A stretch of 64,000 nucleotides of DNA from Methanomassiliicoccus sp. (lineage in GTDB: Archaea > Thermoplasmatota > Thermoplasmata > Methanomassiliicoccales > Methanomassiliicoccaceae), in assembly GCA_033485155.1 (NCBI GenBank), contig JAWQJJ010000004.1:62001-126000 (forward strand), in the 5' to 3' direction. Below the pieces are notes generated by a model. The model had not been told where the DNA came from. It did no database searches and saw only the letters and a program-made list of their open reading frames with translations. A program made the translations under genes and the position numbers. This document shows, one piece after another, positions 1-64,000 of this stretch (the stretch's first letter is position 1; each line of letters begins with the position of its first letter).

Positions 1-2
1 AC

Positions 3-3000
3 CTCCTGGCCCAGAAGCCGGAGCTGGCTCTGCACAAGGGTAAGATCGGCGCCCTGGTCAAGTCCCAGCGGTTCAAGGAGGCCCTGGATTCGGTCAACCA
101 GGCGCTCAAGGCGTTCCCCGGGGAGCCGGAGCTGTTGGCCCGCAAGCGGGATATCTCAGTCGCCCTTGGCATGGGGGACGAGATCGTCAAGAACAGCGCG
201 GAGATCCTGGCCCGCAACCCACACGATCCGGAGAGCATGTACCAGATGGGGGTCGCCTACACCAAGGCGCTGCGCTTCCAGGAGGCGGCCAAGACGCTGG
301 AGAAGACCCTTAAGGCCCATGACGACAAGGAGAAGGTACTCATCGCCCTCAAGGAGGCTTACAAGGGCATAGGAAAGGACAAAGATGTCCTGGACGCCTG
401 CGAGCGGCTACTGCGCGTCAACCCCCGTAATACCGGGGCGATGATCGACGCCGCTATAGCCCTGGACCGTTCCGGCCGTAGGGATGACGCCACCCACCTG
501 TACGAACAGGCCTTGGAGCTCGAGCCGGGCAATCAGGACGCCCTGCGCAATCTGTGCATCTCGCTCTTCAACCAGAAGAAGATGGACCGCGCCCTGGAAA
601 AGGCGATCGCCGGTACCGAGCTGTTCTCCTCCGATCCGACGTTCTGGCGGGTCAAGGGCGACACTCTGTACGCCGCCGGTCGGTTCTCGGAGGCGGCCGA
701 GGCGCTGGCCAAGGCGATCTCCCTGGAGCCAGGCAACAAGCTGCTGTGGTGGTCCCGGGGCATGGCCCTGGTGTCCGACCAGCGGTACGAGGAGGCGCTA
801 GTGTCCTATGACGAGGCGCTCAAACTGGATATCAACGACTACAACATCTGGATCAGCAAGGGCATAGCCCAGGCCATGATGGAAAAGCATTCCGAGGCCA
901 TCCAGAGCTTCGATCGTGCCATCGCCATAGATGAGAAGAACAAGATCGCCCACACCCAGCGCGGTCGCTCCCTGGCCATCCTGGGCAATCACGTCGAGGC
1001 GGTCAACGCTTTCAACCGATCCATCGCCCTGGGCCACAAGGACATCGAGGCCCTGGAGGCCAAGAAGGAGTCGCTGAAGATACTGGGACGGACGGACGAG
1101 ATAATCACGACCTGTGATCACATCCTCAAGCTGGATCCTCGGAACCACCCTGCCGCGGTCGACCGTGCCATGGCCCTGCAGACCGTCGGCCGCGTCGACG
1201 ACGCCCTGAAGGCCTACAACCGGGTGCTGGACACCGACCCCCGGAACCTGGTGGTGCTGGAGAGGAAGAAGGATGCTCTCATGACCAAGGGAGATTACCC
1301 CGGCGTGATCGAGGCCTGCAACGTCCTCCTTCAGATCGAACCACGGTCCAAGACGGCTCATGCCGACCGGGGGGAAGCCCTGCAGGCTATTGGCCGTCTG
1401 GAGGACGCGCTGGTGGAGTATGATTACGCCAGCAAGCTGGACCCGAACGACAAGACCCTGCTGAACAAGAAGGGCTTGGCGCTGATGGAACTGGATAACT
1501 ACGCCGCAGCAGTGGAGGCGTTCGACCAAGGGTGGAGGCTCGATCCCGGCGACGCGATCATGTTGGACAACAAGGGGCGGGCGATGCTCTTGGCCCGGGA
1601 CGTTGCCGGAGCCCTGCAGGTGTTCCAGAGGGCCAGTGAGATCAATCCCGCCAACAACACCTTCAAGATGGACCAGGGCCGCGCGCTGGCCGCCCTGGGT
1701 AACTACGAGGAGGCACTGGTCTGCCTGGACGAGGCGTTGGCGCTCAACGGCATGGACTTCCAGACTTGGAGATACAAGGGCAATGTGCTTTACAAGATGG
1801 GCAACAAGGAGCAGGCGGTACAGTGCTATGGTCGCTCCATCGAGTATGGGGACAACATGCCCAGCACCTTCCGCTCCAAGGGCCGGGCGGAGGAGGAGCT
1901 GGGCAGGATGGATGACGCTCTCAGCTCGTACATCAGCGCTGCTGAGCTCGATCCCAGCGACGCCCAGCTGTGGATGCGCATCGGGGTGGCACAGGCCAAG
2001 CTCAACCGGATCCCCGACGCCGTTGCCTCCCTGGACCGCTCCATCGCCGCCGACCGCACCAACAATCGCGCCTGGCTAAACAAGGCCGCCTTGTTGGAGA
2101 AGCTGGGTGAGGACGAGGAGGCGTTGCTCTGCTATGATACCGTGCTCGGCAACGAGCCCCGGGACCGCTACGCCTGGAGCGGAAAGGGTCGCATCCTCAT
2201 GAAGATGGATAAGCTCGATCACGCCAAACGGGCATTCGACCGTGCGCTGGAGATCGATCCCCAGTTGCCCTCCGCCCTGGAAGGCAACGCCACCCTGGAC
2301 ACGCTTCTCAAGGAACGGCAGATAACGATCTACGCCTCCAAGGTTCTCGAGCATGAGTACCGCCGCAACGCCCGCATCACCCGGGAGGAGGCGTTCAAGG
2401 AATGTGGTCTGCCGTTCAGCGCCTTGGACGAGGTGGATCGTTTCCTGAGGGCCAAAGAACAGGTCGACGTCGAGGGCCTGGACGAGGAAAAGTTCCACGC
2501 CTACGAGACGCTCTCCCATGAGGTCCTCATGTCCACCCTGGGCAACCCCAACTACCCGAAGCAAGGGCTGCGTCTGGCGGATGTGTATATGAACATGCGC
2601 GACCGGGACGTGGTCAAGGCCAAGAAGGTGATGGCGTACATCGAGACCGTCAACCGGATGGACTTCCCGCCCGAGCACGTCGACCGCAAGACCGAGAAGA
2701 TGGTCCGGGCGGCGATGGACCTTCCCGCGGACGCCCACACCACGCTGGGGGTGATGCAGCACCTCGAGGTCGGGCTGTACACCGCCCGGCGCATCATGAG
2801 CATTTTGAACGACCTCAACGGCAGGGAGGCCCCGCCGCGGCAGTATCAGGTCGCCAGGGAGAGAGCTCCCGAGCCCCGGCCTGCCGCCCCGATGCCTCTC
2901 CCGGAAGAGGTGCCAGTGACCAAGGGGCGGCCGGCCAGGTATGAGGAGCCGGAGGCTGCCGAGAGACAGGAGGCAAGACCCATGTTCAGGAGAAGGAAGA

Positions 3001-3764
3001 AGGAAGAGGATGAGAGGCCCCCCCGAGCGGTGGACCGCAGCAGCGCCGCGACCGTCAGCTTCGATCCCGGGACCAGCGAGTTCCACGGTCGCAAGTGCCT
3101 GTTCCACGGTGAGAATGCGGTGGCGGTATGCCCGAACTGCGGGACACTGTTCTGCATGGAATGCGTTGACCACCTTGACGCCTGCCCGCGCTGCAACCTG
3201 ATGATCAACTTCGTGGACCAGAGCAAGGTCCCCGTGGCGGTGGACGACCACGACCTAATCGAGACGGAGGCCCAGCGCAAGGCCATCCAGCAGCGGTGGG
3301 CTATGAAGCGACTGGCCGAAGCGGACATGAACTCGCAGGTCAAGAGCAGGGAGCTGAAGGCGGCCATCCCGGACAAGGACCGGATGGTGCAGAAGCTGAT
3401 GCGGGACACCAACAACTCCTACGGCGGCAAAGTGGCCCAGGACGCTCCCCGGCAGGCATACCGGGCGGCCCTGCAGAAGCAGGTGGAACAGGAGCCCCCC
3501 ACTCTGGCGGACCAGATCGAGGCCCTGCAGCAGGACGCTCCCGAACCCCAGGTGTACACGCCCGCCGACCAGACCCAGACGATGACGGCCCCCCAGGCTG
3601 CGCCTGCCGACGGCCCCATGGAGGAGCCTGCTCCCGAGGAACTGCTCCCCGAGGACCGTGCGTCCGCTTCCGGCAAGAAGGACGACAAGAAGGGAAAGAT
3701 CATGGAGATCCTGTCCCAGGACGACACGCCGTCCGAGGACTCCCGCGATCTCACCCGCCTCTAA
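3..3764 (+). CDS. Giant TPR-repeat protein with C-terminal zinc finger (5' partial)
   Basis: The frame is open to the left edge, and the TPR pattern already runs through the first 130 bases, so the true start lies outside the window. The TTG at 135 is only the first in-window start codon. At least twenty tandem 34-residue TPR-like helix pairs fill the protein to about base 2300, with recurrent A..LD..N and W..KG..L positions. A roughly 170-residue helical region follows, then a Pro/Glu-rich linker. A treble-clef or B-box-like zinc finger spans about residues 988-1022 counted from TTG 135, with CLFH, CPNC, FCMEC and CPRC pairs. The acidic tail looks disordered. TPR arrays act as protein-binding scaffolds; the partner is unknown. 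No signal peptide or membrane segment is visible, so it is probably cytosolic. Confidence 0.9.
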   Translation, partial: LLAQKPELALHKGKIGALVKSQRFKEALDSVNQALKAFPGEPELLARKRDISVALGMGDEIVKNSAEILARNPHDPESMYQMGVAYTKALRFQEAAKTLEKTLKAHDDKEKVLIALKEAYKGIGKDKDVLDACERLLRVNPRNTGAMIDAAIALDRSGRRDDATHLYEQALELEPGNQDALRNLCISLFNQKKMDRALEKAIAGTELFSSDPTFWRVKGDTLYAAGRFSEAAEALAKAISLEPGNKLLWWSRGMALVSDQRYEEALVSYDEALKLDINDYNIWISKGIAQAMMEKHSEAIQSFDRAIAIDEKNKIAHTQRGRSLAILGNHVEAVNAFNRSIALGHKDIEALEAKKESLKILGRTDEIITTCDHILKLDPRNHPAAVDRAMALQTVGRVDDALKAYNRVLDTDPRNLVVLERKKDALMTKGDYPGVIEACNVLLQIEPRSKTAHADRGEALQAIGRLEDALVEYDYASKLDPNDKTLLNKKGLALMELDNYAAAVEAFDQGWRLDPGDAIMLDNKGRAMLLARDVAGALQVFQRASEINPANNTFKMDQGRALAALGNYEEALVCLDEALALNGMDFQTWRYKGNVLYKMGNKEQAVQCYGRSIEYGDNMPSTFRSKGRAEEELGRMDDALSSYISAAELDPSDAQLWMRIGVAQAKLNRIPDAVASLDRSIAADRTNNRAWLNKAALLEKLGEDEEALLCYDTVLGNEPRDRYAWSGKGRILMKMDKLDHAKRAFDRALEIDPQLPSALEGNATLDTLLKERQITIYASKVLEHEYRRNARITREEAFKECGLPFSALDEVDRFLRAKEQVDVEGLDEEKFHAYETLSHEVLMSTLGNPNYPKQGLRLADVYMNMRDRDVVKAKKVMAYIETVNRMDFPPEHVDRKTEKMVRAAMDLPADAHTTLGVMQHLEVGLYTARRIMSILNDLNGREAPPRQYQVARERAPEPRPAAPMPLPEEVPVTKGRPARYEEPEAAERQEARPMFRRRKKEEDERPPRAVDRSSAATVSFDPGTSEFHGRKCLFHGENAVAVCPNCGTLFCMECVDHLDACPRCNLMINFVDQSKVPVAVDDHDLIETEAQRKAIQQRWAMKRLAEADMNSQVKSRELKAAIPDKDRMVQKLMRDTNNSYGGKVAQDAPRQAYRAALQKQVEQEPPTLADQIEALQQDAPEPQVYTPADQTQTMTAPQAAPADGPMEEPAPEELLPEDRASASGKKDDKKGKIMEILSQDDTPSEDSRDLTRL

Positions 3765-3767
3765 ACG

Positions 3768-4106
3768 CTAACCCATGGCCGCCCTGGCCGATGCGTCCAC
3801 GGCGGCCGCCTCTCCCTCCACCTCCTCCATTCTCAGCCCGCGCTCCGCGCTCACCGTTCGGTCCCGCTCGCAGCTCAGGGCATAGCCTCGTTCCCTTAGG
3901 CCGCGGAGCAGGACCACGCACCCCTCTAGGTGGTCGAGGTCCACCACGCAGCGGGGGAAGAGGTCGATGATGACCTCCACGAAGAACCCGCCCTCCTGCC
4001 TGGCTCCCACCCCGATGCGGTACTGGGGACAGGATCGGACCGTCATGAAGCTCTCCTCCCCGCTCCCTCCTGCCTCCGCGGCCAGCCGCTGCACTTCGAT
4101 GATCAA
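3768..4106 (-). CDS. Conserved hypothetical protein after the ABC exporter
   Basis: A 112-residue ORF begins with ATG five bases beyond the stop of the ABC-2 permease and runs the same way, which fits the last gene of a three-gene operon. It has no signal peptide or membrane helix. The N-terminal half holds two hydrophobic strands and a short Cys-containing segment (SCPQYRIGV). The C-terminal half is charged and ends in an Ala-rich tail. I do not recognise a family. Its tail-to-tail spacing to the TPR gene is only three bases. A role tied to the exporter is inference from position alone. Confidence 0.55.
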   Translation of the reverse strand: MIIEVQRLAAEAGGSGEESFMTVRSCPQYRIGVGARQEGGFFVEVIIDLFPRCVVDLDHLEGCVVLLRGLRERGYALSCERDRTVSAERGLRMEEVEGEAAAVDASARAAMG

Positions 4107-4110
4107 ACGA

Positions 4111-5259
4111 TCACCGGTTCCCCAGGCGGCGGAACAGTGCCGTGCCGATCATCAGGGCGGCGAGGGCGAAGACCGTTACCATCGCAATGTCCAAGACCAC
4201 CGTTCCGCCGGTGATCGAGCCTCCCCGCAGCATGATGGTCGTCAATCCGTCCGTCACGTAATATGCCGGGAGGACCGAACCGACCGCCTGGGCCGCCGAG
4301 GACAGCGAAGTGCCCATGAAGGTGCCGAGGAACATCTGAGGCATGATGAAGGCGAAGGAGATCATCGTGGCCTGGCCCGGTGAGCGGGCCAGTGATGCGG
4401 TGATGAGACCGAAGCCGACCGAGCATATCGAGAACACCAGCACCAGGGCGAAGGCGATGATAACCCCCTCCACGCTCGAGACGTAGTGGAACCCCAGGCC
4501 GAACAACAGGGCGAACACCAGCAGTAACTGGACCAGCGCGATGACCATGTTGGAGAGGACGTGCGAGGCGACGAACTCGCCCGAGGTCAGGGGAGTGGTG
4601 TTCACCCTCCTAAGGACCCCATGCTCCCGGTCCAGGGCGAAGGACTGGCCGACGATCATGGTGAGGAACACGGCGGCGAAGGTGATGACCCCGGGGGCCA
4701 TCTGGTCGAACGCGGTGAGGTGGTCGGAATCATTGATCCGCTCTGAGCTCACGCTCACCGGGCCGGCCACGGAGGAGCCGTACACTTGGTCGGACAACGC
4801 CTGCTGGACCATCGGAGGGATGGCCTGCATGGAGACCATGGATCCGGGGTCCAGGACCAGCTGCAGGGCGGCGTCGGTCCAATTGGAAGGGTCGTTCGGA
4901 TGGGAAATGTACGACCGACACGCCCTCCCGAAACCGTCGGGAATGACCAGTATGGCTTGCAGTTTCCCCTCGGAGAGGTCGGCCCGGGCGCTCTGGACGC
5001 TGGAGTAAGGCGTGATGGTGATGAGCCCAGTGCCCTGGAGATTGGCGACCAGGGCAGAAGACCAGTTTTCACTGGACGAATCCAGGTTGACCACTGCAAC
5101 GTCGTATGAGGCGGCGGATCCTCCGAGACCTCCGAAGGCGGTGGCGAAGAGCACGGTGAGAGCCACCGGGAAGATGACCACTAGGAAGAGATGGGAAGGG
5201 TCTCGGAGGATCCTCTTCACATTGGAACTCGCCATCGCCGTGGTGCGCCGAACGTTCAT
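4111..5259 (-). CDS. ABC-2 type exporter permease
   Basis: This 382-residue membrane protein has the ABC-2 permease layout. One N-terminal helix after a short basic tail (residues about 20-45) is followed by a large extracytoplasmic domain (about 45-210), then five hydrophobic helices to the C-terminus. The extracellular loop carries Asn/Ser-rich stretches, as in DrrB/YhgE-like permeases. Its start overlaps the stop of the upstream ATPase by four bases, so the two are translationally coupled and form one transporter. The substrate cannot be read from sequence; family members export drugs, lipids or polysaccharides. Confidence 0.88.
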   Translation of the reverse strand: MNVRRTTAMASSNVKRILRDPSHLFLVVIFPVALTVLFATAFGGLGGSAASYDVAVVNLDSSSENWSSALVANLQGTGLITITPYSSVQSARADLSEGKLQAILVIPDGFGRACRSYISHPNDPSNWTDAALQLVLDPGSMVSMQAIPPMVQQALSDQVYGSSVAGPVSVSSERINDSDHLTAFDQMAPGVITFAAVFLTMIVGQSFALDREHGVLRRVNTTPLTSGEFVASHVLSNMVIALVQLLLVFALLFGLGFHYVSSVEGVIIAFALVLVFSICSVGFGLITASLARSPGQATMISFAFIMPQMFLGTFMGTSLSSAAQAVGSVLPAYYVTDGLTTIMLRGGSITGGTVVLDIAMVTVFALAALMIGTALFRRLGNR

Positions 5260-6026
5260 GCGCCCCCCTCCCTGATCTCCCTTCCGGTAAGGTCCATGAA
5301 GACCTCCTCCAGGCTGTCCCGTCCGTGCTGGACGATGAGGTCGCGGGGCGCCCCCGTGGCGATCATCCGGCCGTGGTCGATGATTCCGACCCGATCGCAG
5401 AGCTGCTCCGCCTCCTCGATATAGTGTGTGGTCAAGAGGACCGTTCGCTCCTCCTCTTTCATCCGTGTGACGATATCCCAGACCGCCCGGCGAGCCTGGG
5501 GGTCCATGGCCGCGGTGGGCTCATCCAAGAACACGATCCGGGGGTTCGAGGCGAGGGCCATGGCTAGGCTCAGGCGCTTCTTCATGCCCTCGCTGTACTT
5601 GCCCGCCCTGCGTCCCTGGTCGGCGGTCAGGCCGACCGTGTTCAGCAGGGTGCCGGCCCGTTCCCTGGCTTCCTTCCTGCCCAGCGCATGCAGCCCCGCG
5701 AACAGCTCCACGTTCTCCCTGCCGGTGAGGTGCGGAAGGACCGAGCTGCTCTGCATGCACACTCCGATAAGCTCTCGGATCTCCTGGCCCTCCGTGGCTA
5801 CATCGTAGCCACCTACCGAAACGGCTCCCTGGGTCGGAAGGTCCAGGGTGGAGAGGATGTTCATGGTCGTCGTCTTCCCCGCCCCGTTCGGCCCCAACAG
5901 CCCGAAGACCTCACCACGAGCGATGCTCATGGTGAGGTGGTCGACGGCGGTCACCTCTCCGTACCTCTTGGTCAGGTCGCTGATGATGATTTCCGAGCCT
6001 GATGGTTCGTTCATGTACGATCGCAT
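5256..6026 (-). CDS. ABC-2 type exporter ATP-binding protein
   Basis: A 256-residue ABC ATPase of the drug-resistance (DrrA/CcmA) type. It shows Walker A GPNGAGKTTT near residue 43, a degenerate signature (YSEGMKKRLSLAMAL), Walker B RIVFLDEP followed by TAAMDP, and the H-loop TTHYIEEAEQL. The C-terminal segment LEEVFMDLTGREIR is the usual regulatory tail of this subfamily. ATP hydrolysis here powers the adjacent permease. Translation may begin at ATG 6026 or ATG 6014; both leave the domain intact. It is the first gene of the exporter operon. Confidence 0.93.
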   Translation of the reverse strand: MRSYMNEPSGSEIIISDLTKRYGEVTAVDHLTMSIARGEVFGLLGPNGAGKTTTMNILSTLDLPTQGAVSVGGYDVATEGQEIRELIGVCMQSSSVLPHLTGRENVELFAGLHALGRKEARERAGTLLNTVGLTADQGRRAGKYSEGMKKRLSLAMALASNPRIVFLDEPTAAMDPQARRAVWDIVTRMKEEERTVLLTTHYIEEAEQLCDRVGIIDHGRMIATGAPRDLIVQHGRDSLEEVFMDLTGREIREGGA

Positions 6027-6144
6027 CGCGGGGCAGGTCTTGGGATTGTGTTCAACACCAAGCTCATGAACTGCCCGGCCGGGGAGGTCGGAGAGGGCCT
6101 TCTTTCCACCGTTAGGTTGAAGGATTGCCGTCCAGCGTCTGAGG

Positions 6145-7050
6145 TCAGCACCCGCCGGAGGTCTCGTCTCCCAGTCTATCCCTCCAAGTGGGGTAGACCT
6201 GGCCGCCGTACAGGATATATGGCACCGAGGAGACGATGTCCTCCTCCCCGTCGAGCTGGCGGCGGACCTCGTTGACCTCTTTCATGTTGCTGGACCAGGT
6301 GCAGAACAGGACCGTGTCCGGGATGTTGCTGAACATGAGTACGAAGAGGCCGCTGAGCCCATACTTGGTCATGAGGTCGTTGAGGAAGGAGTAGCGGTTC
6401 ACGGACGGTGCCAGGCGCATATGAAACATCGAGATGATGTCGTTGGTCTTGTCCGGGTACCATTCCACGGAACACTCCAGCAGGCCGGACGACAGCATTC
6501 GGTCTAGATGGCGGCGGACTGTCTTGGCCGAGACGTTAAGCTCCTCGGAGATCTCCGAGACATTCTTGCGGGCGTCCAGGGCGAGAGACCGCACGATGCG
6601 CAGGTCCAGCCTGCTCAGTTTCTTGTCCGTGGGCCCGGTTCCCGGTGGCAGCGACGACAGTATACCCACCTGGGGATCGTCCACCTGAGCCTTGGTCCTT
6701 ACCAGGGTCACGAGGTCCTCCAGCTCGGAGATGTCCCGCAGGTTCGCCCCCACGTAGACCATCCCCCCGCTGCCCTGGGATACCCAGTACACCCTGTCGT
6801 CCCTGCCGACGGCCTCGCTGACCTCGTCCATCTTGCCCCGGCCCAGGCCGTAGATGACCACGGTCATCGCGTCCAGCGCCGCCAAGCTCACTTTGACCGT
6901 GAACCTTTCAATCACTCCCAGGGCCATCAGTGCCTGGATGCGCTTGTGGACGGCGTTGACGGACAGCTTAAGGTTCTCCGCCAGCTCCCGGTAGGGGGTG
7001 CGGGAATCTCTCAGTAGCATCTTGATGAGAAGAAGGTCGGTGGGGTCCAT
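6145..7050 (-). CDS. Double-HTH Lrp/AsnC-like transcriptional regulator
   Basis: A 301-residue protein with two Lrp/AsnC-type winged helix-turn-helix domains. The first is at residues 1-55 (DLLLIKMLLRDSRTPYRELA, then NLKLSVNAVHKRI). The second is at about 155-205 (LDLRIVRSLALDARKNVSEI, then LNVSAKTVRRHLDRM). Each is followed by a ferredoxin-like alpha/beta segment that could bind an effector. Duplicated Lrp-like regulators are common in methanogens and Thermoplasmata. A TATA-like element (GATTTATCGC on the minus strand, about 7075-7084) lies about 30 bases before the ATG. The gene reads toward the ABC exporter, with 118 bases between them, so control of that operon is possible but unproven. 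Confidence 0.85.
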   Translation of the reverse strand: MDPTDLLLIKMLLRDSRTPYRELAENLKLSVNAVHKRIQALMALGVIERFTVKVSLAALDAMTVVIYGLGRGKMDEVSEAVGRDDRVYWVSQGSGGMVYVGANLRDISELEDLVTLVRTKAQVDDPQVGILSSLPPGTGPTDKKLSRLDLRIVRSLALDARKNVSEISEELNVSAKTVRRHLDRMLSSGLLECSVEWYPDKTNDIISMFHMRLAPSVNRYSFLNDLMTKYGLSGLFVLMFSNIPDTVLFCTWSSNMKEVNEVRRQLDGEEDIVSSVPYILYGGQVYPTWRDRLGDETSGGC

Positions 7051-7134
7051 CTTCTCCCGGTCATGAGGTTAGTGCGATAAATCAGTTTGCTGGCCGCGGG
7101 CCGGCGATGGAGATCGGTCGGCATCCTCGGAGGC

Positions 7135-8436
7135 TCAGTAGTCCATCAGTTCGCCCTTCTTCATGAACTCGCGCAGCAGGGAGGTTGCGTAGCAGCCCTT
7201 GTTAAGGGAGAACGAGAACCTCACTCCCTCGTCGCCGACCTCGTAATCGAGGTCGCCGATGCGACCAAGGATCTCTCTCCGATTGCCCTTGGACGAGCAT
7301 TGGTGGAGGAAGGGGACCATGAAGTCTTTGCTCTCCAGGCTCTCCTCCTCTATGACCTTGCGCTCGATCTCTCCCATCTCTCCCTGGCACAGCACGGACT
7401 CGGATCCGAACAGTACGGCGCTCACGAACGCCCGACCGTTGCGCACCTGCCTCTCCACCAGGTCGAGGTTCCCGGCGGTGACCGGCACTCCGCGGTCGTG
7501 ATCCGGGAGGCCAAGCCGGTCGGCAGGGAGGACGACGTCGCCGACCAGGGGTCGGTTCAGAGGTAGTTTCCGGCGTACCCGCTCGCTCACCATGCGATTG
7601 AACAGGTATGACTGGTAGGCGTGAACGAACATCATCTGGAGGTTCGGCGGCAGCACCTGCAGCGCCCCCACGTAATCGCCTGGGTTGCGGGCCAGATAGC
7701 CGATTGCCGTGCGCTCGAAGGTCAGGGTGCGGGGGAAGTAATCCAGAGCCCGCTGGAAGTCCCTCTCCTCCTCCAGGGTCCTCCTCGCCTCCCGAGCCTC
7801 CTCGTTTTCCTGGGGCACCGGGTTCCCGGCATAGGTCATAACCGCCCGCTCGAAATCCCCCCGGACGATCCACTTCCCCACCTCGTGAGTGACGGGCCGC
7901 ACGGCCCCGAAGCGCTGTACTCCGAAGAAGTTGGGATATCCTCCAAGGTCCTTCAACGCCCGTGCGGTCAAGTCCAGGGAGTCCCTGAGCTCATCGCCCC
8001 GCAGGGCGGGTTCCGCCGCGAAGATGTGGAACCGGTTGCCCACCAGGTCGCCGATGGTCAACGGTTTCTTGGCCGGGTAGGCGTCCTCGACCTTGACTTG
8101 GTGCACGCGAATGTTCATCACTCTGTCCACCGGGGCTTGGAAGGACATCAGCTGGGAGGTGATGGCCCGCTTGTCCTTGGTGCCGGCGAAGCCGATGCCG
8201 TCCCGCGAAATCCCCAGCGCTTTGGACAGCTCGCGCACAAGTCGGTTCATCTCCCAGTTCTGGGCGGTGACCTTGGCGATGGTGAACTTGCCCCCCTCAC
8301 TGCGCTCAGGGTAAGAGGAGATCTCCTCCACCAGGAAATCCTCGGGAGTACGCTTCAACCGCCCCCCGATGCCGGGAGTGTCAGAATAAAAGATCTCGAG
8401 GCCGATGACGGCCTCCCTGGAAGTGCAATCCAGCAT
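7135..8436 (-). CDS. truD: tRNA pseudouridine(13) synthase TruD
   Basis: The 433-residue protein matches the TruD family, which converts uridine 13 of tRNA to pseudouridine. Diagnostic segments are the N-terminal KRTPEDFLVEEI and the catalytic motif GFAGTKDKRAITSQ, whose Asp is the nucleophile. Also present are GNRFHI and the late NFFGVQRFG and AYQSYLFN motifs. The TRUD insertion domain explains a length above that of most pseudouridine synthases. The gene lies just after rpo11 (one base between its ATG and the rpo11 stop), so the pair is probably cotranscribed. Confidence 0.95.
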   Translation of the reverse strand: MLDCTSREAVIGLEIFYSDTPGIGGRLKRTPEDFLVEEISSYPERSEGGKFTIAKVTAQNWEMNRLVRELSKALGISRDGIGFAGTKDKRAITSQLMSFQAPVDRVMNIRVHQVKVEDAYPAKKPLTIGDLVGNRFHIFAAEPALRGDELRDSLDLTARALKDLGGYPNFFGVQRFGAVRPVTHEVGKWIVRGDFERAVMTYAGNPVPQENEEAREARRTLEEERDFQRALDYFPRTLTFERTAIGYLARNPGDYVGALQVLPPNLQMMFVHAYQSYLFNRMVSERVRRKLPLNRPLVGDVVLPADRLGLPDHDRGVPVTAGNLDLVERQVRNGRAFVSAVLFGSESVLCQGEMGEIERKVIEEESLESKDFMVPFLHQCSSKGNRREILGRIGDLDYEVGDEGVRFSFSLNKGCYATSLLREFMKKGELMDY

Positions 8437-8437
8437 G

Positions 8438-8710
8438 TCACTTGCTCTTCTCTAGTTTCTCCCGCGCTTCCTTGAACTCGTTGGAGATGGTCTTGGCGGC
8501 CCTCTTGAGCGCGGTCTGGGGCTTGCCGCTCTTGACCTTGACGTACAACACCGGGATGTCCAGGGTGGGATGTCCGGTGGTGTACTTGACCTCGTCCACG
8601 CCTTCGTCGGCCAGCAGCTCGCTGATGAGCGGCTGGATCAGGGTCATGTCGGCATCGCGGACCTGGACATGTATGGAGTCCTTATCCTTGTCAAGGAGCT
8701 GGAGTTGCAT
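8438..8710 (-). CDS. rpo11: DNA-directed RNA polymerase subunit Rpo11 (RpoL)
   Basis: A 90-residue subunit L of archaeal RNA polymerase, partner of Rpo3 in the assembly platform. It carries the Rpo11 fold features: an N-terminal strand MQLQLLDKDKDSIHVQV, the TGHPTLDIPVLYVK segment, and a long C-terminal amphipathic helix. An ATG further upstream (8803) exists, but the protein is homologous only from ATG 8710. The minus-strand TATA-like box TTTATAATAA (about 8732-8741) is centred 27 bases before that ATG, so the mRNA is probably leaderless. The family length of about 90-95 residues agrees. Confidence 0.95.
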   Translation of the reverse strand: MQLQLLDKDKDSIHVQVRDADMTLIQPLISELLADEGVDEVKYTTGHPTLDIPVLYVKVKSGKPQTALKRAAKTISNEFKEAREKLEKSK

Positions 8711-8730
8711 GTGGCGCTCAATACTCCAAC

Positions 8731-8743
8731 TTATTATAAAGGT
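8731..8743 (-). promoter_or_regulatory. TATA box of rpo11-truD
   Basis: The AT-rich element reads ACCTTTATAATAA on the minus strand, in otherwise GC-rich DNA. Its centre is about 27 bases upstream of the rpo11 ATG, the distance expected between an archaeal TATA box and the transcription start. This supports leaderless initiation at 8710. Confidence 0.6.
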
Positions 8744-8858
8744 TTTCTTTCCGTCCGCGCCCCCGCTGGCGCATAGCCAGCGATATCTGGCCTGCAGCGC
8801 CACTGGGCCATCTTAACGGATGAAAAATAAATGGCCCCGCATCGGGGCCGGGACAGCC

Positions 8859-9251
8859 CTATTTCCACGACCATCCCTTGGACAGGAAATTACCGTCCTT
8901 ATCGATGTTCACCTCATAAGCCACGGCCATCTTGTTGAGGTCCGCGAACTTGCCCGGCGGGTTGGAGTAACACAGCGCCCCCATATGGACCTGGCCTCCA
9001 TCGGGCCGGGTGTACCCATTGCCGATACCGGTATATTTCCCAGCCTCCCCGTTGGCGGTGTTGAAGAACCCCCTTATCTGCCCATAGCCGGACCCATCCG
9101 GTCGGAACTGGGTGTCCCAGGAGAAGGTGCTGGAGAACTGCTCCCCCCTCATCATCCCTCCGACCATCGCCGTGTACTCGGCATCACCGTTTTCCTTGAT
9201 CCTCATACTCACTATCTTGCCCTTGCACTCGTATACCAGATCCCCTATCAT
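8859..9251 (-). CDS. Conserved hypothetical, beta-rich protein
   Basis: A 130-residue soluble protein with no signal peptide. Its pattern of short alternating strands and glycine turns (MIGDLVYECKGKIVSMRI, GSGYGQIRGFF, GKYTGIGNGYT) suggests a small beta-barrel. I recall similar unassigned proteins in archaea but cannot name a family. It stands alone between rpo11 and lig. A perfect 18-bp palindrome sits over the predicted transcription start, so the gene is probably specifically regulated. The ATG at 9251 is preceded by a good Shine-Dalgarno-like GGAGAG. Confidence 0.7.
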   Translation of the reverse strand: MIGDLVYECKGKIVSMRIKENGDAEYTAMVGGMMRGEQFSSTFSWDTQFRPDGSGYGQIRGFFNTANGEAGKYTGIGNGYTRPDGGQVHMGALCYSNPPGKFADLNKMAVAYEVNIDKDGNFLSKGWSWK

Positions 9252-9271
9252 CTCGCTCTCCTGTGCGGATC

Positions 9272-9289
9272 GTTCTCCGTACGGAGAAC
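9272..9289. promoter_or_regulatory. Perfect 18-bp palindromic operator candidate
   Basis: GTTCTCCGTACGGAGAAC is its own reverse complement over all 18 bases. On the minus strand a TATA-like GATTAATC (about 9306-9313) places the start of transcription near 9283, inside the palindrome. That is where a repressor would block the gene starting at 9251. A cruciform or RNA hairpin function is an alternative. Confidence 0.55.
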
Positions 9290-9340
9290 ATTTTCTAGCT
9301 GGAGGGATTAATCTCTTTTGGTCGGCCTCTCCTCGCGATC

Positions 9341-11101
9341 TCAGCCCTCGACCTTTTTAAGCTGCTTGTTGTACATCTCCAGCAGCTCCTGGCTTGTTGT
9401 GGAGTCCCTGGGGCGCTTATCGTCGCGGAAGGTCCCGGTGAACCTGGGGAACCGGATGGCGAGGCCGGCGCCGTTGCGGATGCGGCCGTGGGCGCAGGTA
9501 TGGATGGGGGAGATGCTCAGTTCTGCCCCCAGCACCTCGAGGACGAGCGAGGGCTCGAACCACACGTCAGCTTCCATCTTCGACTCGACCAGCGCGTGCC
9601 GCGACGGTTGCTTGAAGCGGTCCAATTTCTCCGGCAGGAGAGCCAAGGTAGCATCGTCGAACCCGCTGCCCAGCTTGCACGCGGTCTCGAACCGGTCCTC
9701 GTCCGGGTTGTAGGTTGCCATGAGAAGGGCGCCATAAACGCCGCCACGCTTCCCCCGACCATGGAACGCCCCGACCGCCACCAGGTCGACGGTATCGTTC
9801 ATCTCCGACCGGTACTCCTTCTTGTACTTGATCCACAGGTAACCTCGCGAACCGGCACGATACACTGAATCGTCGTTTATGGACTTGGCCATGAGGCCCT
9901 CGCACCCGGCATTCAGGGCCTCGATGAAGAACTCCTGGGCCTTGGAAGGACTGTCAAGCACCCTCGCCTCGGACAGCCGGACGTTCTCGGTGACCTTGAT
10001 GCACCGGGTCAGAGCGGTCCGCCGGTCCGGAAGGGGCTCCCTGGTCAGGTCCTGCCCCTCGAGGTACAGGCAGTCGAAGAGGTGCAGGCGGACGGGGTAC
10101 TCTTCGATGGCCTCGGTGAGGCCGTGCTTCCTTCCCCGGCGGTGGGAAACCTCCTGGAACGGCAGCATCTCCCCGGTGTTGATGTCCACCGGGACGCACT
10201 CGCCCTCTAGTATCGCGGTCCTGCCGGTGAACGCCTCCCTCAGCGCCTTGATTACGTCCGGGAACTGCCCAGTGAGGTCCTCCAGCCTCCTGGAGTACAA
10301 TGTGATCTTGCCATCGGTGATGTGCGCCTGGACCCTCAGGCCGTCGTACTTGTACTCGAACATGGCCCGGCCCCCCATCTTCTCCAGGATCTCCTCCGGG
10401 GACGGCAACCGCTCGGCGAGCATGGCACGGATGGGGTTGCCGACCATGACGTGGAGGTCCTTGAGCCCGGCGATGCCTTTCTGGCACAGGGTCTCGCCCA
10501 CCAGCCCAAGGTCGGAGGTGATGTTGAACGCCCTCTCCACCTCGGCCTTCTCTGCCTTGGTGGCAAAGGCCTTGGCCAGGGAGTCGATCACTGTCTGCGA
10601 GGCCACGCCCAGGCGCATGCGGCCGGTGACGATGCGGGCGATGTAGCGAGCCTCGGTGGGTTTGGCGTCATGGAGTATATCGGCCAAGCACCGCATCTTG
10701 CTCTCCTGGGATCCGCTGCCTTCAAGGCGGGCGACGCGCAGCAGCGCGTCGTACACTCGGTCCAGGGTGAGGGGTTCGGAGAACAAGGTGGTCTGTTTCT
10801 TGGTCTCGAACACCTTCTCGGTGACCGTTCCGGGGTCCCCTTCCGTCGCCCATAGCTTGCGCACCATGGTCTCGTTGGCCCCGGTGGCGGAGAGCAGGGT
10901 TCGAAGGTAGAGCTTGTCGGCCATGCCCAGCTTCTCCGGGTAGAAGTCCGGGACGATGTTCCCCTGGGTCATGTACACGATCGGCCGGATGTGAGCGCAG
11001 TCGGTTTTCCGGAAGAGATCGGCCAGGATGTCCGTCATCGCCAATCGGGAGGAGGTCGATTCGAGCGCCTGGTAGACCTTCACCAGATCCTGGTAGAGCA
11101 T
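9341..11101 (-). CDS. lig: ATP-dependent DNA ligase
   Basis: A replicative/repair DNA ligase of the archaeal ATP-dependent type, 586 residues. The adenylation motif FEYKYDGLRVQAH holds the catalytic Lys near residue 250, followed by YSRRLEDLTGQFP and ILEGECVP. Further down are the motif IV-like EGLMAKSI and motif V WIKYKKEY. The N-terminal DNA-binding domain fills the first 200 residues and the OB-fold the last 150. In-frame starts exist at GTG 11110, ATG 11107 and ATG 11101. I chose ATG 11101 because the minus-strand TATA box AATTTATATGTG (about 11121-11132) lies 26 bases before it, and family members begin with a similar MLY sequence. Confidence 0.96.
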   Translation of the reverse strand: MLYQDLVKVYQALESTSSRLAMTDILADLFRKTDCAHIRPIVYMTQGNIVPDFYPEKLGMADKLYLRTLLSATGANETMVRKLWATEGDPGTVTEKVFETKKQTTLFSEPLTLDRVYDALLRVARLEGSGSQESKMRCLADILHDAKPTEARYIARIVTGRMRLGVASQTVIDSLAKAFATKAEKAEVERAFNITSDLGLVGETLCQKGIAGLKDLHVMVGNPIRAMLAERLPSPEEILEKMGGRAMFEYKYDGLRVQAHITDGKITLYSRRLEDLTGQFPDVIKALREAFTGRTAILEGECVPVDINTGEMLPFQEVSHRRGRKHGLTEAIEEYPVRLHLFDCLYLEGQDLTREPLPDRRTALTRCIKVTENVRLSEARVLDSPSKAQEFFIEALNAGCEGLMAKSINDDSVYRAGSRGYLWIKYKKEYRSEMNDTVDLVAVGAFHGRGKRGGVYGALLMATYNPDEDRFETACKLGSGFDDATLALLPEKLDRFKQPSRHALVESKMEADVWFEPSLVLEVLGAELSISPIHTCAHGRIRNGAGLAIRFPRFTGTFRDDKRPRDSTTSQELLEMYNKQLKKVEG

Positions 11102-11142
11102 GCCCATCACAACATCTTGTCACATATAAATTGCATGCCGGC

Positions 11143-12738
11143 CTACTCTGGGGGGAAGTCGACGAGGCTGGTCTGTCCCTGCTTCTCGACCTTATTGGGC
11201 TTGGCGGTCTTGGCGCTCTCGCGGTCCCACTGCTGCTTGAGCGTGTGAAGGCGCTTGCGCATCTCCCGCTCCTTCTTCTCGCTCGCATTCAGGGACGCTT
11301 CGTCCCTCGTACCAGCGGTGACAAGGACCACGACCCTTCCGGCGCGCGAACGTCCCGTGCGGCCCCGACGCTGGATCGACCTTATCTCCGACGGCACCGG
11401 TTCGTAGAAGATCACGAGGTCGGTGTTGGCGACGTCGAGCCCCTCTTCGCCCACCGAGGTCGCTACCACGACATTGTAGTCGCCATCGCGGAAGCCCTGC
11501 AACACTCCGATCTGCTCCTTCTGCTTCAGTCCCTTCCCGTTGATTCGACCGGACTGGCCGATGAGCTTCGTGACCCTGGCGCCGTCGACGCGCGCCAGCA
11601 AATTGGTCACCATGTCGCAGGTGTCGCGGTACTGCGTGAAAACGAGTACCCGGGAATCTGGTTTGACCTGCAGCTGGTTGCTGACGATCCCCATGACCCT
11701 AGAGATCTTGGGATGCTCCATGTGCAGTGATGACAGCATGCGGATGACATCTTCAAACTCGTCCGAGGCCACAATGGCACGGGAAGCCTTCGATCCGTTG
11801 TCCGACGAGGCCTCGGCCTTCAGCTTCTCAAGGTACGAGGTCAGCGCCGTCACTCCCTGGGTCTCGGCGAGCTCGAGGGCGTGCCCGACCTTGATGGCCC
11901 GGGCCTGCACCGAGAGCGCATTGTACAGCGTGTGGCTCTTCTCTCCCTTGTTGAGCCGCTGCTGGACCATGTGTTGCACCTCGAGAAGATACTTGACAGA
12001 GGGCGGCCGGGCGGCGTTCATGGCCCCCATGCTGACCAGCTCCTGGATGTAGCGATTGTACAGTTTTCGCAGGACGTCGGCCACCTTGCGCATCCCCACC
12101 GGCACCTCGACCTCCACCCAGTCGACGTGGATGTCGTGCACGTAGTTCGCGACATCGGGATCGGCTTCGGAACGCACCTCGATGTTCTCGATCCCCAGGT
12201 TCGAGCATACCTCCTTGATCTTGGCCATGCTCGAGCCCGGTGAGGCGGTCATGCCCAGGACGAGGCCATTGTGGCCCATGAATTCCTGGGCGATGGGCAC
12301 GTAAGCATAATTGCCCACCCCCCGATGAGCCTCGTCAAAGATGATCAGGCGGACGTCGCGGAGGGAGATACGCTCCGTCCTCAGATCATTGGCGATGACC
12401 TGGGGGGTGGAGGCGATGATGTCGCTCTGCACCCACTCCGCCTCCCGCTCCTCCGGATCGACCTCACCGGTCAGCACGGTGACCCTCTTGCCTACGATCT
12501 TGTCCCTGAGGAAGAGCGCGTGCTGCTCCACCAGTGGCTTGGTCGGAGCCAGGAGCAGGACCTTCCCCTTCTTACGGGCCAGGACCTCGGCGGTGACCAG
12601 GAGAGCGACCACCGTCTTGCCCATCCCGGTCGGGAGGACGACCAGGGTGGACGCCCTCAGGCTGGCGTCGGCCAAGGTCCGCTGGTACTCCCGGAGCTCG
12701 ATGCTATCCTTGAGAATGAGCGGATGGTCGACGAACAC
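11143..12738 (-). CDS. Hef/FANCM-family DEAH helicase without nuclease domain
   Basis: A 531-residue superfamily 2 helicase with Q-motif region REYQRTLADASL, Walker A LPTGMGKTVVALL (about residue 37), DEAH box IFDEAHRG (about 134) and TASPG. The C-terminal RecA domain has FTQYRDTCD, VATSVGEEGLDVANTDLVIF and the arginine-finger motif QRRGRTGR. This matches the archaeal Hef helicase, which processes stalled forks. Euryarchaeal Hef usually carries an XPF-type nuclease domain and exceeds 700 residues. Here the protein ends shortly after the helicase, so it is a helicase-only form. The start is GTG 12738, with a TATA-like CATAAGTTTC about 30 bases upstream. Its 3' end lies 33 bases from the ligase promoter region. 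Confidence 0.92.
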   Translation of the reverse strand: MFVDHPLILKDSIELREYQRTLADASLRASTLVVLPTGMGKTVVALLVTAEVLARKKGKVLLLAPTKPLVEQHALFLRDKIVGKRVTVLTGEVDPEEREAEWVQSDIIASTPQVIANDLRTERISLRDVRLIIFDEAHRGVGNYAYVPIAQEFMGHNGLVLGMTASPGSSMAKIKEVCSNLGIENIEVRSEADPDVANYVHDIHVDWVEVEVPVGMRKVADVLRKLYNRYIQELVSMGAMNAARPPSVKYLLEVQHMVQQRLNKGEKSHTLYNALSVQARAIKVGHALELAETQGVTALTSYLEKLKAEASSDNGSKASRAIVASDEFEDVIRMLSSLHMEHPKISRVMGIVSNQLQVKPDSRVLVFTQYRDTCDMVTNLLARVDGARVTKLIGQSGRINGKGLKQKEQIGVLQGFRDGDYNVVVATSVGEEGLDVANTDLVIFYEPVPSEIRSIQRRGRTGRSRAGRVVVLVTAGTRDEASLNASEKKEREMRKRLHTLKQQWDRESAKTAKPNKVEKQGQTSLVDFPPE

Positions 12739-12804
12739 GCCCCTGCATCAGGGGGGTCGTTGAAGAAACTTATGGTGACCCAGTTGTAAGTGCCGAAAGT
12801 GCCC

Positions 12805-13488
12805 TCAGAACCATTTCCCGGGGTCGGGCCGGGGAGCGGGGCGCATAAGATCCTCGGAATCATGATGGAGGTCGTTGACGGCCCGGGATACGGGATATGC
12901 TTCCATCCGCTCGGCGGGGAAGGGACGGAAGATCCTATCCATATCGCTGCCCTCCAGGGGGGCGGGCCCCAACCACACCTCCTCGTCCTCGTGGGACAGG
13001 ATCACTGGCATGCGGCCGTGGATCGGTGCCATGAGCGCGTTGGGGACGGTGGTGATGATGGTGAAGCTGAGCACCTCCCCGCCCGAGGGATCCCTCCATC
13101 GGTCATACAACCCGGCCATGGCGAACAGTCCCTCGTCCTTTAACTTGGCCAGGTAGGGCACCTTGCCGTCAGCCGCCCATTCATAGAATCCGGTGGTGGG
13201 CACCAGGCATCTACGATCCTTGAGCGACGCCCTGAACGCCGGCCGTTCGGCCACGCCCTCGGCCCGGGCGTTGATCATGCGCGACCCGATACGGGGGTCC
13301 TTGGCCCAATGCGGAATGAGCCCCCAGCGCATCATGACCAGTCGGTTGGGGCTGTTGCGGATCACGATCGGCGCGTCCTGGGTGGGGGCGAGGTTGTACC
13401 GGGGACGGGGCATGTCCGCTATCGGCGCGTCGATGGAGAAGCGGGGGATGAGATCCTTGATTTCCCCTATGGTGAACCGCCCGCACAT
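12805..13488 (-). CDS. SRAP-family protein (YedK/HMCES abasic-site protein)
   Basis: The 227-residue protein begins MCGRFT, the hallmark of SRAP proteins, whose Cys2 forms a covalent thiazolidine link with abasic sites in single-stranded DNA. The other conserved parts are also present: the PRYNLAPTQ stretch, the WGLIPHWA segment, the INARAEGVAERPAFR stretch, the RCLVPTTGFYEW motif with its active-site Glu, and the late HGRMPVIL with the active-site His. Length is typical of the bacterial and archaeal family. Position beside hef and lig suits a genome-repair role. Confidence 0.95.
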   Translation of the reverse strand: MCGRFTIGEIKDLIPRFSIDAPIADMPRPRYNLAPTQDAPIVIRNSPNRLVMMRWGLIPHWAKDPRIGSRMINARAEGVAERPAFRASLKDRRCLVPTTGFYEWAADGKVPYLAKLKDEGLFAMAGLYDRWRDPSGGEVLSFTIITTVPNALMAPIHGRMPVILSHEDEEVWLGPAPLEGSDMDRIFRPFPAERMEAYPVSRAVNDLHHDSEDLMRPAPRPDPGKWF

Positions 13489-13566
13489 GCTGAGCCGTAG
13501 TGACCGCGGGAGCGATAATCATTGCCATCTAGGTAAAAAAAGAAAAAGGGGGGTTAAGCACAAAGT

Positions 13567-13737
13567 TCATTTCTTGAAGATGCCGCCGATCTTGCTCATG
13601 GCCTGGTCCATCATGCTCTTGGCCGAGCTTTCGTCCATGCCGTGGGCGGTCTTGGCATGCTCCTCCATCTGTTTCCTTACCTCTTCCTCGGTGTTCCCGG
13701 TGGCTGTGAAGTCTCCCTTAGGACATTTCAGTTCCAT
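13567..13737 (-). CDS. Small DUF1059-like protein
   Basis: A 56-residue ORF begins ATG 13737 with MELKCPKGDFTATGNTEEEV and ends TGA at 13567. The pattern of an N-terminal Cys, a strand, TEEEV, then a helix with HAKTAHGM resembles DUF1059 small proteins, which have been suggested to bind metal. Only one Cys is kept here. The sequence GAGGG lies about 8 bases before the ATG, inside an imperfect palindrome (arms ATCCCT/AGGGAT near 13740-13755). Codon use is like that of its neighbours. The function is unknown. Confidence 0.75.
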   Translation of the reverse strand: MELKCPKGDFTATGNTEEEVRKQMEEHAKTAHGMDESSAKSMMDQAMSKIGGIFKK

Positions 13738-13858
13738 TTTATCCCTCGGGAGGGATGTTCAAACGCATGGTAGATTAAGGTTGGTCTGACCAAGGGTCGG
13801 TGCGGAACGGCAGAATGAACATGGACGCAAATATGAAAAAAGAAGGGGTTGGGCCTGC

Positions 13859-14182
13859 TTAGTGGCATCCGGCGCAGGAGCCGCCGCAGGAGGACCGCAG
13901 GTTGGGGTTGTTGACGATGAGCCCCGCCCCACTGGGGGTCTCGATGTAATCGACGGTCGAGCCCTCGAGCATCTCCTGGGTCTCGCCGTCATAGTAGAAG
14001 GAGAAGCCATCGATCTTCTGTTCGATGTCCTCGTCGTTCTTCTTCTCCTGGAAGGCCATCCCGAACTGGGGGCCGGAACACCCCATCCCGGCAAGGTAGA
14101 TCCTGATGCCGAAACCCTTCTTGTCGTTCTTCTCCAGCAGGTCGTTGATGAACTTGATCGCTTCAGTGCTGACCTCTACCAT
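13859..14182 (-). CDS. IscA/HesB-like iron-sulfur cluster assembly protein
   Basis: A 107-residue A-type Fe-S carrier family protein. The HesB fold shows as VEVSTEAIKFINDLL, IRIYLAGMGCSGPQFG and the C-terminal cysteine-rich tail RSSCGGSCAGCH, which supplies the remaining ligands. The extra tail cysteine and final His differ from the classical C-x-C-G ending. ATG 14182 is preferred to TTG 14188 because the strong Shine-Dalgarno AAGGTGAT sits five bases before ATG 14182 and would touch TTG 14188. A TATA element CTTATATATC (about 14214-14223) lies upstream. Confidence 0.88.
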   Translation of the reverse strand: MVEVSTEAIKFINDLLEKNDKKGFGIRIYLAGMGCSGPQFGMAFQEKKNDEDIEQKIDGFSFYYDGETQEMLEGSTVDYIETPSGAGLIVNNPNLRSSCGGSCAGCH

Positions 14183-14315
14183 GTCCAATCACCTTTTCAA
14201 CTGAGAATTGTTAAGATATATAAGACAATTGCCGGACTATTTCGGCCCGACGTTCGCACCGTTCGTTCATGGTCGCAAAGGGTTTATCTTGACCTGTAGT
14301 CCTCAAAGGAGCTAA

Positions 14316-14783
14316 ATGGAGTTCACCTCGCGGCATTTGATCAGGAAGGACCTTCCCCAGGTCATCGCCATCAGCAGGGAGAATATGGCGTCCATCATTT
14401 TCGCCTCATGGGGGGTGGAGTACCGTGACGAGGACCTCCTGCACATGCTGCTCGAGCCCACCGCCTTCACCGAGGTATTCGAGTCTGGCGGCAGGATCGT
14501 CGCCTACTACTCGGTCGATGAGCGTAACGACAACCTGTTCATTAACTCCATCCAGGTGCTCAAGGAGTGCCAGAATCTGGGCCTGGGCAGGGAGATGATG
14601 ACCCGCATCGAGGATCGGGCCAAGCAATACCAGATGAGGGGCATCGAGCTGTGGGTACAGATTACCAATCGCCCAGCCATGGAGTTCTACCGGCACATGG
14701 GTTATCGCATGGTCTCCCGCCAGGGAAACAACTACCTCATGCGTCTCCTCCTTGATCCCCGGGAAGGGTGGAGATTCGTGTGA
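14316..14783 (+). CDS. GNAT-family N-acetyltransferase (RimI-like)
   Basis: A 155-residue acetyltransferase of the GNAT fold. The acetyl-CoA binding segment is INSIQVLKECQNLGLGREMM, a variant of the Q/R-x-x-G-x-G/A loop, and the C-terminal part has MEFYRHMGYRMVSR, as in RimI/Ard1-like proteins. The N-terminal part (IRKDLPQVIAISRENM) forms the usual first helices. The substrate, perhaps a protein N-terminus or a small amine, is not deducible. The gene is divergent from the IscA-like gene, and AT-rich DNA before it includes a possible promoter. It is the last gene before the AT-richer island. Confidence 0.85.
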   Translation: MEFTSRHLIRKDLPQVIAISRENMASIIFASWGVEYRDEDLLHMLLEPTAFTEVFESGGRIVAYYSVDERNDNLFINSIQVLKECQNLGLGREMMTRIEDRAKQYQMRGIELWVQITNRPAMEFYRHMGYRMVSRQGNNYLMRLLLDPREGWRFV

Positions 14784-15166
14784 TGGTGCGAGCAGACTTA
14801 CTCTGACTCTCGAGTCCTCCTTCTCCGACCTTCGCCGGGCCCCGTCCACGGCCGGGCGGTGAGGTATCGATAAGTTACAAGAGCGGAGAGCACAGGGAAA
14901 CGGGAATCAAGCCGGGCCATGGATCAGCGGGAGGTCGAGTTCTTCTGTTCTCGTACCTGGCGGAGCGGTCGTCCCTAACTTGGTCCTAATCACTCGGATG
15001 GCCTAGATTCGGCTTGCGGACTGCAGGTTCCAGATCGTTCAGGTTTAAAGCAACATATTCTGGTGGATGTTCACTCTATGCAATCAAAAAGAAGAGTGGT
15101 GGATGTATGCGGCTATAGGGGAGGTCAATACTCCCCTATGCCACATCGGTTTCCGTTATGATCCGC
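14784..15166. other. 383-bp intergenic region with strong hairpin
   Basis: Two convergent genes end here. I found no convincing ORF. A stretch near 15000-15055 faintly resembles the 3' half of a class II tRNA but lacks a T-loop consensus, so I do not call it. The clear element is the hairpin at 15111-15142. Confidence 0.5.
15111..15142. terminator. Hairpin downstream of the secreted-protein gene
   Basis: GGCTATAGGGGAG pairs with CTCCCCTATGCC across a 7-base loop, with one bulged base. It lies 25 bases past the stop of the minus-strand gene at 15167, a place where a terminator or 3' stabilising hairpin would sit. The left arm begins a sequence that recurs at 24458-24492. A small RNA is an alternative. 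Confidence 0.4.
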
Positions 15167-15586
15167 CTATCCACCAAGATACAACTGGCAGTTGATATTG
15201 CCCGACCCCATTCCAGTCCTAGAGCTGCAGGTAATGTCTACGCTCCCGCTGTAGTGTGCATAAACATTTCCCAGGCCAGGGACATAGACAATCCCTGCCC
15301 AATAGGCCGTTACGTGATTGGATTGGACGTTGGTGCTTAAATACCAATAGCCAGTCGAATCCGAAGTTGTTTGTGCACCCGTTGTCTGATCCGTGATCGT
15401 TGCCCCAGACAGGGCGGTCCCATCAGGTTTGTATACGTATCCGTAGACGCACTCCGGTGGGACAGATTCGGTCTGAGCATTTGCCTCACCTGCAACATAG
15501 CACAAACCTAAGAAGCCTGTTGCCACAAACATCAGCGCTGCTAAGATTGTAATTAGTTTGTTATTACTGCAACTATCGTCACTCAT
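15167..15586 (-). CDS. Secreted protein with carboxypeptidase-regulatory-like domain
   Basis: A 139-residue protein with a signal peptide: basic NNKLI, a hydrophobic core (residues about 10-32), then GEANAQ as the probable cleavage region. The mature part holds one beta-sandwich of the carboxypeptidase regulatory-like or Cna-B type (CVYGYVYKPDGTALSGATIT, then TGYWYLSTN), a fold used in surface adhesion. Cys residues flank the domain. Its base composition is more AT-rich than its neighbours, a sign of recent acquisition or a surface-protein niche. The stop codon is TAG. It is likely cell-surface or extracellular; the partner is unknown. Confidence 0.8.
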   Translation of the reverse strand: MSDDSCSNNKLITILAALMFVATGFLGLCYVAGEANAQTESVPPECVYGYVYKPDGTALSGATITDQTTGAQTTSDSTGYWYLSTNVQSNHVTAYWAGIVYVPGLGNVYAHYSGSVDITCSSRTGMGSGNINCQLYLGG

Positions 15587-15748
15587 GGTTCATCCTCCCG
15601 GGAGAAAACAGACCAGGCATCAACTGACCAAGGTAATGCATGGTCTACGCCAATTCCCCGCATGTGTCAATTTTGATTATACATACATAAAATTAATGAG
15701 TTGAGTATGAATGGGCAGGAATTGGGCGATCTGCATCCAAGATAATGT

Positions 15749-15955
15749 TCAGACCATGCCCTCGTCATCAACGATTTGCTGATCGTTAGCCCCATTCTGC
15801 ATATGATGGCGGCCATGGTTGCTTACCTTTCGCACCATTTCCACAAATTCGCTCTTGTTTTTGAGCCCTACTGAACATTTCAATGGATTTGAGACTGGAG
15901 AGTGAAAAGCGAGGCCCTGGGAGGTTAACGGAACGGGAATGAAACTATCGTCCAT
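15749..15955 (-). CDS. Possible small protein of unknown function
   Basis: A 68-residue ORF starts at ATG 15955 (MDDSFIPVPLTSQGL) and has plausible protein composition: a Pro/Ser-rich first half, then a charged helix KSEFVEMVRKVSNHGRHH. A minus-strand TATA-like TTCATATATC (about 15977-15986) is centred 26 bases before the ATG, fitting leaderless expression. It overlaps nothing in the sense annotation except the divergent promoter. There is no family match I can name, so it may be a chance ORF. Confidence 0.35.
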   Translation of the reverse strand: MDDSFIPVPLTSQGLAFHSPVSNPLKCSVGLKNKSEFVEMVRKVSNHGRHHMQNGANDQQIVDDEGMV

Positions 15956-15982
15956 TATCCATTTATATGCTCCCATCGATAT

Positions 15983-16714
15983 ATGAACAGCATCCAGGTG
16001 AGGGAGTTGGAATACATATACGAAGCAATACAAGGTGCAATCGTTCCATTGGTTGCTACATGTGTTGCCGCCCTCGCATTATGGAGCTATCATAAATTTC
16101 ATATTCCGAGTTTTCTACTCCTTTCGGCTTCGTTTTTTCTGATGGTCATCGCATCGGCCATCGGGACTATTTTCCTCAATGGGAAGGTATTCAGTTATGA
16201 CGATAGCTACGCCTGGCAACTTCAGATCGCGATCGCATCCATCACACTTCTGGCTTTTACCCTTCTCGCGTCCATTTATCATTCTGAAAAATATGCTCAA
16301 GACATAAAAAGTACCAAGGCCCAGCGGATTGTTGGCGGCCTAATAATTGCTTTTGAGCTTGCGATAATCCTCTATTCTGCGATCTACCGCTTCAATTCAC
16401 TTCCAAGTTTTCCGGCGTATTTGGCGGCATACTACCTGATATCCAGCGTAACCTTTGTTATAATGATCTATGTCGTCGTCTCATTATACTCGATATATTG
16501 TATCGGCATGAGCAAGAACACCCTGCTAGTGCTTGTCGGGTTTTCTTGTTTGGTGATAAGCAGTTTCGTCGGATCGCTTGCTACAATTCTGTTCGAGGTT
16601 CTTCACTCATCAGATTTTGAGGCCGTCTACACATTAAGTGCGCTCCTTGGATTGATAACAGTCGTTGGATACCTCTCGTTCTTGTTCGCCCTGCTGCGCC
16701 TGAGGGTTTTGTGA
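15983..16714 (+). CDS. Seven-helix membrane protein
   Basis: A 243-residue integral membrane protein with about seven hydrophobic helices spread over the whole length, separated by short polar loops. There is no signal peptide apart from the first helix, no catalytic motif and no recognisable domain. Its last four bases overlap the start of the winged-helix gene, so the two are translationally coupled. Coupled membrane protein and wHTH pairs are frequent in archaea. A sensor for membrane state or an extracellular cue is an inference. GC content is clearly lower than in flanking housekeeping genes. Confidence 0.75.
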   Translation: MNSIQVRELEYIYEAIQGAIVPLVATCVAALALWSYHKFHIPSFLLLSASFFLMVIASAIGTIFLNGKVFSYDDSYAWQLQIAIASITLLAFTLLASIYHSEKYAQDIKSTKAQRIVGGLIIAFELAIILYSAIYRFNSLPSFPAYLAAYYLISSVTFVIMIYVVVSLYSIYCIGMSKNTLLVLVGFSCLVISSFVGSLATILFEVLHSSDFEAVYTLSALLGLITVVGYLSFLFALLRLRVL

Positions 16715-17001
16715 TGGTCCCGAAGCCAGCATCCTATCGCTCAAAATGCAGGATATATGCTGACATCCTCAGGGCTATCCAGCAAACCGACAAAGCCAAG
16801 GCGACCTATCTTCTTCACGAAGCCAACCTATCACACGAACGTTTAATTCGTCATCTCGAGGCACTGGTGGATTTAGGGCTTATTGTGAAAAAGGTAGATG
16901 ATGACGGCGTAGTGTATGCCATAACGACCAAAGGAAGCGAATACCTGGCCCAGTTCAGATTGGTGGAAAAATTCGGTGAAACGTTCGGAATAAGGGTTTG
17001 A
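16711..17001 (+). CDS. Winged helix-turn-helix regulator (SSO10a/HTH_45-like)
   Basis: A 96-residue DNA-binding protein of the archaeal SSO10a-like (HTH_45) type. The order is helix IYADILRAIQQTDKAKATYL, helix-turn-helix ANLSHERLIRHLEALVDLGL, then wing VDDDGVVYAITTKGSEYL and a terminal helix. Such proteins dimerise through the C-terminal helix and bind DNA without a ligand domain. The ATGA overlap with the upstream membrane protein gene argues for coexpression and stoichiometry, possibly with the membrane protein holding or signalling to the regulator. Confidence 0.85.
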   Translation: MMVPKPASYRSKCRIYADILRAIQQTDKAKATYLLHEANLSHERLIRHLEALVDLGLIVKKVDDDGVVYAITTKGSEYLAQFRLVEKFGETFGIRV

Positions 17002-17486
17002 TCCCTTTTTCATGTAACCTTAAGGTCAGGTCGGCAAGGTCCCATTTCTTAACCATGATGGGCGGTTGATGGATGAGATCATGGAAGCATTCGAATCGGC
17101 ATCCACTCGTATAGAAAGGTTTCCAAATCCCATTGCGCCGCCAGGAGAACAGGAACGGTGTTAAACAACCTCTAAATGCACTCATTGAGTATGAATGAGA
17201 ATTCCGAGATGTCATCGAGCAGGCGTCGGACGAAAGTCGCGCGGCCTTGAATGCAAGTGTTCCCCTACCATTGAACACCCTACATCTTGCATCAAATTAT
17301 GCAGTCAGGGAGATTAACGCCGCAATAATGGTACGAAATAAATAGGCATCTTACTGCGCAAACGCTGATTCCAAGGCTAACAGCGGACCGAAAGCGATCG
17401 CTTACAATATTGGCAATCGGGGGATGCCTAACGTTGGCTCATCCGTTCATCGGCGGATGAGGGGTGGAGAATGATAACTCACCCCA
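17002..17486. other. 485-bp AT-richer intergenic region
   Basis: Apart from the decayed ORF at 17069-17345, no gene, repeat or clear promoter is visible. An antisense frame over 16955-17278 has no coding character. Confidence 0.4.
17069..17345 (+). pseudogene. Decayed small ORF with frameshift and internal stop
   Basis: Starting at ATG 17069, frame 2 reads MDEIMEAFESASTRIERF to a stop after CGGTGT. A shift into frame 3 then continues with VKQPLNALIEYE, a TGA, and EFRDVIEQASDESRAALNAS onward to TAG 17343-17345. Both segments have protein-like composition, which suggests one former coding sequence of about 90 residues broken by one indel and one nonsense change. I cannot name the family. Chance is possible because the pieces are short. 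Confidence 0.35.
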
Positions 17487-17918
17487 TTACCTCATCTCCG
17501 CCTTCACCGATCTTGGGGCCAAACTACCTCTTAGGGCAAAGCCAGTCAGAAGGCAGATCATTGCGGATAGGACACCAAGATAGAATCCGATGCCCAAACT
17601 CCCTTGTTCTCCCTCATAGGTCATAAGGTAGAGACTAGCGAAGGTAATCAAGCCTATGATCTGAGCGATCGCTCCCCACCTGGTGAATATTGTGAGGATG
17701 CAACCGCCAAGGAAGAAAAAGCCACTTATCGGTGCAAGCATATATGGCCAGAACTGGTAAAGATCCCAAATATTGCTAGGGTCAATGAACCTTGTCAGAG
17801 GAATCTCCGAATGATTTAAAAAATCAATGGTTATCCATGCAAGGAAGATGCTGACAAAACCTAGCACTATGCCTATCTTGCTAGCTATATTCAGCCAATT
17901 AGCCTTCGGAAGTTTCAC
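17487..17918 (-). CDS. Four-helix membrane protein, unknown
   Basis: A 143-residue membrane protein with four predicted helices, centred at about residues 20, 62, 88 and 118, and a basic C-terminus. There is no signature motif. It lies alone in the AT-richer island and has no close partner. The ATG at 17918 follows a weak GGGGAAC ribosome site. Any role in envelope or stress would be a guess. Confidence 0.7.
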   Translation of the reverse strand: MKLPKANWLNIASKIGIVLGFVSIFLAWITIDFLNHSEIPLTRFIDPSNIWDLYQFWPYMLAPISGFFFLGGCILTIFTRWGAIAQIIGLITFASLYLMTYEGEQGSLGIGFYLGVLSAMICLLTGFALRGSLAPRSVKAEMR

Positions 17919-18464
17919 TGTTCCCCACCAACGAGCATATCTCTTTTCTAGATATTTGAATTCATTGAGATGATATTATTCCAACTGATCTAACACTTCA
18001 TGTCCCTCATCTTATCTCCCTGTGTTCCCTGACCATCACGGCGATCTCGTCCGCCTTCATTCTGAACAAGAGCTCGAAGCCGAGATCTACTAACCGGGCC
18101 TCGGTGGCGCCCAGGGGCATGTTGCGCTAGTGCGGCGCCATTTCCTTGCACGACTCAACTTGATTGGGTAATCCCGAAGTGTTTTCACTACCGCATCGGT
18201 AAGTTCGGTCCTCGCTCAGCAAGTTCGCTTCCTTATGCCATGGGTTGCAGCAATCCATGCTCTTCTCACTCGGGAGCCCATTCTCTCGGCGAATGGGTCA
18301 TTAGGGGCTACGGCAGGGCCCGATGTGAGGTATGCCGCACAATAAACATTGATCAGTGGACACAGCCAGCTTATACGAGCGAAAGGTGAAACCTCGATTC
18401 TCTCCCCAGCAAACGGAGGTTAGAAATGCTTATCTGACAGTACCCGTTTCCAGCGGCACTTCAT
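17919..18464. other. 546-bp intergenic region before the Usp transporter
   Basis: It contains the TAG-interrupted remnant at 18007-18258. From 18300 to 18464 I see only a possible promoter of the transporter: an AT-rich AGAAATGCTTATC about 30 bases before ATG 18465. Confidence 0.4.
18007..18258 (-). pseudogene. ORF remnant with in-frame TAG
   Basis: From ATG 18258 to TGA 18007 the minus strand reads 83 codons, interrupted once by TAG at codon 44. The segment around the TAG (ESCKEMAPH before it, RNMPLGATEARLVDLGFELL after it) and the tail ELLFRMKADEIAVMVREHRE have high GC3 and good helix pattern, unlike random DNA. Either this is the end of a broken gene, or the TAG is read through, for instance as pyrrolysine. 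Several intact genes here end in TAG, so ordinary stop use is the simpler view. The first 35 codons look less coding-like. Confidence 0.35.
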
Positions 18465-20741
18465 ATGACCGAAGAGCACTCTCCCCCTTCGAGCGGGGTT
18501 GAGGTCACCCTGAACCGGGACCTTGGACTAGCAGAGGTTCTGATGATCGGCATAGGCCCGAACATAGGTTCCTCCATTTTCCTTCTCATTGGTCTGGCGA
18601 CCGAGATCGTGGGGCCTGCGCTGCTCCTGACCTTCGCCTTAAACTTTATCGTCACCATCTTCACCGCTCTGGCCTACGCCGAGCTGGCCAGCGGGTTCCC
18701 GGAAACGGGTGGCGGGTACCTATGGGTCAAGGAAGGGCTGTTCGAACCGTTGGGGTTCCTGGGCGGCTGGATGTCATGGGTCGGTCACTGTATCGCCTGC
18801 AGCGTGTACGCCATCGGTTTCGGTACCGGTGTCAGCTTGCTGTTGACCCAGTATGGCATATCGTTATTCGGTTTGCCCACCGACATGGTGTCGACATTCT
18901 TCACGATCTTCATCGCCGTCGTCTTCTGTTACATGAACTATCGCGGTGTCAAGGGCGCCGGACGCTCCGAGATCCTGGTAAGCACCTTCCTCATCGGCAT
19001 CATCGTACTCTTCTGTCTGTTCTGCACAGTCTACATCTTCGGCAATCCCGCGGCCGCCGGGGCCGGGGGTTTCGGTCCTGAATTCATCCCCTTTGGCTAC
19101 ATGTCCATCGCCACCTCCATGGGCTTCACCTTCATGATCTTCGAGGGTTACGAGGTCGTAGCCCAGACCGGCGAGGAGGCCAAGGATCCGGAGAGGACCG
19201 TTCCCCGGGCCATGTTCCTATGCATCACCATATCGGCGATCCTCTTCATCGTGGTGGCCGCGGTAACCTTCGCCACCATCGGATGGCAGGCCACCGCTGC
19301 CGGCGGTGATCATGCGCTCAACGATGCTGCCGACCGCACAATCCCGTTCATCGGCGGGGCGCTGATGTCGGTGGGAATGATCATCGGCTCGGTCGCCGCG
19401 GTCAACTCGATCGTATTCTCCGCGTCCAGGGTCTCGTTCGCCATGGGCCGTGACGGCAATCTGCCGGCGATCTTTGGCAGGCTGCACCCGGAGAAGCACA
19501 CCCCGGTGACGGCCATTGTCATCAGCGGCATCATCATCATCTTCATGGCCGTGTTCTTCGACATTCGCAAGGTCGCCACTGTCGCTGACGTGATGATCCT
19601 CCTGCTCTTCGTCCTCGTCAACATGTCGATGATCACGCTGCGGAAGAAAAGGCCGGACGTCAAGCGGACCTTCATGTCCCCCTTCTTCCCGTGGATACCT
19701 TTGATAGGCGTGGGGACCAAGATGTTCCTGGCCATCATGCTTTTCGACCTCGACCCCCTGGCCTGGTACATAGCTTTAGCAGTAATATTCGCTGGACTGT
19801 TCGTCCACTACTTCGTGAAGGGGCGGGCGGAGATCGAGCGCTACCAGCCCCCCGCCCCCTCGCTGCTCAGCGAGGAGGCCAAGGCCCGGTACCGCGTTCT
19901 CATCCCCGTCGATGACCCCCGGAACGAGGGCCTCATCGACATGGCGGTGACCCTGGCGGCCAAGAACGATGGTGAGATCCTCCTGACCACGGTTGTCGAA
20001 ATCCCCAACACCGTTCCCCTGAGCGCGGTGGAGCAGAAGCGGGTGGACGAGCGGAAGAAGCTGCTGCAGAAGCTGCAGGAGTACTCCGAGCTTCGCGGCA
20101 TCAGGACTCGAGCCATCGTTCTTGTGTCCCACGACGTGGTTGCGAGCATTATCGATTCGGCGCGCGAGAACCACGTCAACGCCATCATCGTCGGATGGAA
20201 GGGATACACCAACACTCAGAAGCGCGTCCTGGGTCGCAAGCTCGATGACATCGTCCGGCAGACGCCCTGCGACATCATGGTGCTCAAGGCCGATGGGAAG
20301 CTCAAGCTGGACCGCGTCATGATCCTGTCCGGAGGGCTGTGGCACGTCAGCAAGGCCACCGAGGTGGCGGCCGACATAGCCCAGATGAACGACTCCCGGG
20401 TCACCATCCTTAATGTGATCATCAACGAGCGCTACCTGGTCCGCGCGGCGGAATACTCCAAGCGGCTCAAGGCCATCGTGGAGTCCCGGCGGGTACCGGT
20501 CATCATCAAGGAGATCAGGCCCGAATCGCTCATCGGCGGTGTGGTCGCAGAATCGCTGGAGACTAACCTGCTGGTCATCGGATCGTCGGCGGCCAAGCGG
20601 TGGGACCAGTTCGCCTTCGGAGCGATACAGGACGTCATCGCCAAGAATGCCAAGTGTCCGGTCCTGGTGTACAAGCGGGTGGCCCCGGGGACCCCCGACG
20701 CCCCTGGCGGGCTGAAGACCGGCGACGAGGACCTGGATTGA
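18465..20741 (+). CDS. APC-family amino acid transporter with two fused UspA domains
   Basis: This 758-residue protein joins an APC superfamily permease to a tandem Usp module. Residues about 20-460 form 12 membrane helices with the family start GIGPNIGSSIFLLIGLAT and the FEGYEVVAQTGEEAKDPER segment typical of amino acid or cation-coupled APC carriers. Residues about 485-615 and 620-745 are two universal-stress-protein domains. The second ends with VIGSSAAKRW and CPVLVYK, the usual ATP-loop and terminal strand. The Usp pair likely sits in the cytosol and may gate transport with nucleotides. The substrate is not deducible. Confidence 0.92.
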   Translation: MTEEHSPPSSGVEVTLNRDLGLAEVLMIGIGPNIGSSIFLLIGLATEIVGPALLLTFALNFIVTIFTALAYAELASGFPETGGGYLWVKEGLFEPLGFLGGWMSWVGHCIACSVYAIGFGTGVSLLLTQYGISLFGLPTDMVSTFFTIFIAVVFCYMNYRGVKGAGRSEILVSTFLIGIIVLFCLFCTVYIFGNPAAAGAGGFGPEFIPFGYMSIATSMGFTFMIFEGYEVVAQTGEEAKDPERTVPRAMFLCITISAILFIVVAAVTFATIGWQATAAGGDHALNDAADRTIPFIGGALMSVGMIIGSVAAVNSIVFSASRVSFAMGRDGNLPAIFGRLHPEKHTPVTAIVISGIIIIFMAVFFDIRKVATVADVMILLLFVLVNMSMITLRKKRPDVKRTFMSPFFPWIPLIGVGTKMFLAIMLFDLDPLAWYIALAVIFAGLFVHYFVKGRAEIERYQPPAPSLLSEEAKARYRVLIPVDDPRNEGLIDMAVTLAAKNDGEILLTTVVEIPNTVPLSAVEQKRVDERKKLLQKLQEYSELRGIRTRAIVLVSHDVVASIIDSARENHVNAIIVGWKGYTNTQKRVLGRKLDDIVRQTPCDIMVLKADGKLKLDRVMILSGGLWHVSKATEVAADIAQMNDSRVTILNVIINERYLVRAAEYSKRLKAIVESRRVPVIIKEIRPESLIGGVVAESLETNLLVIGSSAAKRWDQFAFGAIQDVIAKNAKCPVLVYKRVAPGTPDAPGGLKTGDEDLD

Positions 20742-21683
20742 TCAACTCACGGCCGCAGCCAGCCGGTCAATGAGGACGTCCGCGGCGTGGCGCGGGATGC
20801 GGACCCCGGCGCTGGCCCGATGGCCACCGCCCTCCGTACCGTGCTCTCTGGCAAACTCTTCGATGAACTGCCCGAGGTCGATCCCGGTTCCTCCGCAGGC
20901 CCGGAGGGAGGCAATGGATCCGCCTTTCGAATCGTGGACCAGCATGGCATACTTACACCCTCGTTCTCGCGCAGCCTCGGTCAGTGCCAGGGCCCCGAAC
21001 CCGTGAAAGGACGGCCGGCCCCGGCGCAGGTCCAGGAGGGCGAGGCTGCCGCGTACCTCGAGCCTCTCCCTGACCCCCTGCACCGCACGGTTCCAGCGGT
21101 CACTGTCCATGACTGCCCGGAACCTCTGGGCGATGGCCTCGCTCTCCGACGGCCACCGTCCCGCGGCCAGCTCTCTCGCCGCAAGGAGGCGGAAAGTATC
21201 ATCCTCGACGTTATAGCGCCAGGCGAAGTCCAGGACCATGACCTCGTACTCGAGCCGCTCCCTCCCCAGCTTCCTGTCAGCCTTGGATAGGAGCGCGCTC
21301 TCCGCTCGCTCGTACATATCAGCGAGGGCCACAGCCCCATCCAACAGGGGCGAGGCCCCCAGGTACGCATGCAGGGCGCCAGCGGCGCTCCGGGTACGGT
21401 CCACCACCGCCTGAGGATGGTCCCGACAGGCGGGGTGATGGTCCACCAGAATGATCGCCGGATCAGAATCCAATGCTGCGGCAAGTTCCTCGGTCAGCGG
21501 AACGTCGGCAACGAAAAGACGTCCAGTGCCGTCGTGCCGGGCCGCGGCCTCCGCCGCGGAAGGCGGGGAACTGATAAAGGTGACCTCTCCCTCAGGAAAG
21601 CGTTCGAGGAACACAGCGGCGCATACGATGCCGTCCAGGTTCCCCCTCGTCACGATCCCGGTGCACGAGGTCTTTTTTCCCAT
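20742..21683 (-). CDS. DHH-family phosphoesterase
   Basis: A 313-residue DHH/DHHA1 phosphoesterase. The N-terminal domain has TRGNLDGIVCAAVFL (motif I, Asp), FVADVPL (motif II) and the DHH motif IILVDHHPA near residue 79, with a further metal-site Asp in VALADMYER. The C-terminal DHHA1 domain ends in the substrate loop GGGHRASAGVRI. This arrangement is shared by nanoRNases, cyclic-dinucleotide phosphodiesterases and small RecJ-like exonucleases, and the sequence does not decide among them. The stop codon abuts the transporter stop on the other strand, a tight convergent pair. Confidence 0.9.
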   Translation of the reverse strand: MGKKTSCTGIVTRGNLDGIVCAAVFLERFPEGEVTFISSPPSAAEAAARHDGTGRLFVADVPLTEELAAALDSDPAIILVDHHPACRDHPQAVVDRTRSAAGALHAYLGASPLLDGAVALADMYERAESALLSKADRKLGRERLEYEVMVLDFAWRYNVEDDTFRLLAARELAAGRWPSESEAIAQRFRAVMDSDRWNRAVQGVRERLEVRGSLALLDLRRGRPSFHGFGALALTEAARERGCKYAMLVHDSKGGSIASLRACGGTGIDLGQFIEEFAREHGTEGGGHRASAGVRIPRHAADVLIDRLAAAVS

Positions 21684-22016
21684 CTCTCCGCACGACGCGT
21701 AGGGCGATTAAGAACGTCCCGACCCCATTATCATATTGGATAACAACGGCCTAGGGGCGTCTGCCCTTCTTCCGCAAGAGGCCACCGCAGTGAGGACGGC
21801 CAGATATCCGATCTGAGCGGGCCGCCAGACCTTTCTTCTTTATGAGGCGGTCAACGTCAACATCGAGAATCAGGACCGACCCTTCTTAATCCCCCGTTCG
21901 TTCGTTTCCCCCGTGGGCTTGGAGGAGCGGTCGCCTAGCGCGTACCGCGATGGAAGCCTCCGTGTACAGCCAGGGACTATACCTCGGCATGCGGTCCACG
22001 ACCACCGGAGACGACG
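21684..22016. other. 333-bp intergenic region with a possible micro-ORF
   Basis: Minus-strand bases 21870-21751 can be read as about 40 codons ending in TAG, with VDVDRLIKKKGLAARSDR then RPHCGGLLRKKGRRP. It looks protein-like, perhaps half a zinc ribbon, but it lacks an ATG, GTG or TTG start. It may be a gene remnant. Nothing else is evident; the plus-strand ORF over 21950-22264 is a shadow. Confidence 0.25.
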
Positions 22017-22754
22017 ATGACCGACATATTATACCTCGGCGAGGGGAGCACGAAGCCGATTGCATGCGAAGACGTTCTGGACACCACTTTCAGGACCATG
22101 GGGACGGCCTACGGGTACGAGAAGATCGAGGCCGCCTTCGTGTCCTGCAAGGAGTTCAAGAGCACCTGGCAGCGGCTCGGGAAGAGCGTATCGTTCGAGA
22201 TATCCGACTATCTTGGCCATGCCCGGCCGGAGATACTGGGCGACTTTGCCCAGGCCCTCTATGACCGCATCGACCGGCGCACTCATGGGTGCGTTTACAG
22301 CTCTCGCCTGAAGGCCTACCTGGAGTCCGATGATTTCGTCCGCCGCAACCAGGCCACCTATCTCAAGCGTAGCAGGAACCTGGTCAAGGATTCCCGCGGT
22401 CAGCGCTTTGATCTCAAGGAGACCTACGATCGCCTGGTGGACAGCGGCATAGTATCTCCTTCCACATCCGTTTCCCTTAACTGGACTAGGAGCGAGAACC
22501 GGATGAGGGTCGGGTACTGTTCCGTCCTGATGCGAGTGGTGGCGATTTCCTCCCTGCTGGACAACGAGAAGGTTCCCGACTTTGTCCACGAATACGTGCT
22601 GTACCACGAGCTGCTGCACCTTGAGGACGGGCTCTCCGACGGCCACCGCCATCACCCCCCAGAGTTCAAAGCCCGGGAGCGCGAGCATCCCAAGTGGCGG
22701 GAGTCGGAGGAGTGGCTCCATAGGATGGCCGCCCGCAAGGTGGACCTCGCCTGA
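22017..22754 (+). CDS. Zinc metalloprotease-like protein with HELLH motif
   Basis: A 245-residue soluble protein with a gluzincin-type zinc site YHELLHLEDG near residue 200 and a downstream His cluster DGHRHHPPEF that can supply the third ligand. Similar layouts occur in SprT-like and DUF45 metallopeptidases. The N-terminal 140 residues are helical and of unknown role. The segment SVSLNWTRSENRMRVGYCS resembles the strand pair that precedes HExxH in SprT-like folds. SprT-like proteins often act in DNA-protein crosslink repair, but no DNA-binding part is visible. The ATG at 22017 has GAGACGAC upstream. Confidence 0.75.
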   Translation: MTDILYLGEGSTKPIACEDVLDTTFRTMGTAYGYEKIEAAFVSCKEFKSTWQRLGKSVSFEISDYLGHARPEILGDFAQALYDRIDRRTHGCVYSSRLKAYLESDDFVRRNQATYLKRSRNLVKDSRGQRFDLKETYDRLVDSGIVSPSTSVSLNWTRSENRMRVGYCSVLMRVVAISSLLDNEKVPDFVHEYVLYHELLHLEDGLSDGHRHHPPEFKAREREHPKWRESEEWLHRMAARKVDLA

Positions 22755-22808
22755 GTCCAACCTCATTATATTTAATTTAGACCAACTATCTCCCCCCGAG
22801 GTATTCGG

Positions 22809-23792
22809 TTGGGAAGGGAGCGCCAGTGGGTAAGTGACATCAGCGCCAAGGGCATGGGGATCGATGAGGTCTATGTGATCAAGCGAAAGGACCCTCCCCG
22901 CAAGGGGCGCAAGGCCAATCACTTCTTCGCTCTCACTGTCAGCGACGCTACCGGGGAGATAAGGGTCAATTATTGGGGCAACAGCGAGGAGGCCACGGTG
23001 CGGAGGGTGTACGACTCCGTTCACGAGGGTGAGCTGGTCCGAGTTAAGGGGATCAGCGACCAGTTCAACGGCTCCATGGTGGTCCAGGTCAACATCTCGA
23101 ACGGCGAGGACCTCCTAGAGGAAGCCCGGGAGGGGGGTTACGATCCGGCTGACTTTGTGGCCTGTACTGAGAAAGACCCCGAGGAGATGTACGCCGAGCT
23201 GCAGGCGCTCCTAAGCCAGATAGTCGATGTGGATATCCGTTCGGTCCTTGGCCAGCTGTTCGGGGACCAGGATCTGGTGCGGAGGTTCAAGGCCGCCCCA
23301 GCCTCAGTATCCTACCACTGTGCGTGGGTCGGCGGACTGCTGGAGCACACTCTCAACGTCGCCCGGGCCTGTGATTTCATCTCCCGCCTGTATCCTGAGC
23401 TGGACCGGGACCTGCTGCTGGCTTCGGCCGTCCTGCATGACATTGGAAAGGTCTCGTGCTACAACGTCTCCACTACCATCACCGAGTCGGTCAGTGGTCG
23501 GTTACTGGGCCATATTGTCATCGGGGCCCAGATGGTCGAGGATGCCTGCAACCGGTGCCAGACAGTTCCTCCGGCCCTGCGCACCAAGCTGGTGCACATG
23601 GTCCTGGCGAGCCACGGCACCAACGAGAAGGGGTCCCCTACCGAGGCAGCCATTCCCGAAGCCCTGGCCCTCAATTTCGCCGACGAGATGGACGCCAAGC
23701 TGGAGCGGTTCATCCGGGCCAGGGGCAACGGCGGGCCCGAGGACACCTTTGTGGTCGACCGTTCTCTGGGTACGAAGATCTATCTGGGCTGA
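22809..23792 (+). CDS. OB-fold/HD-domain 3'-5' exoribonuclease-like protein (YhaM family)
   Basis: A 327-residue protein with an N-terminal OB-fold nucleic-acid domain (residues about 1-105; ANHFFALTVSDATGEIRVNY) and an HD phosphohydrolase domain (about 155-300). The HD domain has GLLEHTLNVA, the metal-binding ASAVLHDIGKV and a later MVLASHG. This is the YhaM/CBF1 arrangement of 3'-5' exoribonucleases. Translation starts at TTG 22809: no ATG precedes the conserved RQWVSDISAKGMGIDEVYVI stretch, and GAGGTA sits about six bases upstream. A TATA element ATTATATTTA (22764-22773) gives a short leader. Confidence 0.88.
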   Translation: MGRERQWVSDISAKGMGIDEVYVIKRKDPPRKGRKANHFFALTVSDATGEIRVNYWGNSEEATVRRVYDSVHEGELVRVKGISDQFNGSMVVQVNISNGEDLLEEAREGGYDPADFVACTEKDPEEMYAELQALLSQIVDVDIRSVLGQLFGDQDLVRRFKAAPASVSYHCAWVGGLLEHTLNVARACDFISRLYPELDRDLLLASAVLHDIGKVSCYNVSTTITESVSGRLLGHIVIGAQMVEDACNRCQTVPPALRTKLVHMVLASHGTNEKGSPTEAAIPEALALNFADEMDAKLERFIRARGNGGPEDTFVVDRSLGTKIYLG

Positions 23793-24413
23793 TCAAGGCC
23801 GCTTCATCATGATGGAGTACATGAAGCGGAGAGCGGTGCCCTCCACTCCTCCCACATCGGTCACGCCCTGCACCTCGAATGGCGGTTGGAAGATATTGGT
23901 GGCGGTCTGTCGAGTCATGCACCCCACGGGTGAATCACGGTAGGTGGGCACCACCAGGACGATGTAGCTACCTGGTCGGGTCATCCGGTAGATTTCCTTC
24001 ACGAAGAGATCCCTCTCCCCTCCCTGCAGGGACACCCAGGTGCGGGGATCGAACACCACGTCGAACTCCCCCTCATGGAACGGCATCTTGGTCGGCTCGG
24101 TGACGTATATCTGGACCTTGGCGTCGGTCTCCGCGATCCGCTGCCTGGCGATGTCCATTTCCGCCGGGAAGAAGCCGACCAGGGCGACCGAGTATCCGGA
24201 CTGGGCGAGGAACAGGGCATCGATCCCGTCATCGTTGCTCAGCACCAGGGCCCGCCCCCCAGGCATCATGCCGCTGGCCACCGCCTCGATCAGGGCCTCA
24301 TGAGGGCGGTACTCGCCCACTGGGTTGTCTTGCAGACGCCGCCCCCAGTACATCCTATCATTGTTCGGTGACATCATGGTAGCACGGTGATGTCTTGTCA
24401 TGTCCAGAGCCAT
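23793..24413 (-). CDS. Class I SAM-dependent methyltransferase
   Basis: A 206-residue small-molecule type methyltransferase resembling TehB/thiopurine methyltransferases. The residues after WGRRLQDNP form the lead helix. The SAM site is degenerate in motif I (RALVLSNDDGIDALFLAQSG), with the acidic strand-2 end VGFFPAEMD, motif IV FDVVFDPRTW and the post-motif ITRPGSYIVLV-like strand (MTRPGSYIVLVV). The substrate is unknown. It overlaps nothing and ends next to the OB/HD gene stop. ATG 24413 is kept as start, but ATG 24377 or 24374 would also leave the domain intact. Confidence 0.8.
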   Translation of the reverse strand: MALDMTRHHRATMMSPNNDRMYWGRRLQDNPVGEYRPHEALIEAVASGMMPGGRALVLSNDDGIDALFLAQSGYSVALVGFFPAEMDIARQRIAETDAKVQIYVTEPTKMPFHEGEFDVVFDPRTWVSLQGGERDLFVKEIYRMTRPGSYIVLVVPTYRDSPVGCMTRQTATNIFQPPFEVQGVTDVGGVEGTALRFMYSIMMKRP

Positions 24414-24837
24414 AAACCTTGGCCGTTCCCGCCGTCGGTACGGTTAAAAATGGAGCGATGCGGCTATAGCGAAGGTCATTGTCCCCCGAGCCTTAACAGA
24501 TTGGTTCATGGACGGCGTATGCCTGTTCTCCCCACACTGACCCAGGCCGGGGGTTTGTTGTCGCGCGTCGGGGTTGTTTCCCATTCATGACCCGATGTCA
24601 CATCGTTGTTCATGGAAAGACCCATAGTAACGACGCTCTGTGCGCCCCTAGCATGCAAGGGGATTCATTGATCGTCCCCGGTTTCTAAGGGCATCCGAAC
24701 CATTGCGTGGCAGGACTTAAGGATTTCCATTATCAGGGGCCCGGAGCGATGGGGACGTCCAGACCATGATGTCCCTGGTGATGGGAACGATTCTGAAAAC
24801 TGGGAAGATATATGTACGCTGCGATGAAATCTATAAT
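24414..24837. other. 424-bp intergenic region with a dispersed-repeat copy and promoters
   Basis: It holds a T/A-rich GGTTAAAAAT (24442-24451) that may serve both directions, and the sequence 24458-24492 that matches 15107-15142 in about 28 of 36 positions. The promoter of the DUF72 gene is also here. No ORF with coding character is seen. A small RNA starting near 24470 is possible but unsupported beyond the repeat. Confidence 0.4.
24458..24492. repeat. Second copy of the GCGGCTATAG element
   Basis: The first 12 bases (ATGCGGCTATAG) are identical to 15107-15118, followed by AGGTCA and TCCCC blocks at the same spacing. The strong hairpin of the first copy is not kept here, because the right arm reads GTCCCCCGAGCC. 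Confidence 0.4.
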
Positions 24838-25740
24838 GTGGTTTCTGTGTTAATCGGCTGCAGCGGATGGTCTTACGATGATTGGACAGGTAGGTTCTAC
24901 CCTGTCAACATCGCCAGGAAGAAGGAGGAATGGCTACGTTATTATGCCTCGTTCTTCACCACGGTGGAGATCAACAGCACCTTCTACCGTCCGCCCCATG
25001 ACTTCATCGTCAACGGGTGGATCAAGAAGGGCCTGGGTCTCAAGGGGTTCGAGTACTCGGTCAAGATGCCCTCCGAGGTCACCCACGAGGCCCTGGCCAG
25101 GGGCCAGGGAGCCAAGGCAGGGATACTGGCCTCGGCCTTCGAGGCCACCTGCGTCCGCCCCCTGGCTGAGAACGGGCTGTTGGGGGCGGCGCTCCTGCAG
25201 CTGCCGCCCGGCTTCCGGAACGACGGGGAGGCCAGGAAGGCTTTGGCAGAAACCCTGGACACCCTGGACACCGATCAGTATCGCTACGCTGTTGAATTCC
25301 GTCACCGGACCTGGCTCGACGATGCCGGGGCTCCCGAGCCTCACGTACGCAAGTTACTAGAGATACGGAGGGTGGCCAACGTGGGAGTGGACGGGCCGGG
25401 AGTGGCCATCACCACCGACACCACTGCCGACCACGCCTATGTGCGCGTCCACGGGCGGGACCACGACCTATGGTCGGACCAGGAGCACGAGGACGACATA
25501 CGACTGAGCCGGTTCGATTACCTGTATAGCGACGCGGAACTGGAAGGGATACGGGACCGTATCGTCCAGCTCTCGGAGAAAGTGTCCCAGGTGAGGGTGT
25601 ACTTTAACAACACGGCCAAGGCCAAGGGAATCCGCAACGCTCTGCAGTTGATGGACCTCCTGGGCATTCATCACCGGGGAAAGGAGATCCCGTTGCAGGA
25701 CCAGACCCACCTGGGCACCTTCCTGATGGCCAAGCAGTGA
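24838..25740 (+). CDS. DUF72 family protein (YecE-like)
   Basis: A 300-residue TIM-barrel protein of the DUF72 family, common in archaea and bacteria and of unsettled function. Signature parts are LIGCSGWSYDDWTGRFYP at the start, EINSTFYRPP, KGFEYSVKMPSEVTH, LLQLPPGF, VEFRHRTWL and the late VRVHGRD. I place the start at GTG 24838, not ATG 24766. TATA-like GATATATG (24807-24814) lies 27 bases before that GTG, so ATG 24766 would precede the transcription start, and the homologous sequence begins right there. A GTG at 24847 is an alternative. Confidence 0.9.
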   Translation: MVSVLIGCSGWSYDDWTGRFYPVNIARKKEEWLRYYASFFTTVEINSTFYRPPHDFIVNGWIKKGLGLKGFEYSVKMPSEVTHEALARGQGAKAGILASAFEATCVRPLAENGLLGAALLQLPPGFRNDGEARKALAETLDTLDTDQYRYAVEFRHRTWLDDAGAPEPHVRKLLEIRRVANVGVDGPGVAITTDTTADHAYVRVHGRDHDLWSDQEHEDDIRLSRFDYLYSDAELEGIRDRIVQLSEKVSQVRVYFNNTAKAKGIRNALQLMDLLGIHHRGKEIPLQDQTHLGTFLMAKQ

Positions 25741-25809
25741 CCACCCGTACACGTTCGTCCGGAGCGGGTCCAGGTGAACAATGAATAAGAAGACGAACGT
25801 GATAACCCC

Positions 25810-27927
25810 ATGCAAGGACCGGTCAGCAGCATGAGGTCACTGTTCGAGGCATCATCCATCGCCGTCGTCGGAGCGTCCCAGAAGGAGGGGAAGATCGGTC
25901 ACATCATCGTCAAGAACCTCATCGGCTCCGGATACCGCGGCGAGCTGTACCCGGTTAACCCTAAAGCCTCTGATGTACTGGGTCTAAGGTGCTATCCCGA
26001 CCTTGTCTCCATACCGGGGGAGGTAGAGATGGTCGTAGTGGTGGTCCCCAGCCCCGCTGTCCCCCAGGTCATGGAGCAGGCCGGGGAGAAGGGGACCAAG
26101 GTGGCAGTGGTCATATCGGCCGGTTTCCGGGAGACCGGACGGGAGGGGGCCGAGCTGGAGCAGAGGGTGGGAGAGATCGCCCGCCGCTACGGCATGCGCG
26201 TTCTGGGGCCCAACTGTATGGGGGTGATCAGCACCTCCAACGCCATGAACGCGACCTTCACCAACGACTACCCTCGCGAGGGCCCCATCGCCATCAGCTC
26301 GCAGTCCGGGGCCATATGCTCGGTGGTGCTCGACTGGGCCAGGGCCACGCGCATCGGGTTCTCCAAGTTCGTCAGTGTGGGCAACAAGCTGGACATCGAC
26401 GAGACGGACCTGCTGGGATATCTCAAGGACGACGCCCAGACCAAGGTCATCGGGATGTACATCGAAGGCATGAAGAAGGGTCAGGAGTTCATCCGAGTGG
26501 CCCGGGAAACCTCGCGGGCCAAACCCATTATCGCCCTCAAGGCTGGGCGGACGGCCTCGGGTTCCAAGGCTGCGTCCTCGCACACTGGGGCGCTATCGGG
26601 CAGCGACAAGATCTACGACGCGGCGCTCGCTCAGTCGGGAGTGGTCAGGGTAAAGACCATCGACGAGCTGTTCGACCTCCTGCAGGTCTTCGGGACCATG
26701 CCCGTGCCCGAGGGCGACGGCCTGGCTATCGTCACCAACGCTGGCGGGCTAGGAGTGATGGCCGCGGATGCGGTATCTGACAACGGCCTCACCTTGGCGA
26801 CCTTCGCCCCGGAGACCATCGAGAAGCTGAAAGGCTTCCTCCCGGAGGAGGCGAACTTCTACAATCCCGTGGACGTCATCGGTGACGCTGATGCTGGCCG
26901 CTACGACAGGGCCATCCGTACGGTGATGGACGACCCCCACGTCCATATGGTGCTCGCGCTCCTGGCCCCCACTGACATCCTGGACATAAGCTCGGTGGCC
27001 AGAACGATCGCCTCCTTCGCCGGCAGCTCCAAGGTCCCCGTTGCCACCTCCTTCGTAGGCGGGGAGGATGTCTCCGAAGGCTCTCGCCTCCTCATGGAAG
27101 CCGGGGTGCCATCCTACCAGTCGCCGGACCGCGCGGTCAGAGCGCTGGGTGCGATGGTCCACTACAAGGAGCTAAAAGAGAGCAAGGCCGACGAGGCGAT
27201 GCCCCCGGTGGCCGGGGACCAGGTTGCGGTGAGGAAGCTGCTAGACCGCGTCCGATCGGAGGGACGGACAACGCTCAGCGAGAGCGAGGGCAAGACCATC
27301 CTCATGGCCTACGGCCTGCCGGTGCCCCCGGAGGGGGAGGCTCGCTCGGCCGACGAGGCTGTCAAGCTGGCTCACATGATCGGGTACCCAGTGGTCATGA
27401 AAATCTCATCCCCGGACATCGCCCACAAGACTGATGTCGGAGGGGTGGCCGTGAACCTCAGTAGCGATGAGGATGTTCATCGCACCTACGGCCTCATGAT
27501 GTCCCAGGTCCGCGCCCGGATGCCGTCGGCCCGGGTCGATGGGGTCACTATCGAGAAGATGTTCTCCGGCCGGGAGGTCATCGTGGGCATGGTGCGGGAC
27601 GAGACCTTCGGCCCGGTCCTCACCTTCGGACTGGGAGGCATTTTCGTAGAGATAATGAAAGATGTCAGCCAGCGCATCGCGCCGGTGACCGAGGAGGGGG
27701 TGGACGACATGATCCGCTCCATCAAGGCGTACCCCATCCTCACCGGCGCCAGGGGTCGCAAGCCTGCGGACATCGAGGCGCTGAAGAAGGTGATATTCGG
27801 GGTGGCCCAGATCGCCATGGACTTCCCCGAGATAACGGAGCTCGAGATCAACCCCGTGATGGTCGGCGATGCCGGCCAGGGCTGCGGGGCCGTCGACGCG
27901 CTGGCGACGATTAGGAGGGTAATTTGA
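25810..27927 (+). CDS. ADP-forming acyl-CoA synthetase (fused alpha-beta)
   Basis: A 705-residue NDP-forming acetyl/acyl-CoA synthetase that makes ATP from acyl-CoA, or the reverse. Domains in order: a CoA-binding Rossmann domain (residues about 8-140; SIAVVGASQKEGKIGH, then VLGPNCMGV), two succinyl-CoA-ligase-like flavodoxin domains with the phospho-His motif AASSHTGALSG near residue 257, then a C-terminal ATP-grasp domain (about 480-700; GYPVVMKISSPDIAHKTDVG, and ELEINPVMV). Alpha and beta subunits are fused, as in many archaea. The Shine-Dalgarno-like CGTGAT precedes ATG 25810; ATG 25831 is an alternative. It overlaps the next gene by four bases. Confidence 0.94.
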   Translation: MQGPVSSMRSLFEASSIAVVGASQKEGKIGHIIVKNLIGSGYRGELYPVNPKASDVLGLRCYPDLVSIPGEVEMVVVVVPSPAVPQVMEQAGEKGTKVAVVISAGFRETGREGAELEQRVGEIARRYGMRVLGPNCMGVISTSNAMNATFTNDYPREGPIAISSQSGAICSVVLDWARATRIGFSKFVSVGNKLDIDETDLLGYLKDDAQTKVIGMYIEGMKKGQEFIRVARETSRAKPIIALKAGRTASGSKAASSHTGALSGSDKIYDAALAQSGVVRVKTIDELFDLLQVFGTMPVPEGDGLAIVTNAGGLGVMAADAVSDNGLTLATFAPETIEKLKGFLPEEANFYNPVDVIGDADAGRYDRAIRTVMDDPHVHMVLALLAPTDILDISSVARTIASFAGSSKVPVATSFVGGEDVSEGSRLLMEAGVPSYQSPDRAVRALGAMVHYKELKESKADEAMPPVAGDQVAVRKLLDRVRSEGRTTLSESEGKTILMAYGLPVPPEGEARSADEAVKLAHMIGYPVVMKISSPDIAHKTDVGGVAVNLSSDEDVHRTYGLMMSQVRARMPSARVDGVTIEKMFSGREVIVGMVRDETFGPVLTFGLGGIFVEIMKDVSQRIAPVTEEGVDDMIRSIKAYPILTGARGRKPADIEALKKVIFGVAQIAMDFPEITELEINPVMVGDAGQGCGAVDALATIRRVI

Positions 27928-28928
27928 TGAAGACCCTGTTTCTGGGATCGGTGGTGGAAAGGTCGGGGAAGAGCATGGTAACCCTGGGACTGGCCAAGAA
28001 CAGCCCGGTCAAGGTCGGCTACTATAAGCCGTTCAAGGAAGTGATGATGAACCTCGATGGTCGGATCATCGACCAGGACGCCTACCTGATGAAGCGGGCG
28101 CTGCGGTTGCCCTACGACGAGGAGGACCTCTGTCCCCTTACCTATGATGTCTACCAGCCGGTTGAGATGGACGAGATCATCAGACGCTATGAGCATGTGA
28201 AAGAGGGTGCCGAGTCAATGCTGGTGGAGGGCACCAGGGACATCACCACGGGGTGCATGGGCTCGGTGTCGGGCATGGCCATATCCAATGCCCTGGACGC
28301 CACCGTGGTGCTGGTCTCCTCGGCTCAACTTCCGGCGCTGGACAAGATATGCATGATCCGCAAGCTTATGGACCAGTATCCGCTGCACTTCCGCGGTGTG
28401 ATCCTGAACCAGGCCGAGGACCTCAAGATGGGGCGGCTGCTGGAGAAGCGGGGAATCAGGGTCCTCGGCTCCATACCGCCCATGAAGGAGCTGAAGACCT
28501 TCCGGGTCCAGGAGATGGCCGAGGCCCTGGGGGCCGAGGTGATCAACGGCGACCGGGGTATGGACGAATTGGTGGAGAAGGTCATGATTGGAGCCATGAC
28601 CCCGGAGACGGCGCTGATGTACATGCGCCGGATGTCCCGCAAGGCGATCATTACTGGCGGCGACCGCGCCGATATCCAGATGGCCGCCCTCTCCACCGAC
28701 ACCTCCTGCCTGGTGCTTACCGGCGGCCTTTATCCGCCAAAGCCGGTCATCGCCAAGGCCTTCGAGGTCGGAGTGCCCATCCTGGTCACCCGGCACAACA
28801 CCATGGAAGCAGCGGAGATGGTCGACCGTCTCATCGCTCGCATCGATCCCAGCGACCAGGACAAGATCCAGCGCATCGCAGACATGGTCAAGAGGCAGGT
28901 GGACCTGGACGCCATCTGGAAGGACTGA
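27924..28928 (+). CDS. BioD/Pta-N-like P-loop protein with DRTGG-type domain
   Basis: A 334-residue protein resembling the N-terminal part of large phosphotransacetylases. The N-terminal P-loop NTPase domain is of dethiobiotin-synthetase type (LFLGSVVERSGKSMVTLGLA, YYKPFKE, LVEGTRD). The C-terminal domain is DRTGG-like (about residues 215-320; ITGGDRADIQMAALS and LTGGLYPP). The phosphotransacetylase domain itself is missing. ATGA overlap with the acyl-CoA synthetase gene indicates coupled translation, so it may sense or regulate acyl-CoA energy metabolism. That role is inference, although the pairing recurs in methanogens to my knowledge. Confidence 0.85.
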   Translation: MMKTLFLGSVVERSGKSMVTLGLAKNSPVKVGYYKPFKEVMMNLDGRIIDQDAYLMKRALRLPYDEEDLCPLTYDVYQPVEMDEIIRRYEHVKEGAESMLVEGTRDITTGCMGSVSGMAISNALDATVVLVSSAQLPALDKICMIRKLMDQYPLHFRGVILNQAEDLKMGRLLEKRGIRVLGSIPPMKELKTFRVQEMAEALGAEVINGDRGMDELVEKVMIGAMTPETALMYMRRMSRKAIITGGDRADIQMAALSTDTSCLVLTGGLYPPKPVIAKAFEVGVPILVTRHNTMEAAEMVDRLIARIDPSDQDKIQRIADMVKRQVDLDAIWKD

Positions 28929-28968
28929 CATCTATAAATCCGTTTGAATCTATTCGCCCTTAGATAGT

Positions 28969-29859
28969 GTGGATGGGATGAGCATGAACGATTTCCAGCA
29001 TACCAGAGTTAGCAGGAGCAGGTTCTCGACCAAGCGCTTGGTATCGGGCGAGCAGATACTGTGGGAGGGAAGGCCTTCGATCATCGCATACTTCCTGCGT
29101 TCCCTCCTTCTGGCCGTCTTCGGTGGCATCTTTGCCCTGCTGGCGGTCATCCAGGACGGGATCGATATTGACGTCTCTGACCTGGGGTCGTACATCGCCA
29201 TATTGATAATGGCGGTCCTCGCCCTCAGCATGTTCATCCTCCACCGCCGGTGGGGCTTGGGGGAGGGGCTGGTGGCCGTTATCGTCATCCTCATCGTGGC
29301 GCTGAACTTCGGGGTCACCCCTCTGCTGTACTTCGTCCCGGCGATCATCGGGCTGGTAGCCCTGATCATCGATTACATGGTGTGGTCCCACACCTACTTT
29401 GCCATCTCCGACCGCCGCATCATGACCCAGACCGGGATCTTCAGCCTCATGTTCGTTGACACCCAGATCGACCGCATACAGAATGTCTCGGTGTCCCAGC
29501 CCTTCATCGAGCGCATCCTCGGCTATGGCGACGTGATGTTCGCCACCTCCGGAGAGATGGGTGGCATCAAGAGCGACGTCGAGGATGCCAAGATGAGGAC
29601 GGGGGGAGCGATCATGTGGGAGAACGTACCCAAGCCCTTCGATGTTCGCAAGACCGCCGAGAGCATAATTTTCCGGGCCACCAAGCCGCAGGTCCAGTAC
29701 GTCCAGCAGTATGCCCCGGCCCCCGTTGCCGCCCCCGCTCCGGCCCCCTCGGGGGAGATCGCTGACCGCCTGGCCAAGCTCAAGGAGATGCGGGACAAGA
29801 ACCTCGTCACCGAAGAGGAGTACCAGAAGAAACGCCAGGAGATCATCGGGCGGTTGTGA
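28969..29859 (+). CDS. PH-domain (bPH2) membrane protein with SHOCT tail
   Basis: A 296-residue membrane protein. Two hydrophobic helix pairs (residues about 40-65 and 75-140) precede a bacterial-type PH domain of the YdbS/bPH2 family (YFAISDRRIMTQTGIFSL, IDRIQNVSVSQPFIERILGY, GDVMFATSGE). A Pro/Ala linker follows, then a C-terminal SHOCT domain (KLKEMRDKNLVTEEEYQKKR), a short helical motif linked to oligomerisation. The start is GTG 28969 or ATG 28978; TATA-like TCTATAAATC (28931-28940) fits either. A paralogue lacking the SHOCT part lies at 57042-57749. Confidence 0.88.
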   Translation: MDGMSMNDFQHTRVSRSRFSTKRLVSGEQILWEGRPSIIAYFLRSLLLAVFGGIFALLAVIQDGIDIDVSDLGSYIAILIMAVLALSMFILHRRWGLGEGLVAVIVILIVALNFGVTPLLYFVPAIIGLVALIIDYMVWSHTYFAISDRRIMTQTGIFSLMFVDTQIDRIQNVSVSQPFIERILGYGDVMFATSGEMGGIKSDVEDAKMRTGGAIMWENVPKPFDVRKTAESIIFRATKPQVQYVQQYAPAPVAAPAPAPSGEIADRLAKLKEMRDKNLVTEEEYQKKRQEIIGRL

Positions 29860-29880
29860 CCGCCCCTCGATTTTCTTTTC

Positions 29881-32286
29881 TTACATCTCGACGGTGCTGG
29901 TGCCGTCCTCCAGCTCTTTGATAGTTATAACGTTGCTCATGAGGTCCTTGGTATCGTCGATGTGGCTGATGATAATCATCTGATGGAACTGTCCCTCCAG
30001 CCGGTTGAGGGTGGCCATGATGTTCCTTTTTCGCACCTGGTCCTGGGAGCCGAAGATCTCGTCCAGGATGAGGAAGTTGATGTCATTGCCCGAGCGGTCG
30101 GCGAGCACCCGGGAGATGGCTAATCTCAAGCTCAAGTTGGCGAGATCGCTCTCCCCGCCGGAGAACCGGGAGAGAGGATACTTGTCTCGTCCGTCGTAGA
30201 TCTGCATCTCATAGTCCTCGTTCAGCTCGATCCCTCCGTACCTCGAGTCGGTCAGGTCCGTGAAGAGCTGGGACGATACCTCGGACAGCGTGGGCACGAC
30301 CCGCTCCATCACGTTCTGCTTGAAGTCGGCCATGACCTTCTCCAACGTAGCCAGGCGCTCCACCGCCCCAGCCCGCTCGGCGATCTCCCTCTCCATCGCC
30401 GCCACCTCCTCCAGCGCACTCTTTCGGTCTGCCACCCTGGCAGTGGCCAGCTCCAGCGCGGAGGCCCGGCGGGAGACCTCAGTGTAGGCGGCCTCGCGGG
30501 CATGGAAAGCGCGGTCGTATGCTTCCGACGCCGCCTTGAGATCGCCCTCGGTGTATCCGACCGCAGCGAGCTCAGCTTTGGCCCTATCAAGTTCCGCGCC
30601 CTTGGAGGCCAGGGAGTGAGTGATATCCTCGAACCTTGCCTCCAGCTGAGGGAGTCGGGCCCCCTCCCCGCGCAGGACCTTGCATCTCTCGGCCAGGGGA
30701 CGGAGCGAGGTGATGCGGTCCTTGACCTCGCGATAGGTCCGCTGGTCGAAGGTCACCTCGCCGATGCCGTCCAGCACCGCTTGCGCTTCCTGAAGCTCAT
30801 GCTCCAACGCGGCCGATCGTTGCTGCAGCGTCTCCACTGTCGCTGACAGCCGCCCGTGTTCGATGACCCTCTCTCCCAGCGCCCTCTTGCGTGCCTCCAG
30901 GGCGCCCTTGCGCCGGACCGCCAGGTCCAGCTTTGCCTTTGTCGAGCGATGCTCCTCCTCCAGCTCATCGGCTCGCCTTGACAGCTCGTTCCCCTCCTCG
31001 CCGAGCTTGGACAGCAGGTGATGGTGATGGTCTCCCAGCTGACGCCCGCAGGTCGGGCAGGAGCTCTCTGGCCCCAGACTGGAAATCTCCGAGGTTTTTG
31101 CCGCCAGGCCGGCAGCCTCCTTCCTGAGTCGGGCGATCTCCGTGCCGGTGATGCCGGTCCGTTCCCGGCAGGCCATGACCTCGCCCTCGACCTCCTCGAG
31201 GTTCGCGGTCACCCGGTCCAGGCTCTCCTGGGCGTCCCTGAGCTTAGCGAGCTCCTCGCTAGCACTGGCCAACGTCTCGCCGGTGCGCCGAACCTCCTCC
31301 CGGACCCGGTTGAGGTTCTGGGCGGCGCCCTTCCGCTGTTCGAAGCGGGCTTGCTCCGCCTCCATGCCCTCCCTCGTCGCCATCGCCTCCTCCAGCTCCC
31401 GCTCCCGAGCTTCCAGGTCGGGCAGTGAGGCCAGGCGGTCCCGCAGGGCCCTCAGATCCCGCTCGGTCATCGCCGCGGTGCGCTGGACCTCCTCGATCTC
31501 CTTGCGTTTCTCCAGCACCCGGCGCTCGACCCGGCGGTAGTCCTCCTCCTTGAGCGCGGTCCACTCCCTCCGCCCCCTGGCCGCCTCCAGCTCTTTGACC
31601 CTGGTCGCGGTCAGGGCGTTGGCATCTTCCAGTCCGGCTCTCAAATCGGCGACGCTGACCTCCAGCTGCCCGATCTCCTCGGTCAGCACCTCCTTTCTGC
31701 TCCGGCGGTCGGGGGTCAGCAGCCTCTCGTTGTGGGACTGCAGCAGCAGCCTTCCATCCTTGCCGTCCCGTCGGATGCTGTCCAGCACCTCCTGCAGGAC
31801 GTCCAGCTGCAGCATGCGCATGATGAGCTTCTTGCGCTCACCAGGGGTCAGCACCGATAGCGCGGAGAGGTCCTTCTGCCTGGCGAAGACCGAGATGAAG
31901 AAGGCCTGATGGTCCATGCCCAGGATCTCTTCGACCTTCTGGCTGACGGCCCGCTCGCTCTTGGCGATGATGCCCCCGCCGGCGGTGAGCTCGGCCTCAG
32001 CTTTCAGGTCCTTGCCCTTCAGGCTGCGCCGCAAGCGATACTGGATCCCTCCCAGCTCGAACTCCAGCTCTACTGAGCACTCCTCGTGGGCACCGGCCCC
32101 GCTGCGCTTAATCCCTTCCCTGCCGTTGCGGGACTCGCTCTTGTTGCCGTACAAAGCCCAAGCGATCGCCTCTATCAGCGTGCTCTTCCCCGCGCCGTTG
32201 GGGCCCATTATGCCGATGATGCCGTCAGGGAACTCGATACGGGCCTCCCGGAACCGCCGGTAGTTATGCAGCTCGAGGTACCTCAG
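29881..32286 (-). CDS. rad50: DNA double-strand break repair ATPase Rad50 (non-ATG start)
   Basis: An SMC-like repair ATPase with Walker A GPNGAGKSTLIEAIAW, two long coiled coils around the zinc hook SCPTCGRQLGD (near the middle), signature RFSGGESDLANLSLRLAISR, Walker B NFLILDEIFGSQD and D-loop. Rad50 needs about 30 residues before Walker A. They are present in frame (YLELHNYRRFREARIEFPDG), yet from TAA 32310-32308 to ATG 32208 there is no ATG, GTG or TTG. The best-placed codon is CTG 32286, giving 801 residues, with GGAAGG six bases before it; ATC 32292 is another option. It overlaps the mre11 stop, so it is translationally coupled to it. The complex tethers and resects broken DNA ends. Confidence 0.93.
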   Translation of the reverse strand: MRYLELHNYRRFREARIEFPDGIIGIMGPNGAGKSTLIEAIAWALYGNKSESRNGREGIKRSGAGAHEECSVELEFELGGIQYRLRRSLKGKDLKAEAELTAGGGIIAKSERAVSQKVEEILGMDHQAFFISVFARQKDLSALSVLTPGERKKLIMRMLQLDVLQEVLDSIRRDGKDGRLLLQSHNERLLTPDRRSRKEVLTEEIGQLEVSVADLRAGLEDANALTATRVKELEAARGRREWTALKEEDYRRVERRVLEKRKEIEEVQRTAAMTERDLRALRDRLASLPDLEARERELEEAMATREGMEAEQARFEQRKGAAQNLNRVREEVRRTGETLASASEELAKLRDAQESLDRVTANLEEVEGEVMACRERTGITGTEIARLRKEAAGLAAKTSEISSLGPESSCPTCGRQLGDHHHHLLSKLGEEGNELSRRADELEEEHRSTKAKLDLAVRRKGALEARKRALGERVIEHGRLSATVETLQQRSAALEHELQEAQAVLDGIGEVTFDQRTYREVKDRITSLRPLAERCKVLRGEGARLPQLEARFEDITHSLASKGAELDRAKAELAAVGYTEGDLKAASEAYDRAFHAREAAYTEVSRRASALELATARVADRKSALEEVAAMEREIAERAGAVERLATLEKVMADFKQNVMERVVPTLSEVSSQLFTDLTDSRYGGIELNEDYEMQIYDGRDKYPLSRFSGGESDLANLSLRLAISRVLADRSGNDINFLILDEIFGSQDQVRKRNIMATLNRLEGQFHQMIIISHIDDTKDLMSNVITIKELEDGTSTVEM

Positions 32287-33413
32287 CCTGATCCTTCCAG
32301 CCCCCTTTTAAGATAGTCCAGACCTTGCAATTTGAGGGCGTCCTTGTTCACGTTACCGATGGGATAGCGATCAAGGAAGTGAACGAACTCCTCCTCCAGC
32401 GAGCTCAGGGTGGCCGAGCCGGATTGGACCGAGATGTTATCCTGCACCACCTCGAACTTCGGCTCGAAGTGCACCGCCCTAGACGCCAGCTCCCGGAGCC
32501 GCTTGAAGTCCACCGTGACGTAGGACGTGCGGGGCACGCGCTTAACCACCAGGCGGACGATCTTGCCCTCGAGGTCCCGGGCCAGCAGCGACTCCAGCTG
32601 CGCCCTCAGGGACGCGGGGTCCAGGTCGTGGGCATCCACCGGGCCGAGGTCCACCATCGGCCGCACCGGCAGCTCGATGAACTCCCTCCTCCCGGAGCTC
32701 AGGTCGAGGTGGACGAAGCCCTTGGGTTGGCCGGCCTCGGCGAAGGAGAAGTGCTCGGTCGAGCCGGCGTAGGACGCGTTACGCGTGACATCGTACCGCT
32801 GGTGATAGTGGCCGAGGGCGATGTAGTCGAGGTCTTCCTTCAAGAAGCAACTCTCCACCAGCTGCTCATTGAATTCGTTCATCCGGAACTCGCTGAAGCC
32901 CACGATCCCGGCGTGCAGCATGGCCACATTGTATCTCGTATCCGGGCACCGCTCGATGAGCGGCAACTGCTCCTTGAACCCCTCTCCTTCGGAGTGGGGG
33001 ACTGCGTGCACCGTGAGGTCGCCGATGACGATGCGCTCATACGCTCCCCGGTATACGGGATAGATGTGGTCAAGGTGCTCGAACAGCCGGAAGGCGCTGC
33101 CCGTCTCCCTCAGCCTTGGGGTAGAATGGTTCCCGGCGATGATGACCGTGGGGATGCCCGCCTCGGACAGGCGGACCAGCTGCTCGAGGGCGAAGCTCAG
33201 CGCACGGTTGGACGGGCGGACGGTGTCGAAGAGATCGCCGCTGTGCAGCACCGCGTCCGGACGGAGGTCCAGTACGCGGTCCACGAACGTCTCGAACGAA
33301 CGGTAGGTGTCGACCTCCCGCTGGTTCAAGCCCCGATAAGGGCCGTCGTCCTCGCACACCCTGCGGTACGCGGAGAATCCGAGATGGGTGTCCGCGACAT
33401 GGACGATCCTCAG
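32283..33413 (-). CDS. mre11: DNA double-strand break repair nuclease Mre11 (CTG start)
   Basis: A 376-residue Mre11 nuclease of the calcineurin-like phosphoesterase fold, partner of Rad50. Metal-site motifs in order: VHVADTHLGFSAYRR (I), LHSGDLFD (II), IIAGNHSTPR (III), MLHAG (IV) and IALGHYHQR (V). Motif I begins right after an in-frame TAG, and the only codon at the expected methionine is CTG 33413, with GGAGGAGTGA ending about six bases before it. The first canonical start, GTG 33359, would remove motif I. Alternatively, ATG 33440 is in frame upstream through the TAG (nine codons), which would require readthrough. It is followed by rad50. Confidence 0.93.
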   Translation of the reverse strand: MRIVHVADTHLGFSAYRRVCEDDGPYRGLNQREVDTYRSFETFVDRVLDLRPDAVLHSGDLFDTVRPSNRALSFALEQLVRLSEAGIPTVIIAGNHSTPRLRETGSAFRLFEHLDHIYPVYRGAYERIVIGDLTVHAVPHSEGEGFKEQLPLIERCPDTRYNVAMLHAGIVGFSEFRMNEFNEQLVESCFLKEDLDYIALGHYHQRYDVTRNASYAGSTEHFSFAEAGQPKGFVHLDLSSGRREFIELPVRPMVDLGPVDAHDLDPASLRAQLESLLARDLEGKIVRLVVKRVPRTSYVTVDFKRLRELASRAVHFEPKFEVVQDNISVQSGSATLSSLEEEFVHFLDRYPIGNVNKDALKLQGLDYLKRGLEGSG

Positions 33414-33715
33414 CTACTCACTCCTCCAGGGATAAGGCATGCCGCTCCGATTCCCCATGACAAAGCCCCTTCTTTACATTTCCTTCTGCCACCCCCATTC
33501 TGAGAGCGTCCCGCCGATTGCGGGACGACCGTCCCCATGAGGGCCAATGCTTCCGGACCGCGGTCGCTGGACGGGGCCAGCGTTCACATGTCGTGGTGAA
33601 AAGGTGTGGGCAGGGGCATCCTTCGACGGCAGGCCCTTCGTGCCTTTTCCATGAAGGCTACGTTAGCCTAATATACGGTATCGGGGTATGGGGTATATGG
33701 GAGCGAGGTGACATC
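33414..33715. other. Divergent mre11 / csoR promoter region
   Basis: About 300 bases separate two divergent genes. The mre11 side shows a weak AT-rich TGTAAAG (minus strand, near 33470) and the GGAGGAG ribosome site. The csoR side shows TAATATA and the GGGGTAT repeats described separately. The reading frame through 33518-33715 upstream of csoR is not coding-like. Confidence 0.4.
33668..33700 (+). promoter_or_regulatory. csoR promoter with tandem GGGGTAT operator candidate
   Basis: CCTAATATACGG contains the TATA box, about 44 bases before TTG 33716. Just downstream, at the expected transcription start, GGGGTATGGGGTATATGG carries two GGGGTAT repeats and a partial third. GC-rich blocks with TACCC/GGGTA are typical of CsoR-family operators, so autoregulation is likely. 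The exact site is inference. Confidence 0.45.
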
Positions 33716-33991
33716 TTGAAGGAGTGTATGGACGTCCCGGCTGTTCAGGCTCGGCTAAAGCGTGTTGAGGGTCAGGTCCGCGGGATCCACGAGATGGTCG
33801 GCAAGGACGTCCCGTGCGACCAGATATTGATCCAGATTGGTGCCGCCAAGGCCGCCCTCCAGAAGATCGGACAGCTGATATTGGAAGGCCACCTGCAGCA
33901 CTGCATCGTGGAAGGCATAGAGAAGGGCGAGGCTGAAAGGACCATGAAAGAGCTGGCAGCGACCATCGAACAGTTCTCTCGAATGAACTGA
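33716..33991 (+). CDS. CsoR-family metal-sensing repressor
   Basis: A 91-residue all-helical regulator of the CsoR/RcnR (DUF156) family. It has ARLKRVEGQVRGIHEMVG for the first helix and the metal ligands Cys in DVPCDQIL plus His and Cys in LEGHLQHCI, the copper-type C-H-C set. Such repressors leave DNA on metal binding. TTG 33716 is preceded by GAGGTGA with four-base spacing; ATG 33728, with GGAG before it, is nearly as good. The P-type ATPase gene 80 bases downstream is the likely target, making this a metal-efflux unit. Confidence 0.88.
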   Translation: MKECMDVPAVQARLKRVEGQVRGIHEMVGKDVPCDQILIQIGAAKAALQKIGQLILEGHLQHCIVEGIEKGEAERTMKELAATIEQFSRMN

Positions 33992-34070
33992 CGAAGGACT
34001 TGAGGCCCCCTCTCCGTTCATTACTTCACCATGGGAGCGTTGCCACGGACCATATTGCTCAGCGTAAGCT

Positions 34071-36083
34071 ATGGGCTATCAATCCATCATCGAAGGAAGC
34101 GGTAACTATGGGCGATCGGAGGATGAGAACATCGGTAAGGGCGTAAGCTGGATCCTCGGAAGCGAGGGAGATGCGGTGCGAGTGGTGGCATCCATCATCG
34201 CACTGGTCGCAAGCCTGTTACTCGCCGGCAGCGCTCCGCTCCTGTCCGATGTGCTCATGCTGTCGGCTATTCTGGCGTGCGGCCTGCCGATAGTCATCGG
34301 GGCGGCCCGTGGGGTGGTGACCCGGCTTGATATCCGGGCCGACGTGCTCGTTTCCATAGCCCTGGTCGGTGCGGTTCTCATCGGGGAGCCGTTTGCCGCA
34401 GCGGAGATCTCGATCATAATGACCATCGGTACGATCTTCGAGGACCGCACCGCCAGGAAGGCCGAGGAAGGCATCACTAGGCTCATGGAGCTCAAGCCGG
34501 CCACGGCCCGGGTGGTCGGCGAGGACGGGAGTGAGAGCATCATCCCGGCCGAGGAAGTGGGCGTCGGGGTCATTGTCCGCGTGCTGCCTGGAGAGAGGAT
34601 ACCTGTGGACGGAACGATCATCCGGGGCAGGACGTCGGTAGACCAATCCGTCCTTACCGGAGAGTCCTTGCCCGTGGACAAGGATGAGGCGGACGAGGTG
34701 TTCAGCGGTACGGTCAACCAGTTCGGGACCTTCGACATGAGGGCTACCAAGGCGAACGAGGACAGCTCGTTGAGCAAGGTCATCGAGATGGTGAGGTCGG
34801 CCGATGTGGGCAAGGCCGAGGTGGTCCGGGCAGCCGACCGCTGGGCGACCTGGATCGTGATCGCCGCCCTGATCTCGGCCGTCCTGACCTATTCGCTCAC
34901 CGGAGCCGCTGTCCGGGCGGTGACGGTGCTGGTGGTATTCTGCCCCTGTGCCCTGGTTCTCGCCACCCCCACGGCGATGATGGCCGGGATCGGCAATGCC
35001 ACCAAGTTCGGCATCCTGGTGCGCTCCGGTGATGCCATGGAGCGCTTGGCCAAGGTGGACCGGGTGTTCATAGACAAGACCGGAACGCTCACCAACGGCA
35101 TGCTGGAGGTCATCTCGGTGGAAGCATGCGCTCCTATGGCTGCCGACGATCTTCTGGCCCTGGTCGCCGGGGCGGAGAGCCGCTCAGAGCATCCGGTGGG
35201 ACGAGCGATCATCTGTCACGCGCGATCCCGCCGCCTGCCCCTTCCGAGCATGGAAGACCTCAGAGTGGTGCCCGGAAGGGGTATCGTTGCCCGCTCGGAA
35301 GGTCGGACCGTACAGGTGGGCAATGCAGAGATGATGGCTGAGACGGGCATGGAGGTCCCGAAAGACCTGGAAGCCTCGGCACGGCAGCACCGGGCAAGGG
35401 GGCGGGCGACCGTGTTCGTCTCGACGGACAGCAAGATCATCGGCATGCTCGCCTTGTCAGACACCCTGCGCGATGATGCCAGGAGGACGATCGAACGGAT
35501 CCACGGGCTTGGCCTGAGGACGATGCTGCTCACCGGGGACAACGCCGGAGCAGCATCCTGCATGGCCGGCGCGGCCGGCATCCCAGAGATGAGGGCGGGC
35601 TTGCTCCCCCAGGACAAGATGGCGCTCATCGTCGCGGCGAGGGATGAGGAGAACGTCTGCATGGTCGGCGACGGGATCAATGACGCGGCAGCGCTGAAAG
35701 GGGCCAACGTCGGGGTGGCCATGGGCGGGATGGGCAGCGACATATCGGTGAGCGTCGCGGATGTGGTCCTCATGAACGATGACCTCCGCCGCCTGCCGTA
35801 TCTCCTAGAACTATCCCGAAAGGTCCTGAGGACCATTCACATGAACATCCTGGCGGCCATGACCCTGAACCTCGCGGCGATGATACTGGCGGCCATCGGC
35901 CTGCTGGATCCTGTGGTCGGAGCCCTAGTGCACAACGTGGGCTCGGTGCTGGTTGTCCTCAACTCCGCAAGGCTGCTGAGGGTGGCGGATCCCGAGGGGC
36001 TGCCGCCGCGGCAGGGAGGCGGAGGGGGAGGCATAAGTTACCATGGGGAGATGCACCCCCTCGCCGGTGAAGCAGCTCAGTAG
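34071..36083 (+). CDS. Heavy-metal P1B-type ATPase
   Basis: A 670-residue metal-exporting P-type ATPase. Motifs: actuator LTGESLPVDK, TM6 metal site FCPCALVLATP, phosphorylation site DKTGTLTNG, nucleotide-domain HP motif SEHPVGRAI, and hinge MVGDGINDAAAL. No N-terminal HMA or Cys-x-x-Cys domain precedes the first helices. The last membrane segment reads GALVHNVGSVLVVLNS, which is neither the copper pattern (YN, MSS) nor a plain zinc Asp type, so the metal is uncertain. A CsoR-type repressor lies immediately upstream. The gene ends in TAG, and its last bases overlap the convergent HerA gene by seven. Confidence 0.92.
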   Translation: MGYQSIIEGSGNYGRSEDENIGKGVSWILGSEGDAVRVVASIIALVASLLLAGSAPLLSDVLMLSAILACGLPIVIGAARGVVTRLDIRADVLVSIALVGAVLIGEPFAAAEISIIMTIGTIFEDRTARKAEEGITRLMELKPATARVVGEDGSESIIPAEEVGVGVIVRVLPGERIPVDGTIIRGRTSVDQSVLTGESLPVDKDEADEVFSGTVNQFGTFDMRATKANEDSSLSKVIEMVRSADVGKAEVVRAADRWATWIVIAALISAVLTYSLTGAAVRAVTVLVVFCPCALVLATPTAMMAGIGNATKFGILVRSGDAMERLAKVDRVFIDKTGTLTNGMLEVISVEACAPMAADDLLALVAGAESRSEHPVGRAIICHARSRRLPLPSMEDLRVVPGRGIVARSEGRTVQVGNAEMMAETGMEVPKDLEASARQHRARGRATVFVSTDSKIIGMLALSDTLRDDARRTIERIHGLGLRTMLLTGDNAGAASCMAGAAGIPEMRAGLLPQDKMALIVAARDEENVCMVGDGINDAAALKGANVGVAMGGMGSDISVSVADVVLMNDDLRRLPYLLELSRKVLRTIHMNILAAMTLNLAAMILAAIGLLDPVVGALVHNVGSVLVVLNSARLLRVADPEGLPPRQGGGGGGISYHGEMHPLAGEAAQ

Positions 36084-37615
36084 AAGCCTCGATCTGGAGT
36101 CGTCCTAGAGGTGCTCTTCAACGGTGCCCTTGCCAGCTCTTTCTCCAGGTACTCCTCGTACAGGTGGATCTTCACCGGGACCGCGAAGGGGGTGAATGGC
36201 GAAGCGATGAGGGCCTCCCCCGGCATCAGCATCTGAATCTCGTTCTCCAGCTGGGAGATGTCCTGCTTGGCGGAGTTCTTGAGGATCTCCCGGTCCTTGC
36301 GATCGGCGAGGCCGAGCACGAAGAGGGTGTTGAACTGAGAGATGATCTCAGTGTCGATGAGCTTGGGCTGCTGCGATACTGCACACAATCCGGTCTTGAA
36401 CTTACGGCCCTCGCGGGCGATCTGGGCGAAAATGCTGCCCTTGGCCTCGGTGAGCACCCTCTGCGCCTCCTCCAGGGCGATGAGCACCGGGGGAAGTCGG
36501 TCGAACCGGTCCTTGTCGGCGTACAGCTCCTTGTTGCGCTCGAAGATGGCGCGCGAGAGTACGGTGGAAACGAGCAGTTCCTCCTCCTCGTACATGTTGG
36601 AGGTGTCCGCCAGGACGACCTTGCCGTCGTGCAGGGCGTCGATGATGTTATTCGTGACAGATAACTTGGGATCCCTGGTTATGAGGTCCAGACGAAATAG
36701 GTTCTCCAGGCGGCGCTTGATGACGTTGATGGTGCCCTCGTGGTACTTGTTCTCCCCCAGGTCCTTGCTTATCGTGCCCACCGGCCGGTCGTTAAGCTCC
36801 ACCAGCCAGTTGTCCCCGTAGCGGTACTGGGCAGACTGCATGCACTCCTTCTGGGGTTCGGAGAAGTCGTAGAGGTTCTGCAGGTCGGAGATCTCGATCT
36901 CCGAGGCGGCCAGGCGTAGGCTGTTGAACGGGCCGTCCAGCTTCCGGGAGGAGAACACCACCAGGGCGTCAGGTCGGCCGGCATGCTTGAGGCCTCGCTT
37001 CTTGGCCTCCCCCCCGTCATAGTACTCGCCATGGGGGTCGAGGATGAGGAATCCGTACTTGCGAAGGCTCATGCACGAAAGGGCGAGGTTCTTCATCAGG
37101 TTGCTCTTGCCCATGCCAGTGGTGGCGAAGATGCCGATGTGGTGCGGTATCGCCTGCCCGGTGATGCCGACCGGGAAATCGAGCACCTGGTCCCCGGAGC
37201 GGAGGTTCCCGACCTGAATATCTCCAAGCCAGTTCTTGAGGAATTCATAGTCCTGGATATCCGTCCGGCGGACCTTGGCGAAGTGGTTGGGTATCGTCTT
37301 GGTCTTGCGGAAGGTCGACCCGATGCACCCCAGGGGAATGGACACCCCGGCGCAGAACAGCTGCGGCCGGACCCGCTCCACATCATAGTCCATGTTGATT
37401 GCGTCGCCCCTCAGCACCTGCCCGGCAAAGGTCTCCATCCAATCCTTCTGGTCGGAATCAGCCCCGTGCTCGATGTCCATGACCCGAATAAGGTACCGGT
37501 CCGGGGAGGTCTCGTTCTCTACGACCAGCATCTCGCCGACCTGCAGCGGTTCCCCGAAGTTCATCCTGAAGCGCGTCTCCATGACGCTGTTGCCGACGAC
37601 CCGACCGATATGCAT
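36077..37615 (-). CDS. HerA-like hexameric DNA translocase (DUF87 ATPase)
   Basis: A 512-residue ATPase of the HerA/FtsK superfamily. A HAS-barrel N-terminal domain (residues about 1-90; IGRVVGNSVMETRF) is followed by RecA-like motifs: Walker A HIGIFATTGMGKSNLMKN, LILDPHGEYYDG, Walker B PVLIALEEAQRVL, and the later FKTGLCAVSQQPKLID and the sensor-like FVLGLADRKDREIL. HerA works with NurA nuclease and Mre11-Rad50 in end resection. Mre11-Rad50 is 2.7 kb away, but no NurA gene is near. ATG 37615 has AGGGAGGG about 6 bases upstream. Confidence 0.9.
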   Translation of the reverse strand: MHIGRVVGNSVMETRFRMNFGEPLQVGEMLVVENETSPDRYLIRVMDIEHGADSDQKDWMETFAGQVLRGDAINMDYDVERVRPQLFCAGVSIPLGCIGSTFRKTKTIPNHFAKVRRTDIQDYEFLKNWLGDIQVGNLRSGDQVLDFPVGITGQAIPHHIGIFATTGMGKSNLMKNLALSCMSLRKYGFLILDPHGEYYDGGEAKKRGLKHAGRPDALVVFSSRKLDGPFNSLRLAASEIEISDLQNLYDFSEPQKECMQSAQYRYGDNWLVELNDRPVGTISKDLGENKYHEGTINVIKRRLENLFRLDLITRDPKLSVTNNIIDALHDGKVVLADTSNMYEEEELLVSTVLSRAIFERNKELYADKDRFDRLPPVLIALEEAQRVLTEAKGSIFAQIAREGRKFKTGLCAVSQQPKLIDTEIISQFNTLFVLGLADRKDREILKNSAKQDISQLENEIQMLMPGEALIASPFTPFAVPVKIHLYEEYLEKELARAPLKSTSRTTPDRGFY

Positions 37616-37686
37616 GTGAACCCTCCCTGTTACGACGGGAGGGTCAATGACCCACCGACCATTTACCGTTTGCCGATGCTAGCCAC

Positions 37687-37929
37687 CTACGGTAGAAAGA
37701 CCACTGCCAGATTGATCACGAAAAGGATCAGCAATGGTAGGATGGCGATGCTAAGGGCTCGGGACAACGTCTTGCTGCCGACCTTGGAGGTGGTGACGAT
37801 CTCCTTGGCGAACAGCAGTCCCGCCAGTACGACGGTCACTATCGCGAATTCGACCTTGGCATCCACTCCCCAGTCGAATAGGGCCGAAAGATTGCCGGTG
37901 GCGTTAAGAAGGATATCCTCGGAGGTCAC
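37687..37929 (-). CDS. Small two-helix membrane protein
   Basis: An 80-residue protein with two hydrophobic helices (about 25-42 and 59-78) joined by a basic loop EIVTTSKVGSKTLSR. The start is GTG 37929: the strong minus-strand TATA box (TATATATATAAAAA, about 37947-37960) is centred 25 bases before it, so the transcript is leaderless and GTG is fixed. No family is recognised. It may precede the HerA gene in one transcript (71 bases apart), but the function is unknown. Confidence 0.65.
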   Translation of the reverse strand: MTSEDILLNATGNLSALFDWGVDAKVEFAIVTVVLAGLLFAKEIVTTSKVGSKTLSRALSIAILPLLILFVINLAVVFLP

Positions 37930-37946
37930 GTTATTGAAAGTGGATG

Positions 37947-37960
37947 TTTTTATATATATA
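37947..37960 (-). promoter_or_regulatory. Strong TATA box of the small membrane-protein gene
   Basis: A run of TATATATATA followed by AAAA on the minus strand, 25 bases (centre) before GTG 37929. It is one of the best archaeal core promoters in the window. Confidence 0.65.
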
Positions 37961-38002
37961 CATTATGGAATAGAAACCAGTCTCCCTTTCAGGAAACGAC
38001 GT

Positions 38003-39283
38003 TCACCCCCCATCGCTCCGGACCGAAGCGGCGATATGCTTGGCCAGGGCAAGCATCATCCACGCCTGCCCCCACCGCATGTAGGGGATGCGGTTGACGA
38101 ACCGCTCATGCCTCTGATGGTAGAAATATCCGGAGGGGTCCTGCATGTTCTCGACCGTCCACTGGGCGATTCTTCGCGAGGTGCCGAGCGCCAGGGGATC
38201 GCGGTCAGCGAGCTTGGCGAAGGTAATGATGCCCTGGGCCTGGTGGTGGATGTCGGCCGGCCAGCTCTGGGGCAGGCGCCATAGGGCCCGCCCGGACGGA
38301 TCGAACTGCCTCTCCCGATAGAAGTCAGCTCCCCGGTGCAGCGCGTCCCTATACTTGGCGTCGTTCCGTCCGGAGCGGTCGATGAATTCCAGCAGGGAAT
38401 CGAGGACAAACCCCTGATGGAAGTCGATCTGCATCCTCTTGCTCCCGGTGGCCGGGTCTATGCTGTAGGCCCACGAGCCATCCTCCTCCTGCTTGGCCAC
38501 GGTAAAGTCCACCGCCCGGGCCGCCCGCTCCACGAGATCCCGACGGCCGGTCAGCGAGCCGAGCCGGGCCATGAACGCTGCGCCCAGCATGCTGGCGTTG
38601 TGGACCACGTGGTGGTCGATCGGGGTGTAGCTGTAGCATATGCCGTCTCCGTCCTCATGCACGCTGAGATCCTGCAGGATGAAGTCCGCCACCCCGGATG
38701 CGAGGTCCAGATGATCCTTTCGTTCGGTCAGGGCGTGGAGGTCCAGGAGCGCGTTGCCCACGAATGACGAGATCACGATCGTGGGCAGTCCGGCCTTGGA
38801 GAAGCGGGTTATATCCTGCCAGTCGAAGTTGAACCCCCAGCAATTGCCGTGATAGCCGGGGGACCGGGACTCCAGGAGGCTGTTCACCAGGTCGTCGGTG
38901 ACTGATGTGAATGCCCTCTCATCGACAATGCCCGCCCGACGCATGTCGCAGTAGGCGCTAAGAAAGAGCCCGACCGCTTTGGGGTTCCTGCTCATCCTGA
39001 CCTTGAAAACGCGGCGAAGATCCACCGGGGAATAAACAAAAAACTGGGTCATCGCTACCTTGGGAAGCTTCCCAGGTAGCGAGCCCAGCAGGGGGGAGTT
39101 CAATGCGTCATAGGGATCTGCTCCCCGGTAATCCAGGGAGCGAACGTATGTTTCGAGGCGTTGGAGGGAGCCCTTCAGCGCTCCAAGCTCGTCGGGGTCA
39201 GCTCCCGCAGGCTTCCCGGATGAGCCTGATGACCTCGGTTTTGACCTTCCTGCTCCGGCTGAAGTCCGCCCTTCGGTTCCCAT
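38003..39283 (-). CDS. Conserved glycan-cluster protein (alpha/alpha-barrel, glycosidase-like)
   Basis: A mostly helical protein of about 390-425 residues with repeated helix pairs and aromatic/His motifs (YHGNCWGFNFDWQ, YSYTPIDHHVVHNASM, RMQIDFHQGFVLDSLLEF, FYHQRHERFVNRIPYMRWG). It looks like an (alpha/alpha)6 or (alpha/alpha)7 barrel as in glycan-processing enzymes. Similar proteins sit in polysaccharide clusters. The start is unclear. ATG 39283 would overlap the upstream gene by 86 bases with an unconserved Ser/Gly-rich stretch, while the plausible domain begins near LQRLETYV. CTG 39178 is the nearest start-like codon, but its Shine-Dalgarno is poor. Confidence 0.75.
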   Translation of the reverse strand: MGTEGRTSAGAGRSKPRSSGSSGKPAGADPDELGALKGSLQRLETYVRSLDYRGADPYDALNSPLLGSLPGKLPKVAMTQFFVYSPVDLRRVFKVRMSRNPKAVGLFLSAYCDMRRAGIVDERAFTSVTDDLVNSLLESRSPGYHGNCWGFNFDWQDITRFSKAGLPTIVISSFVGNALLDLHALTERKDHLDLASGVADFILQDLSVHEDGDGICYSYTPIDHHVVHNASMLGAAFMARLGSLTGRRDLVERAARAVDFTVAKQEEDGSWAYSIDPATGSKRMQIDFHQGFVLDSLLEFIDRSGRNDAKYRDALHRGADFYRERQFDPSGRALWRLPQSWPADIHHQAQGIITFAKLADRDPLALGTSRRIAQWTVENMQDPSGYFYHQRHERFVNRIPYMRWGQAWMMLALAKHIAASVRSDGG

Positions 39284-40214
39284 CGATGCTCGACATGACG
39301 TGCTGGAATATGGCCTTTGGGTCACGGGAATGGAACATCTTGCCGCTCTCGATCAGCTCCCTGTCGACGGACAACAGGCATTCCCCGGGGAAGAAGGACA
39401 CCGAGGGCTTGCCCATGCACGCCGCCTCCCTGGCCATCGTCCCCGAGCCGGTGAGGACCGCATCGGCGTGATAGCACAGGTCCAGGCCGTTGAGGGCGTG
39501 CTTCGGGATATATGCGTCCAGCCCGGCGGCGTATTCGGCGTCTCCCTTATCCCGGGGCAGGTACACGACGTTGATGCCGTTGGCCCGGAACATGCGCACC
39601 AGGTCGGGGACTAGGGTCCTGTTCTCCAGGACATAGAACGACGCCAGAGCTTCAGGCCGGATGACGACGTAGTTGTCGAACGGCAGCTGGTCGGTGAAAT
39701 GGGGGTTCGGGGCGAAGTCGGCGATGTACACGTCCTCCTTGTAGCCGTCATAGGCATACAGCCCATGGCCGCTCATGTGGGAAGCGAACGCATCGTAGCA
39801 GGCCTGAGGAATGATGACCTTGTCGGCCAGGTCCTTCACCCCGGTTTCCATATACTGGAGCATGGACTTCTTCTGGAAGAACTTGAGATCGTTGTCGCAC
39901 AGCAGCACCGACCTCCCGCCCTTCATCTTGGAGACCATGACGCTCATGCCGTTCTCGAACGACAGGGCGGCGTCGAAGTCCTCTACCGAGGTCCACAGCG
40001 CTAGGGTCCGGCTCACCATGCCCAGCGACTTCTTCACCCCGTTGCGGTGGTCCGCGCCGATTACCCTTCCTTCGATGCCGAGCATCTTCGTCAGCTCGAC
40101 GGTCTCCGCCCGCTCTCTGATCGTGACCTGGAACCTCTCGTCGCGGAGGTCCTTCAGCACGACGTTGAAGAAGAGGGCGTGCGACGGGTTGATGATGTCT
40201 ACCCAGATGTCCAT
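39198..40214 (-). CDS. DUF354 / GT-B glycosyltransferase-like protein
   Basis: A 338-residue DUF354 protein, a GT-B fold family related to UDP-GlcNAc 2-epimerases and MurG-like glycosyltransferases. It opens MDIWVDIINPSHALFFNVVL, with a His near the start as in the family. Later it has the nucleotide-binding-like TGSGTMAREAACMGKPSVSF and a terminal FFPGECL segment. ATG 40214 is chosen because GGAGGACGGAG ends next to it and the frame upstream is unconserved. It follows the UDP-sugar dehydrogenase gene by 14 bases, so the two are probably in one operon for surface-glycan synthesis. Confidence 0.85.
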   Translation of the reverse strand: MDIWVDIINPSHALFFNVVLKDLRDERFQVTIRERAETVELTKMLGIEGRVIGADHRNGVKKSLGMVSRTLALWTSVEDFDAALSFENGMSVMVSKMKGGRSVLLCDNDLKFFQKKSMLQYMETGVKDLADKVIIPQACYDAFASHMSGHGLYAYDGYKEDVYIADFAPNPHFTDQLPFDNYVVIRPEALASFYVLENRTLVPDLVRMFRANGINVVYLPRDKGDAEYAAGLDAYIPKHALNGLDLCYHADAVLTGSGTMAREAACMGKPSVSFFPGECLLSVDRELIESGKMFHSRDPKAIFQHVMSSIDGNRRADFSRSRKVKTEVIRLIREACGS

Positions 40215-40228
40215 GCTCCGTCCTCCTC

Positions 40229-41536
40229 TTAGATCCTTTGGGCCGCCAGGTCCTTGACCTTGATCTGGGTCGGCTCCACGTCCGCCGTCGGCTTGAGGAT
40301 CTCCGCGTTGCCAAGGACCTTGACGGTGTATCCGGCACCCACCCACGCATCGGGGTCCAGGCAGTTCCGGGTGTCCAGCAGGTTCTTGTTGCGCATGTTC
40401 AGGTGGTACGGGTTGATGGTCTTGAAGCAATCGTGGTCCGTCACCAGGACAAGGCAGTCGCTGTTGTTGCTCGCCTCGTTAAGCGATTCCAGCTCGACGT
40501 CGAAGCGCTTGACCAGGGGGTCGTGGCACCGGACGGTGATGCCCTCGTTCTCCGCCAGCTTGATGATGCGGTGGGCCGGGGTCTCCCTGGAGTCGGAAAC
40601 GTTGCCCTTGTAGGCCACCCCGAGCAGGGTGATGGTGGGGTTCTCCACGTCCTTGAGCATGCTTTTGATCGTCCTGATGACATAGTTGGGCATGCTGTCG
40701 TTGATGTCCCTGGCGGTCTTGATCAGCTGGCAGTTCATGGAGTTATCAGCGAGGAACCAGGGGTCGACCGCGATGCAGTGGCCGCCCACGCCGGGGCCGG
40801 GCTTGGCAATGTTCACCCGGGGGTGCTTGTTGGCAAACTCTCTCGCTTCCCAGATGTTGATGTTGTTGTCCTCGGCGACCTTGGCGAACTCGTTGGCCAG
40901 GGCGATGTTGACATCCCGGTAGGTGTTCTCCATGAGCTTGATGAACTCGGCGGTGGTGAGGTCGGTGAGGTGCAGCGTGCCCTTGACGAACGAGGCATAG
41001 AGGTCCTTGGCCTTGGACGCGGACTGCCAGTCCTTGCCTCCAATGATGCGGTCGTTGTGCGTCATCTCATAGACCACGTTGCCCGGTATGGCCCTTTCCG
41101 AACAGTAAGCAGCATAGAACTGGTCCGCACTTAATCCGCTGCTCTTGAGGATCGGCACGACCAGTTTGGCAGTCGTTCCCGGCGGGACGGTGGATTCCAG
41201 AACCACAAGGTTCCCCTCCCGGAGCTTGGAGGCGACCATGGTCGCCGCGCTCTTGACGTACTCCAGGCCGGCCACGTGCATGTCCTTCGCCAGCGGGGTG
41301 GGCACGCAGATGATGTACGCGTCCGCCTCGGGGACCTCGGTCTGAGCGTGGAACCTCTCAGCGGCCCTCTTGTACAGGTTGAGCATAAGGGGCTCCTCAT
41401 CCGAGATAGCCCCCCGGTTCAACCGCTCGACGACCGCTTGGTTGACATCCACGCCTATCACTTCGTTGCCGGCCTCGGCCAGCAGTAAGGCAGTCGGGAA
41501 CCCAATGTACCCTAGCCCCATTACGCAAACCTTCAT
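40229..41536 (-). CDS. UDP-N-acetyl-D-mannosamine dehydrogenase-like nucleotide-sugar dehydrogenase
   Basis: A 435-residue NAD-dependent UDP-sugar 6-dehydrogenase (UDPGDH/WecC family). It has the Rossmann start MKVCVMGLGYIGFPTALLLA, the VPTPL segment, ESTVPPGTT, the helix motif ELIKLMENTYRDVNIALANE-like (residues about 205-225), and the catalytic cysteine GPGVGGHCIAVDPWFL. The C-terminal domain has GVAYKGNVSDSRETPA. It likely oxidises UDP-ManNAc to the uronic acid for N-glycans or S-layer decoration. ATG 41536 is the conserved start, and the in-frame extension to 41647 is leader RNA. A leader of about 95 bases carries GGGGGGTAAATAAA before the ATG. Confidence 0.93.
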   Translation of the reverse strand: MKVCVMGLGYIGFPTALLLAEAGNEVIGVDVNQAVVERLNRGAISDEEPLMLNLYKRAAERFHAQTEVPEADAYIICVPTPLAKDMHVAGLEYVKSAATMVASKLREGNLVVLESTVPPGTTAKLVVPILKSSGLSADQFYAAYCSERAIPGNVVYEMTHNDRIIGGKDWQSASKAKDLYASFVKGTLHLTDLTTAEFIKLMENTYRDVNIALANEFAKVAEDNNINIWEAREFANKHPRVNIAKPGPGVGGHCIAVDPWFLADNSMNCQLIKTARDINDSMPNYVIRTIKSMLKDVENPTITLLGVAYKGNVSDSRETPAHRIIKLAENEGITVRCHDPLVKRFDVELESLNEASNNSDCLVLVTDHDCFKTINPYHLNMRNKNLLDTRNCLDPDAWVGAGYTVKVLGNAEILKPTADVEPTQIKVKDLAAQRI

Positions 41537-41650
41537 TTTATTTACCCCCCTTGATCTAGCTTTGTTCTTGTCTGTTTTTTCTAATTTTGGAAAGTGTTTG
41601 CCCCTTATTTGTTTCCGCGAATCTCGTAACTGAGAGCTTTGTATCAAAGT

Positions 41651-41664
41651 CTATATATTTTTTA
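41651..41664 (-). promoter_or_regulatory. TATA box of the UDP-sugar dehydrogenase operon
   Basis: The AT run TAAAAAATATATAG on the minus strand predicts transcription starting near 41630, leaving an unusually long leader of about 95 bases before ATG 41536. Confidence 0.5.
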
Positions 41665-41680
41665 TTATCTTTTACTTAGA

Positions 41681-41710
41681 ACCGAGAGCGCTCACTTAAC
41701 GGCTCTCGGT
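41681..41710. terminator. Perfect 9-bp stem-loop after the GT2 gene
   Basis: ACCGAGAGC and GCTCTCGGT are exact complements across a 12-base loop. The hairpin lies 10 bases beyond the GT2 stop and just upstream of the next gene's TATA box. It can end or stabilise the GT2 transcript, or act as a barrier between the two units. The bases after it on the minus strand are A-rich rather than a classic T tract. Confidence 0.45.
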
Positions 41711-41719
41711 CCGCTGCGG

Positions 41720-42700
41720 TCATCGCTTCACCGTTTCTACTCTTACCACCTCCATCTGCGCAAGATCGGACCTCTCCGATCGGATACCATTCTGATTGCG
41801 GATGATCTTCGAGAGTGAGCTCAGCGACAGACCGGCGACGGCCATGAGCGCTCCCAGGTAGACCAGGGACTGCGCCAACGTCGAGGTCAGCTGCCACGAC
41901 CATCCGAACGGGGCTGAACCGGTGAGGAGCGCCATGCCCAATCCTACTCCGGCCAAGCCCATGATTGCTCCCGGGAGCCCGAAGAAGAGCAGCGGCCGCC
42001 TCTGTCCGATCTCCAGGATCAGGCTGTTGATGAGGCCGACACCCATGGACAGGGGGTTCTTCTTGTGCTTGTTCGGGACGTCATAGCTGACGTTGATGGG
42101 CACCTCCCTGATCCTCAGCCCCCGGGCCACGAAGTGCATGATCATGGCCGACTCGATGCTGTAGCCTGAGGACCGGAAGTCCATGTTCTGGACTCCTTTC
42201 TTGCTCATGGCCCGGAAGCCGGACTGGGTATCGCTTATCTCCTGCCCTGTCCCCAGGTTGGTGAACCGGTCGAGGACCTTCTGCCCCACCCTCCGGTACA
42301 TGGGCACCTTGGCGGTGCCATCCATGAACCGGGAGCCGATGACCAGGTCGGCCTCATCGGTTATGATGGGCGCGATGACGTTGGGGATGTCCTCAGGATA
42401 GTGCTGTCCGTCGGCATCGATCATAACCGCGACCGAGTACTCGATGGTCTCCAACTCGGCGAACCCTTTCATCACCGCGGCGGCCTTGCCGCTGTTCTTC
42501 TCCAATCTCAGTACCTTCGCGCCAGCCATTGCGGCGGTCTCGGAGGTTCGATCGGACGAGCCGTCGTCGACCACGATCACGTTATCCGAGAACATCTTGG
42601 CTCTCAGGACCACCGACCCGATGGTCAGCTCCTCGTTGAAAGCCGGGATGATGACCGCTATCTCGGTTGAAAGCGGAAACCTCCCATCGGCCGTGTACAT
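41720..42700 (-). CDS. Family 2 glycosyltransferase with two C-terminal membrane helices
   Basis: A 326-residue GT-A glycosyltransferase of the dolichol-phosphate mannose synthase / DPG type. It has VIIPAFNEELTIGSVVLRA, DDGSSDRTSETA, the metal-binding MIDADGQHYPEDIP, and GSRFMDG with SDTQSGFRAM later. Two membrane helices (about 235-260 and 272-297) follow the catalytic domain, as in polyisoprenyl-phosphate sugar synthases. It probably loads a sugar onto a lipid carrier for protein glycosylation. Its ATG has GGGGGGTAAAAG upstream, like that of the UDP-sugar dehydrogenase. Confidence 0.92.
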   Translation of the reverse strand: MYTADGRFPLSTEIAVIIPAFNEELTIGSVVLRAKMFSDNVIVVDDGSSDRTSETAAMAGAKVLRLEKNSGKAAAVMKGFAELETIEYSVAVMIDADGQHYPEDIPNVIAPIITDEADLVIGSRFMDGTAKVPMYRRVGQKVLDRFTNLGTGQEISDTQSGFRAMSKKGVQNMDFRSSGYSIESAMIMHFVARGLRIREVPINVSYDVPNKHKKNPLSMGVGLINSLILEIGQRRPLLFFGLPGAIMGLAGVGLGMALLTGSAPFGWSWQLTSTLAQSLVYLGALMAVAGLSLSSLSKIIRNQNGIRSERSDLAQMEVVRVETVKR

Positions 42701-42936
42701 CTTCTCTTTTACCCCCCTTTGTACCTAGGTCTTAAGGGACCTGCCCTGCTTTCCTAGGCACTGTAGTGTTTTAGAAGAGGACATATATATTAATTTCCAA
42801 TAAATCGAATCGACCAGTTCTATCTTTCTCGATAATGATAGAATATTCGACAGCCGAGTTCACTATTCTGGGTTATTATCACATCATCGAAATTTAGCAG
42901 GGAAGATTTATGTCCGGCCTCCGGATAATCCATCGA

Positions 42937-43857
42937 ATGGCGCGTGAGGTGATCCCCCTGGGCCTGGGACCGGGCAAGGTCCGCCCGAGGCTCAAGGCCG
43001 TGGGCATCGGCGGAGCTGGATGTAATGCCATTGCCAGCTGCGAGTTTGACGCCGTCGCCCTGTGCAATAACCGGGACACCTTTGTCTCCCGCCCTCATCA
43101 TCGCAAGGTGGTCCTCAGCGACGAGGGCATTCGGTTCGTCCGTTCGATCTCCCCTGGCCTGCTCAGCGCTGCCGACAGCGAGGCCGTGCGGGGGGTCAAG
43201 GATGCATTGGGGGAGAGTGACATGCTCTTCCTCTTCACTGGGTTAGGAGGGGAGACTGGCTCCCACCTCACTCCGGGCATGGCTCATTTCGGGCGGCGGT
43301 GCAGCAACCTGGTAGTGGTCTCCGCGGCCCTTCCATTCTCGGTGGAGGGCAGCGGTCGCAAGGAAACGGCGAGAAAGGCGCTGCCGGAAGTCATCGAGGC
43401 GGCCCACGCCACCATAACCTATCCCAACGACGGTCTCTTGAAGCTCACCCCGAACCTGCCCCTTCGTCAGGCCTTCAAGGTCATGGACAACATCATGATG
43501 TTCCCCGCCACCGAGCTGGCCCAGGTCATCACCCGCGACGACCTCACTGCCCTGAGGGAAGACCTGCTCAATGTCCACGAGCTTCGCTTGGGGATAGGGG
43601 AGGGGACGGGGATGAACCGGGAGGAGCAGGTGGTCGTCGATGCCCTCACCTCTCCGTGGTTCGATCGGCCGCTGGACAAGGTGACGCTAGCCATAGTTGT
43701 GGTCATCGGGAGGGAGGTTGACCAGTTCATTATGAAGGGTGTGCTCGACCGCCTTCTCTACCGTCTGCCCAACGCTCGAGTCAGATACGCGGGGCGCTCG
43801 GACCACAAGATGGGCGATGGGCTTAGGTTGATGCTACTTCTGGGCTTTGCTCCCTGA
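42937..43857 (+). CDS. Divergent FtsZ/tubulin-superfamily protein
   Basis: A 306-residue protein aligning with FtsZ over the GTPase half. It has RLKAVGIGGAGCNAIA (nucleotide loop T1) and SDMLFLFTGLGGETGSHLTP where FtsZ has the GGGTGTG signature. It then has the strand LVVVSAALPFSVEGSGR, YPNDGLLKLTP and LRQAFKVMDN, all in FtsZ order. A Glu replaces one signature Gly, and the T7 catalytic NxDxxD loop is replaced by a weak ITRDDLTALRED. So GTP binding may persist while polymerisation-triggered hydrolysis is doubtful. I place the start at ATG 42937, since GATTTATG (42905-42912) is a TATA box 28 bases upstream; ATG 42910 is the longer option. Confidence 0.8.
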   Translation: MAREVIPLGLGPGKVRPRLKAVGIGGAGCNAIASCEFDAVALCNNRDTFVSRPHHRKVVLSDEGIRFVRSISPGLLSAADSEAVRGVKDALGESDMLFLFTGLGGETGSHLTPGMAHFGRRCSNLVVVSAALPFSVEGSGRKETARKALPEVIEAAHATITYPNDGLLKLTPNLPLRQAFKVMDNIMMFPATELAQVITRDDLTALREDLLNVHELRLGIGEGTGMNREEQVVVDALTSPWFDRPLDKVTLAIVVVIGREVDQFIMKGVLDRLLYRLPNARVRYAGRSDHKMGDGLRLMLLLGFAP

Positions 43858-44649
43858 GCCTTCGTCCAGGATGTCCTTGGGAGCGTTGGCGAAGGCGACA
43901 AGGGCCTGGGCTTCCATGAAGTGGAGGCGGCCGGGCATGACCATGCAGTGGAGCGGGGGGCCGAGATCGACATTGACCACCTCGTCCGGATAGCCGGCGA
44001 ACAGAGCTTGCCGCTCCGAGCCTACCCGCGCCGCGGCGCAGAACAGGGAGCGCTCCTGCACCAGCCCCTTGCCCAGGCGCCCCTCGGCATCCAGCAGCCA
44101 GCGCATGGCCATAGGGGCAGTCATATAGCGATCCTCCTCCTGCTTTATATCTAATAATATAAGAGTGTGAAGCCCCCGGGAGAAGTTTTCCAGGATGTTG
44201 TCGTACGGCGAGGAGGGCAGGAAACCAGGCTCGGGGAAGGGGATGGTCACCGCCCGGCCGAATTTGTAGGGCTGCAGACCAAGGGCCGCCGCGCAGGCGA
44301 TGAAAATCGAGACCCCATTTATGATGTCTGTATGGATGCCCTGCTCCATGGCCCGCATACGCAGGTCGACATGAGTGGTCGCGGACATGGGGTCACCGGC
44401 GGTAATGAAGGCAACCCTCTTCTTCCTGGCCGCGGATACGATGATGTCCTTCTCCTCCACATCGGCACGCTTCAGGATGGTGACCTTCTTTCCAATGAAG
44501 GCCTCTATGTCCATGGGCTGGGAGTCGTTCAGCATTGATGTGTAGAACTCGGCGTAGATCTCATCGCAATTGCGGAGGGCGGTCAGCGCCCTAATGCTCA
44601 TGTCCTCTGGTCTGGACATCCCTAAACCGACAAATATCAATTCGCCCAT
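43834..44649 (-). CDS. dphB: Diphthine synthase
   Basis: A 271-residue SAM-dependent methyltransferase of the tetrapyrrole-methylase fold that methylates the modified histidine of elongation factor 2 in diphthamide synthesis. It has MGELIFVGLGMSRPEDMSIRA at the start and AFITAGDPMSATTHVDLRM, the DphB counterpart of the GDP loop. INGVSIFIACAAALGLQPYK and FPEPGFLPSSPYDNI follow later. ATG 44649 is the family start; the in-frame upstream extension is not conserved. Its 3' end overlaps the convergent FtsZ-like gene by 24 bases. Confidence 0.95.
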   Translation of the reverse strand: MGELIFVGLGMSRPEDMSIRALTALRNCDEIYAEFYTSMLNDSQPMDIEAFIGKKVTILKRADVEEKDIIVSAARKKRVAFITAGDPMSATTHVDLRMRAMEQGIHTDIINGVSIFIACAAALGLQPYKFGRAVTIPFPEPGFLPSSPYDNILENFSRGLHTLILLDIKQEEDRYMTAPMAMRWLLDAEGRLGKGLVQERSLFCAAARVGSERQALFAGYPDEVVNVDLGPPLHCMVMPGRLHFMEAQALVAFANAPKDILDEGSGSKAQK

Positions 44650-44659
44650 TGGCAACACC

Positions 44660-45679
44660 GTGCGCACCATCTGCCTGAAGGTACCGAGAGGGGAAGCTGA
44701 GTTCACTCGTAAAAAGCTTTTATCGCTCGGCCTGCTGGACATCTCCCGTCGGATACAGGGGGAGGGGGACTTCATCTGCCTGCCGCTCCGTCCCGGAGAG
44801 GCGCCCGACCTCGGATTCGAGAGGGTGGAAAGGGACCTTGTAGAGAGGGAGGTCGCAGAGACCGACTACCGGGCCTTTGTGGACGTTCCTCCGGAGGTGC
44901 GAGACCGGCTTCCGGTATCCTTCGACGTCATCGGGGACGTCGCCATCATCCGACTGGACGACGACCTCCTGGAGCTGTCGGGAAAAATAGGCACCGCGCT
45001 CATGCGGACCTATCCTCGCCTGAGAACTGTAGCCCTGGACCACGGGGTGAAGGGCGAGCTCAGGGTCCGCGACCTTGAGGTCGTGGCCGGGGAGGACCGG
45101 ACGGAAACGGTGCACACCGAATACGGCGTACGCCTCCTCATCGATCCTGCCAAGGTGTACTTCAACCCCCGGCTGTCCAACGAGCGCCGGCGAATCGCCT
45201 CCCTTGTTCGTGAGGGCGAGACCGTGGTCGATATGTTCGCCGGGGTCGGACCGTTCTCCATCATGATCTCCAAATATTCCCGCCCGGAGATCGTCTACGC
45301 CATGGACCTCAACCACGACGCCGTCGAGTACATGAAGGAGAACATCAAGCGCAACAAGGTGACCAATGTCATTCCCATCGAAGGAGACTCTCGCCAGCTG
45401 GTGTTCGACGTGCCGTGCGCGGACCGCATAATCATGAACCTCCCGCACTCTGCCAAGGACTTCTTCCACGACGCCCTCACCCGTCTCAAGCTCGGGGGAG
45501 TCATTCATTTCTACACCATATGCGAGAGGGAGGACATCGATTCGATCCTCGAGCGCATGGTTACCGAGGCCGCGGGCATGGGCGTTCTCATCACCGTCCT
45601 GCACCAGGAGGAGCTGAAGACCTACTCGCCTTCAATGAGCGTCTTTTCCGCCGACATCGGACTTGTTGATTGGTGCTAA
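44660..45679 (+). CDS. trm5: tRNA (guanine-37-N1) methyltransferase Trm5
   Basis: A 339-residue Trm5 enzyme. The D2 domain covers the middle (LPVSFDVIGDVAIIRLDD, then RTVALDHGVKGELRVRDLEV). The Rossmann methyltransferase domain has LSNERRR, VVDMFAGVGPFSIMISK, YAMDLNHDAVEYMKENI and the catalytic MNLPHSAKDF. It modifies G37 next to the anticodon to prevent frameshifting. GTG 44660 is chosen because TATA-like AAATATCA (44632-44639) lies 25 bases before it and the upstream frame overlaps dphB. It is divergent from dphB, with ten bases between the starts, and overlaps dcd tail-to-tail. Confidence 0.93.
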   Translation: MRTICLKVPRGEAEFTRKKLLSLGLLDISRRIQGEGDFICLPLRPGEAPDLGFERVERDLVEREVAETDYRAFVDVPPEVRDRLPVSFDVIGDVAIIRLDDDLLELSGKIGTALMRTYPRLRTVALDHGVKGELRVRDLEVVAGEDRTETVHTEYGVRLLIDPAKVYFNPRLSNERRRIASLVREGETVVDMFAGVGPFSIMISKYSRPEIVYAMDLNHDAVEYMKENIKRNKVTNVIPIEGDSRQLVFDVPCADRIIMNLPHSAKDFFHDALTRLKLGGVIHFYTICEREDIDSILERMVTEAAGMGVLITVLHQEELKTYSPSMSVFSADIGLVDWC

Positions 45680-46144
45680 GGTCACCCCGTTCTGCCCCTG
45701 GTAGTTGCCGCTCCGCTTGCCGTAGGTAAGCTGGGCCGGCGAGGTGAGGGCCTCGAACACGATCTGCACGAAGCGAGCCCCGACCTGCACCTCCACCGGG
45801 GCCGCAGAGACGTTCACGGACATGAAGGTCAGGGTGCCTTTGAATCCCGCATCCACTTTGCCCAGGCCGGCCAGGAGCCCCTTCCTGATCCACGAGGTGC
45901 GCAGCCACAGAGAGGCGCACACCGAGGGCGACAGCTCCACCCGCTCCACGGTGGAGACGAAGAACATGGCTCCAGGAGGTATAATCACCGTACCTTCCCT
46001 GACGATCTCCCTGCCGGGGAAGGAGACCTCGGCGATGCGCAGGTCATAACCGTTGGGGGTCAGTGAGGCCTCGGAGAAGTTGTCGATCTTCAGTTCACCG
46101 CTCTGGCAACGGCCAACGATCTCGTGGTCGGGAAGGACGCCCAT
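45632..46144 (-). CDS. dcd: dCTP deaminase
   Basis: A 170-residue dCTP deaminase (dUTPase fold) that makes dUTP for dTTP synthesis. It has VLPDHEIVGRC, SLTPNGYDLRI, the active-site LRTSWIRKGLLAG region and VDAGFKGTLTF, where Glu and Gly-rich residues bind the base. YGKRSGNYQGQNGV lies near the end. ATG 46144 is used because the minus-strand TATA element GTATTTTTAA (about 46166-46175) is 26 bases before it. The last 48 bases overlap trm5 on the other strand. Confidence 0.93.
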   Translation of the reverse strand: MGVLPDHEIVGRCQSGELKIDNFSEASLTPNGYDLRIAEVSFPGREIVREGTVIIPPGAMFFVSTVERVELSPSVCASLWLRTSWIRKGLLAGLGKVDAGFKGTLTFMSVNVSAAPVEVQVGARFVQIVFEALTSPAQLTYGKRSGNYQGQNGVTLAPINKSDVGGKDAH

Positions 46145-46233
46145 GCCCCCCCATCGTCCTGGCATTAAAAATACTGGCGGTAGGGCATCAGCCTACAGGC
46201 GCTCGCTATCACCGCTGGTAACGGTCTCGGTCC

Positions 46234-46246
46234 GATTATATAATTA
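46234..46246. promoter_or_regulatory. TATA-like element upstream of ilvE
   Basis: GATTATATAATTA is AT-rich and near-palindromic. On the plus strand it would start ilvE transcription near 46266, giving a leader of about 127 bases. That leader begins with CGGGGGAG (46267-46274), able to pair with CTCCCCCG at 46319-46326. Confidence 0.45.
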
Positions 46247-46392
46247 GATGGCGGTCAATAAAAAAGCGGGGGAGAATTCCCAACCACTGCCGCCATGCAG
46301 CTGTTTCCTCCTTATGGCTCCCCCGTTTCCCCTCTTCGCGCTGTCTTTTCGCTCCGTTCCACCCCGGCGACCACGCTTGGACATCCTCAAAT

Positions 46393-47499
46393 ATGCGGTC
46401 CGTGTTACGGTTGGGCACACAGGCGATAGAATTGAAATTCAAGACCCGTAAGGTTGAGACGAGCAGAGTAGGCACGGTCGACTTCGACCATCTGAGCTTC
46501 GGAGAGACGTTCTCCGATCACATGTTCCAGATGGACTATGCGAATGGGGAATGGCAGGAACCAGAGATCCTCCCCTTCGGCAAGATCGAGGTATTGCCTT
46601 CGCTCTCCACCCTGCACTACGGGCAGAGTGTTTTCGAGGGCCTGAAGGCCTTCCGCTCAGTCAAGGGGGGCATCAACGTCTTCCGCCCGGAGAAGCATGC
46701 CGAGCGGATGCACCATTCCTCTGACCGGCTATGCATCCCGCGGGTTGACAAGCAGGTCTTCCTCGATGCCGTCGACGCGCTGGTGAGGCTTGATCAGAAA
46801 TGGGTCCCCACCAAGAAGGGGACCTCTCTGTACATCCGCCCGTTCACCTTCGCCACCGAGGACTACATCGGGGTCAGGGTCTCCGAGAAGTACAGCTTCT
46901 TCATCATCACCGGGCCGGTGGGCGCCTACTACAAAGAAGGATTCAACCCAGTCTCCCTGATGACCTCGGGCGAGTTCGTCCGGGCCGTGCGGGGCGGACT
47001 GGGTGAGGCCAAGACTGCCGCCAACTACGCCGCCTCGCTGCTCCCGGCTTACGAGGCCAAGAAGCGCGGCTTCGCCCAGGTGCTGTGGCTGGACGCGCTG
47101 GAGGAGAAGTACATCGACGAGGTGGGCACCATGAACATCTGCTTCGTCAAGGACAATGTCCTGGTGACCCCTCCGCTACACGGGACAATCCTGGCCGGCG
47201 TTACCAGGGACAGCGTTCTACAGCTCGCCAGGCACTGGGGGATCAAGGTGGAGGAGCGCCGCATTGCCATCGACGAGGTCATGTCCTCCATCAAGGATGG
47301 CAGCATGACCGAGGTCTTCGGCACCGGCACCGCCGCCGTCATCTCCCCGGTCGGAGAGATATATCACCGGGGCGAGACTTTGACCGTCAACGGCAACCAG
47401 ACCGGGCCTCTGGCCCAGAAGCTGTTCGACGAGATCACCGGCATACAGTCCGGCGAAAGGGCCGATCCCTTCGGCTGGGTCCACCGCGTCGACCTGTAA
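46393..47499 (+). CDS. ilvE: Branched-chain amino acid aminotransferase
   Basis: A 368-residue fold-type IV PLP aminotransferase of the type II BCAT group. It has FGETFSDHMFQMDY at the start, HYGQSVFEGLKAFRS, LYIRPFTFATED, and the catalytic-lysine region GLGEAKTAANYAASLLP. VLWLDALEEKYIDEVGTMN and GVTRDSVLQLARHWG follow. It transfers the amino group for Leu, Ile and Val synthesis. Starts at TTG 46411 or 46432 would also keep the domain, and ATG 46393 lies in an AT-rich ATATG, so the start is uncertain. The leader is long and may fold. Confidence 0.92.
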   Translation: MRSVLRLGTQAIELKFKTRKVETSRVGTVDFDHLSFGETFSDHMFQMDYANGEWQEPEILPFGKIEVLPSLSTLHYGQSVFEGLKAFRSVKGGINVFRPEKHAERMHHSSDRLCIPRVDKQVFLDAVDALVRLDQKWVPTKKGTSLYIRPFTFATEDYIGVRVSEKYSFFIITGPVGAYYKEGFNPVSLMTSGEFVRAVRGGLGEAKTAANYAASLLPAYEAKKRGFAQVLWLDALEEKYIDEVGTMNICFVKDNVLVTPPLHGTILAGVTRDSVLQLARHWGIKVEERRIAIDEVMSSIKDGSMTEVFGTGTAAVISPVGEIYHRGETLTVNGNQTGPLAQKLFDEITGIQSGERADPFGWVHRVDL

Positions 47500-47587
47500 A
47501 CCCTTTCATCATTCCCTTTCTTTTCTGTGCCTTACTAATTCATCCAACTCTAGGAAAGGATATATGCGTAGTCCAATATTCGGTAGT

Positions 47588-47608
47588 AGTTGGATGATAC
47601 ATCCAATT
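47588..47608. promoter_or_regulatory. B12-regulon operator, corrinoid operon copy
   Basis: AGTTGGATGATACATCCAATT contains the perfect arms TTGGATG and CATCCAA around ATA. A TATA box GATATATG (47559-47566) predicts transcription starting at about 47588, so the operator covers the first transcribed bases, where a repressor would act. A lone half-site ATCCAACT lies at 47542-47549 upstream of the TATA box. The same motif precedes cobT. Confidence 0.75.
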
Positions 47609-47635
47609 TATTGACCAATATTAGGAGGATTGAAT

Positions 47636-48739
47636 TTGGATTCCGGCAAGAGAAAGATCATAGCCATTGCATTGGTGGCCGTTCTGGCCATCGCTGCCGT
47701 GGCCGCCGCTATCGCCTTTAGCGGCAACAACTCCACGGCGAAGACCTCGTCGGTGATCGATGCGTCAAGCACTACTGTGACCATGGAAAAGGTACCGGAA
47801 AGGATAGTGTCCGGTTCCCCGGACATTTCCGAGATCGTCGCCGCGCTGGACATGGCCGGCTCCCTCGTAGCGGTCACGGATTATTGCGATTATCCTGCCG
47901 AGGTGGCCGCACTGCGCGACAATGGCAGCACCATCGGGGGCTTCTATACTCCCAACTTCGAGAAAATCGTCTCCTACAATCCCGATCTGATCATCCTCAG
48001 CCAAGGTGTGCAGGCCCAGATCGATTTGGCCTCACAGCTTCGCCAATCTGGCTATACGGTCATGCTGATCCACGAATCGTCTGACCTGGCCACTGTCTAC
48101 CAGAACATCGAGATGATTGGCAACGTCACCGCCAAGCAGTCGGAGGCCACCAAGCTGGTGGACGACATGAAGGCTCAGGTCGCCAACATCGCCGGGGCCA
48201 TGTCCGGGGACAGCAAGCCCAATATCCTGTTCGTGACCTACGCCGACGAGGGCTTCACCAACGTCTGGCCCGCGGGCGGTTCGACCGCTATCGGCGAGAT
48301 CATCAACCTCGCCGGAGGTAACAACATGTTCGCCGATATGGACGGTTACAAGATGGCATCTGAGGAGGTGCTCAAGCAGAAGGCGTCGACGGCGGATGTG
48401 ATCGTAATGACCATCATGTACTCCCAGGAGACGCCGGAGAACAAGAGCGCCTGGTTCAACTCCGATCCCATATGGAAGGAGAGTCCCGCGGTAAAGAATA
48501 ATAAGGTATACTACCTGACGGGGCAAGCCGAGAGCATCTTCAACCGTCAGTCGGTTAGGACGGTCGATGCGGTCCAGCTGTTGGCGGAGATACTGCACCC
48601 TGACGCTTTCGCGTCCAAGGTCCCATACAATGCAACTGGGATCAATATCGTAGGGGACGACTATTCGAACTATCTCCCCTCCGGGACTGCATCCCAGTCT
48701 GCCACCGTTGAGATGGCGGCGGCAGTGGCTCGGGATTAA
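47636..48739 (+). CDS. Corrinoid/iron-type ABC transporter substrate-binding protein (BtuF-like)
   Basis: A 367-residue periplasmic-binding-type protein of the BtuF/FecB family. A basic start and one hydrophobic anchor (residues about 6-27, KIIAIALVAVLAIAAVAA) lead out of the cell, with no lipobox Cys. The two-lobed fold has KVPERIVSGSPDISEIVAAL, YTPNFEKIVSYNPDLIIL and LAGGNNMFADM. The start is TTG 47636, because AGGAGG is seven bases upstream; TTG 47630 is only one base away from it. It is first in the corrinoid operon, so corrinoids are the likely cargo. Confidence 0.9.
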   Translation: MDSGKRKIIAIALVAVLAIAAVAAAIAFSGNNSTAKTSSVIDASSTTVTMEKVPERIVSGSPDISEIVAALDMAGSLVAVTDYCDYPAEVAALRDNGSTIGGFYTPNFEKIVSYNPDLIILSQGVQAQIDLASQLRQSGYTVMLIHESSDLATVYQNIEMIGNVTAKQSEATKLVDDMKAQVANIAGAMSGDSKPNILFVTYADEGFTNVWPAGGSTAIGEIINLAGGNNMFADMDGYKMASEEVLKQKASTADVIVMTIMYSQETPENKSAWFNSDPIWKESPAVKNNKVYYLTGQAESIFNRQSVRTVDAVQLLAEILHPDAFASKVPYNATGINIVGDDYSNYLPSGTASQSATVEMAAAVARD

Positions 48740-48756
48740 GCACATCAGGGATATTC

Positions 48757-49803
48757 ATGGAAGGCTCGATGGTCCAGGCAACAAAAGGCAGGTTACTAAT
48801 AGTCCTGGCCATCGGCCTTGCACTCCTTTTTTTTCTTCTTATTCTGTCATGGTCGATAGGCGCGGTCGACATATCGTTCACCACGGTGCTGAAGGACCTG
48901 TGGGCCATCATCACTAACATGGGTCCGGAGCCCGGAGACTGGGAGCAGTCGGTCGTATGGTCCAGGGTCGTCCGTTCGGTGGCGGTCATAGGCGTGGGCA
49001 TAGGGCTCTCGGTCTCCGGAGCGGTCATGCAGGCCCTCATCCGGAACCCGCTGGTCGATCCCTATATCACCGGCGTATCCTCAGGGGCTGCACTAGGGGC
49101 CATCCTTTCAATCCTGGCAGGAGTATCCATCGTCAGCGCTGCCGAGCTGGCCACGCCGGCCGCCGCTCTGATCGGGGCGCTGGCCGCCTTCTTCATAACC
49201 ATGGCCCTGGCCGAGTCGGCCGGAGGAAAATCCATCAACTTTGTGCTCAGCGGTATGATCGTTGGTATTGCGCTGTCGTCCTTCACCACTCTGATCATCA
49301 CCTCCGCCGAGGACAGCAAGCTCCACGGAGCGCTGTTCTGGCTGTACGGCTCGTTCGCATTCACCGACTGGATAGAGGCGCTAATGATAATCGTGCCGGT
49401 CCTCATCATCTGTGCCATCCTCCTGCTTTATGCCAGGGAGCTGAACGTGATACTGCTGGGTGACGAGCACGCCAAGCATCTGGGCCTGGACGTGAAGCTG
49501 TTCAAACGCATCATCATCGCGCTGACCTCCATCCTGACCGCGATCTCGGTAGCGTTCTGTGGGGTCATAGGCTTCCTCGGTCTGATCGTACCGCACACTT
49601 CGCGCATGATCGTCGGCGGCGATCACCGGCTGCTCCTCCCGACATCCATGGTCCTAGGGGCCGTGGTCCTCCTGGCTGCGGACATCTTCGCCCGGGTGGC
49701 CATGAGACCGGACGAACTGCCGGTTGGAGCGGTAATCTCCCTTATCGGTGCGCCGTTTTTCATCTATCTCATGATCAAGAGGGGTAAGGAATATGGCGGA
49801 TGA
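48757..49803 (+). CDS. btuC: Corrinoid ABC transporter permease (BtuC-like)
   Basis: A 348-residue FecCD/BtuC family permease with about ten membrane helices. It shows SVSGAVMQALIRNPLVDPYI, GVSSGAALGAILSI, the transmembrane GQ-loop equivalent, and GVIGFLGLIVPHTSRMIVGGDHR, the segment that contacts the ATPase. Two copies assemble with two ATPases and one binding protein. Its 3' end overlaps the ATPase gene by 11 bases. Substrate assignment rests on operon context. Confidence 0.92.
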   Translation: MEGSMVQATKGRLLIVLAIGLALLFFLLILSWSIGAVDISFTTVLKDLWAIITNMGPEPGDWEQSVVWSRVVRSVAVIGVGIGLSVSGAVMQALIRNPLVDPYITGVSSGAALGAILSILAGVSIVSAAELATPAAALIGALAAFFITMALAESAGGKSINFVLSGMIVGIALSSFTTLIITSAEDSKLHGALFWLYGSFAFTDWIEALMIIVPVLIICAILLLYARELNVILLGDEHAKHLGLDVKLFKRIIIALTSILTAISVAFCGVIGFLGLIVPHTSRMIVGGDHRLLLPTSMVLGAVVLLAADIFARVAMRPDELPVGAVISLIGAPFFIYLMIKRGKEYGG

Positions 49804-50599
49804 TCCTCAGGTTTCGATCAAGATCGAGGGCGTCCGGTTCGGTTACAACGGGTCGGAAGTGCTCAAGGGCGTGGAGTTCGAGGGCAAGAGGGGCGAGTTC
49901 ATCGGCCTGATCGGCCCCAACGGCTCGGGAAAGAGCACCCTCATGCGCCTCATGAACCGCATCCTGAGGCCGGAAGTGGGCACCATATGGATGGAGGGCC
50001 GCGAGCTGGACAAGATGAAGGTTGATGAGATCGCCAAGGTCTGCGCCAACGTTCCTACGGAATTCAACGAGGACTTCAACATGTCCGTGCAAAACCTTGT
50101 TTTCCTGGGTCGCTACCCCTTCGCCAAAGGCCTGTGGTGGGACAACAAAGAGGACGAGGAGATGGTCATAGAGGCCATGAAGCGGTTCGGCGTCTATCAT
50201 CTCAAGGACCGCAATTTCTCCGAGCTCTCGTCCGGTGAGGCCCAGAGGGTGCTGTTGGCCAAGGCCGTGGTGCAGTGCCCCCATGTCCTCCTGGTGGATG
50301 AGCCGTCAGCGCATCTCGATCTCAAATATAAGCTGGAGGTCATGGAGCACCTCCGGGACATGCTCAGCGGGAGCGTGACCATCGTCATCGCTTCCCACGA
50401 TCTCAATCTCCTGGCGAAGTACTGTGACAAGGTCATGATCCTATCCAAGGGCAAGATCGTGGCCTTCGGCACGCCGAGGGAGGTCATCACCTCGGAGATG
50501 GTGGAGAAGGTCTACGGTGTGGAGGTCGCGATCTTCGACGATGGCAACGATATCTACGCCATTCCCCGCAGGACACGAAGGAAGGAGGAAGGGAAATGA
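49793..50599 (+). CDS. btuD: Corrinoid ABC transporter ATP-binding protein (BtuD-like)
   Basis: A 268-residue ATPase with Walker A GLIGPNGSGKSTLMRLM, Q-loop VPTEFNEDF, signature ELSSGEAQRVLLAKAV, Walker B HVLLVDEPSAHLD and H-loop IVIASHDLNLL. This is the FepC/BtuD subfamily, driving the BtuC-like channel. ATG 49793 lies inside the permease gene end, and its own last bases overlap cobD (ATGA), so all three are translated in series. Confidence 0.93.
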   Translation: MADDPQVSIKIEGVRFGYNGSEVLKGVEFEGKRGEFIGLIGPNGSGKSTLMRLMNRILRPEVGTIWMEGRELDKMKVDEIAKVCANVPTEFNEDFNMSVQNLVFLGRYPFAKGLWWDNKEDEEMVIEAMKRFGVYHLKDRNFSELSSGEAQRVLLAKAVVQCPHVLLVDEPSAHLDLKYKLEVMEHLRDMLSGSVTIVIASHDLNLLAKYCDKVMILSKGKIVAFGTPREVITSEMVEKVYGVEVAIFDDGNDIYAIPRRTRRKEEGK

Positions 50600-51720
50600 G
50601 CATCGAGCACAGGGTCCGGCCGGAGGTCCGGGCGATGGCCCGTCCCCGCCACGGTGGTGATGTATGGGGCCAAATGGAGGTCCGCGACTTCAGCTCCAAC
50701 GTCAATCCCCTGGGGCCGCCGGAGCGGCTGGGGGAGTACATCGCCGAGGCGGCGAGGGAGCTGGAGAATTACCCGGATGATAGCTGTGCGGAGCTTAAGG
50801 AGGCGATCTCCTCGAGATACGACGTGCGGGCGGATAACATCATAGTGGGGGCCGGCTCGGCCGAGCTGATCCGTCTGTTCCCTGAGGTCTTCATGCGCCC
50901 AGGTGATCGGGTGGTGATGCCTCATCCCACCTTCTCCGAGTACGGCTTCGCCTGCCGCCTGATGGGCGCGGAGCTGGTGAACCTTCCCCTACCGGAGGGT
51001 GAATCCTTCCGCCTGGACATCGGCAGTATGATCGACGAGATGATCTCCGGGACCCGGGCAGTATATGTATGCAACCCCAACAACCCCACGGCGAGGATGC
51101 TCCCCCGCAGAGAGGTACTGGAACTTGTGCAGGCAGCCGCCCGCCGGGACGTCATGGTCTTCCTGGACGAGACCCTCCTGGAGCTGTCGGAGCGGGACCG
51201 GGATGTCTCCTGCGTCGGCGAGGTCGAGAACCATGACAACCTCTTCATCATCCGCTCTTTTACCAAGTCCTTCGCCATGCCTGGCATCCGGGTGGGATAT
51301 GGGTTCGGGAGCAAGGAGGTCATCCAGTACATGGACGCTGCCCGTTTGTCGTGGAACCTAGGGACCATGGAGCAGCGGGTGGCTACCAGGCTGATGTCTC
51401 AAGAGCAGGCTCATGTTCGTCGGGCGGTGAACATGCTGGTGGATGAGAAGGAGCGCATGCGCTCCGAGATCGCCCGCATCTTCGGGTCCAAGGTCGGTCT
51501 TCCTGATTCCTACTTCTTCTTCCACCCGTTGCTGGAACTGGGGATCACCTCCCCGCAGTTCCGGGAGGCGATGCTGCGCCACAACGTGCTGGTACGCGAT
51601 TGTTCCTCGTTCGGTCCGCCCTGCCACGCCTACTCCCGCTTCTGCGTCAAGACCCAGGACAAGGACGACGAGTTCCTGGGCGCCCTCAAACTGGTCGTGG
51701 AAGAGATCGACGGTCGGTGA
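50596..51720 (+). CDS. cobD: L-threonine-O-3-phosphate decarboxylase CobD-like aminotransferase
   Basis: A 374-residue fold-type I PLP enzyme. It has FSSNVNPLGPPERL, IIVGAGSAELIRLFP, CNPNNPTARM, VFLDETLLEL and the PLP-lysine motif IRSFTKSFAMPGIRVGYGF. This pattern is shared by histidinol-phosphate aminotransferase and CobD. The corrinoid operon decides for CobD, which makes (R)-1-amino-2-propanol phosphate from threonine phosphate. It is followed after four bases by cbiB, which uses that product. Confidence 0.88.
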   Translation: MSIEHRVRPEVRAMARPRHGGDVWGQMEVRDFSSNVNPLGPPERLGEYIAEAARELENYPDDSCAELKEAISSRYDVRADNIIVGAGSAELIRLFPEVFMRPGDRVVMPHPTFSEYGFACRLMGAELVNLPLPEGESFRLDIGSMIDEMISGTRAVYVCNPNNPTARMLPRREVLELVQAAARRDVMVFLDETLLELSERDRDVSCVGEVENHDNLFIIRSFTKSFAMPGIRVGYGFGSKEVIQYMDAARLSWNLGTMEQRVATRLMSQEQAHVRRAVNMLVDEKERMRSEIARIFGSKVGLPDSYFFFHPLLELGITSPQFREAMLRHNVLVRDCSSFGPPCHAYSRFCVKTQDKDDEFLGALKLVVEEIDGR

Positions 51721-51724
51721 GTTC

Positions 51725-52720
51725 ATGGAGACGTGGATATACGCCATCACCATACCAGTCATGGCCCTGGCTATCGACCTGCTGGTCGGCGAGCCTCCCA
51801 ACCGCTTCCACCCCGTTGTGTGGATGGGCAAGCTGATAGGCTTCCTGGACGGCAGGGTTCGCCGGGAGGAGCCCCGGCGTCCGGGACGGGAGAGGGCACT
51901 GGGCGTCCTCGTGGGGTTGGTGCCGATCATCGTCTTCGTCCTGGCGTTCACTCTGCTGCTGGCAGTGGTACGTGACCTCCTGGGGTCGATCGTCTGGGCT
52001 CTGGCCTGCGCGTTGCTGTTCAAGACCTTGTTCGCTATCCGGGCCCTGGAGACCCATACCGCGCCGATGATCGAGGACCTCCAGAAGGACGACCTGGACG
52101 CGGCGCGGGCCAAGGCGGCGATGGTCGTCTCCCGCGACGTCTATAAGCTGGACAAGGCCCACGTGACCTCGTGCGCGGTGGAGACCGTTTCCGAGAACCT
52201 CGTTGACTCGGTCCTCTCGCCGATGTTCTACTTCGGACTGGCAGGCATCCCCGGAGCGACCATCCTGAGGGTCGCCAACACCGAGGACGGCATGATCGGC
52301 TACCTCAGCGACAGGCACCGCAACGTCGGATGGTTCGCCGCCCGGCTGGACGACTGCATGCACTATGTCGTCGCCCGAATGTCCGTTCCTTTCATCATGC
52401 TCGCCCTGGCCATCCTGGGGAAGGACTGGAGGAGAGCCTGGCGCGCGGCCAAGAGGGACCACGGGCAGACCACCAGCCCTAACAAGGGATGGCCGATGGC
52501 CGCGGTGGCCGGTGGACTGGGAGTCAGGTTCGAGAAGATCGGCTACTATTCAATGGGCGAGGGGGAGGTGCCCACTGATCCGATGGTTATCAAGGACACC
52601 ATCAAAGTGATGAAGCTCACTGCAGTGCTGTTTTTCGTCATCGTCCTCCTTCCCCTGTTCACGTTCATAGGCATTCAGGTGCAGCTGTTCCTCGAGAACC
52701 TGCTGCTGGGGCTGTGGTGA
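51725..52720 (+). CDS. cbiB: Adenosylcobinamide-phosphate synthase CbiB
   Basis: A 331-residue membrane enzyme that joins aminopropanol phosphate to adenosylcobyric acid. It has ALAIDLLVGEPPNRFHPVVW near the start, MVVSRDVYKLDKAHVTSCAV, ETVSENLVDSVLSPMFYFGL and LRVANTEDGMIGYLSDRH, all typical. The last helix lies at the C-terminus. ATG 51725 follows the cobD stop closely; the longer in-frame reading from 51443 overlaps cobD out of frame and is not coding. Confidence 0.94.
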   Translation: METWIYAITIPVMALAIDLLVGEPPNRFHPVVWMGKLIGFLDGRVRREEPRRPGRERALGVLVGLVPIIVFVLAFTLLLAVVRDLLGSIVWALACALLFKTLFAIRALETHTAPMIEDLQKDDLDAARAKAAMVVSRDVYKLDKAHVTSCAVETVSENLVDSVLSPMFYFGLAGIPGATILRVANTEDGMIGYLSDRHRNVGWFAARLDDCMHYVVARMSVPFIMLALAILGKDWRRAWRAAKRDHGQTTSPNKGWPMAAVAGGLGVRFEKIGYYSMGEGEVPTDPMVIKDTIKVMKLTAVLFFVIVLLPLFTFIGIQVQLFLENLLLGLW

Positions 52721-52724
52721 GACC

Positions 52725-53870
52725 ATGTCCGAGTTCGATGTCAAGATCGAGAAGGGAGAATATCTCGGGAAACCGGTGGCCATCGTCCGCCTTCCCGGCA
52801 GGTACAGGGTGCTGAGCTCCACCATCATGGGCGGAGGGTTCGCGGAGACCGATACGCTGTTCATCCTGGAGGTGAAGATGGGGTATGACAACTGCAGGCC
52901 GGAGGACGACCTGGAGGAGGTCCGCCGCCGTTACTCGCTGCCAGAGGACTGCGTGGGATTCATGACCGCAGCGCATGTCGACAAGGTGTTCACGATCAAG
53001 CGCGAGGAGTTCAACGGCAAGAAAACCATCGCCGTGGTGACTGCCGGAGTGACCAATGCAGTGTACGCCGGGGAGCGGCTTCCGCAGGAGATCATCGATC
53101 TATTGCCCAAGCACGTCGCCGGTACCATCAACATCATTGTCATCGTGGACCAGCCGATCCAGGACTGCGGGCTGGCCGGCGGGTTCATCACCGTCACCGA
53201 GGCCAAGTCCGCCGCCCTCAGGGACATGAAGGTCAAGGGGACGGGAACGACCAGCGATGCGGTGGCCATCGCCTGCCCCATCGGGCAGGGGGACAAGTAC
53301 TGTGGCCCGGCCACCGATGTCGGCATCGCCGTCGCCCGCGCTGTCCGCGAGGGTGTGGCCGAGTCGATCCGCAAGTGGAACGGCAACAACGGCAAGGCGA
53401 AGGACTTCGGATACCGCCTCGACGAACTAGGGATAGGTCCGGAGGAGATGTGGGCGGCGGCCTATGAGCTTTACATCCCCGACCCGACCTGGGACCTCGA
53501 GCGCATCAAGGCGATGTTCATGCGCCACCTCGTGGTGCTGAGGAAGGACATCAACGTCAACGCCATGATCTACGCGGCCATCAACATGGAGGAGATGGGC
53601 AACCGCGACGAGATGTTCGGCCTGGACCAGGGAAGATTCCTCCAGGACCCCGTGCACCTGGTGGCCGATGAATTGTTGGGCATCGCCCTGGCAGAGTACG
53701 TCGCGGGTACCAAAGGCCTCTTCGAGTACGTGCGGTACGATAAGAAGAAACCGGGAATCCTGGGGACCCTCGGCCCGTTCCTCGATGACATCGTCGCCTC
53801 GCTCATCGGTTCCATCATGTCCCGCATATATACCGAGCTGTTGGAAGGTGAGGATAAATTAGGGTCGTAG
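52725..53870 (+). CDS. CbiZ-CobZ fusion: adenosylcobinamide amidohydrolase and alpha-ribazole phosphatase
   Basis: A 381-residue two-domain protein. Residues about 1-225 are CbiZ, which cleaves the aminopropanol side chain of salvaged corrinoids (LSSTIMGGGFAETDTL, FMTAAHVDKV, VTAGVTNAVYAGE, GTGTTSDAVAIACPIG). Residues about 235-381 resemble CobZ, the archaeal alpha-ribazole phosphatase related to PgpA (DELGIGPEEMWAAAYEL, GRFLQDPVHLVADELLGIAL, PFLDDIVASLIGSIMSRIY). The fusion links salvage hydrolysis with the last step of loop assembly. It starts four bases after cbiB and ends in TAG within cobS. Confidence 0.9.
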   Translation: MSEFDVKIEKGEYLGKPVAIVRLPGRYRVLSSTIMGGGFAETDTLFILEVKMGYDNCRPEDDLEEVRRRYSLPEDCVGFMTAAHVDKVFTIKREEFNGKKTIAVVTAGVTNAVYAGERLPQEIIDLLPKHVAGTINIIVIVDQPIQDCGLAGGFITVTEAKSAALRDMKVKGTGTTSDAVAIACPIGQGDKYCGPATDVGIAVARAVREGVAESIRKWNGNNGKAKDFGYRLDELGIGPEEMWAAAYELYIPDPTWDLERIKAMFMRHLVVLRKDINVNAMIYAAINMEEMGNRDEMFGLDQGRFLQDPVHLVADELLGIALAEYVAGTKGLFEYVRYDKKKPGILGTLGPFLDDIVASLIGSIMSRIYTELLEGEDKLGS

Positions 53871-54661
53871 GCGCGGTCAAGTCGCTCTTCTCCCTGTTCA
53901 CCGTCATCCCGGTGAACATCACCGGCGAGGATATCGACGAGCTATCGCGCCATTTCTGGCTCACCCCCCTCGTGGGACTGTTCTACGGTGTCGTGGCCGG
54001 CGGGCTCTTCCTCCTGCTGACCAAGGCCCTCGACGGCTTGGTGTCGGCGGTGCTCGTCGTTCTCGTCGTCCACGGCCTCAACCGCTTCCTGCACTTTGAC
54101 GGCCTGATCGACCTCGGGGACGGCCTCATTGCCACCGGCCCGCACGAGAAGAAGCTGGCGGCGATGAAGGACACCAGAGTAGGGGCCGGAGGCGTGGGCT
54201 TTGGGATCATGTTCACCATGCTGACGATCGCCTCCCTGTCCTTCGTCAGCGAGTCCAGCATTCCGGTGATGCTGTTCTTCCTCCCCCTGGCCATGGAGGT
54301 GCTGGCCAAGAACGCGCTGGTCACGGTGGCCGCTCTGGGCGAGCCGAGGGAGGGCCTGGGCAGCCCGTTCGTGCGAAACACTCCGGAGAGGCATGCCTTG
54401 TACTCCGCCGTGCTCTCATTCGTCCTGCTGACCGTTGTCTTTTTAATGGCATACTCATGGTCTAACCCTTACGGCCTGGTGCTGATCGCCCTTCTGATCA
54501 TCACAAGTTCGGCGGTGGGGGTGGCGGTGGCCGGTCAGGGACGGCGGAGCTTCGGGTGCGTGAACGGGGACATGATGGGGGCGACCAACGAGCTGGCCAA
54601 GCCCGCGGTCCTGCTGGTGGGCATGATGGGGGCGGTCATATTCCTGTTGCCGTTCTATTAA
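53858..54661 (+). CDS. cobS: Cobalamin synthase CobS (probable ATT start)
   Basis: A membrane enzyme of the cobalamin (5'-phosphate) synthase family, joining adenosylcobinamide-GDP with alpha-ribazole or its phosphate. It has HFWLTPLVGLFYGVVAGGLF, LHFDGLIDLGDGL, KLAAMKDTRVGAGGVGFGIM and GCVNGDMMGATNELAKPA. The usual first helix and IPV motif are encoded in frame (AVKSLFSLFTVIPV), but between TAA 53855-53857 and GTG 53912 no ATG, GTG or TTG occurs. ATT 53858, with GGTGAGGAT just before it, gives 267 residues. GTG 53912 would cut this helix and leave 249. Confidence 0.92.
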   Translation: MRVVGAVKSLFSLFTVIPVNITGEDIDELSRHFWLTPLVGLFYGVVAGGLFLLLTKALDGLVSAVLVVLVVHGLNRFLHFDGLIDLGDGLIATGPHEKKLAAMKDTRVGAGGVGFGIMFTMLTIASLSFVSESSIPVMLFFLPLAMEVLAKNALVTVAALGEPREGLGSPFVRNTPERHALYSAVLSFVLLTVVFLMAYSWSNPYGLVLIALLIITSSAVGVAVAGQGRRSFGCVNGDMMGATNELAKPAVLLVGMMGAVIFLLPFY

Positions 54662-55266
54662 CTGCCGGAGGACGAGGGAGCCGATTGAAGGACGTCCCGG
54701 GAGAGAAGCCCCTGGTCAAGGTGCTGGGGAGGCCTATGATCGACCGGGTGATGGAGGCATTCGAAGGCGCCTCCGAGGTCAACGATATCTTCGTGTCGGT
54801 GAGCCCCCACGCCCCGGAGACGGCAAGGTACCTGAAGAAAATGAAAGCGAAGCTCATCGACACCCCGGGCACCGGCTACTGCGAGGACCTCAATCTTTCG
54901 ATGTCCCATATTCCGTCCCCGAAGGTCCTAGTTTGCCCGGTAGATCTTCCCCTGCTAACCTCTGAGGGCATCGACGCGGCGGTATCCTCTTCCTCCCGTT
55001 CCCAGGCCGGCTCATTCTGCGTGACCGTGCCGGTGGAGCTCATGAACTCCCTGGGCATGGATCTCACCTACTCCCTGGAGGTCAGCGGCCGGAGGGTGGT
55101 GCTGTGCGGCGTCTCGGTCGTCGACCGTCTCCTGATGCTCACCGGCAGGGAGCTGGAGCAGGAATACATGATCACCGAGGCCGAAGAGTTCGCCCTTAAC
55201 GTCAACACCAGGGCCGACCTCGAACGGGCGGAAGCGGCCCTGCGCCGCAGGTCCACATCCCGTTAG
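54640..55266 (+). CDS. cobY: Adenosylcobinamide-phosphate guanylyltransferase CobY
   Basis: A nucleotidyltransferase of about 208 residues, the archaeal non-orthologous replacement of CobU. It has VAVLLTAGGRGSRLKD, EKPLVKVLGRPMIDRVM and LVCPVDLPLLTSEGID. It transfers GMP from GTP to adenosylcobinamide phosphate for CobS. The start is uncertain. ATT 54640 matches the family N-terminus, while ATG 54556 adds 28 Gly/Arg-rich residues read through the end of cobS. It is the last gene of the operon and ends in TAG. Confidence 0.88.
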   Translation: MPVAVLLTAGGRGSRLKDVPGEKPLVKVLGRPMIDRVMEAFEGASEVNDIFVSVSPHAPETARYLKKMKAKLIDTPGTGYCEDLNLSMSHIPSPKVLVCPVDLPLLTSEGIDAAVSSSSRSQAGSFCVTVPVELMNSLGMDLTYSLEVSGRRVVLCGVSVVDRLLMLTGRELEQEYMITEAEEFALNVNTRADLERAEAALRRRSTSR

Positions 55267-55286
55267 CGTCACTCTCGTCGTAGATC

Positions 55287-56735
55287 TTACAGCACCGACG
55301 AGAACAGCCGGGAAATGCCCTCCTTGAGCCTGATGATCAGCGATCTTTTACGGTACCTCTCCGCAGTCACTTCGGTCGATAACATCAGGTCGTCCTCGAA
55401 ATGCTGCCTTTGCCGGACGGCGAACTCTGGATCGTAGATCACCGCGTTGGTCTCGAAGTTCAGCCTGAAGCTGCGGATATCCCAGTTGGCCGTGCCGATG
55501 GAGGAGACGACATCGTCGACCGTGGCGGTCTTGGCGTGAATGAACCCATTATTGTAAGCGAACGCCCGGACCCCAGCGTCCAGCAGATCGGCCACATACG
55601 AGTATGAGGCCCAGTACACGAAGGGGTGGTCAGGCTTGCAGGGGAACATGATGCGGACATCGACCCCTGACATCGCTGCTATTCGAAGGGCATCGAGTAC
55701 GCTCTGGTCAGGAATGAAATATGGTGTCTGGAGATAGATGTGCCTCTTGGCGATGGTGATGAGCTTGAGGTACTCCTCCTTGATAGGGTTCCACACGCTA
55801 TCCGGCCCCCCGCTGACGATCTGGACCGTGGCCCCGCCCTGCTCTGGCGCCTCCGGGAAGTAGGGGCTGTCGATGGGCAACTCCTCCTTGGTGGCATACC
55901 GCCAATCGAGGAGGAAGCGGAACTGCAGGGCCATGGCGCCCTCCCCCCTTATCTCCACCGCGGTATCCCTCCAGAACCCCAGCGGGCCTTTGCCCAGGTA
56001 CTCGTCCCCGATGTTGAACCCGCCCACGAAACCGATCGTGCCGTCAATGACCGCGATCTTGCGATGATTGTGGTAATTAACCCGCAGGGAAATGGAGGGC
56101 GGCAGCAGGGTCTTGTAGAACGGCGATACCTTACCGCCGGCCTCGATGAGTTCCCGGTATCCCTCTTTGGGGATGTCATTGCCCAGGACGTCGTAGAGGA
56201 GCCGTACCTCTACTCCCTCTCTGGCCTTGGCGGTGAGGGCGGAGACGATCTGGCGGCCGAGCTCGTCGTCCCTGATGATGTAATATTCCATATGAACATG
56301 ATGCTTGGCCCTCTGGATGGCCTGAAGGAGGGCATCGAACTTGTCCCGTCCGGTGACGAACGACCTGACCTCGTTCCCCCTCAGGTAGACCGCGCCGTTG
56401 TTGGCCAGCAGCATGTCGACAAGCTGCAGGAAGGCGGCACCTCCGTCCACCTCTTCCTTCCTAGCCCGGCCGATGACCGTCTTCTGTTCCCTGATGAGCT
56501 GGCGTATCCGCTCCAGGTCCTTCTGGGCCTTGATGGCAAACCTCTTCTGTTTGAAATAATGCTGCCCGAACACGAGATAGGAGACGAAGCCTATGAATGG
56601 CAGGAGGACAAGGACCAGGACCCAGACCGTCGCGTTGCTCGGGTTCCTCCGCTCAAAGAAGACGATGTAGAGAACTGCCATCATGTCGAATATTATGATC
56701 AGGAGAAGGACGAACTGCTCCGGGTCGATGGGCAT
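55287..56735 (-). CDS. cls: Cardiolipin synthase-like phospholipase D family protein
   Basis: A 482-residue PLD-superfamily phospholipid synthase. Two N-terminal membrane helices (QFVLLLIIIFDMMAVLYIVF, then the following VLVLVLLPFIGFVSYLVF) precede two HKD motifs: NYHNHRKIAVIDGTIGFVGG and FIHAKTATVDDVVSSIGTAN. This is the cardiolipin synthase layout, which in archaea acts on archaetidylglycerol. ATG 56735 is chosen from the minus-strand TATA-like ATATTTATTTT (about 56767-56777); ATG 56753 is the alternative. Confidence 0.92.
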   Translation of the reverse strand: MPIDPEQFVLLLIIIFDMMAVLYIVFFERRNPSNATVWVLVLVLLPFIGFVSYLVFGQHYFKQKRFAIKAQKDLERIRQLIREQKTVIGRARKEEVDGGAAFLQLVDMLLANNGAVYLRGNEVRSFVTGRDKFDALLQAIQRAKHHVHMEYYIIRDDELGRQIVSALTAKAREGVEVRLLYDVLGNDIPKEGYRELIEAGGKVSPFYKTLLPPSISLRVNYHNHRKIAVIDGTIGFVGGFNIGDEYLGKGPLGFWRDTAVEIRGEGAMALQFRFLLDWRYATKEELPIDSPYFPEAPEQGGATVQIVSGGPDSVWNPIKEEYLKLITIAKRHIYLQTPYFIPDQSVLDALRIAAMSGVDVRIMFPCKPDHPFVYWASYSYVADLLDAGVRAFAYNNGFIHAKTATVDDVVSSIGTANWDIRSFRLNFETNAVIYDPEFAVRQRQHFEDDLMLSTEVTAERYRKRSLIIRLKEGISRLFSSVL

Positions 56736-57041
56736 GATCGGATCATGTATCATTTGGAGATGGTGGAAAATAAATATGCCCCTACGTGGCGACCTCGCCG
56801 AGAGGGAGCTTCGCCGGCCGCCAAGCGTTGGAGCGTGGGCTCCTCCCCGCTCGGAAGCAATCCTCGGCCGAGTGTTCCGGACGATACTGGAATCGAAAGA
56901 TCGCTCAGCGAGCCGGCTCGGTCCGGGGGGTCCAGCGCCCAAGGGCCTGGGCAGCATGAGGTGGCGGACGACGACCTGCGATCGCTTCCTGCCGGACCAG
57001 GGTTGTTCGTCCCATTCGGCCGCGGCCCGTTCGATCCCATC
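56736..57041. other. 306-bp intergenic region before cls
   Basis: The cls promoter (TATA about 56767-56777) occupies the left end. The rest is GC-rich and partly open in several frames, but none has coding character. I see no RNA gene. Confidence 0.4.
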
Positions 57042-57749
57042 TCACGATGGGCGAGGGGTCATCGGCTGGTACACGTATCCCGAAAGCATCCGCTGCACGT
57101 CGAAGGGTTTGGGTACGTTCTCCCAAACCACTCCGCCGCTGGAGTGGAACCTAATGCCCGGCTGCCGTCGCACGGCGTGGCCCAGCTCTCCCGAGGTGAC
57201 TATGGCGATGTCACCGAACCCGAACAGCCGGTCCAGCATGGGCTGGGATAGTGAGATATTCTGGACCCGATCGAGGCCCGTGTCGTTGTACAGCAGGCTG
57301 AGGAACCCATACTGGCTGATGATCCGACGGTCGGTGATGGCAAAGGCGGTATGCTTCCAGTACATATAGGTCGTCAACAGCGGGATCAGCCCCAGCACCA
57401 GAGGGATGAACACCAGGGCGGCCAGGGACCTATCGAGGGACACCAGTATGGCGACGGCCACCCCGGCGATGGCTGCCGGGATCCCGAAGCGCCGATCGAG
57501 CGGGGTCAGCAGGGCGGCCAGGATTAGGGCGGCCACCAGATTCACCAGGCTGCCGTTGTAGGTCAGCACCACAGCTGCGAATATGACGGCCACGATCATC
57601 ATCAGCAGGGGTCTCAACATCACGATGATCCACGCCGGTCTGCTCTCCCAGACGACCTTCTCGCCCTGCAAGAGATGCTTTCGGTCAAGGACCAGCTTAG
57701 CGGGGATCTCCATCGTCTCAGCGGTAGTCTCCGTTGTCGTCGCGCTCAT
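57042..57749 (-). CDS. PH-domain (bPH2) membrane protein
   Basis: A 235-residue membrane protein of the YdbS/bPH2 type, paralogous to 28969-29859 in its PH part (TAFAITDRRIISQYGFLSLL, LDRVQNISLSQPMLDRLFGF, GDIAIVTSGELGH, and the ending GGVVWENVPKPFDVQ shared by both). Two hydrophobic helix pairs (about 43-80 and 90-125) precede the domain. It lacks the SHOCT tail. It lies near cls, and membrane-lipid related function is only suggested by that. Confidence 0.85.
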   Translation of the reverse strand: MSATTTETTAETMEIPAKLVLDRKHLLQGEKVVWESRPAWIIVMLRPLLMMIVAVIFAAVVLTYNGSLVNLVAALILAALLTPLDRRFGIPAAIAGVAVAILVSLDRSLAALVFIPLVLGLIPLLTTYMYWKHTAFAITDRRIISQYGFLSLLYNDTGLDRVQNISLSQPMLDRLFGFGDIAIVTSGELGHAVRRQPGIRFHSSGGVVWENVPKPFDVQRMLSGYVYQPMTPRPS

Positions 57750-58015
57750 TTCATATCCCCCATTCCTCCCTTGGTCCCGGGTAATGGCCGTGGACCACGT
57801 GGAGGGGTGAACTCACCTCGCTAGGAAGATTGGGCAAAATACGTTATTTAATCCCATCGAGGCAGTGGTGCCCGACGTTGCTGCCTCGATTGCCGAGACG
57901 CCCCCATCGGATGGCCGCCCTCACCGTCGCTGAGGCGCATGGCCGATCCTTGCAAAAGTAAGAGGTCGGGACGGACCGAAATGTAAATGCGATCCGCCCC
58001 TGGGATCGGCGGACC

Positions 58016-59122
58016 TCACCGCCGGGAGACCAGGCGGGCGTAGTTCTTCTCGATCTCGTCCAGAATGGTACGGGCGGTGATCTTGCCTTCGCTCCGGGCT
58101 ATGGCCGCGATGGAAGAACCTCCGGCGCCGACACCTTCCTTGACCAGGCCGGTCTCGTAGATCTTCAGTCCGTCGTAGCGGGACATGGAGAAGTTGAGGT
58201 TCGCCGCCAGCACCGGCACCTTGCCGATCTGGGATACCAGGGAGCGAAGGTCGGAGGAACCGTCCTTGACGATCCACCTCGTCGTCCCTATGGCGATGTT
58301 GCTGAGCATGGAGTAGTCCATCCCCTTGACCACCGCCAGCACGGCAGCCATCTGGGTGCCGCCGGCGAGGAGAACGGGCACCGTTTCCGCTGCGCCGATA
58401 GCCAGACCGGCCGCGGCGGCCATCATGGGGTCTCCAACCGCCTCGATGGCGGCCATGGGGTCCTTCTTGAACGACTCTCGCCTCATCCCGCTGGCCTTCA
58501 GGCCCTCCTCTACTACCTTTATCTTCAGGTCATGAGGGTTGGAGGGCAGGGTGCTGGACACCTTCCCGTTGGCGTCGTAGCCCAGGGCGGTGAGCACGCC
58601 CAGGGCGGTGGTGGTGCCTCCGGGGATGGACTCACCTATGACCAGGTAATCACTTACCTTGGCCAGGTTCTTTCCGGCCAGCACCGCGCGGTCGAATACC
58701 TTCTCAGGGTCCTTGACCGATCGGCCGGTCCGGATATCCTCGCCCGGCGTCCCGTCGAGTTCGAAGTAGGGGACGTGGGGTTTGACCCTCAGTCCACCGT
58801 TGACCACGAACAGGGGCATGGGGGCAAGCTTCAGAGCGGACATGGCCACGATGCCTGGCGTCGGGATACCGTCCGGGGTGACGGGGACGCCGTCGATGCA
58901 CTTGCACTTGCCGTAGAAGAGAAGCTCCATATCCGCGGCCGGGGTGAAGTCGGTGGCCTCGGGGTTGGCACCTGCGGCGGAGAGCCCCGGGATCTTGGCC
59001 GTCTCGGTATTGCCTATAACGCAGGCATAGGTCGGCTGTTTCCCCCAGATCTTTTCCAGGAACTTCCTGGCCAGCTCATCCTCCAAGCATAAGGTTATGT
59101 CCTCTGGCACCTTGAACGACAT
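58016..59122 (-). CDS. cobT: Nicotinate-nucleotide-dependent phosphoribosyltransferase CobT (archaeal)
   Basis: A 368-residue protein of the archaeal CobT family, which activates the lower-ligand base as alpha-ribotide for CobS. It has VIGNTETAKIPGLSAAGANP, FVVNGGLRVKPHVPYFELDG, GESIPGGTTTALGVLTALGY and VLLAGGTQMAAVLAVVKG. It is 3 kb from the corrinoid operon's end and on the opposite strand, but it carries the same operator over its transcription start, so it is coregulated. ATG 59122 fits a TATA box TTTTATAG (about 59179-59186) with a short leader. Confidence 0.93.
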   Translation of the reverse strand: MSFKVPEDITLCLEDELARKFLEKIWGKQPTYACVIGNTETAKIPGLSAAGANPEATDFTPAADMELLFYGKCKCIDGVPVTPDGIPTPGIVAMSALKLAPMPLFVVNGGLRVKPHVPYFELDGTPGEDIRTGRSVKDPEKVFDRAVLAGKNLAKVSDYLVIGESIPGGTTTALGVLTALGYDANGKVSSTLPSNPHDLKIKVVEEGLKASGMRRESFKKDPMAAIEAVGDPMMAAAAGLAIGAAETVPVLLAGGTQMAAVLAVVKGMDYSMLSNIAIGTTRWIVKDGSSDLRSLVSQIGKVPVLAANLNFSMSRYDGLKIYETGLVKEGVGAGGSSIAAIARSEGKITARTILDEIEKNYARLVSRR

Positions 59123-59144
59123 TTCGACAACTCCATGATAAGCT

Positions 59145-59165
59145 AGTTGGATTATTCATCCAACT
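59145..59165. promoter_or_regulatory. B12-regulon operator, cobT copy
   Basis: AGTTGGATTATTCATCCAACT has exact 8-base arms AGTTGGAT and ATCCAACT around five bases. The minus-strand TATA box centred near 59183 puts the cobT transcript start near 59157, within the operator. Compared with 47588-47608 it differs at three of 21 positions, two in the spacer and one at the flank. Confidence 0.75.
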
Positions 59166-59255
59166 GTATGCCTTGACCCTATAAAACCATGTCGAATGCT
59201 CTTGGAGTATAACTACTGATGGGATGGTCCAGAGCCTCGCATGGCTCGGCGCGGT

Positions 59256-60302
59256 TCAGTGGTCGAGGATTGCATCCATCAGGCTGCCCAGCGGGCGATG
59301 CTTATCCGCGATCTCGCAGAATCGGACCGTCCGGCGGCTCGCCTTCCCAACCTCGCCTGCGGCGTATGGAACGTTCATGCGCAGGTGTTGGCCCGATAGC
59401 GAGGAGGTGCCGTGGTCGACCACGAACGCCACCCTGCTCCCAACCATGCGGTCGAAGTTCTCCATAAGCAGGTCGTCGACCTCTCTGAGCAGGGACACCT
59501 TCTGATCGGGTGCGAGCCGATGGGAAATATCGTCCGTCTCCTCGACGTGCATGAACACATCGGACGTCTTCAGCAGGCGGAAAGCCTCCTGGAAACCGCT
59601 CCACATGTTATCCACCACCCTGCGGCGCATGTTGAGTACACCGGCCACGCCCAGCGCGGACGGGCTCTTGGATATGATGACCATGTCCTTGGCCGACGGC
59701 AGCGGCTTGGGCCGGTTAGTGTCGTTGAGCGTTCCCCCGCCCCAAGGCAGGATGGTCAGTCCATCCTGGTCCTTGGCCGTGCGAGTTATGAATTTTTCGA
59801 ACTCTCCGAGGTCCACCCCGTTACCGTTCACCGGAGCCGGCGGGAGGGGGAACTGCTGGACATGATCGCTGTCCACGGTCATTACTCCCCGGCCATCCTC
59901 GTAGAAGTAAAGCTTAGGGTTGAGGTCCCCGAGAACATCGAGGTTTCTGACCATGGCGTCCTGGAGTCCCTTATCCATCTCTCGGGACACCCTGTACACC
60001 CACTCCACGTCCCCGCCTTTCATGCGGACCGGAGAGAACCGGTAAGCCACCTGGTGCGCCTCGACCGGGACACCTAGGCCGACCGCCTCCACCAGGCCAC
60101 GAGGGGTCTGCAACGGCTGACCGGAGAAGAACTCGAGGAGGAATAGATGAGTATAGCTTCGCCCGTCGGTGGTCCCGAAATCACCGGTGGTGGCTACGCT
60201 ATCAATGAACCGCTTGTCAAGCGCTTCCAGTGGTGTCCGGCCGTTGAGCTCAGGTATCTTTTCGTCGGCCGCTCCGTCCAGAAGAATGACTAGGGTGTTC
60301 AT
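59256..60302 (-). CDS. Phosphoglycerate-mutase-like alkaline phosphatase superfamily protein
   Basis: A 348-residue protein of the cofactor-independent phosphoglycerate mutase (ApgM) / metalloenzyme superfamily. Metal-site elements are kept: LVILLDGAADEKIPELNG at the start, FMHVEETDDISH, and FVVDHGTSS. Genuine ApgM is about 400 residues and has a PGSDVAN motif with the phosphorylated Ser; that motif is not recognisable here. So it may be a phosphomutase or phosphotransferase of other specificity. Related proteins have been shown to act as homoserine kinases, and the place beside cobT invites a threonine or corrinoid role, which is inference. Confidence 0.8.
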   Translation of the reverse strand: MNTLVILLDGAADEKIPELNGRTPLEALDKRFIDSVATTGDFGTTDGRSYTHLFLLEFFSGQPLQTPRGLVEAVGLGVPVEAHQVAYRFSPVRMKGGDVEWVYRVSREMDKGLQDAMVRNLDVLGDLNPKLYFYEDGRGVMTVDSDHVQQFPLPPAPVNGNGVDLGEFEKFITRTAKDQDGLTILPWGGGTLNDTNRPKPLPSAKDMVIISKSPSALGVAGVLNMRRRVVDNMWSGFQEAFRLLKTSDVFMHVEETDDISHRLAPDQKVSLLREVDDLLMENFDRMVGSRVAFVVDHGTSSLSGQHLRMNVPYAAGEVGKASRRTVRFCEIADKHRPLGSLMDAILDH

Positions 60303-60453
60303 TATCGTCCTTTCTCCTACTCTCCGATGGAGTCCCTGATATTACGTCTGGCTAATATACTTTCCTCAATTGCAGTCAACTTATTGCGGCGAAGGTCGCA
60401 GGAATATTACGGCAATCGAAACGATGATAATGTCGGGTATCGGTTTCTCACTC

Positions 60454-60789
60454 ATGCTCCAGATGAAAAGAGCATACGAGGCTCCTTCCAGCGACGACGG
60501 CGTTCGGGTCTTGGTGGAGAGGCTTTGGCCCCGTGGCCTAAACAAGGAGCGGGCGGCCGTGGATATTTGGTGCCGGGAGGTCGCCCCCTCCGCCGAACTG
60601 AGGAGGTGGTATGGGCACGATCCAGCAAGATGGGAAGCCTTCCGCGAGCGGTACCTCGAGGAGTTGAAGGAGAACCCGTCCGTGGAGCGATTGAGGAATC
60701 TTGCGGCATCGGGCACGGTGACCCTGGTATTCGCCGCCCGAGACGCCGAGCGGAGCAGTGCCAGGGTGCTCATGGATGTCCTGCGATAG
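60454..60789 (+). CDS. DUF488 family protein
   Basis: A 111-residue DUF488 protein. The family pattern is clear: KRAYEAPSSDDGVRVLVERL, then WPRGLNKERAAVDIW, LRRWYGHDPARWEAF and VTLVFAARDAERSSA. The fold is small alpha/beta with no proven activity. ATG 60454 is used because family members start with a like M-x-x-KR sequence. The in-frame part from 60370 is unconserved, and AT-rich GATAATGT (60426-60433) stands 25 bases upstream. Confidence 0.9.
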   Translation: MLQMKRAYEAPSSDDGVRVLVERLWPRGLNKERAAVDIWCREVAPSAELRRWYGHDPARWEAFRERYLEELKENPSVERLRNLAASGTVTLVFAARDAERSSARVLMDVLR

Positions 60790-60851
60790 GTCCCTGACCA
60801 AGTTGTTTTATATGCCTCAGGCCATAACCGGGAGCCGACAAGGGATACGGA

Positions 60852-61061
60852 TTGGCGGAAGGAGAGGAACTGAGGAAGGTCGTCGAGATGTTCGATCCCC
60901 TCGGTCGCAAGATCTCTGATCCTTCCCATGCCTCCAGGGTGGTGACCTCCTATTACGATGAGGAAGGGCGCCTGGTCAGGAGGACTATGGGTAAGACGTT
61001 GATCACCGCGCCGGAGGACAAGGACGCCGAGGGCGCCTGCACTCCTGTCCGCCAGAAATAA
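60852..61061 (+). CDS. Small conserved hypothetical protein
   Basis: A 69-residue protein starting at TTG 60852 (LAEGEELRKVVEMFDPLGRK in codon reading). The middle, SRVVTSYYDEEGRLVRR, resembles a single RHS/YD-like beta hairpin. There is no signal or membrane helix. A TATA-like GTTTTATATG (60803-60812) gives a leader of about 20 bases. Function unknown. Confidence 0.6.
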   Translation: MAEGEELRKVVEMFDPLGRKISDPSHASRVVTSYYDEEGRLVRRTMGKTLITAPEDKDAEGACTPVRQK

Positions 61062-61294
61062 TCCGGAGACCACTGGTAAGGGTCGGCAGGGCGGCGTATC
61101 CCCTTGTCACGTTTATAGAAACTTCCGCCCCACCGACCCCCAGAAATGCGGTCTCCGGTCAGATATTTATTTTCATTAAATAAAATTAAAATTCTTATGT
61201 TATTCATAGTTTGGCACGAGGTAATCGTAGCTCTCGTTATTGATAACCAGGGGAGAACGTAGTTAAAGAATGTAGCTGAAATCAGGGCGCGAAT

Positions 61295-61756
61295 ATGATA
61301 AGGGATGGACAAAGCATGAACATGACCTTTGATGAGTTCCTTGCTCTGGCCAAGAAGTACCAGGCCATGGGCAACTCAGCACAGACCCTGCTCGAAGACA
61401 TCCGCCGTGGCCCCTACCGGGTCCAGGACGGCGTTCGCCTTCGGCAGCTCTACGAGTTCCTTCTGGACCTCCAGACGGTGCAGGAAGACCACAAGGACGT
61501 GAACGAGGCCGTGAACACGGTTGCCAATCTCCTTGCGGAGTACCAGGACGAAGAAGACGAGCGGGTCATCTCCGAGAGGTGGGTGCCCGAGAAGGGCTTC
61601 CCCGGCGCGACCCTGTGGCTGCAGCGCGAGGACGCCAAGTGGGCTATCGCTCCCTCTCCCAAGGAAGGTGCCTGCCTGGGCAAGAGCGTCAAGGACATCG
61701 GTTCGCACAAGTGGTTCGACAAGCCCCTGCCTCTGCTCGTCGACGGCGTTCGGTGA
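61295..61756 (+). CDS. Conserved hypothetical protein, charged and helical
   Basis: A 153-residue soluble protein. The first 90 residues are helical (FDEFLALAKKYQAMGNSAQ, LYEFLLDLQTVQEDHKDVNE). The tail has aromatic strands (GATLWLQREDAKWAIAPSP, then GSHKWFDKPLPL). No family is recognised. Codon use is strongly biased to the favoured GC-ending codons, as in well-expressed genes. AT-rich DNA at 61160-61270 supplies a promoter, and ATG 61316 is an alternative start. Confidence 0.65.
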   Translation: MIRDGQSMNMTFDEFLALAKKYQAMGNSAQTLLEDIRRGPYRVQDGVRLRQLYEFLLDLQTVQEDHKDVNEAVNTVANLLAEYQDEEDERVISERWVPEKGFPGATLWLQREDAKWAIAPSPKEGACLGKSVKDIGSHKWFDKPLPLLVDGVR

Positions 61757-61851
61757 CCTCGAAACCCTTTCTCCTTAAAATTTTCCCACAGGTCGCTTTT
61801 TCGACCTGTAATCTTCGTTTTTTACACTATCTTCACGTTTGCCCGACCCTC

Positions 61852-63999
61852 TCAGGCGACACGGCGAAGAGCGATGGCGCACTGCCCGCTGGAGATCCCT
61901 CCGTCCCCGTTGGGCAGCCGGTCTGGGCAGATGAAGCGCAGCCCTCTGGACCTCACCATGCGCTCGGTCAGGGATGAGATGACGCCGTTGTAGGACACTC
62001 CACCGGTGAGACCTATGGCGTCCAGCCCCCGCCGGGAAGCCTCCTCCGTCGCTGCTTCCACCAGCGATTCCAGGACCGCCGCCACGTAGGTCAGAGCTAG
62101 GTCCTCTCGGGCCCCCTTCATCTCCCTCAGCTGCTGGAACAGGGGTATGGTCATGACCGTACCGTTCCTCCGCTCTGCTACCAGCCCCGGGAGCACAGAC
62201 CCTCTTTCCAGCACTGCTTCCAGCTTCATCGCCGGCTCCCCGTCGTAGGTGCGCTTTTGGCAGACCTCGAAATGGCAGGACAGCGCGTCCAGCAGGCGGC
62301 CGAAGCCGGTGGTCGTAGGGCTGGCGCCGATGATCTTGCGCAGCACCGCGGCCTCCCCGTCCTTGAAATATTCACCTGGGCGCCCGGCCAGCTCATCCAT
62401 GGCGAACACCAGCCGTCGGGGATCGCGGACCGCCTTCTCCCCGCCCAGGAGGGGGATGGGTTGCAGGTGGGCCACTCGGTCGTAGGAGGTCAGGTCCGCC
62501 CGGAGGACCTCTCCGCCCCATGCCTCTCCGTCGTCGCCATAGCCGGTGCCGTCCAGGGTCAGGGCGACCATCTCCTCCTCTCCAGCGTCCACCATGAGCG
62601 CGGCGGTGTGGGCCCAGTGGTGCTGGACCTCCACCAGCTCGGCCCTTTCCCGGCGGGCCAGGCCGATCCCGAGCTTGCGGTTGGCGTAACCGGGGTGCAG
62701 GTCCACCGCCACCGCCTGCACCTTGTCTACCCCCAGCATCTCCCGGAGATGCTGGACCGCCCCGTCCAGGAAGGCGATGACCCCCAGGGAATCGCCGTCC
62801 CCGATGTACTGGGTTGCGAACATCCGTCCGTCCTTGGCCACCGCCCCGCAAAGATTCTCCTGGGCCCCCAGTCCGATGGCGCTACCCTTGAGGGAGATGT
62901 CAATGGATGAAGGGATGTGCCCCCTGGACCGGCGGATGAAGTAAGTATGCTCCCCATAGGTCCGGAGGACGGAATCATCGCAACGGTTGATGATCTCCCG
63001 ATCGTGCATGAGGTAGACATCCGCTCCCAGCTCCAGGGCGTCAGTGTCCCGGAGGACCATTGGCTCTCCGGGGACATTGGCCGAGGTCATGACCAAGGCG
63101 TCGTCCTTGAGATGGCGGAACAGCAGGTGGTGCATGCCGGCGTACGGAAGGAAGAGGCCGATGGTGCTCAGGCCGGGGGAGATGAGCTCGGTGACCTGGC
63201 CCGGGCGCTTGCGCACCAGGACCACTGGACGATGAGAGGAGGTCAGATGCTTCTCCTCGGATTCGGTGGGAGCCCCGTACCGCCTGGCCGCTTCCATATC
63301 TCGAACCATGATGGCGAACGGCTTCTCCTTTCGGTGGTACCACTCCCTCAGCCTGGGGAGTGTGGACAGGGTCGTGCAGAGGTGCATTCCGCCCCAGCTT
63401 TTGGCTACCCCGATGTGGCCGCTCTCCAGCATCTGGGCGAAGTCCTTGATGGGGTCCTTGCTCTCCCGTACCTTGCCCTGCCCGTCCAAAAGGTAGTAGG
63501 AGGGGCCGCAGTGAGGACAGGAGATCGTCTGATGATGGAACCTACGGGCCCGAGGGTCGTCGTACTCGTTGCGGCAGTCCGGGTCCATGGGGAAGTCGCG
63601 CATGGATGTTTTCTCCCTGTCGTAAGGAAGATCGATGATGACTGTGAACCTCGCCCCGCAGTTCGTGCAGTTGGTAAACGGGTACAGGTACCGACGGTCG
63701 GAAGGATCGAACATCTCCTTGAGGCAGGCGTCGCAGACCGCAGTATCGTTCGGTATGCCTACCCCTCGCTGCCCCGCCTCGCTAGCCACGATGCGGAAGG
63801 TGGGGCCGCATGCCTCGTCGGAAGGTATCATCTCGACCGCATCGATGCGGGCCAGCGGGGGCAGCTCGTCCTTCAGTCGGCGGACGAACTCCTCGGCCTG
63901 CCGGTCCACCATGATCACGACATTGGAACCGTTATTCTGGACGTAGCCCCGCAGGCCCATGGAGGTGGCGATGCGATATACGGTGGGTCGGAAACCCAC
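61852..63999 (-). CDS. hypF: [NiFe] hydrogenase maturation carbamoyltransferase HypF (5' partial)
   Basis: 715 residues of HypF, which forms the cyanide ligand precursor for [NiFe] hydrogenase. The gene runs off the right edge. The first visible residues GFRPTVYRIA are inside the acylphosphatase domain, so its beginning is missing. Then come two zinc-finger repeats (CDACLKEMFDPSDRRYLYPF, TNCTNCG, then CPHCGP), the YrdC-like domain (PFAIMVRDMEAARRYGA, LLFRHLKDDALVMTSANVPG) and the Kae1-like carbamoyltransferase domain (QHHWAHTAALM, LTLDGTGYGDDGEAWGGEVL, IGLTGGVSYNGV). It implies a hydrogenase elsewhere in the genome. Confidence 0.95.
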   Translation of the reverse strand: MGFRPTVYRIATSMGLRGYVQNNGSNVVIMVDRQAEEFVRRLKDELPPLARIDAVEMIPSDEACGPTFRIVASEAGQRGVGIPNDTAVCDACLKEMFDPSDRRYLYPFTNCTNCGARFTVIIDLPYDREKTSMRDFPMDPDCRNEYDDPRARRFHHQTISCPHCGPSYYLLDGQGKVRESKDPIKDFAQMLESGHIGVAKSWGGMHLCTTLSTLPRLREWYHRKEKPFAIMVRDMEAARRYGAPTESEEKHLTSSHRPVVLVRKRPGQVTELISPGLSTIGLFLPYAGMHHLLFRHLKDDALVMTSANVPGEPMVLRDTDALELGADVYLMHDREIINRCDDSVLRTYGEHTYFIRRSRGHIPSSIDISLKGSAIGLGAQENLCGAVAKDGRMFATQYIGDGDSLGVIAFLDGAVQHLREMLGVDKVQAVAVDLHPGYANRKLGIGLARRERAELVEVQHHWAHTAALMVDAGEEEMVALTLDGTGYGDDGEAWGGEVLRADLTSYDRVAHLQPIPLLGGEKAVRDPRRLVFAMDELAGRPGEYFKDGEAAVLRKIIGASPTTTGFGRLLDALSCHFEVCQKRTYDGEPAMKLEAVLERGSVLPGLVAERRNGTVMTIPLFQQLREMKGAREDLALTYVAAVLESLVEAATEEASRRGLDAIGLTGGVSYNGVISSLTERMVRSRGLRFICPDRLPNGDGGISSGQCAIALRRVA

Positions 64000-64000
64000 T

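Follow-up and report, generated by a model that had tools for sequence, protein, structure and literature searches.

The AUU start codon of the Escherichia coli infC gene is said to have been described by Butler et al. in 1987 (cited in PMC9845219). The gene is autoregulated by IF3, and its weak initiation serves control. Archaeal genes are generally assumed to start at AUG, GUG or UUG (e.g. PMC7531240). An ATC start has been assigned to the L12ae gene of Staphylothermus marinus (Smar_1096) by orthologue alignment (PMC2678158), and an ATT start to the AtubA gene of Kariarchaeaceae from fold, alignment and ribosome-binding-site spacing (PMC13394414). Ribosomes of Haloferax and E. coli have been shown to reinitiate after termination at gene overlaps, and short overlaps are over-represented between genes for subunits of a complex (PMC6728339, PMC10666635).

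The window, i.e. the whole stretch of 64,000 nucleotides analysed here, comes from Methanomassiliicoccus sp.; its contig is part of a 2.8-Mb genome. Both mre11 and rad50 are encoded on the minus strand, arranged head to tail. The alignments indicate, with a probability of about 0.87, that translation of rad50 begins at an AUC inside the 3' end of mre11, the two genes forming a translationally coupled pair. The features concerned are:

29881..32292, minus strand: rad50 coding sequence, putative start ATC 32292-32290; Pfam AAA_23/SMC_N
32290..32292, minus strand: putative rad50 initiator ATC, invariant in 28 genomes; the remaining 12 genomes of the order have ATG (11) or TTG (1)
32301..32305, minus strand: putative rad50 Shine-Dalgarno sequence GGGGG, 8 nt upstream of ATC and within mre11; replaced by GGAGG in G006, G048, G060 and G144
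32284..32286, minus strand: CTG, the rad50 start proposed in an earlier note; codon 3 of rad50, in a variable column
32283..32292, minus strand: 10-nt overlap ATCAGGCTGA of the rad50 start and mre11 stop; the ancestral form would be a 4-nt ATGA
32283..33413, minus strand: mre11 coding sequence of 376 codons followed by the stop TGA, putative start CTG 33413-33411; Pfam Metallophos
33423..33427, minus strand: putative mre11 Shine-Dalgarno sequence GGAGG, 9 nt before CTG, complementary to the genome's own 16S 3' end GGATCACCTCCT
33414..33440, minus strand: ATG CCT TAT CCC TGG AGG AGT GAG TAG, in frame before mre11; a possible tiny upstream ORF or a (disfavoured) start with pyrrolysine readthrough

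The rad50 start and its overlap with mre11

The rad50 product matches PF13476 (E 6e-22) and PF02463 (E 1e-19), and both the Walker A motif (GPNGAGKST) and the CPxC hook (CPTCG) are visible, as in the split ABC ATPase Rad50 with its SMC-like C-terminal half. The earlier note on this DNA correctly stated that rad50 has no ATG, GTG or TTG between TAA 32310-32308 and ATG 32208. The conserved N terminus is thus devoid of canonical codons, and ATG 32208, the next one, lies past the first beta strands. This ATG had been placed inside Walker A; it is found just before it (M-GPNGAGKST). When Rad50 is numbered from ATC, it aligns from residue 3 onward with residue 3 onward of Pyrococcus Rad50 (1ii8/1f2t), which puts ATC at residue 1 of the Pyrococcus protein.

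The start column was compared in 64 genomes, comprising 40 Methanomassiliicoccales and 24 other Thermoplasmata. Within the order it holds ATC in 28 genomes, ATG in 11 and TTG in one; outside the order it holds ATG (19), GTG (4) or TTG (1). Only start-capable codons are therefore present across the whole set (ATC 28, ATG 30, GTG 4, TTG 2). A GG(A/G)GG motif which can pair with the 16S 3' end GGATCACCTCCT is located 7-8 nt upstream of ATC in 27 of the 28 ATC genomes. The AUC start appears to span the order, mostly beside an mre11 gene with ATG, GTG or TTG.

The two genes overlap by 10 nt in 28/28 ATC genomes, with GGGGG or GGAGG at 7-8 nt serving as the candidate internal Shine-Dalgarno sequence, and by 4 nt (ATGA or GTGA with the mre11 stop) in nearly all ATG and GTG genomes. 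Two sister species, G054 (ATG) and G050 (TTG), have kept the 10-nt overlap and carry their canonical codon exactly at the ATC column; the column would thus be the start in the 10-nt architecture too. This argues strongly for the ATC column as the rad50 start and is the strongest single argument for it. One G-to-C change, from ATGAGGCTGA to ATCAGGCTGA, is sufficient for the loss of both the rad50 ATG and the mre11 TGA. By this single substitution ATGA would have become ATCA, mre11 would have gained two residues, and the next TGA or TAA would have become its stop.

On a 63-row tree, ATC requires three changes, and the starred branches force two. The distribution is consistent with a single origin of ATC early in the order, after which some lineages reverted to ATG or TTG. 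The branches within the ATC lineages together add up to some 6 amino-acid changes per column, which indicates that ATC has been retained for a long time. In all ATC genomes the A of ATC supplies the third position of an mre11 codon, GGA, GAA or CAA, and it has persisted through changes of that codon between Gly, Glu and Gln. Third-base A is the minority choice in most of these mre11 genes; the chance of finding A throughout is about 1e-20 for the 27 genomes checked, a naive value, the true figure being larger because of kinship. The T and C of ATC are the first two bases of an mre11 Ser codon, TCN, which may partly explain why AUC is found at rad50 rather than AUU, AUA or ACG.

The earlier note preferred CTG 32286 as the rad50 start; start and mre11 stop would then share the sequence CTGA, much as in an ATGA overlap. 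This is a near-cognate codon at a 4-nt overlap, and GGAAGG lies 6 nt upstream of it in the window. However, the ATC two codons upstream is better placed, and the CTG column (codon 3 of rad50) varies among the 40 genomes of the order: CTG 26, TTG 4, CTA 3, ATA 3, TTA 2 and CTC 2. By its codons this is an ordinary Leu/Ile position, and CTG was rejected as the rad50 start on the basis of this variation. Moreover, GGAAGG is not conserved (it is GGGACA in G007 and GGAACA in G019), and all outgroups have their start column two codons upstream. A start at CTG 32286 is therefore very unlikely. It is true that both CTGs are in frame and followed by AGG, but only in mre11 would they begin the gene. Alignment of orthologues, suggested in the same note as a check, supports the CTG of mre11 and shows no start column at that of rad50.

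A different possibility is that the rad50 of ATC genomes lacks a separate start and is expressed as an Mre11-Rad50 fusion, ribosomes slipping into the -1 frame on the G run that precedes the mre11 stop. No stop codon interrupts the -1 frame between this run and rad50, and most genomes conserve the run, but it is broken to GGAGG in G006, G048, G060 and G144 and to GGAGA in G007. There it is not slippery while its Shine-Dalgarno character is kept, and sister species with the same overlap carry ATG or TTG at the ATC column; the fusion is accordingly rejected as extremely improbable. Both CTG and ATC are one base away from ATG, as would be expected if ATG had been misread through sequencing or assembly error. 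The probability of this is close to negligible, since independent assemblies repeat the mre11 CTG (four: G000, G005, G002 and G003) and the rad50 ATC (28). Initiation at ATC 32292-32290 is thus the preferred reading for rad50.

The mre11 start and the preceding TAG

The mre11 product has a calcineurin-like phosphoesterase fold (PF00149, E 8e-17) from residue 1. Its CTG 33413-33411 is present immediately after the in-frame TAG 33416-33414, as had been described. The N-terminal D-x-H motif, ADTHLG, is included in Mre11 only when translation starts at or near this codon. The next canonical start, GTG 33359, falls after DTHLG and would lose metal motif I, in line with the earlier note; the window contains no canonical alternative start for mre11 that retains this motif. 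Read from CTG, residue 2 pairs with residue 2 of Pyrococcus Mre11 (1ii7), and CTG occupies the Met1 column of other archaeal Mre11 proteins, which backs the proposal that mre11 is initiated there.

Six genomes were compared at the genus level. The start column is CTG in four of them (G000, G005, G002 and G003), ATA in G006 and ATG in G001. All genomes read from the order outside the genus have ATG, GTG or TTG, so that the column holds a start-capable codon across orthologues. The use of CTG or ATA is less forced in G005 and G006, which have GTG three codons after the column, and in G002, which has in-frame GTG and TTG codons upstream. Overall, it is well supported by these alignments that mre11 begins at the near-cognate CTG 33413, and that such a start at mre11 is limited to the genus.

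An in-frame ATG at 33440, which the earlier note did not mention, is cut off from mre11 by the TAG. The genome encodes PylS, as expected for Methanomassiliicoccales, and mre11 could in principle start at this ATG if the TAG were decoded as pyrrolysine. However, TAG is the stop of 32 of the 151 genes on the contig. In M. luminyensis it accounts for 11.3% of stops, and the only predicted pyrrolysine proteins are methylamine methyltransferases (PMC4153887). Both observations disfavour pyrrolysine here; in addition, the ATG-to-TAG arrangement is absent from the genus relatives in the same form, and Mre11 homology starts at CTG. Readthrough is thus highly improbable. The same stretch from ATG 33440 to TAG 33414 forms a complete ORF, MPYPWRSE-stop, at zero distance to CTG, and mre11 might be reached by reinitiation from it, CTG then being used only by coupled ribosomes. 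This is unlikely: relatives in the genus whose own mre11 start column holds CTG or ATA lack the ORF in this form, and chance readily gives short ORFs. Direct initiation of mre11 at CTG, with its own Shine-Dalgarno sequence, is preferred.

Coupled initiation and other near-cognate candidates

In the proposed mechanism, ribosomes completing mre11 would stop 7 nt downstream of AUC, and Shine-Dalgarno pairing would hold the small subunit near the mre11 stop. Initiator Met-tRNA would then start on AUC through tolerated third-position mispairing, so Rad50 would still begin with Met. The weak AUC probably lowers the amount of Rad50 made per Mre11 and ties Rad50 to mre11 translation. As the lead gene, mre11 would start independently, at CUG in this genus only. 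The earlier idea that two weak CTG starts keep the subunits matched in dose is unsupported: rad50 has ATC rather than CTG at its start column, and the near-cognate start of mre11 is limited to one genus whereas the rad50 AUC spans the order. A milder form, with Rad50 held below Mre11 by its weak initiator, is possible; that such limitation is the purpose of the weak start is a guess.

Several observations bear on how readily AUC could be used. In E. coli, AUC initiates poorly, which counts against an AUC start. Initiation at AUU, quoted at about 0.3% of that at AUG (PMC10666635), likewise counts against a near-cognate start. The initiation factor aIF1 discriminates against non-canonical starts (PMC6237735). 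It is present in the genome, which counts against the AUC reading; loss of aIF1 was accordingly rejected as a cause of relaxed initiation. A search for a special initiator tRNA gave 40 tRNA-like matches; those scanned with ARAGORN are mostly ordinary and include one tRNA-Met (CAT), and several are probably intron-bearing. Predicted mRNA structure at the mre11 and rad50 starts is no stronger than in shuffled sequences.

The window contains a second gene in which the same near-cognate pattern is seen in the alignments as in rad50:

53858..54661, plus strand: cobS, putative start ATT 53858-53860 directly after an in-frame TAA; Pfam CobS

The putative cobS start overlaps the stop TAG 53868-53870 of the upstream cbiZ gene by 13 nt. 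Near-cognate codons occupy the start column in 28 of the 30 genomes read (ATT in all 14 of the family, ATA in 3, ATC in 3 and ACG in 8); the other two are G018, with an ATG nearby, and G050, in which the column was not assigned. A few genomes have a canonical codon a few codons downstream (e.g. G036, with GTG two codons on). Less well supported are an MFS transporter that has CTG in two species, a response regulator starting with ATC, and cbiB, which has ACG in G006.

Forced non-canonical starts were surveyed on two contigs of this genome against congeners. There were five in about 284 of its own genes, compared with 0-1 in 87 for a pair that served as control and belongs to a different family of the class; these frequencies are not distinguishable, and a lineage-wide excess is thus not shown. 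The odds are about even that Methanomassiliicoccales retain, over order-level time, genes whose sole start is AUC, AUU, AUA, ACG or CUG (rad50, cobS and, within the genus, mre11), most of them at overlaps, and that coupled ribosomes routinely initiate on near-cognate codons as a brake on output.

The pattern suggests that, at some coupled genes, Methanomassiliicoccales have retained weak initiation signals through long periods of evolution. Gene callers restricted to AUG, GUG and UUG would consequently give wrong starts for rad50 and cobS in this order. The long retention of AUC, together with the reversion of this codon to AUG or UUG in sister species, amounts to a natural experiment. It asks how strict the archaeal ribosome is in choosing a start at overlaps, and whether the dosage of a repair complex is a reason for weak starts to persist.

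Comparison with known systems

A partial literature search returned no earlier report of an order-wide conserved AUC start. The rad50 gene resembles E. coli infC in having a near-cognate AUN start on a normal mRNA. It differs in being an archaeal DNA-repair gene with AUC at a gene overlap; autoregulation is known for infC. As in S. marinus L12ae, the rad50 start is an archaeal ATC deduced from orthologue alignment. However, L12ae concerns one gene in one genome, whereas the rad50 case covers 28 genomes, with canonical sisters and a linked change in the overlap. Kariarchaeaceae AtubA is likewise a putative archaeal near-cognate start; it is a single case with no conserved gene overlap, while rad50 lies at a conserved one. 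The ATGA overlaps of Haloferax and E. coli share with mre11-rad50 the overlapping stop and start, often between subunits of the same complex, and usually an internal Shine-Dalgarno sequence. The rad50 overlap differs from these in its length, which is 10 nt as against 4 or 1, and in its putative AUC start.

Mre11 and Rad50 across the order

Upstream of mre11 lies a complete reading frame:
Window 33440-33414, minus strand: eight-codon ORF encoding MPYPWRSE

Its TAG stop abuts the mre11 CTG.

In a search of the genomes of Methanomassiliicoccales, no close relatives of the window's Mre11 and Rad50 were found in family f2, and the matches there were distant nuclease ones only. Genus g6 (for example loci L120 and L121) is represented in the tree by nine genomes, in which rad50 starts with ATG and has the 4-nt overlap. 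Because this clade is nested among lineages with ATC, the tree suggests that the rad50 start reverted from AUC to AUG in g6.

Cobamide gene starts

Window 53858-54661, plus strand: cobS, predicted first codon ATT, in-frame TAA immediately 5'
G006:C35 (contig 35 of a congeneric genome) about 164406, in locus L099, plus strand: cbiB homologue, ACG at the putative start position

ATT, ATA, ATC or ACG occupies the cobS start column in 28 of the 30 genomes read. The cbiZ stop falls within the 5' end of cobS, giving a 13 nt overlap. The cbiB start position has ACG in G006, ATG in the genome carrying the window, and GTG in the congeneric G002.

Further candidates on contig G000:C3

About 68.1-69.2 kb, in locus L224, minus strand: response regulator, GGAGG and ATC AAG AAG
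About 176.9-178.1 kb, in locus L229, minus strand: MFS transporter gene, CTG at the conserved N terminus

In the response regulator, a candidate only, ATC AAG AAG occupies the expected site of a canonical Met; the ATC start is uncertain because G003, another congeneric genome, carries GTT at the matching position. A Shine-Dalgarno sequence lies ahead of the transporter CTG. The G003 transporter counterpart has CTG too, as in the window's genome.
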